A stretch of DNA of 33,064 nucleotides from a virus. Under the pieces are notes generated by a model that saw only the letters and a list, made by a program, of their open reading frames with translations, was not told where the DNA came from and made no database searches. Within the stretch, counting starts at the first letter, position 1. Every line of letters starts with the position of its first letter. This document shows, piece after piece, positions 1 to 33,064 of the stretch. Location of the stretch: IMG/VR virus record IMGVR_UViG_3300044712_000673, positions 1 through 33,064 of that record; one strand, given 5' to 3'. The position numbers were made by a program, and so were the translations under genes.

Positions 1-344
1 TCCGCGAGCGAGCGGGCTTCGGAGGTATCCGTGGCCGTGACCAGCGCGCCCGAAGCGTCCTCGCCGACCAGGGTAGTCAGCGGCGGACGCTGCACGCCGG
101 TTTCATCCGAGTTATCGATCACCAGTTGATAGGCGACGTCGACATAGAGCGAATTCTGAAAGCGGCCGTAGTCGATGCCGCCCTGCTCGTCCGATAGGAG
201 CGTCTGCGGGTTATCGGCAGCCGTGAGCATCGCCTCGTCGGTGAAGACATCAGCGAGGTCCGTGGTCCCTGCGATGTAGATGCTGACTGACGCCCCGCCG
301 TAGCCGGGTTGCCAGAGGTCGAATTCACTGATGCGCTGCGGCAT
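1..344 (-). CDS. Tail protein (spike/fibre-like), N-terminal part only
   Basis: The gene starts with ATG at 344, preceded by an AAGGGG Shine-Dalgarno inside the end of the holin gene, and runs off the left edge; 114 codons are visible. The N-terminus reads MPQRISEFDLWQPGYGG, followed by a pattern common in podovirus tail proteins: a short beta-rich domain with an x-NPQTLLSDEQGG-x turn and then SLYVD. The tail fibre encoded at 2388-4934 has a comparable NPVTLDADGR...IYID segment, so both may use related head- or tail-binding N-terminal domains. The gene follows the holin by four bases in the same leftward unit. A tail or spike function is inferred from this N-terminal style and the context; the receptor-binding or enzymatic part is outside the window. 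Confidence 0.6.
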   Translation of the reverse strand, partial: MPQRISEFDLWQPGYGGASVSIYIAGTTDLADVFTDEAMLTAADNPQTLLSDEQGGIDYGRFQNSLYVDVAYQLVIDNSDETGVQRPPLTTLVGEDASGALVTATDTSEARSLA

Positions 345-348
345 GGCC

Positions 349-870
349 TTACCCCTTGATGAGCTGGTTGATCGTCTCGTCCTTGGACTTGCTGCCTCGC
401 GTCGTCCCGAACTCGAAGGCGAAGACTTGATCGACGTAACCCAGTAGCCGGCCGAGGACCAGCGTGAATGTCCCCTTGGCGTACTCGTTGATGCTCGGGT
501 CGCGCCAGATGGCGACGGTCAGGGCCAGGACGCCAATAAGCGCCAGCGCGGCGATGATGTCGGCGCGGGTGTTGCGCTTCCCCGCCTTGAGGAATTCGGT
601 ATCCCGCTTTCGGGCATCCTGAATATCTGCGAGGTAGGCCCGCTCCAGATCCGCATCCAGGTCGATGATGTGCTGCTGGAATTGCAGTTGAATTGCCGGA
701 TCAAGCCGGATGGCCTCGACGGCCTGGGCGGCATCCTGTTTGCCGGTGACAACCCGCGCCACGTCGATCACCTTCTCGGCGACCTTCGCGCTCTTGTCGT
801 CCCCGGTGATCCATTTGATGATGCTCGGCGCGAACTGCGCGAGGCCGAAGGCAATGCTGATCGGGTCCAT
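349..870 (-). CDS. Holin, three-TM GTA-type
   Basis: 173 residues. Three hydrophobic segments can be seen: residues about 5-22 (ISIAFGLAQFAPSIIKWI), 104-123 (IIAALALIGVLALTVAIW) and 134-152 (FTLVLGRLLGYVDQVFAFEFG). The C-terminus ends in a conserved-looking FGTTRGSKSKDE tail that matches the pattern of the 3TM holins first described in gene transfer agents (GTA_holin_3TM family). It would form lesions in the inner membrane that release the M15 peptidase, which has no signal peptide. It is last in the lysis group M15 - 43 aa - 45 aa - holin. ATG at 870 lies directly after the stop of the 45-residue gene. The family call rests on recall of the C-terminal motif. Confidence 0.72.
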   Translation of the reverse strand: MDPISIAFGLAQFAPSIIKWITGDDKSAKVAEKVIDVARVVTGKQDAAQAVEAIRLDPAIQLQFQQHIIDLDADLERAYLADIQDARKRDTEFLKAGKRNTRADIIAALALIGVLALTVAIWRDPSINEYAKGTFTLVLGRLLGYVDQVFAFEFGTTRGSKSKDETINQLIKG

Positions 871-1008
871 TTAGGCCACCTTTTTTCGGAAAGTCAGATC
901 GAGGTAATAGACGTTGTTCGCCTTGTGATAGCGCCGACTGGCCTTGCGGATGCCGAGCAATGCGTTCAGAGCCGTGAAGTAGTCGAACCACCATTCAAGG
1001 ACGATCAT
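871..1008 (-). CDS. Small protein of the lysis cassette, 45 aa, unknown
   Basis: 45 codons from ATG at 1008 to TAA at 871-873, which abuts the holin start. The product begins MIVLEWWFDYFTALNALLG, a hydrophobic and aromatic N-terminus, followed by a basic stretch (IRKASRRYHKAN) and a basic end (FRKKVA). It overlaps the 3' end of the 43-residue gene by 14 bases in another frame, the dense packing expected of phage lysis genes. It has no cysteine lipobox, so it is not a classical outer-membrane spanin. It could be a small holin or antiholin-like peptide, but the family is not recognised. Confidence 0.5.
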   Translation of the reverse strand: MIVLEWWFDYFTALNALLGIRKASRRYHKANNVYYLDLTFRKKVA

Positions 1009-1126
1009 CGTCGCGCTCCCATTCATCGAAAGCATTCGATGCCCACTCGACGAGCTCCATCACCCCGAGCACCACCGCAATCACGGCGACCCCGGAAGCG
1101 AAAATCAGGAGGGCATCGGAAATCAT
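995..1126 (-). CDS. Small single-TM protein of the lysis cassette, 43 aa
   Basis: 43 residues, ATG at 1126 overlapping the TGA of the M15 peptidase gene (ATGA), stop TGA at 995-997. Residues about 5-25 (ALLIFASGVAVIAVVLGVMEL) form one clear membrane segment. An acidic, soluble C-terminus with EWERDDD follows. The stop-start coupling and position right after the endolysin suggest a lysis helper such as a pinholin-like or antiholin-like protein. No spanin lipobox or long periplasmic coil is present. The family is not recognised. Confidence 0.55.
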   Translation of the reverse strand: MISDALLIFASGVAVIAVVLGVMELVEWASNAFDEWERDDDRP

Positions 1127-1644
1127 CCGAGCACCTGTGTGTAGTGCGCTCGCCCGTTGCTATCGAAGCGCGCCGTCAGCACTTCGCCCCGGCCAATACC
1201 GGACGCCGGGAACGCGACATGGACCCATTTACCCTCCTCGATGCACTGCTCGAAGTTCACGAACTCCTTGTTCTTGACGAGCGCGGCAACGATCTGGGCC
1301 GGCGTGCCGAATTCCGGTGAAGTGAAGTCGAGCGAGAGCCCCTTGGGGTGTGACTTGCGGGCGAAGTAATCGGCCCAGGCTTGCGGATCTGCTACGTTGC
1401 GCCCGTGGCGCTCACACCAGCCGATGAAGTCTTTCCAGCAGATGATTCGCTCAAGCTCTTCGCAGCGGTAGCCGCTGGATGTGAGCACCCGACGACCGAG
1501 GACATAGCGCACCCGCTCGGAACCTTCTGCGAGCACCATGAGATTCGGGAGCAAGTGATCTGGCGGCGTGTTGTCGATTCCATTTCGGATCGCCGTGTCG
1601 CTGTGCGTCAGTTCCTCGAAGGAGAAATTCGTCGTCAGCTTCAC
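1123..1644 (-). CDS. Endolysin, M15-type peptidase
   Basis: 173 residues, GTG start at 1644 in a GTGA overlap with the preceding gene. The sequence fits the Peptidase_M15_3 group of phage D-Ala/L-Ala-D-Glu cell-wall peptidases: FSFEELTHSDTA near the N-terminus (residues 7-18), a conserved SSGYRC turn (56-61), the zinc ligands in SHPKGLSLDF (His99, Asp106) and WVHVAF (His142). It would cut peptide stems in peptidoglycan after passing the inner membrane. There is no signal peptide, so a holin is needed, and one is encoded downstream. The length is normal for this family. Confidence 0.85.
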   Translation of the reverse strand: MKLTTNFSFEELTHSDTAIRNGIDNTPPDHLLPNLMVLAEGSERVRYVLGRRVLTSSGYRCEELERIICWKDFIGWCERHGRNVADPQAWADYFARKSHPKGLSLDFTSPEFGTPAQIVAALVKNKEFVNFEQCIEEGKWVHVAFPASGIGRGEVLTARFDSNGRAHYTQVLG

Positions 1645-1985
1645 GAATTCCCGTCCTCTTTGGCGATATGGGAAAGCAAGGAATTTGTGAGCCCCTTGAT
1701 CTCTCTACCAAGGAACTCGAAGCCTGATTTGATGGCATGTTCGAGCTTGTCGAAGCGCCGGTCGAGCTCGTCGCGCTGGTAGTGGTTTCCGGCTAGCTGG
1801 AGTTGAACTTGGACGAGGGCGTTTGCGTCTTGTTCGTGTTTTTCCCAAAGTAGCTTGATGTCTTCCTCATGCTTCTTTTTGAATTCATCGAAATCTTTTT
1901 CCTGCTTACTGTCCTTCTGTCGGAGCAGATACCACAGAACCGCGATGACGCAAGCCAGCACCCCTTGAGTAATCCATGGATCCAC
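1641..1985 (-). CDS. N-terminal TM / coiled-coil lysis protein, 114 aa
   Basis: 114 residues with GTG start at 1985, preceded by AAGGGAAA. Residues 4-21 (WITQGVLACVIAVLWYLL) form a membrane anchor. The rest is charged and helical, with heptad-like KKHEEDIKLLWEKHEQDANALVQ, then a helix containing LDRRFDKLEHAIKSGFEFLG. This topology (short N-in anchor, long coil) resembles inner-membrane spanin subunits or small holins. The gene precedes the endolysin and its stop overlaps the endolysin GTG. An inner-membrane role in lysis is inferred; no partner with a lipobox was found in this cassette. Confidence 0.55.
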   Translation of the reverse strand: MDPWITQGVLACVIAVLWYLLRQKDSKQEKDFDEFKKKHEEDIKLLWEKHEQDANALVQVQLQLAGNHYQRDELDRRFDKLEHAIKSGFEFLGREIKGLTNSLLSHIAKEDGNS

Positions 1986-2039
1986 GATGCTTTTCCCTTA
2001 TTTCGTTTGTTGGTGAATTGCTGTGGGTATTCTTCCGCA

Positions 2040-2051
2040 GTGCCGGCGATG
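2040..2051. repeat. GTGCCGGCGATG motif, copy 1
   Basis: A 12-base motif in the gap between the tail chaperone gene and the TM/coiled-coil lysis gene. Identical copies occur at 9902, 14594 and 16725. Confidence 0.8.
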
Positions 2052-2058
2052 GCCTGTT

Positions 2059-2388
2059 TTACAACTGCGCCCGCAGCGCCGCGATGGCGGCATCCTGTGC
2101 AGCCATCCAATCCTTTCCGGCCTGAGTCAGTGCCGCCTCGCGGATACGGCGGTTGGTGATGGTCGCTTCGGTAGCGGCGATCTGGTCGAGGATTCCTTGC
2201 TTGCGAGCTTGCTCGGCGGCTTCGGCTGCGAGTTGTGCCTTCTGCGCTTCCAGAGCAGCGCGATCCACATAGACCCACCGATCCCCGGCGAAGTTGTTTT
2301 CGTTTCCTAGAGGAGCTATCGGGGTCGAACGCGGGGAATCCTCGCACTCGCCAACGTAGAAGCCCTCGGCGTCGTATTCGTATCTCAT
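2059..2388 (-). CDS. Tail fibre assembly chaperone-like protein
   Basis: 109 residues from ATG at 2388, which overlaps the TAA of the tail fibre gene by one base (TAATG). The N-terminus MRYEYDAEGFYVGE is followed by a proline-rich linker and DRWVYVDRAALEAQKAQL, the pattern of Tfa/phage tail assembly chaperone proteins, where a short beta segment precedes a helical C-terminus. The C-terminal 60 residues are Ala/Gln-rich and helical. Its position directly after the fibre gene supports a role in folding or trimerising the fibre C-terminus. It is probably not a virion component. Confidence 0.6.
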   Translation of the reverse strand: MRYEYDAEGFYVGECEDSPRSTPIAPLGNENNFAGDRWVYVDRAALEAQKAQLAAEAAEQARKQGILDQIAATEATITNRRIREAALTQAGKDWMAAQDAAIAALRAQL

Positions 2389-4934
2389 TATGCGTACCTC
2401 AAAAATAAGTTCTCACCATAGTGGTCAAGCGGCAGACTTGCTTTTGAAGAGTCAATGGCAATAGTGAGTAGTCTGCTCGTTGCGCTCCCACTGATTTCCG
2501 CCACGACGGGAACAAGAAACGCAGTAGTGCTAATGGGCAGAAAGCCCCCCGTACTCCCAAATCCTCCGAGAGTCTCGGGAACGGTGCTTGTGAATTCATT
2601 CCCAGGACGGTATGTATGGAAAGACACACCGTCATCGAATGACAAGAACAAAAGCCCAGTGTTATTCGATGGGTATATTCCGAGAGTAGATGAACCGATT
2701 CGGGCTAAGCCAATGTTCGTGTTGAAGGCTGCGAAGGCCACACGCCCCGGAACCTTTAATACAGTCCAGTTAATGCCGTCTGTTGTTTTGAAAATGAGTT
2801 GCTCACCGGAGATTTGCCCACTCCCTACATAAAAAAGCGCGCCGGTAGTAACTTGTATTCCCCTGTTTCTATTGGCTACACTGGTGATCGATGCTCCAAG
2901 CGAGGCAGGTAGCGTGCGTAGTGTCCATGAGGCACCGTTTGTAGAAGTCCAGTACCTAGTAGTCGAATTTTCAACAACTACAAACAACCCCGCTGTCTGC
3001 ATCCAGCGAACTACCTTCGCGCCACTACTTGCACTTCCAAGTGTCCCGCCAGCGGAGAACGAAGTTCCATTGCTGCTTGTGTACGTGGTTCCATCATCCG
3101 CGCACACCATCACCACTACAGTTCCCGCGTCATTCGAGGCAATAGAGTTCCATGTCTTACTCGCTAGCGTGGTGGATGTCGTCCACGTGGCCCCGTCCGA
3201 AGAATAAGCATGAGTTGTGTTAGCTGAGTAGTTGGATAAAGCCACGAACTTATTAACGCTACCACCCATCCAGACAACATCAGACCATGCCTTACTAGAT
3301 GAGCCGATAGTTGCCGTTGCCCATGTAGCCCCGCTATCTGCCGACTTATCGCAAGAATCAACTGCGTCCGTCATTAAGACAATCTTCCCGGCCCCGTTAG
3401 AGGCACCCGCCCCCCAACCACCGGCAGTAGCTGGAGTCCGCATTGTGGCAGTCATGCCATCAGGTAATGCGGTCAGATTGGCATAACTGGCGCGGGCCAC
3501 ATTAGAGCCACTGCATCGGATGTATTTACCTGAGTCCGGCGTGACACCGATGGCGAAAGATGCCACCGCGCCAATGGGCACATCCGCGCCACCCCCACCA
3601 AGAGCAGCAATAGCTGCGGCGACTCCAGCGGGGGTTACTGCGCGGGTCGTATCGGCACCAGCCTCAGCCTCCGCGACTGTCGCCAGTTCGACCACGCCGG
3701 TCGCCGTTTCTGAGGCCGCTTGCTTGATGTTGCCGAAGGCGGTCGCCGCGTTGCCCACGTCTGAGAGATTGTTTGCGGCAAGCATGTCGCCGCTACCCGC
3801 CCCATCAGCGCCCTTGTCGCCCGCCCTTGCAAAGCCGAGATAACCGACATCGGCCGCCGACCACGCGCCATTGCTCGCGACATGAGTCACCGCAAGCTGC
3901 AACCATGTTCCGTTGTCGGTGACGCCGGTTATCGTGAAGGTCGCAAACGTCGCCGGGGTGCCCGACTTCTTGAGCGTCAGCGTGCCCTTTACTGTGTTGG
4001 TCGAAGCGGCCCAGGTCGCCACAAAATCCGACACGTCCGGGTTGCCGGAGTCGGCCGAATTCGCAGAGAGCGCGAGGGCCGTCACCGAGGCCACGGTCGC
4101 ATTGTTCAGGCGGAAGTCGCCCGCGCCAGGATCGGCCATCGAGGTACTGCTGTCGAAGGTGAATTTCGGTGCAATCGCGGAGGCCGCGTTGCTGGCGGCA
4201 GTGGCAGAGGTTCCGGCATTGGTTTCCGATGTCGCGGCATTGCCCGCCGACGTGCTGGCCGCGCTGGCGCTGGCCGCCGCGTTGGTCGCGCTGGTCGATG
4301 CGCTGGAGGCCGAGCCGCTGGCGCTCGATGCACTGGTGGATGCGGCCGAGGCCGATGCTGCCGCTGCGACGGCGCTGGCTGCGGCGTAGGTTTCGGCCGT
4401 CTCCGCGTTTGTCTCCGCCGTCTCCGCATGCGTTTCCGCCAACTCGGCCGCCGCCTGCGCTGTCTGTGCCGCTGTCTTCGCCGTCTCAACATCGGAGACG
4501 TTGATGAATAACTCCATCCTGCCGGCGGCGAGATCCGTCGCAAACACGCCGGACGTGTGCGACGTGACCACGATGTAAAGGTTCTTGGTCGTCGAATTGC
4601 GGATGATGTCGAGGGATTGGTAGTCCGTCGCTGTCACCCAGTCGCCGCGCCAGTTGCCGAAGCTGTAGATGACGCCGGTTTCATGGTTCTCGGTAAATGC
4701 GCCCTCAATCTCGGCGATCACCGGGGCATCGATGTAGATCGGCCCATTGCTGCGGCCGTCGGCGTCGAGTGTTACCGGGTTGGGGTGTTCTACCGCGCCC
4801 GTTGCGGCGGTATAGAGGGTGGCGTGCGTTGCTGTCTTGGCACCATTGAGCACAGTCCAGAAATCAACGACTGCGCCGGCATACATGGGGTTCGCTAGGG
4901 CGAACTCCTTAATTGCTTTGCGATCTGTGGCCAT
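2388..4934 (-). CDS. Tail fibre protein
   Basis: 848 residues, ATG at 4934. Several zones are visible. Residues 1-155 form a podovirus-type N-terminal attachment domain (GAVEHPNPVTLDADGR, then NWRGDWVTATDYQSLDII). Residues 155-260 are a low-complexity Ala/Ser/Thr shaft with repeated AETAET and SASSAS units, probably a trimeric helical stalk. Residues around 400-450 carry a phage fibre repeat (ASETATGVVELATVAEAEAG...DTTRAVTPAGV). The C-terminal 380 residues contain repeated DGATW, SNGTSF, TNGASW and DGINW turns typical of beta-propeller or BNR/Asp-box domains and probably bind the receptor. By eye the DNA for this last part (2400-3500) is less GC-rich than the rest, suggesting exchange of the receptor-binding end. 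A chaperone gene follows directly. Confidence 0.88.
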   Translation of the reverse strand: MATDRKAIKEFALANPMYAGAVVDFWTVLNGAKTATHATLYTAATGAVEHPNPVTLDADGRSNGPIYIDAPVIAEIEGAFTENHETGVIYSFGNWRGDWVTATDYQSLDIIRNSTTKNLYIVVTSHTSGVFATDLAAGRMELFINVSDVETAKTAAQTAQAAAELAETHAETAETNAETAETYAAASAVAAAASASAASTSASSASGSASSASTSATNAAASASAASTSAGNAATSETNAGTSATAASNAASAIAPKFTFDSSTSMADPGAGDFRLNNATVASVTALALSANSADSGNPDVSDFVATWAASTNTVKGTLTLKKSGTPATFATFTITGVTDNGTWLQLAVTHVASNGAWSAADVGYLGFARAGDKGADGAGSGDMLAANNLSDVGNAATAFGNIKQAASETATGVVELATVAEAEAGADTTRAVTPAGVAAAIAALGGGGADVPIGAVASFAIGVTPDSGKYIRCSGSNVARASYANLTALPDGMTATMRTPATAGGWGAGASNGAGKIVLMTDAVDSCDKSADSGATWATATIGSSSKAWSDVVWMGGSVNKFVALSNYSANTTHAYSSDGATWTTSTTLASKTWNSIASNDAGTVVVMVCADDGTTYTSSNGTSFSAGGTLGSASSGAKVVRWMQTAGLFVVVENSTTRYWTSTNGASWTLRTLPASLGASITSVANRNRGIQVTTGALFYVGSGQISGEQLIFKTTDGINWTVLKVPGRVAFAAFNTNIGLARIGSSTLGIYPSNNTGLLFLSFDDGVSFHTYRPGNEFTSTVPETLGGFGSTGGFLPISTTAFLVPVVAEISGSATSRLLTIAIDSSKASLPLDHYGENLFLRYA

Positions 4935-4938
4935 GATG

Positions 4939-5658
4939 TCATGCGTCCCATGCGACGGTTCTTCGGAGGAGTTGCTTTTCGCGGTTCGAGTAGGCCATCA
5001 GCGCAGACTTTGAAGCTGCGGCGCTGGCGCGGATGTCGTCGACCTCGGTTTTCGGCAAGCGGCGCACCGGGCCGGATCCGATCTCTGCGGCCGTGGCATT
5101 GACCAGCCACTTTTGCCACTCCATCGGGAGGCCGTGGTCTTTGTTGCCCAGTCGCGACGAGCCCGCGCCGACCAAGTTGGGCGACATGATCTGGCAGATC
5201 AGCCGCAGGGTCAGCGTGTCATCTTGTGGGACCGGATAAACGAACGCGGTAGGGGTATCGACCAATCGATCGACATGGACGTGCGTCGGCACGCCTCCGG
5301 TGGTCTTGATGCCAATTGCCTCGCGGCTGGCCCTGCTCTGCATTTCGATCTCGGTGTCCTGGCCGTTGGCATCGCGGATCGTGGCCATGCACACGAATAG
5401 CACCCCATCGTCCGGGTAATCCGCGCCGGCATTGGTCAGCGGATACTCGAAGGTGTCCGTCGTGAGGGGTATTTCAAGGGTGGCAGGGATCAGCCATTGG
5501 CACCGTTCCGTGCCGGCGAGCTCGGCCACCACCATGTCCATCCAGTACAGCGTCTCGGCGAGCTCTGCCGGATCCGCTGCGGTGTCGTTGATGGCAAACG
5601 CGCCGATCTTCCGCAGGGCTCGCTCTGCAATTCCACGGACCTTGAGGCGCGTTGCCAT
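4939..5658 (-). CDS. P22 gp4-like tail accessory / head-tail adaptor
   Basis: 239 residues. The N-terminus MATRLKVRGIAERALRKIGAF, followed by AELAETLYWMDMVVAELAG, is the helical pattern of P22 gp4-type head-completion (packaged DNA stabilisation) proteins, which bind under the portal ring and receive the tail. P22 gp4 is shorter (about 166 residues). Here the middle (residues 60-165) is beta-rich and the C-terminus returns to helix (EWQKWLVNATAAEIG...VDDIRASAAASKSALMAYSNREKQ). The gene lies between head genes and the tail fibre, where such an adaptor is expected. Assignment is by pattern recall. Confidence 0.6.
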   Translation of the reverse strand: MATRLKVRGIAERALRKIGAFAINDTAADPAELAETLYWMDMVVAELAGTERCQWLIPATLEIPLTTDTFEYPLTNAGADYPDDGVLFVCMATIRDANGQDTEIEMQSRASREAIGIKTTGGVPTHVHVDRLVDTPTAFVYPVPQDDTLTLRLICQIMSPNLVGAGSSRLGNKDHGLPMEWQKWLVNATAAEIGSGPVRRLPKTEVDDIRASAAASKSALMAYSNREKQLLRRTVAWDA

Positions 5659-5661
5659 GGT

Positions 5662-6180
5662 TTAGGCCGCCTTCTTGGCCAGGAGCGGCGAGTCCTGCAT
5701 GAAGTCGCTGACGTTTTCCTCGGGGATGATCCCCTCGGATCCACGCGCCGTGCCCGGCTGGTCTGCGGTCTTCGCCTTGATGAACTCGATCAGCGTCTCA
5801 TTCGAGGACGCCTTGCCGATCTTGTCGGATCCGGGGAGCACCTTGGCGCGCTTCCACAGGGCATCACGGGAAAGCTCGCTGTACTCGGCGATAACTTCGT
5901 CCGCTTCGAGCTTCACAACGGGCTGCGACGGATCGCGGCGCTTGACCGGCTTGATGAGGTCGCCGCCCTTGCTGGTGACGACGAAAGCCTTGTCACTCAG
6001 GAATTTCAAGGCGTGGTCCATCGGCATTTCGACGGGCGTCTCGCTGTTGAGCCGGTACATCTTGGTGATCGGTTCGCCGCCGTCGATCTCCTTGATGATG
6101 ATTTCGTGAATCCGGGTTTCGCCAGGACGGGCATTCATGTCCATCACGAGGCCGGTTTCGTTTTCGCTTCCTTTGTCCAT
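5662..6180 (-). CDS. Unknown protein in the head-tail module, 172 aa
   Basis: ATG at 6180, with an AAGGAGAAACACC ribosome site upstream. The protein is acidic at the start (MDKGSENETGLVMDMNARPGETRIHEIIIKEIDGG is the general style, no repeats), has a beta-like segment around MYRLNSETPVEMPMDHALKFL and AFVVTSKGGDLIKPVKRRD, and a helical middle (EYSELSRDALWKRAKVL). No membrane segment or signal peptide is seen. It lies four bases before the adaptor gene and about 70 bases after the 242-residue virion-like gene, past a terminator-like hairpin. It may be a neck or head-completion protein, but the family is not recognised. Confidence 0.55.
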   Translation of the reverse strand: MDKGSENETGLVMDMNARPGETRIHEIIIKEIDGGEPITKMYRLNSETPVEMPMDHALKFLSDKAFVVTSKGGDLIKPVKRRDPSQPVVKLEADEVIAEYSELSRDALWKRAKVLPGSDKIGKASSNETLIEFIKAKTADQPGTARGSEGIIPEENVSDFMQDSPLLAKKAA

Positions 6181-6202
6181 GGTGTTTCTCCTTGGTGGTT
6201 AC

Positions 6203-6235
6203 AAAAAGCGGGGACCGAATCGCTCCAGCCCCCGC
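6203..6235 (-). terminator. Rho-independent terminator, leftward
   Basis: Read on the minus strand, GCGGGG (6235-6230) pairs with CCCCGC (6213-6208) around a 16-base loop and is followed by five U residues (6207-6203). It sits between the 242-residue gene and the 172-residue gene. Because downstream head-tail genes are still needed, it is probably partial, reducing distal expression relative to capsid, or is read through by antitermination. Confidence 0.6.
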
Positions 6236-6253
6236 CGGGTACTACGTTCCAGA

Positions 6254-6982
6254 TCAGGTCGTCAGGATGTACGGAATGACGATGAAGCCCTCGGCCGTGT
6301 CAGTACCGGCGGAAAGGGTGTAGCTGATGCTGGTGGCGTTCGAGCCAGTGACGACATGCGCCTCGTGGGTCAGGTCGCCGGCATTCGCCGAATCCTGAAC
6401 CTCGAAGAGCGCGCCCATCGTGTTCGAGCCGTTCAGTACCGTCGCCTTGACCAGCGCAACGGTGCCAACAGACACGCCAACGATGAAGCCGTCGGCATCA
6501 CCGGCCGTCTCGGACGAGAGCAAGCCGACATCGATGGTTTCAGTGGCATCGGCCGTCAGCGTGCGAACCATCGGCGTCGGCAGAACCGCCGAGTACAGCG
6601 GCAAATCGAAGCCGGTATCGGTTTCGGTGGTGGCTGTCGTGTCGGCGATGGCGAACGGAATCACGGCAACCTGATTGCGGCGCTGTGTATCCACGGCGAT
6701 CTCCGCGCCGGCCTGGGTGACGCCCGTCTTGACGACGAATTGACCACCGGGAGCCATGATGTAGCAATCCACGGAACTCACGGAATCGGCGACGTAGAAC
6801 TCCGCGCCGCCGTTGGTCAGGGCGAAACCGTTGGTCTTGGCAGAGCCGTCGGCGTTGTAGAGAGTCGCTTTCGCGGCGTCTCCGTTGGCGGTGACGGTGA
6901 TGCGACCGCCGGAAGCGGTAATCATCGGGCCAGCTTGGCCGCCGATGCCGCCCTCGTACAGTTGAACCTTGATCTTTTGCAT
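6254..6982 (-). CDS. Probable virion protein next to major capsid, 242 aa
   Basis: 242 residues, ATG at 6982 with AAGGAG eight bases upstream. The composition is rich in Gly, Ala, Thr and Val with alternating beta-like stretches (GGRITVTANGDAAKATLY, FYVADSVSSVDCYIMAPGG, GFIVGVSVGTVALVKATVL) and very few charged residues. This resembles head decoration or coat-associated proteins rather than an enzyme. It lies directly downstream of the capsid gene, and a strong hairpin separates the two. Family not recognised; decoration or minor coat function is inferred from composition and position. Confidence 0.55.
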   Translation of the reverse strand: MQKIKVQLYEGGIGGQAGPMITASGGRITVTANGDAAKATLYNADGSAKTNGFALTNGGAEFYVADSVSSVDCYIMAPGGQFVVKTGVTQAGAEIAVDTQRRNQVAVIPFAIADTTATTETDTGFDLPLYSAVLPTPMVRTLTADATETIDVGLLSSETAGDADGFIVGVSVGTVALVKATVLNGSNTMGALFEVQDSANAGDLTHEAHVVTGSNATSISYTLSAGTDTAEGFIVIPYILTT

Positions 6983-7011
6983 GATGAATCTCCTTGAAAA
7001 GGGGTGGAGGC

Positions 7012-7043
7012 TGGTTCAGGCCACCCGGAAGCGGCCCGAACCA
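7012..7043 (-). other. Strong RNA hairpin between capsid and next gene
   Basis: On the minus strand TGGTTCGGGCC (7043-7033) can pair with GGCCTGAACCA (7022-7012) around a ten-base loop, an 11-pair stem with one G-U. No U-run follows, so it is unlikely to be a simple intrinsic terminator. It could stabilise the capsid mRNA 3' end, be processed by RNase III, or slow transcription to keep capsid in excess. Confidence 0.5.
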
Positions 7044-7050
7044 ATCTCAC

Positions 7051-8172
7051 TTAGGACGCTGCGGCGGCCGTCTTGATGCTGACGAGGCCGTAGTCCTCAC
7101 GGCTGTTGGAGTCGTACTTCGACTTGAACTGCGGCTTGAGCATGCCCATGATTCGGGAAATGCCGATGGCCGGACGGTTCTTGTAGTCGGTCGAATCGGA
7201 CTCTTCCATGCCGGCGGTGCCGTCGTTCAGTTCGGCGAAGCCGAGCGCCTGGGCACCGATCAGCATGCCTTGCGCGCCATGCACCGTACTGGCCGCACCC
7301 CAACGCGAGCCAGAGCTCAAGCCGAGGGTGTTGTAGACCTTCTGGTGGTCGTAGATCACGACATCCGAAATCACCTTCTTGGCGTTGGTGAACAGCGGGT
7401 TGTCGAGGCCACGCGGCATCGCCTGGGCGTGCAGGGTCTTGTAGTCGCTGCTCTTCTCCAGATCGCGGCACTGTTCGGTGCTGAGAATCAGGAAGTAGAA
7501 GTTGCGGCCACCGGCACGAACGGGGCGAATGCGCTTGCGCTTGGCGAATGCCTTGGCCTGGATAACCAGATCCCAGGTCATCGTGTCGCTCGTGGTCAAG
7601 GTCGCTTCCGACGTGGCCGAACCGGCATACATGATGCGGTTGGTCGAGGCGGCGGCGACATCACTGGCGAAGGACAGTTGCGGCAGTTGCGAGCCGGTGC
7701 GGGTCGAGCCGTCGGTATTCACCGAGTAGGCGCGGCCAGCGGCCGTCAGAAACATGAGCTCGTCGATGCTATCGGCCAGCCAGAACGCGAGCGCATCCTT
7801 CGCCTGGGCGCGGAAGCGGATCACGGTCGTCTGCTCGCTCATGCGGCCCTTGCTGCGGACGCCGTTGCGAAGCTGATCGATGCGGATCGTCTGGGTGTCG
7901 GCGACGAGTGCGGACTCGTTACCTTCCAGTTGGTTGTCGCCCACCACGCCGCCGCCAGTCAAGTCGGCGACCAAGGGCATGACGCACTCGGTTCCGCGCT
8001 CGGTCTGGGTAAGTTCGGTGACGCGCTGAACGGGTTTGGTGGTGTCGTTCGTGTTGGCCGACATGAAGCCGTTTGACATCCAGAAATTGTCATCACGGCC
8101 CTGCTTCGACACGTGGAGCGACCAGACTTTCTTTTGGAGCGTGGATAGAGCTCCGAAGTCGGTAGTTGCCAT
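7051..8172 (-). CDS. Major capsid protein, N4-gp56 type
   Basis: 373 residues. The start MATTDFGALSTLQKKVWSL, the segment DDNFWMSNGFMSANTNDTTKPVQRVTEL, and the central GGGVVGDNQLEGNESAL and IDQLRNGVRSKGRMSEQ are characteristic of the N4-gp56/DUF4043 capsid family, an HK97-fold coat. The length is close to the usual 370-400 residues. Near the C-terminus AIGISRIMGMLKPQFKSKYDSNSREDYGLVSIKTAAAAS matches the typical family ending with a conserved YDSNSREDYG. The scaffold gene lies immediately upstream, as expected. ATG at 8172 follows a weak AGGAGT site. Confidence 0.88.
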   Translation of the reverse strand: MATTDFGALSTLQKKVWSLHVSKQGRDDNFWMSNGFMSANTNDTTKPVQRVTELTQTERGTECVMPLVADLTGGGVVGDNQLEGNESALVADTQTIRIDQLRNGVRSKGRMSEQTTVIRFRAQAKDALAFWLADSIDELMFLTAAGRAYSVNTDGSTRTGSQLPQLSFASDVAAASTNRIMYAGSATSEATLTTSDTMTWDLVIQAKAFAKRKRIRPVRAGGRNFYFLILSTEQCRDLEKSSDYKTLHAQAMPRGLDNPLFTNAKKVISDVVIYDHQKVYNTLGLSSGSRWGAASTVHGAQGMLIGAQALGFAELNDGTAGMEESDSTDYKNRPAIGISRIMGMLKPQFKSKYDSNSREDYGLVSIKTAAAAS

Positions 8173-8184
8173 TTGGATTTACTC

Positions 8185-9258
8185 CTATGAGGGTGTTCCG
8201 AAAAGAGGCGCGGAAAGTCGCGCCTTCACCATCGGCATCGAATCCAGGTAGCGATTTGCCTCGTCGTCCGTCATCTTCTCCATGCGAGCGAGAATGTCGG
8301 AGTCCGAGGGCATCGTTCCAGAAGCGGCCGATCCCATCTTGGATACGTCGGGCGGCATGCTCTGCGCCAGATCCAGCTTTGCCCCGCGAGCGGCGGCGGC
8401 CGGAGTCAGCGAGCTTTGTCCTTGCCCGATGTTTTGGTCCTGGGTTTCGGTCCCGTAGAGTCGCGTGGCGATCTCGGCGATCTTCTGCCGGAGCACCTTC
8501 GTTCCTTCAATACCGGGCTTGATCGGCGTCCCTGTGCCGCTGGCTTCGGTGTATGCCAGTTGCGTGAGTGCCTGAACCTGCTCGGCATTCAACTTGTTGA
8601 CCACCGGATACTTGGTCACAAGCTGAGTGGTGAAGTCATCAAGCGATTGGTCAGTACGAATCGCCTCTTCCTGGCTTTTCGAGGTTTTGACTTCCTCGAT
8701 CTGCTGGTTGATCTGGCGATTCTGACGAGTCCATTCGACGGCCGAGATCTCCCCGGAGTCGAATTTCTTGGCGAGCTCGTCCTGTGCCGAGAATAACTGG
8801 CCCAGTTCGTCGGTCGCCTCGGGTTCCGCTTGCTGCTCCTGCGCGTCCGGTTGCTCTGTCTCGGCGGATTGACCGCTGGCCTGTTTCTGCATGGCCTGGG
8901 TCGCAATGAGCGCCCCTTCGAGTTGAGCGGCGCGCAGTTCGGCGGCTTGCCGAGCCTTGCGCTCCTTGTAGACGGCGGAGACGGGAACCTTGGGCTCGTC
9001 GCGTTTTTCGACCTTGGCATCGGCCGGAGTACCTTCGGCGGGGTTTGCATCCTGGGCGACCGGGTTATCCCCCAATCCATTAGGCTGCTCCGCTTTCAGT
9101 TGCTCCTGAACCTGCGCCAGTTCGGCCTCATAGGGATCGGTTGGGGCGGCTGCCGGTGTCGATTGCTCGACGGATGCGGCTTGCTGGCCCTGCTGTTGAT
9201 CGCCTTCGGCGGCTTGATTGATCGCGTCTGCTGCGAGATTTTCGTTTTCCAGATCCAT
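8185..9258 (-). CDS. Scaffolding protein
   Basis: 357 residues, strongly acidic and Gln/Ala/Glu-rich with low-complexity stretches (AAEGDQQQGQQAASVEQS, SAETEQPDAQEQQAEPEATDE), long charged helices (VYKERKARQAAELRAAQLEGAL) and a helical C-terminus ending APLFGTPS. It lies immediately upstream of the capsid gene, between portal and capsid, which is the standard scaffold position. It would guide procapsid assembly and then leave. No protease motif is visible, so maturation may proceed without cleavage. Confidence 0.78.
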   Translation of the reverse strand: MDLENENLAADAINQAAEGDQQQGQQAASVEQSTPAAAPTDPYEAELAQVQEQLKAEQPNGLGDNPVAQDANPAEGTPADAKVEKRDEPKVPVSAVYKERKARQAAELRAAQLEGALIATQAMQKQASGQSAETEQPDAQEQQAEPEATDELGQLFSAQDELAKKFDSGEISAVEWTRQNRQINQQIEEVKTSKSQEEAIRTDQSLDDFTTQLVTKYPVVNKLNAEQVQALTQLAYTEASGTGTPIKPGIEGTKVLRQKIAEIATRLYGTETQDQNIGQGQSSLTPAAAARGAKLDLAQSMPPDVSKMGSAASGTMPSDSDILARMEKMTDDEANRYLDSMPMVKARLSAPLFGTPS

Positions 9259-9261
9259 GAT

Positions 9262-9396
9262 TCATCCTCTACAGGTGGATAACCGTTCGCCCGGAGTGCC
9301 GGCGGCGCAGGAGTTGCCATTGCAAGCGGTATGGCTTCGCGTAGTCGCCCGATTGACCTCGGCGGCAGGTAAGGGCATGAGCCGATCAAGCGTCAT
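9262..9396 (-). CDS. Small ORF, 44 aa, coupled between two genes
   Basis: The ATG at 9396 overlaps the TGA of the 163-residue gene (ATGA), and the frame stays open to TGA at 9262-9264, three bases before the scaffold ATG; the scaffold Shine-Dalgarno (AGAGGATG) is inside its last codons. The product starts MTLDRLMPLPAAEVNRATTR and contains three cysteines but no recognisable domain. It may be a real small protein or simply a ribosome bridge keeping translation continuous into the scaffold gene. Confidence 0.35.
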   Translation of the reverse strand: MTLDRLMPLPAAEVNRATTRSHTACNGNSCAAGTPGERLSTCRG

Positions 9397-9884
9397 GCCG
9401 ACATCCTTTGCCCCTGCGCGAGCTTGACCTGCTGCGCGGTGCTTAAATCCATGTTGTGCGTCCATTCCCGGCGGACGGCGTGCATCTGCTCGGCGTGCTC
9501 GGCGAAGTCGTCCAGGGTGAATTGCACCAGTCGCTCATTCGGGACCGGGAATTCCTCGACCAACTGGAGATCGCCGTCGCTGTCCTTCCAGAGCAGGTAG
9601 AACTGCGCGCCGATCCAGCCGGCCAGCCATGCGCCACCGTGGCCGCATTGGGCGTTCAGGTGGCGGACGACTGAGCGGGCCAGTTGCTTGTTGTCGCCGT
9701 GAAGATTGACGGCCTCGGGGAAAGCGGCTTCTTTCCACTTCCCATCGACGGTGAGCGCACAGATCCACCATTGAGAGCCCTTGGCCTCATCGAACATCCA
9801 GCCACGAACCCGCGCCCCGAGCCATGCGTCGGGGAGCTTGTGAGTGTTCTGCGCGTCTACGCTAAGAAGTATGCTTGTGCTCAT
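9393..9884 (-). CDS. Unknown head-module protein, 163 aa
   Basis: ATG at 9884 preceded by TGGAGAT. The protein is rich in Trp (AWLGARVRGWMFDEAKGSQWW, then AWLAGWIGAQFYLLW), suggesting a compact globular fold. Its C-terminus is helical (FTLDDFAEHAEQMHAVRREW). No membrane segment, signal peptide or catalytic motif is evident. It lies between portal and scaffold in the packaging/head operon. Family not recognised. Confidence 0.55.
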   Translation of the reverse strand: MSTSILLSVDAQNTHKLPDAWLGARVRGWMFDEAKGSQWWICALTVDGKWKEAAFPEAVNLHGDNKQLARSVVRHLNAQCGHGGAWLAGWIGAQFYLLWKDSDGDLQLVEEFPVPNERLVQFTLDDFAEHAEQMHAVRREWTHNMDLSTAQQVKLAQGQRMSA

Positions 9885-9901
9885 ATCTCCATCCTAAAGG
9901 G

Positions 9902-9913
9902 GTGCCGGCGATG
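9902..9913. repeat. GTGCCGGCGATG motif, copy 2
   Basis: In the 44-base gap between the 163-residue and 70-residue genes; followed by TCCCG, close to the ACCCG after copy 3. Confidence 0.8.
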
Positions 9914-9928
9914 TCCCGTCCCCATCCG

Positions 9929-10141
9929 TTAGTCGGTCTGGTTGAACCAGTCTTCGAGTTGTTTTTGCTCTGCCGCCGCAATTTCCTGAACCTGCTTTTG
10001 CCGGTCGGCGATACTGATAACTGGATTGTTTTTCTCAGCTATACCAATAGCTTCCGAATGCCCGATAAGTGATAGGGGCATCAAATCCGGCGCGGATTGT
10101 CCGGTAGGGTCTTTGCCTGTCAAGCGCATAAAATTATCCAA
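9929..10141 (-). CDS. Unknown small protein after portal, 70 aa
   Basis: 70 residues, ATG at 10141, lying 27 bases downstream of the portal gene. The N-terminal half is Met/Leu-rich (MDNFMRLTGKDPTGQSAPDL), the C-terminal half a charged helix (ADRQKQVQEIAAAEQKQLEDW). Genes of this size and position in related podoviruses often encode unknown head proteins. By eye its DNA is less GC-rich than the flanking genes. No function can be assigned. Confidence 0.45.
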   Translation of the reverse strand: MDNFMRLTGKDPTGQSAPDLMPLSLIGHSEAIGIAEKNNPVISIADRQKQVQEIAAAEQKQLEDWFNQTD

Positions 10142-10168
10142 TATGACTAAAGCAATATGCCGTGAGCA

Positions 10169-12235
10169 TCACCCGTTCAGCGATGGGCCGGCGGCCATGG
10201 GGTTGGTCTGCATCGGCATACCGACGTTTGCCGTGATGCCCTGATCGGCCGTCATCGTGGCGTCCTGCGGCGGCATACCGGGGCCGGCGGACTGTTGTAG
10301 TTGCTCTGGTGCGCCAGCGGCCGTCGCCTGTTCCATCTGATCGCCCGTCATGATTCCCTGCGCGTTCATCACGGCCTGAACACGCTGCTTGATGACTTCC
10401 TTCTGCGGGAGGCTGGAAATATCCACGGCGATGTCCATGATCGCGGCGGCCGGCAGTAGCCCCTTCTCGACCAGTGAGAGCATTTCGTCGAACTGGGCGG
10501 ACATGAACGAGGCCGAGAGCGGCGTCTCGTCGATCACGATGCTGTAGTTCCCCGTGGTGACATCGTTCATCAGGTCGCCATTGGCGAGGCGTTGATTGAT
10601 GGCTACCATCGTCGGCTTACCGTCGTCGCTCAGAATGTGGAAGGTGCGTTCCTCGGTGTAGTGGTTCTGGATCATTTCGAGGAACTTGCGGCCCACGCCC
10701 TTCTGCGTCCGGCTCATGTTGTCCATGTAGGTCTGGATCGAGAGCACCGACTGGCGCTGGCGGGCCTCGATGGCGCGGCCGGACTGCACGCGGTCAAGCT
10801 GGCCGAGGGCCGCGTCATTGATGCCGGCGATTTCCTTGAGATCCGCGACGGCCTTCTCTTCGAGGCGTTCCATTGCCGTCGGCGGTGCCGATGGGGTGAT
10901 GCGCTCCGGCTTCATGGCCGGGTCGCCCTTCCATTCGATATTGATCCCCGGCATCGCCCCACGGGTTTCGAGCTTCTCCTTCTCGTCTTCGCGTAACCCC
11001 TGCTCGTGGTACATCCAGCCGGAATGTGCCGTCCGTGTGAGGATGTCGATCTGCGAGCTCCGCCGCTTGTTGATCTCGGTTTGCGGATCGATCAGGTCAT
11101 CGACCATGCCCTTCGTCTTGCCGCGACGGAAATACGGGAAGAATCCGATCTTGGTGAATGTCTCGTAGGGGCTCCAGTTGTCGAAAACCACCAGATCCCC
11201 GACCATCGTCGTCCAGCGCACGCGCCGGCTCGGGCGAACATCCACGCGGAACGGGTTGGCGCGGCCCTTACTCCAGCATCGGTCGTCGAGCCAGGACATC
11301 ACCTTGGCGATTTTGTTCTGGTCCCAGTTGTCCGGGATCCGCTCGCGCCGGCCGGTTTCGAGGTCGATGATGCAGCGGGACATCGTGCGGACGTAGTGCT
11401 GCATGTCGATCAGTCTGATGTTCTTGCGCGCCGGGTCGTAGCAGTTGGCGAGGTAGGAGTGAATGCCGAAGGTGGCATCACCCTGGTTCGCGCCGCCGAA
11501 GGTGCGCCAAGGCGTGACCTCCTCTTGGAACTCGGCCAGCGAGAACGGGACGCCGCCGGCATAGCTGCCTTTATGGACAAAGCCCCAGACCATCATCGAG
11601 GCGGCCTTGCCATAGGTGTATTCGATCTCGTCCATGCTCACCCATCGGGCATCGGCGATGTAATTGCCCTTGTTCAGGTCGTAGGAGTCGCATTCCGGGT
11701 CGATGTAGAGCGAAAACGGGTCATCCGCCCGCGTGACGATCTCCCCCAGGTCGTTGTTCTCGAAGGAGAGGCGGAAGTCGTAGAAGCCGCGCCCGGTAAT
11801 CAGTCCGTCCAGAAAGACCTCGGTATCGACATACTCGCGGTCGCATTCCTCGGAGATCTGCTTGACGATCTTGCTGGCGGCCTCGGCGACCAGCGAGCTA
11901 CCCGACCCGTCATAGGCTGGCCGGTATTTCACGTCCGTCCGGTTGTTGCGGTGATAGCCAAGGATCAGGCGGACCAGCGGCCCGATCTTGTTGAAGGTCA
12001 GCGCCGGCCGGCCCTCGGCTTCGAGTTTCCTGATAGCGTCTTCGCTCCACTGCTTGCCCTCGAAGAAGTCGACGCACTTCTTGGCCTGGGTCGCCCAATC
12101 GGACATGCCGGCCTGGGCCCGCTGAAAGCGTTCGGCCGTCAGCAGGACGAGCTCCTGCGACGGTTGGACGGGGAGTTGCTTGACGAGCTCGCCGAGGTTG
12201 TCGGGTACGCCGGTTGATTGAATCAGCATGGTCAT
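10169..12235 (-). CDS. Portal protein, P22-like
   Basis: 688 residues. The segment DWATQAKKCVDFFEGKQWSEDAI, followed by RPALTFNKIGPLVRLILGYHRNNR, is the signature opening of P22-type portals (NxI...V..L.G..R.NR). The central region has the wing/stem elements (WSPYETFTKIGFFPYFRRGKTKGMVDDLIDPQTEINKRRSS) and the late helical region (AVADLKEIAGINDAALGQ...SGRAIEARQRQ) seen in this family. The C-terminal 70 residues are Gln/Gly/Met/Ala-rich, like a P22 barrel or crown tail. Dodecameric portals form the DNA gate on which terminase docks. Both ATG 12235 and ATG 12229 are possible; the AGGAAGGA just upstream is better spaced for 12229. Confidence 0.85.
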   Translation of the reverse strand: MTMLIQSTGVPDNLGELVKQLPVQPSQELVLLTAERFQRAQAGMSDWATQAKKCVDFFEGKQWSEDAIRKLEAEGRPALTFNKIGPLVRLILGYHRNNRTDVKYRPAYDGSGSSLVAEAASKIVKQISEECDREYVDTEVFLDGLITGRGFYDFRLSFENNDLGEIVTRADDPFSLYIDPECDSYDLNKGNYIADARWVSMDEIEYTYGKAASMMVWGFVHKGSYAGGVPFSLAEFQEEVTPWRTFGGANQGDATFGIHSYLANCYDPARKNIRLIDMQHYVRTMSRCIIDLETGRRERIPDNWDQNKIAKVMSWLDDRCWSKGRANPFRVDVRPSRRVRWTTMVGDLVVFDNWSPYETFTKIGFFPYFRRGKTKGMVDDLIDPQTEINKRRSSQIDILTRTAHSGWMYHEQGLREDEKEKLETRGAMPGINIEWKGDPAMKPERITPSAPPTAMERLEEKAVADLKEIAGINDAALGQLDRVQSGRAIEARQRQSVLSIQTYMDNMSRTQKGVGRKFLEMIQNHYTEERTFHILSDDGKPTMVAINQRLANGDLMNDVTTGNYSIVIDETPLSASFMSAQFDEMLSLVEKGLLPAAAIMDIAVDISSLPQKEVIKQRVQAVMNAQGIMTGDQMEQATAAGAPEQLQQSAGPGMPPQDATMTADQGITANVGMPMQTNPMAAGPSLNG

Positions 12236-12241
12236 TCCTTC

Positions 12242-13816
12242 CTATTTCGCCATCCACCCGCCGATCGGGCGGTTGCTGGCGAGCTTCTTTGCCCACGCGG
12301 GGCGGGCGTCGAACTTCTCTGTGGTGTCGATGAACTCGGCGAAGGTGAGCCCGAGGGCGTCCCCCACGTCCGGGGAGAACCCGAGGCGCTTCTTGATGTC
12401 CTCCTTCGATTCGAGGACAAGGCGCGAATTGGCGTCGTATCGATAGCCTGGGGCGGCAAGGTGCCGGTGCCACTCGTCCGAGTCGGGAATCTCCGCGCCG
12501 GCAACGTCTTTGACCCATTCGGCCATGCGGCCCCACATTTCGCACCGCTTGTTCGGGTACTTGTTGGGCTCGGTAGCGGCAGATCCGAAGTTGATGCCTG
12601 TCACCCGGCGCTCGAATCCCATCTGGCAGAGGCGGTCATAGACGCCCGCGCCGAGGCCGGTGATGTCGATGAAGGCCATGCGCGCCTCCGTCTCGGTGAT
12701 GGCGATGGCCACAGCGTCCGCGACCACCATCAGATCCCGCGAGTCGATGATCTGGTCCCGGCGCTTCCCGGCCTTGCGGCCCTGGCGGTCGATGATCCGC
12801 GTCTTGTCTCCGCCACCCCGCGCTACGTCGACGCCGAGGATGACCGGGGCGTGAATCTGCTCGCCAACATCGGCTTTCCGTGCCGTCAGGATCGCATCGG
12901 CGCTGATGAGCGAGTCCATACCGGAGGTTTGGAAGGCCAGTTGCGGCGTGGCCGGGTATTCCTGGTGGAAGAGCCAGCACAAAACGCCGGGCTCGCCGCC
13001 GAGATCCACGTTCTTGTCGTGCATCCACTGAACCTGTTCCGGGTCGAGCTTGTAGGTTTCGGCGTATTCGAGCTCGTCGTCGGACGGCTGAAATCCCTGG
13101 CGCAGCGGCTTGCGATAGTCCTCGGCCCAGAACCACGGGATGAAGATCGGAAGGAACTGGCTTTGGCCCGCCTCGGCGAGTAGCCACTGGTCGTAGAAGT
13201 AGCCGCCGACGCCGTTGGCCGTGGATTCGAGAATGATCTCGGTCCCCGGTAAGTCGGCAATCGCTTGCATGACGCCGGCCGCATGCTCCTGGTCGTTCGG
13301 CCAGAAGGCCACTTCCGACCCGTGGAAGTTCTGCACGGTGTCGCCCCGGCCCCTGGCCTTCGTCTTTGCCGTCCCTACCCGGTAGCCCGAATCGATCTCG
13401 CCGAAGTCCAGTTGATTCGCGTTGTCGGCGGTGGCCGCGTGCTTGAAGATCGGATCCATGTTGTCGTGGATCCGCGAAACCATCGAGAACAGCGATTGAG
13501 TCGCCGCGTCCTCGTGGGTCAGGATAAATGTCTTCTGGCCGACGTTGAACGTGGTCCGATGGTAGAAGCGCGCCCCGATGTAGGTCGATAGGCCGCGCTG
13601 GCGGGCCTTGAGCACCAGCGCCCGCACCTTGCCGGTGGTCCGCTTCTGCTCTTCCAGCTTGGAATGGACGTAGGCTTGCTCTCGATTCCAGATGAACGGC
13701 TTGATCTTGCCGTCCTTGGCCTTGATCTTGACGACGTGGGCGCAGTAGTGATCCAGCCGCCTCGCCATCAGGCGGTCGAGCTCGCGGATCTCTTCGGCGG
13801 AGGGCATGCTACCCAC
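12242..13816 (-). CDS. terL: Terminase large subunit
   Basis: 524 residues. An N-terminal packaging ATPase is marked by the Walker A-like KARQRGLST (residues 70-78), a Walker B-like HGSEVAFW and a coupling-motif-like ILESTANG. A C-terminal RNase H-fold nuclease is marked by LGVDVARGGGDKT (first Asp), AFIDITGLGAGVYDRL (second acidic site) and GDALGLTFAEF (last Asp). It pumps DNA into the procapsid and cuts concatemers. The frame begins with GTG at 13816, which has GAGGGGG nine bases upstream and overlaps the terS end by eight bases; ATG at 13807 is the alternative. The length is typical. Confidence 0.9.
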   Translation of the reverse strand: MGSMPSAEEIRELDRLMARRLDHYCAHVVKIKAKDGKIKPFIWNREQAYVHSKLEEQKRTTGKVRALVLKARQRGLSTYIGARFYHRTTFNVGQKTFILTHEDAATQSLFSMVSRIHDNMDPIFKHAATADNANQLDFGEIDSGYRVGTAKTKARGRGDTVQNFHGSEVAFWPNDQEHAAGVMQAIADLPGTEIILESTANGVGGYFYDQWLLAEAGQSQFLPIFIPWFWAEDYRKPLRQGFQPSDDELEYAETYKLDPEQVQWMHDKNVDLGGEPGVLCWLFHQEYPATPQLAFQTSGMDSLISADAILTARKADVGEQIHAPVILGVDVARGGGDKTRIIDRQGRKAGKRRDQIIDSRDLMVVADAVAIAITETEARMAFIDITGLGAGVYDRLCQMGFERRVTGINFGSAATEPNKYPNKRCEMWGRMAEWVKDVAGAEIPDSDEWHRHLAAPGYRYDANSRLVLESKEDIKKRLGFSPDVGDALGLTFAEFIDTTEKFDARPAWAKKLASNRPIGGWMAK

Positions 13817-14486
13817 GGCTGAATTCCCCCTCGATAGCCGGCGGTTCGGCGCTCAGTTCCCGGACGCGCTTGCCCAGGTCGTACTCACCACCCTCTTCCG
13901 CCCCGTCAATGCCGTGCGCCTTGCGCTCCATTTCGGTGGCGATCCTGAATCCGTCCGCCAGGATCTTGTAGGTCTGAATCCGCGACGGGAGGGCGAATAC
14001 CTTGGCCAGCGCCTTGGCTCCTGCCGGATCTTCCTGCCCGACGGCCAGAATCAATGTCTTGACCTCCACCGGGTCCGCATTGCTGACGGCCTCAAGTTCT
14101 GCGGTCAGCCGGTCGCCGAGGTTTCGGATCCTGTTGGCGATGTTCTGATGCGCCCGGATGACTCCGACCTGATCGGCGACCACGGCATCGATGGCGGCCT
14201 CGAATACCGCCTCGCGTTCTTCTGGGGTGCGTTCGCCCTTTTGTTTCTTTGTTTCTTTGTTTGTTTCTTTGTTTCCTTCGGCCGCCTCTTTTACTGTAGC
14301 GAGGGCCATTTCTCGCTTTACCTTTACGACCCTTGTCATGCTGCGGGTCCATTCGTTTGCTGCTGCGCGCTTGGATATTGCGGCCTTGGAAACACCATGC
14401 CGGTCGGCGATAGCGTCAAGCGTCATCGAGGTTGATCGGAAATCAGCCTCGATAAGACCCCAGTCAATGTCACTTCGTCTGCCCAT
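13809..14486 (-). CDS. terS: Terminase small subunit
   Basis: 225 residues. An N-terminal DNA-binding helix-turn-helix is visible (WGLIEADFRSTSMTLDAIADRHGV, then SKAAISKRAAANEW), typical of small terminases that recognise the packaging site. A Lys/Glu/Thr linker (GNKETNKETKKQKGE, about residues 72-86) is encoded by an A-rich tandem repeat. It is followed by a long helical oligomerisation region (FEAAIDAVVADQVGVIRAHQ, then LGDRLTAELEAV). ATG at 14486 has GAGAG upstream and lies within an 11-bp inverted repeat. The gene directly precedes terL. Confidence 0.82.
   Translation of the reverse strand: MGRRSDIDWGLIEADFRSTSMTLDAIADRHGVSKAAISKRAAANEWTRSMTRVVKVKREMALATVKEAAEGNKETNKETKKQKGERTPEEREAVFEAAIDAVVADQVGVIRAHQNIANRIRNLGDRLTAELEAVSNADPVEVKTLILAVGQEDPAGAKALAKVFALPSRIQTYKILADGFRIATEMERKAHGIDGAEEGGEYDLGKRVRELSAEPPAIEGEFSRG
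14241..14276 (-). repeat. A-rich short tandem repeat inside terS
   Basis: On the plus strand GTTTCTTT occurs at 14243-14250, 14251-14258 and 14263-14270 with a GTTT spacer, giving coding-strand 12-base units that encode NKET twice and then KET. The surrounding gene is GC-rich, so this is a local AT-rich purine/pyrimidine island. Such tracts can slip, and in P22 the pac site lies within the small terminase gene, so a packaging-signal role is possible. Confidence 0.7.
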
Positions 14487-14617
14487 ACTCGCTCTCTGAG
14501 GATCGGCCCCGGCCAGGGAGCGAATCCGGCCAGGGCGTCACCAAATCACCAAAGGAGTGAAAGGTCCGAAGACCCGGCGGCGAGTATGGGGGTGTGCCGG
14601 CGATGACCCGGCAGCGG
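14487..14617. other. Gene-free gap with inverted and direct repeats
   Basis: This 131-base gap upstream of terS holds several repeats. CCCATACTCGC (14482-14492, covering the terS start codon) is perfectly inverted as GCGAGTATGGG at 14580-14590. CCGGCCAGGG occurs at 14509-14518 and 14526-14535. TCACCAAA is repeated head to tail at 14538-14545 and 14546-14553. A GGTC-CGAA-GACC hairpin lies at 14563-14574 (UUCG loop on the minus-strand RNA). The 12-bp GTGCCGGCGATG motif is at 14594-14605. No promoter of obvious consensus is seen. A packaging (cos/pac) or late regulatory site is a reasonable inference. Confidence 0.55.
14594..14605. repeat. GTGCCGGCGATG motif, copy 3
   Basis: In the gap upstream of terS, just beyond the 11-bp inverted repeat arm at 14580-14590. 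Confidence 0.8.
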
Positions 14618-14917
14618 TCAGGGCTTGGGCTTCGGGTGCAGCCAAGCCGGGTAGGCGGCGGTATCGATGCGCTTGGTTTGGGTGGAGTAGGCGAGCACCG
14701 TTCGGACCCGGCGGCGCTGGTTCTCCCGGCTCCCGATCTCGCGGGCGTAGAGGTCGCCGACGATGACCATGGCCTTGAGCATCCGGCTTAAGGCATTACA
14801 GGGGAGCTTGAGGCGTTTGGCGAGTTGGGCCTGGGTTTGATGGGGACGGCGGGATATGGCGGAGATAATGTCCGCCCGGAGTTGGTTTCTGCGTTTTTTG
14901 ATGACCAGCGACGGCAT
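14618..14917 (-). CDS. Small winged-helix-like DNA-binding protein, 99 aa
   Basis: 99 residues, ATG at 14917 sharing one base with the TAA of the preceding gene (TAATG). A longer in-frame reading exists but would run over the YbcO-like gene. Basic N-terminus (MPSLVIKKRRNQLRADI), then a helix-turn-helix or winged-helix pattern: IISAISRRPHQTQAQLAKRL, then KLPCNALSRMLKAMVIVGDL, and a wing-like GSRENQRRRVRTVLAYS. It lies last before the terminase genes, the position where lambdoid phages carry their late regulator (Q). A regulatory role is inferred, but it has no recognisable similarity to Q. Confidence 0.55.
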   Translation of the reverse strand: MPSLVIKKRRNQLRADIISAISRRPHQTQAQLAKRLKLPCNALSRMLKAMVIVGDLYAREIGSRENQRRRVRTVLAYSTQTKRIDTAAYPAWLHPKPKP

Positions 14918-15240
14918 TAACTCCCCCCGAGAGTGATGGTTATCCAGCCCTGGCGCAGGTAAAAGTCGAGAGTGCGCGCCCACCCTTCGCGCCAGAGGGC
15001 GCGCTTCTGTTCCTTGGTGAATCTCCGACCCTGATCGAGCTCGGCATGGCATTCGTGACAGGCCGCGACGTGATACTGGTCGCTGGCCTTGATCCCCATT
15101 CCTTTTCCGTGAATCTGCTGATTGCTGTGGGCTGGCTCGCAGCCCTCGACCGAATACCCTCGGCAGACGCCGGGGAGTTGGAGTTGGCACTCATTGACCC
15201 GGTGGGCCAGATCCAGAAGGGAGCGGGAGCGATGATTCAC
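14917..15240 (-). CDS. YbcO/DUF1364-type nuclease
   Basis: 107 residues, GTG start at 15240 in a GTGA overlap with the preceding gene. The pattern is that of the DUF1364/YbcO family found in lambdoid nin regions: SLLDLAHRVNECQLQLPGVC, CEPAHSNQQIHGKGMGIKASD, then HVAACHECHAELDQG. The paired cysteines and His residues (CQLQLPGVC, CHECH) are expected to hold zinc in an HNH-like fold. Members are described as structure-specific or recombination nucleases. It sits among small late-early genes, as in lambda-like genomes. Confidence 0.7.
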   Translation of the reverse strand: MNHRSRSLLDLAHRVNECQLQLPGVCRGYSVEGCEPAHSNQQIHGKGMGIKASDQYHVAACHECHAELDQGRRFTKEQKRALWREGWARTLDFYLRQGWITITLGGS

Positions 15241-15566
15241 GTCCCGACCTTTTCATTAGTTCCATCCCAGGTAAATTCGCCATTAATTCCAACAGGGAAG
15301 TGCGCGCGGCAAATGGCACAGTAAGTACCGCCATAGAATTTCGGGTCGCGCGCATAGGTTTCAGCTAGTTCCTGCGCCATCGTCGTTGCGCCGCCACACT
15401 TCACGTGCACGTATGAGCGGCGAACCGGGCGAACAAAGCCCTTTGATCGCTCGTAGGCAGAAAGCACAACGTACCCATTTTGCATTCCGGTTGATTGGTC
15501 AATCTCGCGATGATCCGGTGTTACCGGCGATCCGTTGACCAACGTTGTCTCAGGTTCGTTTTGCAT
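15237..15566 (-). CDS. Unknown small protein with zinc-ribbon-like cysteines, 109 aa
   Basis: ATG at 15566 is chosen because AAGGAG stands seven bases upstream; a GTG two codons earlier is too close to it. The C-terminal half contains KCGG and CAIC, a spaced Cys pair that could bind zinc, with YVHVKCGGATTMAQELAETYARD between beta and helix. The stop TGA overlaps the GTG of the YbcO-like gene. The function is unknown; the gene belongs to the tightly packed nin-like run. Confidence 0.5.
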   Translation of the reverse strand: MQNEPETTLVNGSPVTPDHREIDQSTGMQNGYVVLSAYERSKGFVRPVRRSYVHVKCGGATTMAQELAETYARDPKFYGGTYCAICRAHFPVGINGEFTWDGTNEKVGT

Positions 15567-15753
15567 TTGCACACTCCTTGTTGGCAGATTCGATAATTGG
15601 TTTCAGCTTGGCTACCCACTCGTAGGAAACAGCCAGCATCAGTACGTCTTTCGTTAGCTCGCCCCTCACTTCGTACTTGTAGCCGGCCGCGTCAAGGTGC
15701 TTCTTGAAGATCGGCAACTTCCAAGCGTCAAGGACAACTCCGGCGGTATTCAT
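15550..15753 (-). CDS. Unknown small protein, 67 aa
   Basis: 67 residues, ATG at 15753 overlapping the TGA of the preceding gene (ATGA); its 3' end overlaps the next gene by 17 bases. The sequence reads MNTAGVVLDAWKLPIFKKHL, then DAAGYKYEVRGELTKDVLML. This alpha-beta pattern (helix then beta hairpin) is seen in many small phage proteins of unknown function. No catalytic motif is visible. Confidence 0.5.
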   Translation of the reverse strand: MNTAGVVLDAWKLPIFKKHLDAAGYKYEVRGELTKDVLMLAVSYEWVAKLKPIIESANKECANAKRT

Positions 15754-15992
15754 CCTTGTCCGCCGTCCCTGTCGCTGGCTATCCGAACTCCTGTGTTCCG
15801 GTCGGCCAGGATGTAATTGCACTCGGCCTCGATTTTTTCCGGGTTGTCGCCGGGGCGAGCGAGGCACTTCACCCCGTTGAAACCGAACCAGACCACTATC
15901 CCGAGCCTTCCGGCCAGCGCGACGGAATCCCTGCACGCCTCCGCGATGTCAGCGCCTGGGCGCACTTCAACAATTAGCCAAAGGGAGCTCAT
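15750..15992 (-). CDS. Unknown small protein, 80 aa
   Basis: 80 residues, ATG at 15992 in ATGA overlap with the 47-residue gene. The sequence has alternating beta and helix: MSSLWLIVEVRPGADIAEAC, then SVALAGRLGIVVWFGFNGVK. The pattern suggests a small ferredoxin-like fold. There is one CLARPGD turn and an acidic helix (NPEKIEAECNYILAD). Function not recognised. Longer upstream in-frame codons overlap other genes and lack a ribosome site. Confidence 0.5.
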   Translation of the reverse strand: MSSLWLIVEVRPGADIAEACRDSVALAGRLGIVVWFGFNGVKCLARPGDNPEKIEAECNYILADRNTGVRIASDRDGGQG

Positions 15993-16132
15993 ACAATCCT
16001 CCCGCACCGCTCGCAGCGGTAGTAGATGATCGGGATCTTCCGGCCGTTCAGCTTGCGCCGGTAGATCCAGCCGGCCCGGATATGGCCCTTGAAGCGGCAA
16101 ATCAGCAGCTTGATCGCCTTCCTGAGTCTCAT
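15989..16132 (-). CDS. Tiny basic protein with CxxC, 47 aa
   Basis: 47 residues, ATG at 16132 and TGA at 15989-15991, coupled by ATGA overlaps to genes on both sides. Very basic (MRLRKAIKLLICRFKGHIRA, then YRRKLNGRKIPIIYYRCERC). The ending YYRCERCGRIV is a half zinc-ribbon as found in many tiny phage proteins. It is probably a real translated gene given the double coupling; nucleic-acid binding is inferred from charge and the CxxC pair. Confidence 0.55.
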   Translation of the reverse strand: MRLRKAIKLLICRFKGHIRAGWIYRRKLNGRKIPIIYYRCERCGRIV

Positions 16133-16428
16133 AGGAATCTGTCCTTGAGAACCATCCGCCCCTTGATCGGCCGGCCCCAGTAGGCCGGGTATTTCTTCTC
16201 CTGAACGGACGCCGGGGCTTTGGTGTGGATCTTCCCGGCATTGACCAGCTTGGCAAGCGTTAGCCCGAGGATGAACGGGTCGCCCGGCGGAAGGTGCGGC
16301 GCGAGCTCGGCATGGATCTCCGGGTGGCTCATCGGCTCTTTCGCCTTGGTCAGGGCGAGGATGATCCGGCTTTCGAGGGTCGGCCGGCCCGTGGGTAGCC
16401 CAGGCCGGTCTTTGCGCTTTGCTGTCAT
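16129..16428 (-). CDS. Winged-helix-like small protein, 99 aa
   Basis: 99 residues, ATG at 16428, overlapping both neighbours by ATGA. After a basic N-terminus (MTAKRKDRPGLPTGRPTLES) the sequence follows a helix-turn-helix/wing order: RIILALTKAKEPMSHPEIHAEL, then ILGLTLAKLVNAGKIHTKAP. The last part looks like the wing plus a tail containing YPAYWGRPIKGRM. It resembles small phage regulators of winged-helix type. Not assigned to a named family. Confidence 0.5.
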   Translation of the reverse strand: MTAKRKDRPGLPTGRPTLESRIILALTKAKEPMSHPEIHAELAPHLPPGDPFILGLTLAKLVNAGKIHTKAPASVQEKKYPAYWGRPIKGRMVLKDRFL

Positions 16429-16937
16429 TCTCCGAACTCCAAAAGAATCATGTCGATCATGTCCATCTGCTGATGGGTTGTCAGGTGCGACCAGAGCACC
16501 GCGCCGCAGTAGTCGCCACGGAAGAAACGCATCACCTGGGTGTGGTACTGCTGGAAGTCGCTTTCATCGGCCTCGGCGAAGGAGACGGATCGGGGGATCG
16601 GGATAGGCTCGTCCCGGCCGGGGTGCCATTCCACCCACTCCGCCCCGACCTTTACCCAATTCCAGAACATTTCAAAGTTCTGGAAAATCTCCTGGCCATC
16701 GAAAACCGTGTGCAAGATCTTCATGTGCCGGCGATGGGCGGGGAGCGAGCGCGGAATGGTTGCCTCGATCTGGATGAACTCACCGGGCGCGAGCTTCATC
16801 ACCCGGTTCCAGAAGCGCCGCCAGGACTTCTGATCCTTCTCCCCGAGCCCATCGAGGCAGCCGAAGAGGAATTGCCGCGCTGCGTCCATGTTGTCCGGGA
16901 TCTGCGCGTCCTTGCGCTCGATTGCGATCTTGCTCAT
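16425..16937 (-). CDS. DUF1367-like protein
   Basis: 170 residues, ATG at 16937. Features typical of DUF1367 phage proteins include RSLPAHRRHMKILHTVFDGQE near residues 63-83, FEMFWNWVKVGAEWVEW in the middle, and PRSVSFAEADESDFQQYHTQVMRF near residues 113-136. The family occurs in nin-like regions and has no established biochemical role. Both ends overlap neighbours by ATGA. The 12-bp motif GTGCCGGCGATG lies inside this gene at 16725-16736. Confidence 0.6.
   Translation of the reverse strand: MSKIAIERKDAQIPDNMDAARQFLFGCLDGLGEKDQKSWRRFWNRVMKLAPGEFIQIEATIPRSLPAHRRHMKILHTVFDGQEIFQNFEMFWNWVKVGAEWVEWHPGRDEPIPIPRSVSFAEADESDFQQYHTQVMRFFRGDYCGAVLWSHLTTHQQMDMIDMILLEFGE
16725..16736. repeat. GTGCCGGCGATG motif, copy 4
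   Basis: Inside the DUF1367-like gene, the only one of the four copies not in a gene gap. Confidence 0.8.
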
Positions 16938-17134
16938 TTCGCGCCCTCCGCAAACGCAGCCGCCTTCTCGGCAGACTCGAACTCCCCAAGGAATTCGCCA
17001 TCCTTCCGCCAGAGCTTGTACTTCATGCCCACGGCGAGGCGGTACTTCGCAATCACCAGCCCGTCGCGCTCAAGCGCGTAGCCGCTCGACTTGGGGACCG
17101 GGGTCCAGCCCTTCTCGCGCAAACTAGCCGACAT
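16934..17134 (-). CDS. Unknown small protein, 66 aa
   Basis: 66 residues, ATG at 17134, overlapping the P-like gene by 11 bases and the DUF1367 gene by an ATGA. The sequence shows a beta-hairpin pattern (GYALERDGLVIAKYRLAVG, then YKLWRKDGEFLGEFESAEKA) followed by a short Ala-rich helix. No function is recognised. It is likely genuine because of the coupled spacing. Confidence 0.5.
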   Translation of the reverse strand: MSASLREKGWTPVPKSSGYALERDGLVIAKYRLAVGMKYKLWRKDGEFLGEFESAEKAAAFAEGAK

Positions 17135-17534
17135 TCGCGAACCTCTTCGATAGCCCTTCGGCGATCCCCTTGATCCGCGCCTTGTTCTTCTCGATCTGCT
17201 CCGGGGTCAGCTTGTGAGCTATCGCCAGCACCGGCCTATCCCCTGCCCTTCTGGCGGCCTCACGACACAACCCAAGGAACTCGGGCAATGTCGGCGGGAA
17301 TGGGCTTGACTTCTGCGCCTTCAACGCTTCCGCGAGCGCCTCCGGCATGTCCGCGAACCCGGAAAGCTCTTCCGCCCAGGTGCGCTTGACGCGATCTCGC
17401 GGGAAAGACCCGAACTGCGCCGCCCACTTTGCCCCGTAGAAGTCCTCGAACCGCTGGAATAGCCGCTCGATCCACGAGTCATGCAACGCGGACGGCCTCG
17501 CCGCTGATGTCACGCTCGTTGGTTGGTTGTCCAT
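17124..17534 (-). CDS. Replication protein P-like helicase loader
   Basis: 136 residues from ATG at 17534; the start lies 56 bases inside the O-like gene. The sequence SWIERLFQRFEDFYGAKWAAQ, followed by VKRTWAEELSGFADMPEAL and FPPTLPEFLGLCREAARR, matches the helical pattern of lambda P-type proteins (shorter than lambda P, 233 residues). These bind the host replicative helicase and deliver it to the origin bound by O. Partner position right after the O-like gene supports the role. Upstream in-frame codons overlap the O gene and lack a ribosome site. Confidence 0.65.
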   Translation of the reverse strand: MDNQPTSVTSAARPSALHDSWIERLFQRFEDFYGAKWAAQFGSFPRDRVKRTWAEELSGFADMPEALAEALKAQKSSPFPPTLPEFLGLCREAARRAGDRPVLAIAHKLTPEQIEKNKARIKGIAEGLSKRFANVG

Positions 17535-18324
17535 TTCCCTCACCCCTTGCCGCTGCGGCCTGTGCCGCGTAGTTGTCGATTGCCGATTGCCTTCCCGAGA
17601 CGACCCTGATCGGCGGAGGTCTGGCTTTTTCTTGGGCGAACTTGGCCGCATTGCGCGCCCACGTCCGCCACGCGGCTTGCCAGTCCTTCATCGTCGATCC
17701 CCTGGCAAGGTGGTAGTCCCTGAACTTTTCGAGCTCGCTTGGGATGCTTACCCCGCCCTGTGTGGCGACCTGCTCGCCGGTTTCGTTGGGGTAGAAGTCG
17801 GCCGGGTATGCAGTGGCGCGCTTCGGCTTTCGGGGAAGCGACGGGGTTTCGTCGCTATCTCCATTCCATTCCTGTACTCCATTCCCTTCCCTTCCCTTCC
17901 CTTCCTGGGATTCTTGTTGTTCTCCGGTGCTTCCCTGTTGCTTCCCTAGTGCTTCACTTGTGCTTACTTGTGTTTCTCCGGTTGGTTTTGGGTGCTTCGC
18001 TCCGTCTTGAGCCTCCTTCCCGGAAAGTCTTTGGTGTTCCCTGAATGAGCCGATGACTCCGTACTTTTTCCCATCAACTTCATAGCTGTCGATCAGGTTT
18101 GAACCTTCAAGGATCGCAAGAACCTCGGCCATATCGAACTGGATGAACGGAAGGATGTCGAGCTTCAACTGTCGCGGTCGCCACTCGAACCGACCCTCGC
18201 TATCGCAATGCCCCCACAGGCCGGCGAACACCATCATTGGGTACTTGCCTGGATTGGCGATCTCCAAGTCTTGCAGGAGCTCATGCCGAAAGAATTCCGG
18301 CTTGATCGTGCGAATTCTCGCCAT
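17479..18324 (-). CDS. Replication initiator, O-like
   Basis: 281 residues. The N-terminus MARIRTIKPEFFRHELLQDL, followed by MVFAGLWGHCDSEGRFEWRP and RQLKLDILPFIQFD, is the typical winged-helix DNA-binding domain of phage O-like replication proteins. A low-complexity hinge (residues about 108-150, Gln/Glu/Gly-rich) is encoded by tandem repeats that may form the origin. The C-terminal part contains FRDYHLARGSTMKDWQAAWRTWARN, the helical end that usually contacts the P protein. The ATG shares one base with the stop of the antirepressor gene (TGATG). Confidence 0.75.
   Translation of the reverse strand: MARIRTIKPEFFRHELLQDLEIANPGKYPMMVFAGLWGHCDSEGRFEWRPRQLKLDILPFIQFDMAEVLAILEGSNLIDSYEVDGKKYGVIGSFREHQRLSGKEAQDGAKHPKPTGETQVSTSEALGKQQGSTGEQQESQEGKGREGNGVQEWNGDSDETPSLPRKPKRATAYPADFYPNETGEQVATQGGVSIPSELEKFRDYHLARGSTMKDWQAAWRTWARNAAKFAQEKARPPPIRVVSGRQSAIDNYAAQAAAARGEGNGQPTNERDISGEAVRVA
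17878..18001. repeat. Iteron-like tandem repeats, candidate replication origin
   Basis: Inside the O-like gene. Four TTCCC units lie at 17882-17901. TGCTTCCCT-like units then begin at 17928, 17939, 17950 and 17961, an 11-bp period, followed by a weaker unit at 17971 and another TGCTTCGCT at 17993-18001. TTCTCCGGT flanks the array at 17920-17928 and 17974-17982. Because 11 is not a multiple of three, the repeat cannot be explained by a repeated peptide; it is kept at DNA level. Lambda carries its origin iterons within gene O in the same place. Confidence 0.6.
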
Positions 18325-19052
18325 CAGTGCGCCCCAAGCGATTGGGACAACTTCGCCAGCCCCTTGCCGGTAACGAGTACCTGCTCAACCACCTTGTTGG
18401 TGCCGTCATCGCGCAGGATTGTTGTGACCTTGTGCGTCAGGTAGCCCGCCTGGATCTTGTCTTGGTAGGCGACATTCCCGCCGCCGCCGGGTCGCCGGTA
18501 GATCCATCGCTTCTCGCGCAGGAAGTCGAAGAGTTTTTTCGGGGGAACCTGCAACGCCTTGGCCGCGACGGTCGGATTCATCGCGCCATCGGCGTCAGCG
18601 ATCCGGTCGAGGGCTACTGCCTTCGGTTCCAGTTCGACAACCTTGCTTTCGAGTGCCAGCACCTTTTCGGTGTAGGTCAGCAGCAGTCCGCGCATGGCGG
18701 CCGGGTCGCTGAGTACCTGCATGGGGTCGATTTGGCGCGCTTCCTTGGCGTGCTTTTCACACTCAATGAAGTAGCGCCGAACTTGCCGCCCCTTCTCGTT
18801 GTTTTCCACCATTGCTAGTTCTTTGGCGGTTTCGATGGTCAGGTGGTAGTCGATGACTGTGGCGCGACCGTTGATAAATTTATCAACCGTGAAATCTTCA
18901 CCATCGACAAGGCCGTATTTCTCAATTCGGCCCTTGATCCAGTTGGCAAATTCCTGCTTGCTCTCGATAAACTCCCAAAGGGAGCGGGCGTTGCAGGTTT
19001 GTACGGTGGCACCCGATATTTCACGGGCCTCGATCTTGATAAGTTCGTTCAT
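18324..19052 (-). CDS. Antirepressor, AntA plus KilAC-type C-domain
   Basis: 242 residues. ATG at 19052 is chosen over one seven codons earlier because GGAGGG stands ahead of it and because it makes an ATGA overlap with the RuvC-like stop. Residues about 13-95 form an AntA/AntB-type domain (CNARSLWEFIESKQEFANWI, FINGRATVIDYHLTIETAKE). The C-terminal part (residues about 120-240) looks like a phage antirepressor KilAC/ANT domain (DGAMNPTVAAKALQVPPKKL, FLREKRWIYRRPGG, AGYLTHKVTTILRDDG). Such proteins inactivate phage repressors or act as DNA-binding regulators. It lies in the leftward operon under the switch. Confidence 0.78.
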   Translation of the reverse strand: MNELIKIEAREISGATVQTCNARSLWEFIESKQEFANWIKGRIEKYGLVDGEDFTVDKFINGRATVIDYHLTIETAKELAMVENNEKGRQVRRYFIECEKHAKEARQIDPMQVLSDPAAMRGLLLTYTEKVLALESKVVELEPKAVALDRIADADGAMNPTVAAKALQVPPKKLFDFLREKRWIYRRPGGGGNVAYQDKIQAGYLTHKVTTILRDDGTNKVVEQVLVTGKGLAKLSQSLGAH

Positions 19053-19537
19053 GCGCGTTCCCTCCATGCCCAATAACCAAGAAGCGCGGCCTCACTGCGA
19101 TTGTGGTCGCGCCGCCTCTGAAAATGAATGCTTTGCTCCGGGAAAAGCTGGATCGCCATGGTTCGGCTTATTTCCTTGTCCGAACTGAGCCCCATCGCCT
19201 TTTTCCACTTGGCTGGCGATATGAGCTCGGTCGGGATTCCTTTTGCAGCGAGGACGCCCCGGATCGCACCGAAGGAATCGCCCATGCTGAACATTGAGGA
19301 CACCCCCTGCCCCGGCATGGCGCTGGTCCGCTCAAGCACGGCCAGGACGTATTCGCCGGGGTACTCGGAAATGATGTTTTTCAGGAGCGCGGCAAGGCCG
19401 GCGGCATCGATCAGGTTTGAAACCTTCGCCCCGGAACCGGATGGCATGATTGGGAGATCCCAAACGCCGGCCAGCCGGCCGCATTTGATTGAGGCGATTG
19501 CCCCGGTAAGACCAGGGTCAATCCCGAGAACTAGCAT
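19049..19537 (-). CDS. RuvC-like Holliday junction resolvase
   Basis: 162 residues from ATG at 19537 (MLVLGIDPGLTGAIASI). The RNase H-fold acidic residues are seen as Asp7 in GIDPGLTG, Glu69 in LAVLERTSAMPGQG, and Asp144/Glu149 in RRRDHNRSEAALLG, the expected RuvC set. FSMGDSFGAIRGVLAAKGIP matches the helical core. Phage versions cut branched DNA intermediates before packaging. It lies between an excisionase-like regulator and the antirepressor, overlapping both by a few bases. A 25-residue upstream reading overlaps the regulator gene and is not used. Confidence 0.85.
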   Translation of the reverse strand: MLVLGIDPGLTGAIASIKCGRLAGVWDLPIMPSGSGAKVSNLIDAAGLAALLKNIISEYPGEYVLAVLERTSAMPGQGVSSMFSMGDSFGAIRGVLAAKGIPTELISPAKWKKAMGLSSDKEISRTMAIQLFPEQSIHFQRRRDHNRSEAALLGYWAWRERA

Positions 19538-19722
19538 TGCATCGCCCTCCGCTGCTGCCGGTCGATGCGAAGCTGGAGGAACCGCTCCAGATCGCACTCG
19601 CGGAAGACCCACCGCTTACCGAGCTTGGCCCCACGGAGCTCGCCGCTATTGGCGAGCTTGAACACGGTGTTCTCGTGAACCTTGAGGACGGCGGCGGCCT
19701 CCTGGGCGTCGTAGGTTTTCAT
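19531..19722 (-). CDS. Excisionase/MerR-type helix-turn-helix protein
   Basis: 63 residues from ATG at 19722; a GTG at 19728 in GTGA overlap with the preceding stop is the alternative start. The pattern YDAQEAAAVLKVHENTVFKL, followed by ANSGELRGAKLGKRWVFREC and DLERFL, is the HTH_17/excisionase family: a winged helix with a conserved G-x-LGKRW-x-F turn. Such proteins bind DNA as small regulators or recombination directionality factors. No integrase is in the window, so a purely regulatory role is equally possible. Confidence 0.75.
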   Translation of the reverse strand: MKTYDAQEAAAVLKVHENTVFKLANSGELRGAKLGKRWVFRECDLERFLQLRIDRQQRRAMQC

Positions 19723-19724
19723 GC

Positions 19725-19934
19725 TCACCGGGAACTCGCGGAACTATCCGAACCGTTGCCGCCGAAGATCCGTTGCATCACACTGAATTCATACTCTTTG
19801 TGGGCAAGGTGGTCTTGAATGAGATTGGCGACGTACTCAGAGGCAGAAACCCCGGTCAGTTCCCCGAGTTGGCGGACTTTCGCCTCGACGTCGGCGGGGA
19901 TATGGACGTTGATGTTGCCGTTTTTCTTTTCCAT
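19725..19934 (-). CDS. Ribbon-helix-helix regulator, 69 aa
   Basis: 69 residues, ATG at 19934. The sequence NINVHIPADVEAKVRQLGEL, followed by TGVSASEYVANLIQDHLAHK, is a clear ribbon-helix-helix fold like CopG/Arc: beta strand for DNA contact and two helices with the G-V-S-x-S-E-Y turn. It follows the cro-like gene with one base between them. It probably regulates phage operons as a dimer. In-frame codons further upstream overlap the cro-like gene and are ignored. Confidence 0.75.
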   Translation of the reverse strand: MEKKNGNINVHIPADVEAKVRQLGELTGVSASEYVANLIQDHLAHKEYEFSVMQRIFGGNGSDSSASSR

Positions 19935-19935
19935 T

Positions 19936-20124
19936 TCAGGCGGCCTCTTTCCGCTTCGCCTGGGTGGAAGCCTTGAGCTTCCCCTTGCTGAGAACCTGAA
20001 TCTGGTATTGGCGGAGCTCGGGAACGATGTCGCCCCAGTGATGGGTTGCCGACCGATCAATGCCGAGTTTTTCGGCAAGAGCTTCCCGGCTTCCAAAAAA
20101 ATCGATGGCGTCTTGTGTCTTCAT
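19936..20124 (-). CDS. cro: Cro-like repressor
   Basis: 62 residues, ATG at 20124. MKTQDAIDFFGSREALAEKL, followed by GIDRSATHHWGDIVPELRQY, matches P22 Cro-type proteins (single helix-turn-helix with GID/RSA-x-xxWG and a P..R.Y ending), followed by a basic tail with KGKLKASTQAKRKE. It is the first gene of the leftward operon opposite cI. A promoter with -10 box at 20136-20131 would start transcription at or next to the A of the ATG, and no Shine-Dalgarno is seen, so the mRNA is probably leaderless. Confidence 0.8.
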   Translation of the reverse strand: MKTQDAIDFFGSREALAEKLGIDRSATHHWGDIVPELRQYQIQVLSKGKLKASTQAKRKEAA

Positions 20125-20130
20125 GCCACG

Positions 20131-20159
20131 ATTATGAGCACACTCACAATTAAACGCAA
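20131..20159 (-). promoter_or_regulatory. Leftward early promoter (pR equivalent)
   Basis: On the minus strand the -35 box TTGCGT (20159-20154) and -10 box CATAAT (20136-20131) are separated by 17 bases. An operator fills the spacer. Predicted start is near 20124, the first base of the cro-like ATG. Confidence 0.72.
20135..20146. promoter_or_regulatory. Repressor operator, left pair, site 1
   Basis: TGAGCACACTCA, within a 20-base near-palindrome with half-site ATTRTGAG, lies between the -35 and -10 boxes of the leftward promoter. Repressor or Cro binding here would block the polymerase. Confidence 0.7.
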
Positions 20160-20169
20160 GAGCTTTTTG

Positions 20170-20181
20170 TGATCGCACTCA
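20170..20181. promoter_or_regulatory. Repressor operator, left pair, site 2
   Basis: TGATCGCACTCA differs from the core TGAG-N4-CTCA at one position. Its centre is 35 bases from site 1. It covers the -35 region of the predicted cI promoter, so it could mediate cI activation or autorepression. Confidence 0.62.
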
Positions 20182-20194
20182 TATCGAATGCGAG

Positions 20195-20200
20195 TAGATT
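20195..20200 (+). promoter_or_regulatory. Predicted cI promoter -10 box (pRM equivalent)
   Basis: TAGATT lies six bases before the cI ATG, the same -10 sequence and spacing as lambda pRM. No good -35 box is present at the proper distance (ATCGCA at 20172-20177), consistent with an activator-dependent promoter. The message would be leaderless; no Shine-Dalgarno is seen before 20207. Confidence 0.5.
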
Positions 20201-20206
20201 GAAACC

Positions 20207-20893
20207 ATGAGTGAGTTAAACGAACGACTTAAAAAAGCCAGGGAAGCCTTGGGTATTAGTAAATCCGAGCTGGCTAGGCGTGCGGGGTGTGATCCGTCAG
20301 CGATCAATCACCTTGAGAGCGGGAAAACAAAGTCGCTTTCCGGCAAGCTGGCCGTCAACATTCCTCGGGTTCTCGGGATTAGTGCTGTCTGGTTATCGGA
20401 GGGCAAAGGTGAAATGAAATCACCATCACCCATGCGCTTCCGTGCCGTTCAGACATCCGAGACGGCAATCGATGTTCCGGTGATGAACGCCATTGGGAGC
20501 ATGGGAATCGGGAAGCCCCTCCCCGAGCATGACGCTGTTGTGGATCATGTTCGGGTGGCGCGGCAGTGGGTGTCTCTCATGTTCCCCTCGATCTCAAACG
20601 CCAAGAACCTTGCCGTGATCGCTGCGTGCGGGGATTCGATGCGCCCCACCTTTGATGATGGCGACATGCTGCTGGTGGATACGGGCGTCACTGAGATAAA
20701 GATTGATGCCGTCTATGTCCTCGCCCTCGGTGACGAGCTCTACATCAAGAGGCTACAGCGCCGGCCGGACGGGGCTTTCCTCATGATCTCGGACAATCGG
20801 CAATATGACCCCTACCCCATTTCCGACATCGGGAAACAGGAGCTCCGCGTCCTTGGCCGCGTGCTCTGGGCGTGGAATGGGAGGAAGCTTTGA
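20207..20893 (+). CDS. cI: CI-like phage repressor, S24 family
   Basis: 228 residues. An N-terminal XRE helix-turn-helix (residues 5-65: LNERLKKAREALGISKSELA, DPSAINHLESGK) is joined to a C-terminal LexA/S24 peptidase-like domain with the catalytic Ser144 in CGDSMRPTFDDGDML and Lys181 in LYIKRLQRRPDG. The usual cleavage dipeptide Ala-Gly or Cys-Gly is not obvious; the expected region reads NAIGSMGIG (residues 94-102). It should bind the four TGAG-N4-CTCA operators and hold lysogeny. It is divergent from cro, and a membrane protein gene is coupled to its stop. Confidence 0.88.
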   Translation: MSELNERLKKAREALGISKSELARRAGCDPSAINHLESGKTKSLSGKLAVNIPRVLGISAVWLSEGKGEMKSPSPMRFRAVQTSETAIDVPVMNAIGSMGIGKPLPEHDAVVDHVRVARQWVSLMFPSISNAKNLAVIAACGDSMRPTFDDGDMLLVDTGVTEIKIDAVYVLALGDELYIKRLQRRPDGAFLMISDNRQYDPYPISDIGKQELRVLGRVLWAWNGRKL

Positions 20894-21213
20894 CTGCCAT
20901 TCACAAGAAAGCCGCAAAGGCGCTATCCGCTACATGGGACGCTATTATTGGCGTGCTACTTTTCCCGCTGCTTGTGGTAGTGCCAATAATCACTTTTCTG
21001 TGGATGATGTGCATCGCGCTGTATTCCGCTGCGCGGCATGTAATAGCTAGCCGCCTGAGTGACACGTTCACCACTGTGGCAGTTTTTCTCGGGATGATCC
21101 TGGGTGGCGCACTTTTCATTCTCGTTATCGGCGGAGCATTCTGGCTACTCGCCGCACTACTTGGTTTGAATATCTCAACAGAGTGCATCCCAACTAGATA
21201 TATCGACTGCTGA
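20890..21213 (+). CDS. Membrane protein co-transcribed with cI
   Basis: 107 residues if TTG at 20890 is used; it overlaps the cI stop (TTGA) and has GGAGG six bases upstream. A GTG at 20872 is possible but has no ribosome site. Two long hydrophobic stretches, residues about 14-42 (IIGVLLFPLLVVVPIITFLWMM) and about 60-95 (TVAVFLGMILGGALFILVIG and GAFWLLAALLGL), predict three or four membrane passes. The gene ends just before a terminator, so it belongs to the lysogenic transcript, like rexAB in lambda. A superinfection exclusion or lysogenic conversion role is inferred; the family is not recognised. Confidence 0.6.
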   Translation: MTAIHKKAAKALSATWDAIIGVLLFPLLVVVPIITFLWMMCIALYSAARHVIASRLSDTFTTVAVFLGMILGGALFILVIGGAFWLLAALLGLNISTECIPTRYIDC

Positions 21214-21234
21214 CCCAATCTCGCTCTGCGACAG

Positions 21235-21257
21235 GCCCGCTTGCGCGGGCTTTTTTT
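21235..21257 (+). terminator. Terminator of the cI transcript
   Basis: GCCCGC (21235-21240) pairs with GCGGGC (21245-21250) around TTGC, followed by seven T. It ends the cI/membrane-protein unit before the second operator region. Confidence 0.88.
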
Positions 21258-21269
21258 CGTCATTAAATA

Positions 21270-21281
21270 TGAGCGCACTCA
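21270..21281. promoter_or_regulatory. Repressor operator, right pair, site 2
   Basis: TGAGCGCACTCA lies upstream of the rightward early promoter. Its centre is 34 bases from the other right operator, almost the same spacing as in the left pair. Confidence 0.68.
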
Positions 21282-21290
21282 AAATATCTC

Positions 21291-21319
21291 TTGCTTTTTA
21301 TTGTGAGCATACTCATAAT
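21291..21319 (+). promoter_or_regulatory. Rightward early promoter (pL equivalent)
   Basis: TTGCTT (21291-21296) and CATAAT (21314-21319) with a 17-base spacer. The spacer reads TTTATTGTGAGCATACT, closely matching that of the leftward promoter. Predicted start is about 21326. Confidence 0.75.
21304..21315. promoter_or_regulatory. Repressor operator, right pair, site 1
   Basis: TGAGCATACTCA is placed between the -35 and -10 boxes of the rightward promoter, in the same register as left site 1. The flanks ATTG and TAAT extend the symmetry to about 20 bases. Confidence 0.7.
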
Positions 21320-21325
21320 TACACA

Positions 21326-21600
21326 CATCGCAGCCAAGCAAGCCCACCAGCAAGTGAAGCAGCGATGCAGCAACCCCGCCCCGGCGCGCTTGTCGCGCCA
21401 GTTAAGAGCTAAAGGGCGACCCAGGAGCGCAGTACCGGCCAGCAAATGGCGTGAGTCCTCAGAACATGGGCGAGGACGGGGAGAAGCACCGATTTTGCAG
21501 GGCGTGGGAGCGAAGGCCCACGAATTCCAGCCTACTCGGTTGGGAATTTGACGGCTGGCACCGGCCGTTCTTCGCGGGGCGAACCTTCGGGGGAAGGATT
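21326..21600 (+). other. Long structured leader of the early operon
   Basis: About 275 bases separate the predicted start from the first likely gene. Several hairpins are possible: GGCGCG/CGCGCC at 21383-21399, CGTGGG/CCCACG at 21503-21522, ACGGC/GCCGT at 21551-21568, TTCGC/GCGAA at 21571-21583 and CCTTC/GAAGG at 21584-21597. The last would hide the Shine-Dalgarno of the next gene. A 15-codon reading at 21376-21423 is too short to claim. No clear boxA was found. This could hold an antitermination site or translation control. Confidence 0.4.
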
Positions 21601-21921
21601 ATGGGAACACACACACCGGGGCCGTGGTTTTACACGCAAGAAGGCAAAGACGCCTTTGGAATCGTAGAGCGTGATGGAGCTTCGATTCTTCACATGCAAG
21701 CCCTTCAAAACAGCACTGGCGCATCGCATCTTGAAGCCAACGCCCGACTGATCGCCGCCGCGCCTGATCTGCTGGATGCGCTTGATCGCCTGATCTTTGC
21801 CGCCCAGAGCCGTGACATCACGATGGGCTGCCCGATCAACCTTATGACGGTCAAGGCTGAACTGGCAGCCGCAGCCAAACATGCCCGCGCCGTCATCGCC
21901 AAGGCAAAGGGGGAATCATGA
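21601..21921 (+). CDS. Phage early protein of the HTPGPW type
   Basis: 106 residues from ATG at 21601 with GGGGGAAGG four bases upstream. The opening MGTHTPGPWFYTQEGKDAFG and the segment EANARLIAAAPDLLDALDRL are a very common pattern in small phage and prophage proteins near recombination genes; no biochemical role is established. The N-terminal half is beta-rich, the C-terminal half helical with Ala-rich AELAAAAKHARAVIAKAK. Longer upstream readings lack a ribosome site. It is the first gene of the rightward operon and overlaps the next by ATGA. Confidence 0.7.
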   Translation: MGTHTPGPWFYTQEGKDAFGIVERDGASILHMQALQNSTGASHLEANARLIAAAPDLLDALDRLIFAAQSRDITMGCPINLMTVKAELAAAAKHARAVIAKAKGES

Positions 21922-22277
21922 GCACCACGTTCAATTCAGAAGTCATGGCGAACAGGCTTATGCACCGCGCATTGGATCGCCACTACTCCGAGCGCACGCC
22001 GGCCGAGTGCGAGCTTGCCGATCAGTTCGCCCGCCGTACCGATGAGATCCGCGAGGAATTCATTCAGACCCGCGCCGATGAACTCATGAAAGAAGACCCG
22101 GCCGCCCTGCTCCATGAGTCGGACGCGCTCGGGGCGCTCGCCGTGAATCGCATCGTCGCGCTCGTTCAGGGTGGCAGCCATGAATCAGAGATCACGCTGG
22201 CCGCTCGCTTGCTGGTTCATTCCATCCGCTCGATGGCCGAAACCATCGCAGCACGCGAATTCGACCGGAGATATTGA
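21918..22277 (+). CDS. Unknown early protein, 119 aa
   Basis: 119 residues, ATG at 21918 overlapping the preceding TGA. It is almost wholly helical and charged (EVMANRLMHRALDRHYSERT, CELADQFARRTDEIREEFIQ, ESEITLAARLLVHSIRSMAE) with no membrane segment. The regular spacing of hydrophobics suggests a helical bundle or dimer. No recognised family. It is the second gene of the early operon upstream of the recombinase. Confidence 0.5.
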   Translation: MSTTFNSEVMANRLMHRALDRHYSERTPAECELADQFARRTDEIREEFIQTRADELMKEDPAALLHESDALGALAVNRIVALVQGGSHESEITLAARLLVHSIRSMAETIAAREFDRRY

Positions 22278-22278
22278 A

Positions 22279-22593
22279 ATGAGACTACGCGACCGAATCC
22301 GTATTCGCTTCGGCATGTTCTGGCCGTCCTCGCGCCCCGCTGTCCCATGGCGGGAAACCTTCTACCTCTTCCTGATCCTGCTCGGCTACGGGGTGGTGTG
22401 TGAGCTTGATTACCGCGACGAGGTTATCCGTGAAGCCCAGGCGCAAGCCGAAGCGCACCGCATAACCGCCGAGAGGGCGCTCGACTGCATCAACGGGAAG
22501 AGCCCCCTCGGGTCGATTGATCGCCCGAAGCGCAGCGCGAATGACTTCGGTAAGACCGTCGTCGTCTGCAAGACGGAAGAGCTCGATGTCTGA
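22279..22593 (+). CDS. Single-TM early protein, 104 aa
   Basis: 104 residues, ATG at 22279 one base after the previous stop, with GGAG upstream. The N-terminus is basic (MRLRDRIRIRFGMFW), then residues about 25-43 (RETFYLFLILLGYGVVCEL) form one membrane segment, followed by a helical charged domain (EVIREAQAQAEAHRITAERA) and a short tail ending CKTEELDV. The basic N-terminus is likely cytoplasmic. Function unknown. Confidence 0.5.
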   Translation: MRLRDRIRIRFGMFWPSSRPAVPWRETFYLFLILLGYGVVCELDYRDEVIREAQAQAEAHRITAERALDCINGKSPLGSIDRPKRSANDFGKTVVVCKTEELDV

Positions 22594-22771
22594 CTTTCTG
22601 ACAAGCGAGAACTGCGGAGGCTGCCAGGAGTTGATGTTGATCTGCGGGCGGCCGTTCTGCACCGGCTACGACACCCACCTTCGCCGCGACACCAGCATGA
22701 ACCCTGTGCGCTGCGGTGAATGCCTCGAATCCTCGGCCCGCAACAGTGAGCCGGATGACCAAAACGACTAG
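22586..22771 (+). CDS. Small cysteine-rich protein, 61 aa
   Basis: 61 residues, ATG at 22586 overlapping the previous gene by eight bases. Six cysteines appear as CGGC, C, C and CGEC (residues 10-46), which would suit one or two zinc sites. The C-terminus is acidic and disordered. The gene stops 10 bases before the Bet gene; the GGAG ahead of Bet follows its last codon. Function not recognised. Confidence 0.5.
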   Translation: MSDFLTSENCGGCQELMLICGRPFCTGYDTHLRRDTSMNPVRCGECLESSARNSEPDDQND

Positions 22772-22781
22772 GAGCGAAACC

Positions 22782-23705
22782 ATGTCAGCACTTGCTATAG
22801 CAAAACCGGCCGCACTTCCGGCCCTGCAAATGGACGAGAAGGAACTGATGTCCGTCCTTCAAAATTCCCTCTACCCCGGCGCGAAGGAAGAGAGCATCAA
22901 GCTCGTCGTCGGCTACTGCCGCGCCTCCGGCTTGGACCCGATGCAAAAGCCGGTGCACTTGGTCCCGATGTCGGTCAAGAAGGCCGGAACCAAGGATTAC
23001 GAGTGGCGCGATGTCGTCATGCCGGGGATCGGGCTGTATCGCACCCAGGCCGCCCGCTCTGGCGCGTATGCCGGGATGACTGAGCCCGAGTTTGGCGAGG
23101 ATGTTACCGAGAACATCGGCAACGTCACGATCACCTATCCGCGCTGGTGCAAGATCACCATCAAGCGCCAGATGCCCAACGGGGCCATCGTTGAATTCAC
23201 GGCGATGGAATTCTGGAAAGAGAACTACGCCACGGCCGGGAAGGACACCGCCGCGCCGAATACGATGTGGAAGAAACGGCCCTACGCGCAACTGGCGAAG
23301 TGTGCCGAGGCCCAGGCGCTTCGCAAGGCATTCCCGGAGATCGGGGCCGCGCCAACGGCAGAGGAAATGGAAGGCAAGCCGGTCGCCTACGAGGACGACT
23401 ACAAGGCCACCACCATCGACGGATCTACCGGCGAAATCATCCCGCCGAAGCAGACCGCGCTCCCCAACTACACCGCCGAGCAATTCGCCGCCAACTTGCC
23501 GAAGTGGGCGGACCTGATCCGATCTGGGAAGAAGTCTGCCGACCAGATCATTGCCACCGTCAGCAGCAAAGCCACGCTATCCGATGAACAGAAGGCGACC
23601 ATCCGAACGGTTAAAGCTGCGCCGCCGCAAAGCGACGTGATGACCGAAGAAGAGATCGCCGCCGCCCGTGCCAAAGAAATGGAGGAAGCAAATGCAAACG
23701 CTTGA
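22782..23705 (+). CDS. bet: Recombination protein Bet (ssDNA annealase)
   Basis: 307 residues, ATG at 22782 with GGAG upstream. The region SLYPGAKEESIKLVVGYCRA, then SGLDPMQKPVHLVPMSVKKA and WRDVVMPGIGLYRTQAARSG, is the Red-beta/RecT-like core. YATAGKDTAAPNTMWKKRPYAQLAKCAEAQ is the usual later part of the fold. It anneals complementary single strands coated by its oligomers, working with the exonuclease encoded next. The stop overlaps the exonuclease start by 14 bases. The C-terminal 90 residues are variable and rich in Glu/Ala. Confidence 0.88.
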   Translation: MSALAIAKPAALPALQMDEKELMSVLQNSLYPGAKEESIKLVVGYCRASGLDPMQKPVHLVPMSVKKAGTKDYEWRDVVMPGIGLYRTQAARSGAYAGMTEPEFGEDVTENIGNVTITYPRWCKITIKRQMPNGAIVEFTAMEFWKENYATAGKDTAAPNTMWKKRPYAQLAKCAEAQALRKAFPEIGAAPTAEEMEGKPVAYEDDYKATTIDGSTGEIIPPKQTALPNYTAEQFAANLPKWADLIRSGKKSADQIIATVSSKATLSDEQKATIRTVKAAPPQSDVMTEEEIAAARAKEMEEANANA

Positions 23706-25350
23706 TCTTATCCAGGGTAGCCCCGAATGGAAGGCCGCCCGCGCCAACTACTTCACCGCCAGCGAAGCACCGGCCATGCTTGGATTGTCGAAGTACGTCA
23801 CTCGCTCCGAACTCCTGCGCCACAAGGCCACCGGAATCGAAGAGGACATCGACCCGGCCAAGCAACGGCTATTCGATGCGGGGCATGAATCCGAGGCCGC
23901 TGCGCGTCCGTTTGTTGAGGCGTTCTTGCAGGAGGACCTATTCCCCTGCACGGGAACTCTCGAAGTGAATGGCTTGCCGCTTCTGGCGAGCTTTGATGGC
24001 CTGACGATGGATGAATCGATTGTCTGGGAAAACAAGCTCAGTAACTCCCATCTGCGCGACCTGATTGTGGCCAAGGAACTCGACGGCACCTATTGGCCGC
24101 AAGTCGAGCAGCAGTTGCTTGTGAGCGGCGCATCGCGTTGCTACTTCACAGCCAGCGACGGCACCAAAGAAGGAACCATCGGCTTCTGGTACGAGTCGCA
24201 ACCCGCCCGCCGTGAGCAACTGCTCGCCGGCTGGAGGCAATTCGCCGCCGACCTCGCCGCCTATCAGCACACCGAGTCCGCACCGGCCGCCGTCGCCGCG
24301 CCGATTGCCGATCTCCCCGCGCTTGCCATTCAAATCTCTGGCCGCGTTGTGGCGTCGAACCTGGGCGAGTGGAAATCCATCGTGGTTGCGCGCATCGATG
24401 AAATCAGCACCGACCTGAAAACCGACGAAGACTTCGCCACCGCTGACAAGCTGGTGAAGTTCCTTGACGAAGGCGAGAAGAAGATTGACCTCGTGAAGTC
24501 TCAAGCCCAGTCCCAGGCCGCCGACATCGATGCGGTCTTCCGCGCCATGGACGAGATCAAGGCCAGCATGCGGGCCAAGCGCCTTGAGTTGGACAAGCTG
24601 GTGAAGTCGAAGAAGGAAAGCATCCGGGCCGAGATCCTGGCCGACGTGCAAAACCGTTTCCGCACGCACATCACCACACTGAACCAGCGCCTTGGCGGCG
24701 ACTACCTCACCACGATTGCCACTGGCTTTGCCGACGCCATGAAGGGCAAGAAGACCGTCGCCAGCTTGCGCGATGCCGTCGATACCGAACTGGCGCGGCA
24801 GAAGATTGCCGCCAACGAAGTGGCCGACCGCATCGAGATCAATCGCAAGGTGATGGAGCAACTTTGTGACCCGGCCATTCTGTTTCCAGACTTCAAGCAA
24901 GTCTGCCAGAAGGGGACCGAGGACTTTGCGAACCTCGTCGCCAGCCGAGTGACGCAGCACAAGGCGGCCGAAGAGAAGCGGCAGGAAGCCGAACGCGCAA
25001 AGATTCGCGCCGAGGAAGAGGCACGCGCCTCCGCCAGGGTCAAAGCGGAACAGGAAGAAGCAGAGCGTCAGCGCAGGGTGGAAGAGGCGGCAAGGGTGGC
25101 CCAGGCCATTGCAACACCAGAACCGACACCAGAGCCAACAAAAGCGCCGGCAGTCAGCACTGTAACGCTGGCCGATGTCTCAGTTGCCACCGCAAAAGCC
25201 ACATTCAAACAGTCCCGCCCCTCCGACGAGGAAATCATTCAAGTCCTATCCCTGCATTACCGAGTTCATGAGTCGAAGGTGATCGAGTGGCTTTGCGAGA
25301 TCGACCTTTCCTCGGCCAGTGAGCGCATGGCGGAAGAGTTCGCGGCGTAA
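23692..25350 (+). CDS. YqaJ-type exonuclease with long C-terminal extension
   Basis: 552 residues from ATG at 23692 (GGAGGAAGC upstream). Residues 1-200 are a YqaJ/lambda-exo type nuclease: GSPEWKAARANYFTASEA, HESEAAARPFVEAF, Asp102 in LLASFDG, Glu113 and Lys115 in VWENKLS (ExK), and Gln137-Gln140 in QVEQQL. The remaining 350 residues have helices and a coiled coil (EEKRQEAERAKIRAEEEARA) and a final SLHYRVHESKVIEWL region; part resembles DUF1351-type phage proteins. Lambda exo is only 226 residues, so the extension is notable. It should resect ends to feed the Bet annealase. Confidence 0.83.
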   Translation: MQTLDLIQGSPEWKAARANYFTASEAPAMLGLSKYVTRSELLRHKATGIEEDIDPAKQRLFDAGHESEAAARPFVEAFLQEDLFPCTGTLEVNGLPLLASFDGLTMDESIVWENKLSNSHLRDLIVAKELDGTYWPQVEQQLLVSGASRCYFTASDGTKEGTIGFWYESQPARREQLLAGWRQFAADLAAYQHTESAPAAVAAPIADLPALAIQISGRVVASNLGEWKSIVVARIDEISTDLKTDEDFATADKLVKFLDEGEKKIDLVKSQAQSQAADIDAVFRAMDEIKASMRAKRLELDKLVKSKKESIRAEILADVQNRFRTHITTLNQRLGGDYLTTIATGFADAMKGKKTVASLRDAVDTELARQKIAANEVADRIEINRKVMEQLCDPAILFPDFKQVCQKGTEDFANLVASRVTQHKAAEEKRQEAERAKIRAEEEARASARVKAEQEEAERQRRVEEAARVAQAIATPEPTPEPTKAPAVSTVTLADVSVATAKATFKQSRPSDEEIIQVLSLHYRVHESKVIEWLCEIDLSSASERMAEEFAA

Positions 25351-25444
25351 CGATCAATGGGCCGAAAGCTGAATAACGCTCCCCGCGTTTCCCCCGTCAG
25401 TGAGTAGGCCCACCCATTTCATTAACCAAAAAGGTAACGAAAAC

Positions 25445-25657
25445 ATGGCAACAAGCAAACGCATCTACGCAGTGAAGGACAAGACCAACAGCATCGACTA
25501 CCTCGTGAAGGCGACAACCCCGGCCCAGGCCGTCCGGCATATCGCCAAGGGGCAGTTTGATGTTCAGCCGGCATCTGCCCTTGAGGCTGTTGAAGCGATC
25601 AACAAGGGCGTTGTCGTCCATGACGCCGAAGAGCAGCAACCCACCACCACTGAGTAA
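25445..25657 (+). CDS. Unknown small protein, 70 aa
   Basis: 70 residues, ATG at 25445 with AAGGTAACG upstream. The sequence (MATSKRIYAVKDKTNSIDYL, then VKATTPAQAVRHIAKGQFDV) reads as a beta-beta-alpha fold common in small early phage proteins that sit beside Bet/exonuclease. The last 12 residues are Gln/Thr/Glu. Function unknown. A 94-base gap without a gene precedes it; nothing in that gap is recognised. Confidence 0.6.
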   Translation: MATSKRIYAVKDKTNSIDYLVKATTPAQAVRHIAKGQFDVQPASALEAVEAINKGVVVHDAEEQQPTTTE

Positions 25658-25670
25658 GGAGCAGGAAGAC

Positions 25671-26027
25671 ATGACGAAACCAATCAACGAGAACATCCGC
25701 GACGTGCGGATTGAAGACGAAAACGGCGACCTTCGCCCGGTGCTCGACGTGGCCGGCGCGAAGTTGTCCGAGGTCATCGCCGCCGTCGTCGCCAACAACA
25801 AGGCCGGCAGCCTGACGATGAAGATCGACATCAAGCCGAGCACCGCCGGAGCCCTGGCGGTCAAGGCCGACGTGAAGATCACCAAGCCGAAGGGGCTCCC
25901 GCCGGAGTCGCTGCTGTGGCCAACACCGGACGGCAATCTCATGGCCGACGATCCGCGCCAAACGAAGCTCGAACTCAAGCCGGTGGCTACTGAGCCGGCC
26001 CGCGAGCTTAAGACTGTGAGCGCGTAA
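25671..26027 (+). CDS. Unknown early protein, 118 aa
   Basis: 118 residues, ATG at 25671 after AAGGAGCAGGAAGAC. A pattern of DVAGAKLSEVIAAVVANNKA, followed by SLTMKIDIKPSTAGALAVKA and DVKITKPKGLPPESLLWPT, suggests an alpha/beta fold with paired strands. It is a familiar neighbour of DUF2303 genes in phages, but no function is known. The C-terminal 30 residues look flexible. Confidence 0.6.
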   Translation: MTKPINENIRDVRIEDENGDLRPVLDVAGAKLSEVIAAVVANNKAGSLTMKIDIKPSTAGALAVKADVKITKPKGLPPESLLWPTPDGNLMADDPRQTKLELKPVATEPARELKTVSA

Positions 26028-26037
26028 GGAGATCGAC

Positions 26038-26892
26038 ATGGAAGAGAAAAACAACATTTCGGATCTCCTTGGCGCTGGTTCGGCGCTTGGCTCTCCGCGC
26101 ATGCCGCTGGTGGATGCCCAAGATAACGGGATCCTCAAGGGAGTTAATACTCCCTATGCCGTAGTACCGGAAGGCTACACGCTCAAAAGCCTTGAGCAGT
26201 TCATGCACGCTCCGACCCGCAAGCACGCAGCCGTCACGGTATCTGACTCCAGCAGCTTCATTGCCTACACCAAGAAACACGGGAGCCTTGCCGAATGCGT
26301 GATCTACGCCGACATCGACTCAACCACCAGCATGTTCTACCTGATCGCCGTCATTAACGACAACGCGGCAGACCGTCCATTGTGGCGGGACCATACCTGC
26401 ACGTTCGCGCCCAAGCAGTCCGTCGAGTGGGTCCGCTGGTCCAGCAACAACAAGCGCCAGATGAATCAAGCCGACTTCGCCACATGGCTTGAAGACAACC
26501 AGGGCGACGTGCGCTCCGTCAATGGGTCGCCGTCCGGCGCTGACATCCTGGCGATGGCGCAAGCCTTTGAGGTCAACGCCGACAAGCGCGTGAAGAGCCA
26601 CGTCAACCTGCAATCGGGTGGCGTTCGCTTTGAGTTTGTCGAGGACGAGACGAAAGACACCCGCACCAGCATGGAGGCGTTCCGGCGCTTCACGCTAGCC
26701 CTTCCGGTATTCGATGGCAGCAGTGATGCCTACCCGGTTGAGGCCCGCTTGAAGTACCGCGACACCGGCGGGAAGGTTTCATTCTGGTACGAACTCATTC
26801 GCCCGGATCGCGCTTTTAAGACGGCCGTTCAATCGGAGCTAGAGCAAATCAAGGCCGGCACGGGATTCATGATCCTGCAAGGCAAACCCTAA
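26038..26892 (+). CDS. DUF2303 (YfdQ-like) protein
   Basis: 284 residues, ATG at 26038 with AAGGAG upstream. Typical family features: YAVVPEGYTLKSLEQFMHAP, ASSFIAYTKKHG-like SSSFIAYTKKHG, YADIDSTTSMFYLIAVIND, HTCTFAPKQSVEWVRWSSNN and NQADFATWLEDN, with a beta-rich C-terminal half. DUF2303 proteins are widespread in phage early regions next to recombination and SSB genes; their role is unestablished. Full length for the family. A strong hairpin follows the stop. Confidence 0.82.
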   Translation: MEEKNNISDLLGAGSALGSPRMPLVDAQDNGILKGVNTPYAVVPEGYTLKSLEQFMHAPTRKHAAVTVSDSSSFIAYTKKHGSLAECVIYADIDSTTSMFYLIAVINDNAADRPLWRDHTCTFAPKQSVEWVRWSSNNKRQMNQADFATWLEDNQGDVRSVNGSPSGADILAMAQAFEVNADKRVKSHVNLQSGGVRFEFVEDETKDTRTSMEAFRRFTLALPVFDGSSDAYPVEARLKYRDTGGKVSFWYELIRPDRAFKTAVQSELEQIKAGTGFMILQGKP

Positions 26893-26899
26893 CCACCAA

Positions 26900-26920
26900 G
26901 GGGCGGCGCGATGCCGCCCC
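26900..26920 (+). other. Perfect GC hairpin before ssb
   Basis: GGGGCGGC (26900-26907) and GCCGCCCC (26913-26920) form a perfect eight-pair stem with a five-base loop, without a U-run. It lies between the DUF2303 and SSB genes; an upstream in-frame ATG for SSB (26911) falls in it. It may be an mRNA processing or stability element. Confidence 0.62.
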
Positions 26921-26940
26921 GCAACTATCTGGGAAAGATC

Positions 26941-27477
26941 ATGGCATCAGTTAATCACGTAATCCTCGTGGGCCACCTGGGCAAGGATGTTGAGCTCAGG
27001 TACATGCCGAACGGCGATGCAGTCGCAAACGTCAGTCTCGCCACGTCGGAAAGCTGGAAGGATAAGCAAAGCGGCGAGCAGCGCGAGAACACCGAATGGC
27101 ACAGGCTCGTCATGTTCCGCCGCCTCGCCGAGGTTGCTGGCCAATACCTCAAGAAGGGCTCATTGATCTACATCGAGGGCAAGATCAAAACTCGGGAATA
27201 CGAAAAGGATGGCGTCAAGCGGTTCATCACCGAGATCCACGTCAATGAAATGAAGATGCTCGGCAAGCGCGAAGGCGGCGAGCGAGACGGTGAAGAAGCG
27301 AAACCCAAAGCACAAAGGGAAAGCCGGCAGCCGGCCGGTGGTGGTGGCGGAAACAGCGCCGGCAGCTTCAACGATTTTGATGATGATATTCCGTTCCTTT
27401 CGCATGATGCCTCGTGCGATATGCAGAGCGGCCTGTCTCGCCGGATGCACCGCAACGGAGGCAAGACATGCGATTGA
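26941..27477 (+). CDS. ssb: Single-stranded DNA-binding protein
   Basis: 178 residues from ATG at 26941 (GGGAAAG upstream). OB-fold residues 1-107 show [40 protein letters not shown] and [20 protein letters not shown], as in bacterial SSB. A Gly-rich linker follows, and the acidic tip DFDDDIPF occurs at residues 145-152. In ordinary SSBs this tip ends the protein, but here 26 more residues follow (ending [12 protein letters not shown]). This may alter partner recruitment. The next gene starts within its last codons. Confidence 0.88.
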
Positions 27478-27656
27478 TCTTCAAAGACGGCGTAACGATC
27501 GAACTCGTCAACCTGCACACCAACCAAGGCGGAGTCACCGGAGAAGAGCGGTTCTGCCCTGCCTCGGGCTTGTGGGCCATCCCTGGCGGCAAGATCGCCA
27601 CAACGAATCAGGTGGTCGTGTTCGCCATGAATAATGACGTGAAGGTGGCAGCATGA
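27468..27656 (+). CDS. Unknown small protein, 62 aa
   Basis: 62 residues; ATG at 27468 has GGAGG six bases upstream, within the end of ssb. Beta-rich ([20 protein letters not shown], then [20 protein letters not shown]). No motif beyond a single cysteine. Its stop overlaps the dUTPase start by ATGA. Function not recognised. Confidence 0.55.
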
Positions 27657-28090
27657 AAGCAATCCACCTGAACATCGAGATCTGCGACATAGCCCTGACG
27701 CCAGCCTACGCAACACGCGGATCCGCCGCGATGGATCTGCGCTCGCGGGTCAGTGCCGATATTCCCCCTGGCAAGCGTCTCATCATCCCGACTGGCCTAC
27801 GCATTCAACTTCCCGAGGGCTACTGCGCGGAAGTGCAGCCGCGCTCCGGGCTGGCCATCAAGCACGGAATCACCGTGCTGAATACGCCGGGACTGATCGA
27901 CTCCGATTATCGCGGGGAGATCGGCGTGATCCTGGTCAACCACAGCGACCAGCATTTCAACATCAACTACGGGGACCGCATCGCTCAGTTGAAAGTGTCC
28001 GAATACGTCCGCGCATGCGTTGAGATTGTGCCGGCCATCGACATGGACACCGAGCGCGGGACTGGCGGTTTTGGGAGCACTGGAAAGTGA
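27653..28090 (+). CDS. dut: dUTPase (trimeric)
   Basis: 145 residues, the normal length. All five dUTPase motifs are visible: I AAMDLRS (25-31), [11 protein letters not shown] (63-71), [16 protein letters not shown] (80-92, catalytic Asp), IV GDRIAQL (107-113), [12 protein letters not shown] (134-144). It hydrolyses dUTP to dUMP and pyrophosphate, keeping uracil out of phage DNA and supplying dTMP synthesis. ATG at 27653 couples to the preceding stop. Confidence 0.95.
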
Positions 28091-28281
28091 GCCTTGACGA
28101 ACGCCTACCCGTGCAGTCCTGCATGTACGGCTGCCACAGCGATCTCGACAAATACAAGGAGATCCGCCGGACCGTGTGCGAATTCCCGATGCGGCACACC
28201 GAGAAGGCATGCGACGGTTGCGAGCGTGTTGGCTGCGGCGAAGCGATCACCCGGCCGGTTTCGCATAAGGGGGCCACATGA
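28087..28281 (+). CDS. Small cysteine-rich protein, 64 aa
   Basis: 64 residues with a GTG start at 28087 in GTGA overlap with the dUTPase stop and GGGAGC upstream. Cysteines in CMYGC, C, CDGC and C positions suggest zinc binding. The sequence [20 protein letters not shown] is charged, without a membrane segment. The family is not recognised. Confidence 0.5.
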
Positions 28282-28478
28282 ACATCACCAGACGCCTACC
28301 TAACGACGTATCCCGCTGCCAAGGCACGCGCTGCGATGTCCGGCACCTGTGCGCCCGACACACGGCGGAATGCCGTGCTCCGGTGAGCATGATGGACTTT
28401 TCTGTGCTCGGGCCGGTGGTTGATCGCACCGAGTTGTGCGGGAACTTCATCAGCAACGAAGTGAAGGATGCAGCATGA
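28278..28478 (+). CDS. Small cysteine-rich protein, 66 aa
   Basis: 66 residues, ATG at 28278 coupled to the previous stop (ATGA). [20 protein letters not shown], followed by VRHLCARHTAECRAP, has the CxxxxC...C...C spacing seen in small phage zinc-binding proteins. The C-terminal half is less conserved-looking. Function not recognised. Couples by ATGA to the next gene. Confidence 0.5.
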   Translation: MNITRRLPNDVSRCQGTRCDVRHLCARHTAECRAPVSMMDFSVLGPVVDRTELCGNFISNEVKDAA

Positions 28479-29131
28479 GCCACCAACCCACAGAGCAATC
28501 CTTTCTCAAGGACGTGGCCGAGCATGAAATGCACGTCCTGATGGACAACGGCATCTACCGGCATATCAGGTTCAAGAAGCCCGGAACAGGCTGCTTTCAC
28601 TTCGACCTGATTACCTACCCTGGATATTTGGTCTATTCGGGCGACATGGGCTGCTACGTCTTTTCGCGGCTGGAAGACATGTTCGAGTTCTTCCGCACAG
28701 ACCGCGAGCATCGCCACATGCGCAACGGCGAAACGCTGGCGATCAATCTCGGCTACTGGTCGGAGAAGTTGCGCGCTGTGGATAGTTGCATGAAAAAAGG
28801 CAGCGCCACCGAGATGGATGAGGATCGCGTCAAGGTGGTCATCAACGAGTACCGCGTTGGCTGGATGCGCGACTACCGGCATGAGTTGGACAAGGACGAG
28901 CGGCGCGATCTTTGGGAGTCCGTCCAGTACGAAGTGCTCGACAAAGATGGTCCCGATGAAATGCTGCGTGCAGCACACGAGTTCAGCGAGCGCCATGGTG
29001 GCATGACGTTCCAGTTTGACGACATCTGGGAACATAACTTCGAGCGCTTCACCTATCACTTTGTCTGGTGCTGCTACGCACTGGCATGGGGGATTCAGAA
29101 GTATGACGAGTATCCGGAGTTCGCCAAGTGA
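28475..29131 (+). CDS. Unknown early protein, 218 aa
   Basis: 218 residues, ATG at 28475 overlapping the previous stop. The sequence contains IYRHIRFKKPGTGCFHFDLI, TYPGYLVYSGDMGCYVFSRL and EDMFEFFRTDREHRHM, a pattern recalled from uncharacterised proteins of many Gram-negative phages, rich in aromatic and charged residues. The C-terminal half is helical and ends YDEYPEFAK. No catalytic motif is evident. Its length suggests a discrete globular domain of unknown role. Confidence 0.6.
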   Translation: MSHQPTEQSFLKDVAEHEMHVLMDNGIYRHIRFKKPGTGCFHFDLITYPGYLVYSGDMGCYVFSRLEDMFEFFRTDREHRHMRNGETLAINLGYWSEKLRAVDSCMKKGSATEMDEDRVKVVINEYRVGWMRDYRHELDKDERRDLWESVQYEVLDKDGPDEMLRAAHEFSERHGGMTFQFDDIWEHNFERFTYHFVWCCYALAWGIQKYDEYPEFAK

Positions 29132-29505
29132 ATTCGCTACAAAGCCTTGTACTTGAAGCGGTGCGACTTGCATCTGGCCCATGCGAGGCAGGGCACCAAT
29201 GGGAATCAGAAGGTGGCCGATCCTGCCCGAAAGATGGATTCGGCAAGGACAAAGGTTGCAGCCAGACGGTCTACTACTGCACCCGCTGCGGTATCCACGA
29301 CTACGGCGACAAGGACGGGCCGGCGCATCGAGAGTGCTTCAATGAATGCAACTACGGGCCAGAAACTCAATATCTCGATTGCAACTGGACCGAAGAAACA
29401 CCGGACGCCTGCCCGTATTGCTCTGGTGAAGCATGCAACATTTGCGGCCACCACCCGAAGGAACCATGCGAACACGACTCGTTAGAGAGGCACGAAATAC
29501 GATGA
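29128..29505 (+). CDS. Cysteine-rich zinc-ribbon protein, 125 aa
   Basis: 125 residues, GTG start at 29128 in GTGA overlap. At least 13 cysteines, including YYCTRCGIHDYG and CPYCSGEACNICGHHP, look like two or three zinc-ribbon units. The first 20 residues (MNSLQSLVLEAVRLASGPCE) are helical. It may bind nucleic acid or protein; the function is unknown. Confidence 0.55.
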   Translation: MNSLQSLVLEAVRLASGPCEAGHQWESEGGRSCPKDGFGKDKGCSQTVYYCTRCGIHDYGDKDGPAHRECFNECNYGPETQYLDCNWTEETPDACPYCSGEACNICGHHPKEPCEHDSLERHEIR

Positions 29506-29675
29506 CACCAGCCGAGCGAGTAGCCAGGATAGAAGCCGAGGCCGTCGGTAGCGATCTTAATTCGTGGGAGAAGCATGACTTCCTCCCGTCGATCAAGACA
29601 CGGCACTCCCTCACTGAGAAGCAGGAGAAGTGCTTGCAGCAGATCGAGCGCAAGCTGTTCGGGGAGGAAGAGTGA
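29502..29675 (+). CDS. Unknown small protein, 57 aa
   Basis: 57 residues, ATG at 29502 in ATGA overlap. Charged and helical: MTPAERVARIEAEAVGSDLN, then FLPSIKTRHSLTEKQEKCL and a Glu-rich end. SLTEKQEKCLQQIERKLFG is reminiscent of small helical proteins in nin-like or early regions. Function not recognised. Confidence 0.5.
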   Translation: MTPAERVARIEAEAVGSDLNSWEKHDFLPSIKTRHSLTEKQEKCLQQIERKLFGEEE

Positions 29676-29857
29676 TGGACGATCAAATCTGGAAAGCCGT
29701 GCACCGCATGGAAGAAGCCGCAGCCCGGTCGGAACGCGCGGCGCAGACAATGGAGACGGCGGCGCAGCGAATTGCCTCGATGCTCGAAGACGGCTACGGC
29801 GGAAACGGCCTGCGCCTGATCGAATTGCTGGAGAGAACTGTGGAGGTGCAACCGTGA
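29675..29857 (+). CDS. Unknown coiled-coil protein, 60 aa
   Basis: 60 residues, ATG at 29675 sharing one base with the previous stop (TGATG), GGGGAGGAAG upstream. Nearly all one amphipathic helix (WKAVHRMEEAAARSERAAQT, METAAQRIASMLED), suggesting an oligomerising coil. The last 15 residues (LRLIELLERTVEVQP) form another short helix. Function unknown. Confidence 0.5.
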   Translation: MDDQIWKAVHRMEEAAARSERAAQTMETAAQRIASMLEDGYGGNGLRLIELLERTVEVQP

Positions 29858-30462
29858 CTGAGCGCTCGATCCTATTCAGCGCGCCGATGGTCAGGGCGAT
29901 CCTCGAAGGCCGGAAGACCATAACGCGGCGCGTGGTGAGCGAGAAACACATGCCGCTTGTATTTGCGGCAGCGTTGCCAGTCCTGCTCGAAGCCTGCCCC
30001 TACGGACCACCCGGCTCAAAACTTTGGGTGCGCGAAAGCTGCCGCGCAGACGAGCTACCGTCCGGCTTAGATGGGGTGCGATACCTTGCCGATGACTCAT
30101 TTATACCAATAGCGAACTCCGAAGAAGCATCTGAGCAGTGGGTCGAGCTTGCCTGCTACGGAATGAAGAAGTCAGGACGGCCGGAGTGCCGCACGGTTCC
30201 ATCCATCCACATGCCCCGCTGGGCATCGCGCATCCTGCTCGAAATTACCAACGTCCGCGCTGAGAAGTTGAGCTACATCAGCGAGGCGGATGCAATAGCA
30301 GAAGGCGTCAATGTCCATCCAGATCACCACGGAAAACCGCGTGACAGCATCTATTCGCCGGTTCAGGCATACCGTGACCTATGGGAGCAGATAAACGGCT
30401 CCGGCTCCTGGGCGGCGAATCCATTTGTCTGGGTCATCCAATTCACGCGGGTGACGCCATGA
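29854..30462 (+). CDS. ASCH-domain protein
   Basis: 202 residues, GTG start at 29854 in GTGA overlap. MTERSILFSAPMVRAILEGR, followed by KTITRRVV, is the classic N-terminus of phage ASCH-type proteins. LWVRESCRADE, HMPRWASRILLEITNVRAEK and ISEADAIAEGV, and a final NPFVWVIQFTRV, complete the pattern. ASCH folds are PUA-like and predicted to bind RNA. The role in phage is not established. Confidence 0.78.
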   Translation: MTERSILFSAPMVRAILEGRKTITRRVVSEKHMPLVFAAALPVLLEACPYGPPGSKLWVRESCRADELPSGLDGVRYLADDSFIPIANSEEASEQWVELACYGMKKSGRPECRTVPSIHMPRWASRILLEITNVRAEKLSYISEADAIAEGVNVHPDHHGKPRDSIYSPVQAYRDLWEQINGSGSWAANPFVWVIQFTRVTP

Positions 30463-30680
30463 GCAAACAGCACCCACATGTCGCCACGCTGAAAAAGTTC
30501 CAGCGATGGAGGCGCGGCGCGGACTTGAAGCAGCCGGCACCCGCCGAGGTCGGCACGGCAATCGATTGGGCGATTGGCGTCTGCGAGGCCGCAGGGAATC
30601 TCGTCAAGGTTTCCGGCCGGCATCACTCTGAGGACGCCTATCTGTGGCTGGAGGAAGCAGTGAAGGAGGCATTCAAATGA
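30459..30680 (+). CDS. Unknown small protein, 73 aa
   Basis: 73 residues, ATG at 30459 overlapping the ASCH stop. Sequence style MSKQHPHVATLKKFQRWRRG, followed by EVGTAIDWAIGVCEAAGNLV and YLWLEEAVKEAFK, is helical with a basic start. Similar small proteins are common at the distal end of phage early operons. No function recognised. Confidence 0.5.
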   Translation: MSKQHPHVATLKKFQRWRRGADLKQPAPAEVGTAIDWAIGVCEAAGNLVKVSGRHHSEDAYLWLEEAVKEAFK

Positions 30681-31894
30681 CCGAACCCTACACCCACCCC
30701 GACGCAACGACGCCGGTTGATATGAAAGACATGAACTACAAAGACCAACTTATTGATGAACTCGATGAGCGTGTCGAACCTTGCACCCACGACTTCCAAG
30801 ATGACGGAGACAAGGGGCAGATCGTTTGCATAAATTGCGGCGTGCGGGAGGATGTGGATTTTCATCTGCCCGATGATGATCTTAGTGATGCAGAAATAGC
30901 GTTTTTGCGCGAGCGCATTAAAAACAAACGGGTGAAAAAAGCTGTTCAAAAAATAGCCGCATTGCCCCCACTACCCAACCCCGCAGCTTCAAGCGAGTGG
31001 GACTGCATCTGCAACGGCGTTGATGATGGCAGTTCTAAAAAGACAGCGCTCGCCGTTGATACCGGGTTTCCTTCGGAATCTCAGCTAAATGAAATGTACA
31101 GCGACGCATCTGGGTTGCTTCATGCGCAGGTGAAAATTCCACCCGGAATAAACCCACTCGACTATTTGGTAATCACAACTGAATCCACAGCCCAAGTCAT
31201 GTCGCAAAAAATGCCTTGGGCATTCGCACCCGCAGCACAGGAGCAGTTGGCTGAAAAGCTAAAAGATGAATCGTCGGTATCAAATCCGACCCCTGTTGCT
31301 TGCGGGCCTATGCCGGAGCCGGTGGCGTGGAGAAGAATTTACGATGGAAGCGAAGGAACGTGTTGTTATGAGTACAACGAAATGCAAAACGGAGAACCGC
31401 TCTACTCCCACGACTCCGTTTGTGTTCTACGCGAACAACTGCTCGCCGTCTGCCGGGAGCGGGATGCCTTATCGCTTGTCAATGCAGACCTTGTTCTTAA
31501 TCTAGCTACTGCTGACGAGCGAGCCGAGAAGGCGGAATTTGAACGGGATGAGGCTGTTGCTATGAGAGTTGAGTACGAACGCAGACTTTCTAAAGGGGTT
31601 TATTTCACCAGCACAGAGTACAAAAAGGAACGCAAAAAACTCACAGACGCTATCGAAAGAGCCAAGAAGTTTGAACGACTAGCGGAAGCCATCAGCAGAG
31701 ACTGCAACAACACGGCGCTTGAGCGTAATAGAGCTAATGACCGCATAGATGTATTGGAAGCTGAGCCGGATGAGGCTAAACGAGTGCTGCGCCGAGTGCT
31801 TGAGGCGTGTCCTATTTACGACGCCAACGGAAATTCGTGGATAAGCGATTCTCTTTCTGACTTATGTAACAAGGTTCTAGGAGAAATGAAATGA
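30677..31894 (+). CDS. Unknown accessory protein with PVAW module, 405 aa
   Basis: 405 residues, ATG at 30677 after AAGGAGG. The N-terminus contains a CTHDF...CINCG segment that may be a small zinc ribbon (residues 36-55). The middle carries TPVACGPMPEPVAWRRIYDG and YSHDSVCVLREQLLAVCRER, a module also present in the 32219 gene and recalled from Ea22-like and other early phage proteins. The C-terminal half is a charged coiled coil (AEKAEFERDEAVAMRVEYER). By eye the DNA is less GC-rich than genes to the left, suggesting acquired cargo. Function unknown. Confidence 0.55.
   Translation: MTEPYTHPDATTPVDMKDMNYKDQLIDELDERVEPCTHDFQDDGDKGQIVCINCGVREDVDFHLPDDDLSDAEIAFLRERIKNKRVKKAVQKIAALPPLPNPAASSEWDCICNGVDDGSSKKTALAVDTGFPSESQLNEMYSDASGLLHAQVKIPPGINPLDYLVITTESTAQVMSQKMPWAFAPAAQEQLAEKLKDESSVSNPTPVACGPMPEPVAWRRIYDGSEGTCCYEYNEMQNGEPLYSHDSVCVLREQLLAVCRERDALSLVNADLVLNLATADERAEKAEFERDEAVAMRVEYERRLSKGVYFTSTEYKKERKKLTDAIERAKKFERLAEAISRDCNNTALERNRANDRIDVLEAEPDEAKRVLRRVLEACPIYDANGNSWISDSLSDLCNKVLGEMK
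31292..31330 (+). repeat. Direct repeat copy A (PVAW module)
   Basis: A 39-base block encoding PVACGPMPEPVAW matches 32453-32491 at 37 of 39 positions. Two further blocks, CTCTACTCCCACG (31400-31412) and TGCCGGGAGCGGGATGC (31451-31467), follow in the same order as in copy B. Confidence 0.85.
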
Positions 31895-31938
31895 GTTGCG
31901 ATCATGGCAATCCAGAAGATAAGGGGAAAGAAGAATGA
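31891..31938 (+). CDS. Possible 15-codon micro-ORF
   Basis: ATG at 31891 overlaps the preceding stop (ATGA) and TGA at 31936-31938 overlaps the next ATG, giving MSCDHGNPEDKGKEE. It may only bridge translation between two genes; protein status is doubtful. Confidence 0.2.
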   Translation: MSCDHGNPEDKGKEE

Positions 31939-32219
31939 GTGAATTAACCGAAGAACTACGCGAACTAGATAAGATCGGCTACAAACCACTGACAGGGGCT
32001 ATTGGTAATCGCGCCGCCGATGAAATAAATACCCTCCGTGCCCGCGTTGCTGAGTTGGAAGAGGACAAGGCGATGTTGAACTGGCTTGAACTCAACCCAC
32101 GCCAAGCACAAATCATAATTGATGGCGAAGCTCAGGACTGCTTGTATTACGCGGTCGCTGGTGCTTTTGGGGTGCGCCTGCGAGACATCATTAGGGCTGC
32201 GATGAAGGAGAGGAAGTGA
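31935..32219 (+). CDS. Unknown accessory protein, 94 aa
   Basis: 94 residues, ATG at 31935 with AAGGGGAAAG upstream. MSELTEELRELDKIGYKPLT, then ADEINTLRARVAELEEDKAM, is a charged helical and coiled N-terminus of the type found in Ead/Ea22-like proteins; NWLELNPRQAQIIIDGE and LRDIIRAAMKERK complete it. It lies between the two genes that share the PVAW module. Function unknown. Confidence 0.55.
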   Translation: MSELTEELRELDKIGYKPLTGAIGNRAADEINTLRARVAELEEDKAMLNWLELNPRQAQIIIDGEAQDCLYYAVAGAFGVRLRDIIRAAMKERK

Positions 32220-32956
32220 TGAAAACCGGTCCAATCATCATGGTTAAGAAGAGTTGTTCGGGGTGTGTCTATGAATTGTCTGAAAGCTACGCATGTCAAG
32301 GCGACAGCGGTCATGACGTGTTCTGCAATCACCCGATTGCTGGCAAGCAATATGTCGGTGACTCAGTTTGGAGAACGCCTGAATGGTGCCCAGAGGACAA
32401 TGCCGACGAAATCAAGGAAGGCGTGAAGTTCGGCGCCGAGCCGATGGTCGATCCTGTTGCTTGCGGGACTATGCCGGAGCCAGTGGCGTGGATGTTCGAG
32501 CGCAGATTAGGCAATGGCGGATATATCCGCGAAGTCTCTACCAGCGAGCATCGAATGCTTGATCTTTGCGAAGATGGCCTGCGTGAAAAGGACAAAGTGT
32601 TTGAGCTCTACTCCCACGCCGACATGGAGCGAGTGTGCCGGGAGCGGGATGCTGCCGTAGATGCAAAGACCGGTGCTGAAATAACCAACACAATTCTGCA
32701 ATCAGAACTCACCGCAGCCAACGAGCGCATCAAGGAACTGGAATCGACGGCAACGACGTTGGATAAAGAACTTAGAAACTGGAAAACTTCAGCTATTCAG
32801 TCACGCCAACGCATCCTTCAACTCACCAAAGCACTTGGCGTGGCGAAGGATGCGCTTGGTGATATTGCTGAGAAGAGCACTAATTCGGATTGGAAGAATG
32901 GTTTAGCAAGACAAACCCTCGTCAAAATTGACGAGATCACTAAAGGAGGGGATTGA
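32219..32956 (+). CDS. Unknown accessory protein with PVAW module, 245 aa
   Basis: 245 residues; ATG at 32219 shares one base with the previous stop (TGATG), and a GTG one codon upstream is also possible. N-terminal cysteines (CSGCVYELSESYACQ, FCNHPIAG, WCPED) suggest a zinc-binding head. DPVACGTMPEPVAWMFERRL and ELYSHADMERVCRERDAAV repeat the module of the 30677 gene. The remaining residues form a coiled coil (ANERIKELESTATTLDKELR). The arrangement head - PVAW module - coil is shared with the 30677 protein. Function unknown. Confidence 0.55.
   Translation: MKTGPIIMVKKSCSGCVYELSESYACQGDSGHDVFCNHPIAGKQYVGDSVWRTPEWCPEDNADEIKEGVKFGAEPMVDPVACGTMPEPVAWMFERRLGNGGYIREVSTSEHRMLDLCEDGLREKDKVFELYSHADMERVCRERDAAVDAKTGAEITNTILQSELTAANERIKELESTATTLDKELRNWKTSAIQSRQRILQLTKALGVAKDALGDIAEKSTNSDWKNGLARQTLVKIDEITKGGD
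32453..32491 (+). repeat. Direct repeat copy B (PVAW module)
   Basis: Copy of 31292-31330 with two mismatches in 39 bases. It is followed in order by CTCTACTCCCACG (32606-32618) and TGCCGGGAGCGGGATGC (32636-32652), both identical to the blocks after copy A. Confidence 0.85.
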
Positions 32957-32957
32957 A

Positions 32958-33064
32958 ATGGCAGAAGCAAGTAGTAGGTGTCCAATTTGTGGAGTAGACA
33001 CTCCACATGAACATGATGCTCAAACAGTAAAGGAATACAGAGAGGGCCAACTTTATTTTGGTCG
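32958..33064 (+). CDS. Partial gene with zinc-ribbon start
   Basis: ATG at 32958, GGAGGGG upstream, open to the right edge (35 full codons). MAEASSRCPICGVDTPHEHD has CPIC and HEH, possibly metal binding. The visible DNA is AT-richer than the early operon. Function cannot be judged from the fragment. Confidence 0.5.
   Translation, partial: MAEASSRCPICGVDTPHEHDAQTVKEYREGQLYFG

Follow-up and report, generated by a model that had tools for sequence, protein, structure and literature searches.

The four copies of the palindrome TGAG-N4-CTCA on both sides of the cI gene are very probably the operators at which CI, and also Cro, control a lambda-type lysis-lysogeny switch, two per side; of the explanations weighed for the whole arrangement, this one is the best. 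The window analyzed here is the whole length of the virus record IMGVR_UViG_3300044712_000673, 33,064 bases, which is, judged from its gene layout, an uncharacterised temperate tailed phage. Sequence comparison indicates that the switch layout is real and conserved across distantly related phages, but of a known general type.

The HTH-containing cI and the cro gene are divergent, with operators between them, and a matching operator set lies at the other early promoter past the cI operon, as expected of lambdoid immunity. The annotated features are as follows.

18327-19073, minus strand: antirepressor (AntA + KilAC; PF08346, PF03374; phrog_63), farther along the pR operon
19728-19934, minus strand: small gene downstream of cro (phrog_21380), ribbon-helix-helix-like by eye
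19936-20124, minus strand: cro, 62 aa, P22_Cro family (PF14549), without a Shine-Dalgarno sequence, predicted leaderless
20131-20159, minus strand: pR, leftward early promoter (TTGCGT 20154-20159, 17 bp, CATAAT 20131-20136), with 6 nt from the -10 box to the cro ATG
20135-20146: oR1, perfect TGAGCACACTCA, within the pR spacer, PWM rank 1 of the record (28.2 bits)
20170-20181: oR2, weak TGATCGCACTCA, over the predicted pRM -35 region, PWM rank 4 (19.3 bits)
20195-20200, plus strand: predicted -10 box TAGATT of the putative promoter pRM, 6 nt ahead of the cI ATG, with an equivalent in the relatives L043, L156 and L342
20207-20893, plus strand: cI repressor, 228 aa, HTH_3 (PF01381) and Peptidase S24 (PF00717); phrog_4
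20890-21213, plus strand: small ORF of 107 aa, hydrophobic (membrane-like) by its translation, with a TTG start and a strong Shine-Dalgarno sequence, overlapping the cI stop
21233-21257, plus strand: intrinsic terminator of the cI operon, immediately ahead of oL
21270-21281: oL2, perfect TGAGCGCACTCA, upstream of the pL -35 box (27.1 bits)
21291-21319, plus strand: pL, rightward early promoter (TTGCTT 21291-21296, 17 bp, CATAAT 21314-21319)
21304-21315: oL1, perfect TGAGCATACTCA, within the pL spacer (26.7 bits)

Past cro, the leftward order runs from the small gene through an xis-like HTH_17 protein, the antirepressor and a replication initiator to the terminase/portal/capsid block, while RecT- and RecE-type genes, SSB and dUTPase lie rightward beyond pL. 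No integrase was identified among the scanned proteins of the record. The Cro protein scored 71.0 bits against PF14549 (curated cut-off 30.2), which places it in the P22 Cro family. The 107-aa ORF returned neither a family match nor a phage homologue; it holds a rex-like position in the cI operon and is a candidate lysogenic-conversion or exclusion gene. After pL, about 280 bases (21320-21600) contain no convincing gene and include the GC-rich hairpin GGCGCGCTTGTCGCGCC; an antitermination or leader element may lie in this stretch, and Rfam gave no match there or at the switch.

The preliminary description of this DNA reported four TGAG-N4-CTCA copies, one with a single mismatch and two at each early promoter, and a motif count over the whole record bears this out. 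Exactly three perfect copies occur in the 33,064 bases (20135, 21270 and 21304), the one-mismatch copy being TGATCGCACTCA at 20170. Many equal matches elsewhere in the genome would have spoken against their role as operators, and perfect sites were found only at the switch. The spacings given earlier (34-35 bases within pairs, about 1.1 kb between them) were measured as 35 start to start for the left pair, 34 for the right and ~1.13 kb between the pairs. The extended half-site ATTRTGAG, described as common to the sites, holds for the two promoter-proximal copies; in the other two, TGAG/CTCA is retained but the flanks differ in part. A PWM trained on relatives only placed exactly these four sites at the top of the record, the next unrelated match reaching 13.4 bits. 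No third operator rose above background on either side by the matrix, leaving two per side 34-35 bp apart; a candidate for a further oR operator, at the pRM -10 box (~20191), has three mismatches, no better than background, and was rejected.

The promoters take the form proposed for them, with a TTGCKT -35 box, a CATAAT -10 box, 17 bases between and an operator in the spacer at both pR and pL, and the pR layout also occurs in three relatives. Both -35 boxes match the sigma-70 consensus at only 3/6 positions, a weakness that makes a generic promoter scan miss pR and pL. Their assignment is supported because relatives carry TTGACT, TTGACA or TTGATA at the corresponding position, with TTGACT and TTGACA at the relatives' pL. 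The pR -10 CATAAT precedes the cro ATG by 6-8 nt in four of four lineages, and in each of them a plausible pRM -10 box (TAGATT, TATGAT, TATGAT and TACGAT) is separated from the cI start codon by exactly 6 nt. No Shine-Dalgarno match was found at cI or cro, although one is present at most other tested genes of the record. Given such closely placed -10 boxes and this absence, both mRNAs are predicted to start at or within 1-2 bases of the start codon, and cI and cro thus both look leaderless in all four lineages. The cI and cro mRNAs of phage PY54 are leaderless by RACE, and its cro -10 box is likewise CATAAT (PMC4488713).

Relatives were sought among virus contigs with the extended operator, Cro relatives and a CI-HTH profile. 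The search of related phages for the extended operator that the preliminary description had proposed, complemented by Cro relatives, recovered the two-plus-two arrangement in L043 and in L074/L075/L078, the latter corresponding to the near-identical group L156/L161/L180. The complete layout is therefore present in two independent virus lineages; a further one, L342, found via the CI-HTH profile, shows the cro/cI half, its contig stopping short of the oL region. A scan of 2.9 million virus contigs for the operator, CATAAT and a leaderless cro returned these lineages only, and DNA-level relatives were absent among phage records. A scan for the exact promoter in one genome per species, which required TTGCKT and was blind to TTGACT/TTGACA, gave 22 matches; because none had a paired operator, no cultured host was found. 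An attempt to add members through TGAG-N4-CTCA with a nearby ATGAARAC yielded, among the matches listed, chance occurrences only.

The geometry of the switch recurs closely. With leave-one-genome-out matrices for each genome scored, the four switch sites rank first in the record, L043 and L156, and the cI-proximal oR site is the fourth and weakest in all three. Its excess over background is clear in the record (19.3 versus 13.4 bits), modest in L156 (10.8 versus 8.6) and marginal in L043 (6.7 versus 5.7). Between the oR sites the spacing is 35 bp in the record and 34 bp in each of L043, L156 and L342, and between the oL sites it is 34, 34 and 33 bp in the three lineages with a visible oL. In all four lineages a distance of 31.5 bp separates the centre of oR2 from the cI start, and the site covers the predicted pRM -35 box. 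From oL to oR the distance ranges between 0.85 and 1.7 kb. In the relatives' full records, perfect sites are concentrated at the switch, with one extra in that of L043. Together with the gene identities and the matrix ranking, this recurrence in independent lineages supports the earlier suggestion of lambda oL/oR logic built on another operator with two sites per side.

Some further features of the relatives were noted. A hairpin with a T-run just before oL in L043 resembles the terminator at 21233-21257 of the record. All four lineages have a small gene next after cro, of comparable size and placement (record 19728-19934; L043 7007-7204; L156 9271-9468; L342, minus strand); it is similar in appearance among L043, L156 and L342 and more divergent in the record. 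Near 10440 in L156, cI is shortened after ~75 codons by a reading-frame difference, the longer form being present in L161 and L180. In L043 and L156 a putative extension of the cI frame begins within oR1; the record has this frame closed, and the extension was judged accidental.

The recognition helices of both proteins differ from those of the nearest relatives at a corresponding position. In the TGAG lineages the Cro helix reads HHW (record and L043), LHW (L156) or YHW (L342), and the CI helix SAINH (record, L156 and L342) or GAINK (L043); in the TTAAG-operator phages (P22 and many related), Cro helices end in SQW, TQW or TMW and those of CI read AISQ, AVTQ or AITQ. The residue before the conserved Cro tryptophan is His in all four TGAG lineages and Met, Gln or Lys in TTAAG-type and other relatives. 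The P22-type core TAAG-N4-CTTA does not describe the sites of the record, all strong ones being TGAG-N4-CTCA, and His (or Lys) in place of the Gln or Met of the TTAAG relatives appears fitting for the A-to-G change in the operator. As this position has changed in CI and Cro alongside the half-site, we infer that both proteins read the sites.

The remainder of CI is less constant. The record's CI has an S24 domain with the Ser-Lys dyad (PF00717 match; GDSM and IKRLQ motifs aligned), whereas CI lacks S24 in three of the four lineages, where it is a short HTH protein.

L043, 7472-7870: short CI without S24
L161, ~2880-3290, minus strand: short CI without S24
L342, 2998-3411: short CI without S24

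The operators thus travel with the HTH and with Cro, not with the C-terminal half of the repressor. At residues ~95-105, the place of the usual autocleavage site (Ala-Gly or Cys-Gly), the record's CI reads AIGSMGIG where P22 c2 has SAGQW, without a clear Ala-Gly. This, with an antirepressor in the pR operon, makes antirepressor-driven induction possible, and induction may not proceed by RecA-type cleavage.

In the mechanism that we propose, CI dimers on oR1 and oL1 in the lysogen would occupy the -35/-10 spacers and block pR and pL. Repression of pR would silence cro, the small DNA-binding gene, the xis-like gene, the antirepressor and the replication and late genes, and repression of pL the RecT/RecE-type recombination genes. 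Since oR2 overlies the predicted pRM -35 box, its occupation should turn cI off, and since it is weak, this should happen only at high CI; oR2 would be filled last, helped by the oL pair. In each of the three lineages with a visible oL2, this site has full strength, although no divergent promoter is present there, which suggests a helper role: it would take a second dimer, so that CI tetramers could link the oL and oR pairs over 1.1 kb. The geometry (1.13 kb) permits such looping between oL and oR by a CI octamer, and by analogy with oL3/oR3 of lambda a 1.1 kb loop would bring a dimer to oR2. Looping is the least certain step because the CI proteins of the other lineages are short and lack S24. 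Cro would read the same sites via its matching recognition helix and, at oR2, shut pRM and commit the phage to lysis. Both regulators would be translated from leaderless mRNAs.

Several observations stand against the proposed CI/Cro switch: the usual tetramerising and looping domain, S24, is missing from CI in three of four lineages, the record's -35 boxes keep only 3/6 consensus positions, the centre spacing of 33-35 bp is unlike that of lambda, and the oR1 centre lies near -66 relative to the cI start, not where lambda CI activates pRM. The missing S24, shared by the relatives that have the same operators, also favours a local switch in which each site is bound by CI and Cro on its own, without communication between oL and oR, and in which oR2 acts on pRM and oL2 obstructs the alpha subunits of RNA polymerase upstream of pL. 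The variable oL-oR distance (0.85-1.7 kb) and the centre of oL2 near -50 of pL, the location of an UP element, point the same way. We consider such a switch possible but rather doubtful, as the record's own CI carries S24 and the full strength of oL2 in all three visible lineages is more than an auxiliary role seems to need. It competes with the looping part only and leaves the identity of the sites as CI/Cro operators as it is. That the sites serve only Cro, or the small second DNA-binding protein, while CI uses other sequences, would agree with their hugging the cro start and with the strongly different preferences of Cro and CI in PY54 and phiKO2 (PMC4488713, PMC4997575). It is nevertheless quite unlikely: the four sites are the sole shared palindrome found at the two promoters, the change of operator goes with parallel changes in the recognition helices of both CI and Cro, and the operators are inherited with the CI HTH while the other CI domain is exchanged.

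All four sites also match the host cAMP-CRP consensus TGTGA-N6-TCACA at 8-9 of 10 positions, which raises the question of whether they are CRP or Vfr sites instead of phage operators, or double as such. Six of the ten matches follow automatically from TGA..TCA, however, and ~10 matches of at least eight positions are expected by chance in the record. All 18 of 18 half-sites have the inner G/C, a feature that CRP has no need of, while the outer TG..CA of a CRP/Vfr site is not conserved: at the position of the outer G, 8 of the 18 have G, 7 have A and 3 have T. We regard replacement of the phage operators by CRP sites as very improbable, and think as little of the chance that CRP (or Vfr) reads this operator family besides CI and Cro; if it did, the carbon state of the host would be in direct competition with the two phage proteins at pR, pL and pRM. 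Chance palindromes in an AT-rich promoter stretch can be practically dismissed. The specified core is only eight bases long, but first-order Markov simulations produced a mean of 0.57 perfect sites per simulated record against the three observed, and 3 of 300 runs (1%) contained a close pair, defined as two sites 20-40 bp apart with no more than one mismatch over both, whereas the real record has two such pairs. Clustering, spacing and conservation in other lineages are far above expectation, and the comparisons already refute a chance origin.

The CI/Cro switch proposed here provides a compact operator family that can be recognized by sequence alone in uncultured phages, with four independent examples. 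The recurring design, two operators on each side and a weak but conserved site at pRM, is a natural comparison for the purpose of lambda's third operators. As the operators stay with the HTH and Cro while the dimerising/cleavage domain is exchanged, the inducing signal may change with immunity specificity unchanged.

The switch is like that of lambda in its divergent cI/cro, in the position of oL past the cI operon with an extra ORF between them (rex in lambda), in repeated operators at pL and pR and in a weak operator on pRM. The lambda cI transcript is leaderless, with a -10 box TAGATT, 6 nt and the ATG as in the record, and in lambda the weak oR3, helped by oL3, shuts cI off at high CI. Lambda has three operators per side ~20-24 bp apart, whereas the record has two, spaced 33-35 bp; the record further differs in placing an operator inside the promoter spacer, in its P22-type Cro, in its half-site and in a cro that is leaderless too. 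Switches of the 933W, TP901-1 and 16-3 types were set aside, partly since their repressor families or operators differ. By sequence, the nearest known operators are the P22-type ones (TTAAG-N4-CTTAA), not those of lambda. P22 c2/cro and its Pseudomonas-type relatives share the Cro family PF14549 (36-57% identity) and a palindrome whose two half-sites have an inner G/C and flank a centre of 4 bp; in the Pseudomonas-type relatives, the pR spacer likewise holds one operator and pRM is covered by others. In contrast, the P22 type has a TAAG core, three oR sites (two adjacent in the Pseudomonas type) and Gln in the CI helix, where the TGAG lineages have a TGAG core and His or Lys. Among Pseudomonas-type phages with a related Cro (L070-L137), three TTAAG-type oR sites were seen upstream of cro, a neighbouring pair that covers pRM and a single site within the pR spacer, a layout that is intermediate between that of P22 and that of the record. 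Residues of the Cro recognition helix reportedly covary with operator half-sites, as described by Hall, Lefevre and Cordes in 2005, a study cited in PMC4997575; beside those correlations, the pairing found here is of HHW/LHW/YHW helices with TGAG half-sites. PY54 resembles the record in its Cro homologue (38% identity), leaderless cI and cro and CATAAT cro -10 box (PMC4488713). The immB operators of PY54, phiKO2 and N15 are unlike those of the record in being TA-N10-TA, with oL controlling repA, and in number: three oR and two oL in phiKO2/N15 and one oL in PY54, against two plus two here. In phiKO2, Cro binds oR3 only; phiKO2 and N15 also place operators at a distant second promoter, where a two-site oL is workable (PMC4997575). 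Because phiKO2/N15 have two oL sites as well, two operators per side exclude lambda's own subtype, not the lambdoid kind.
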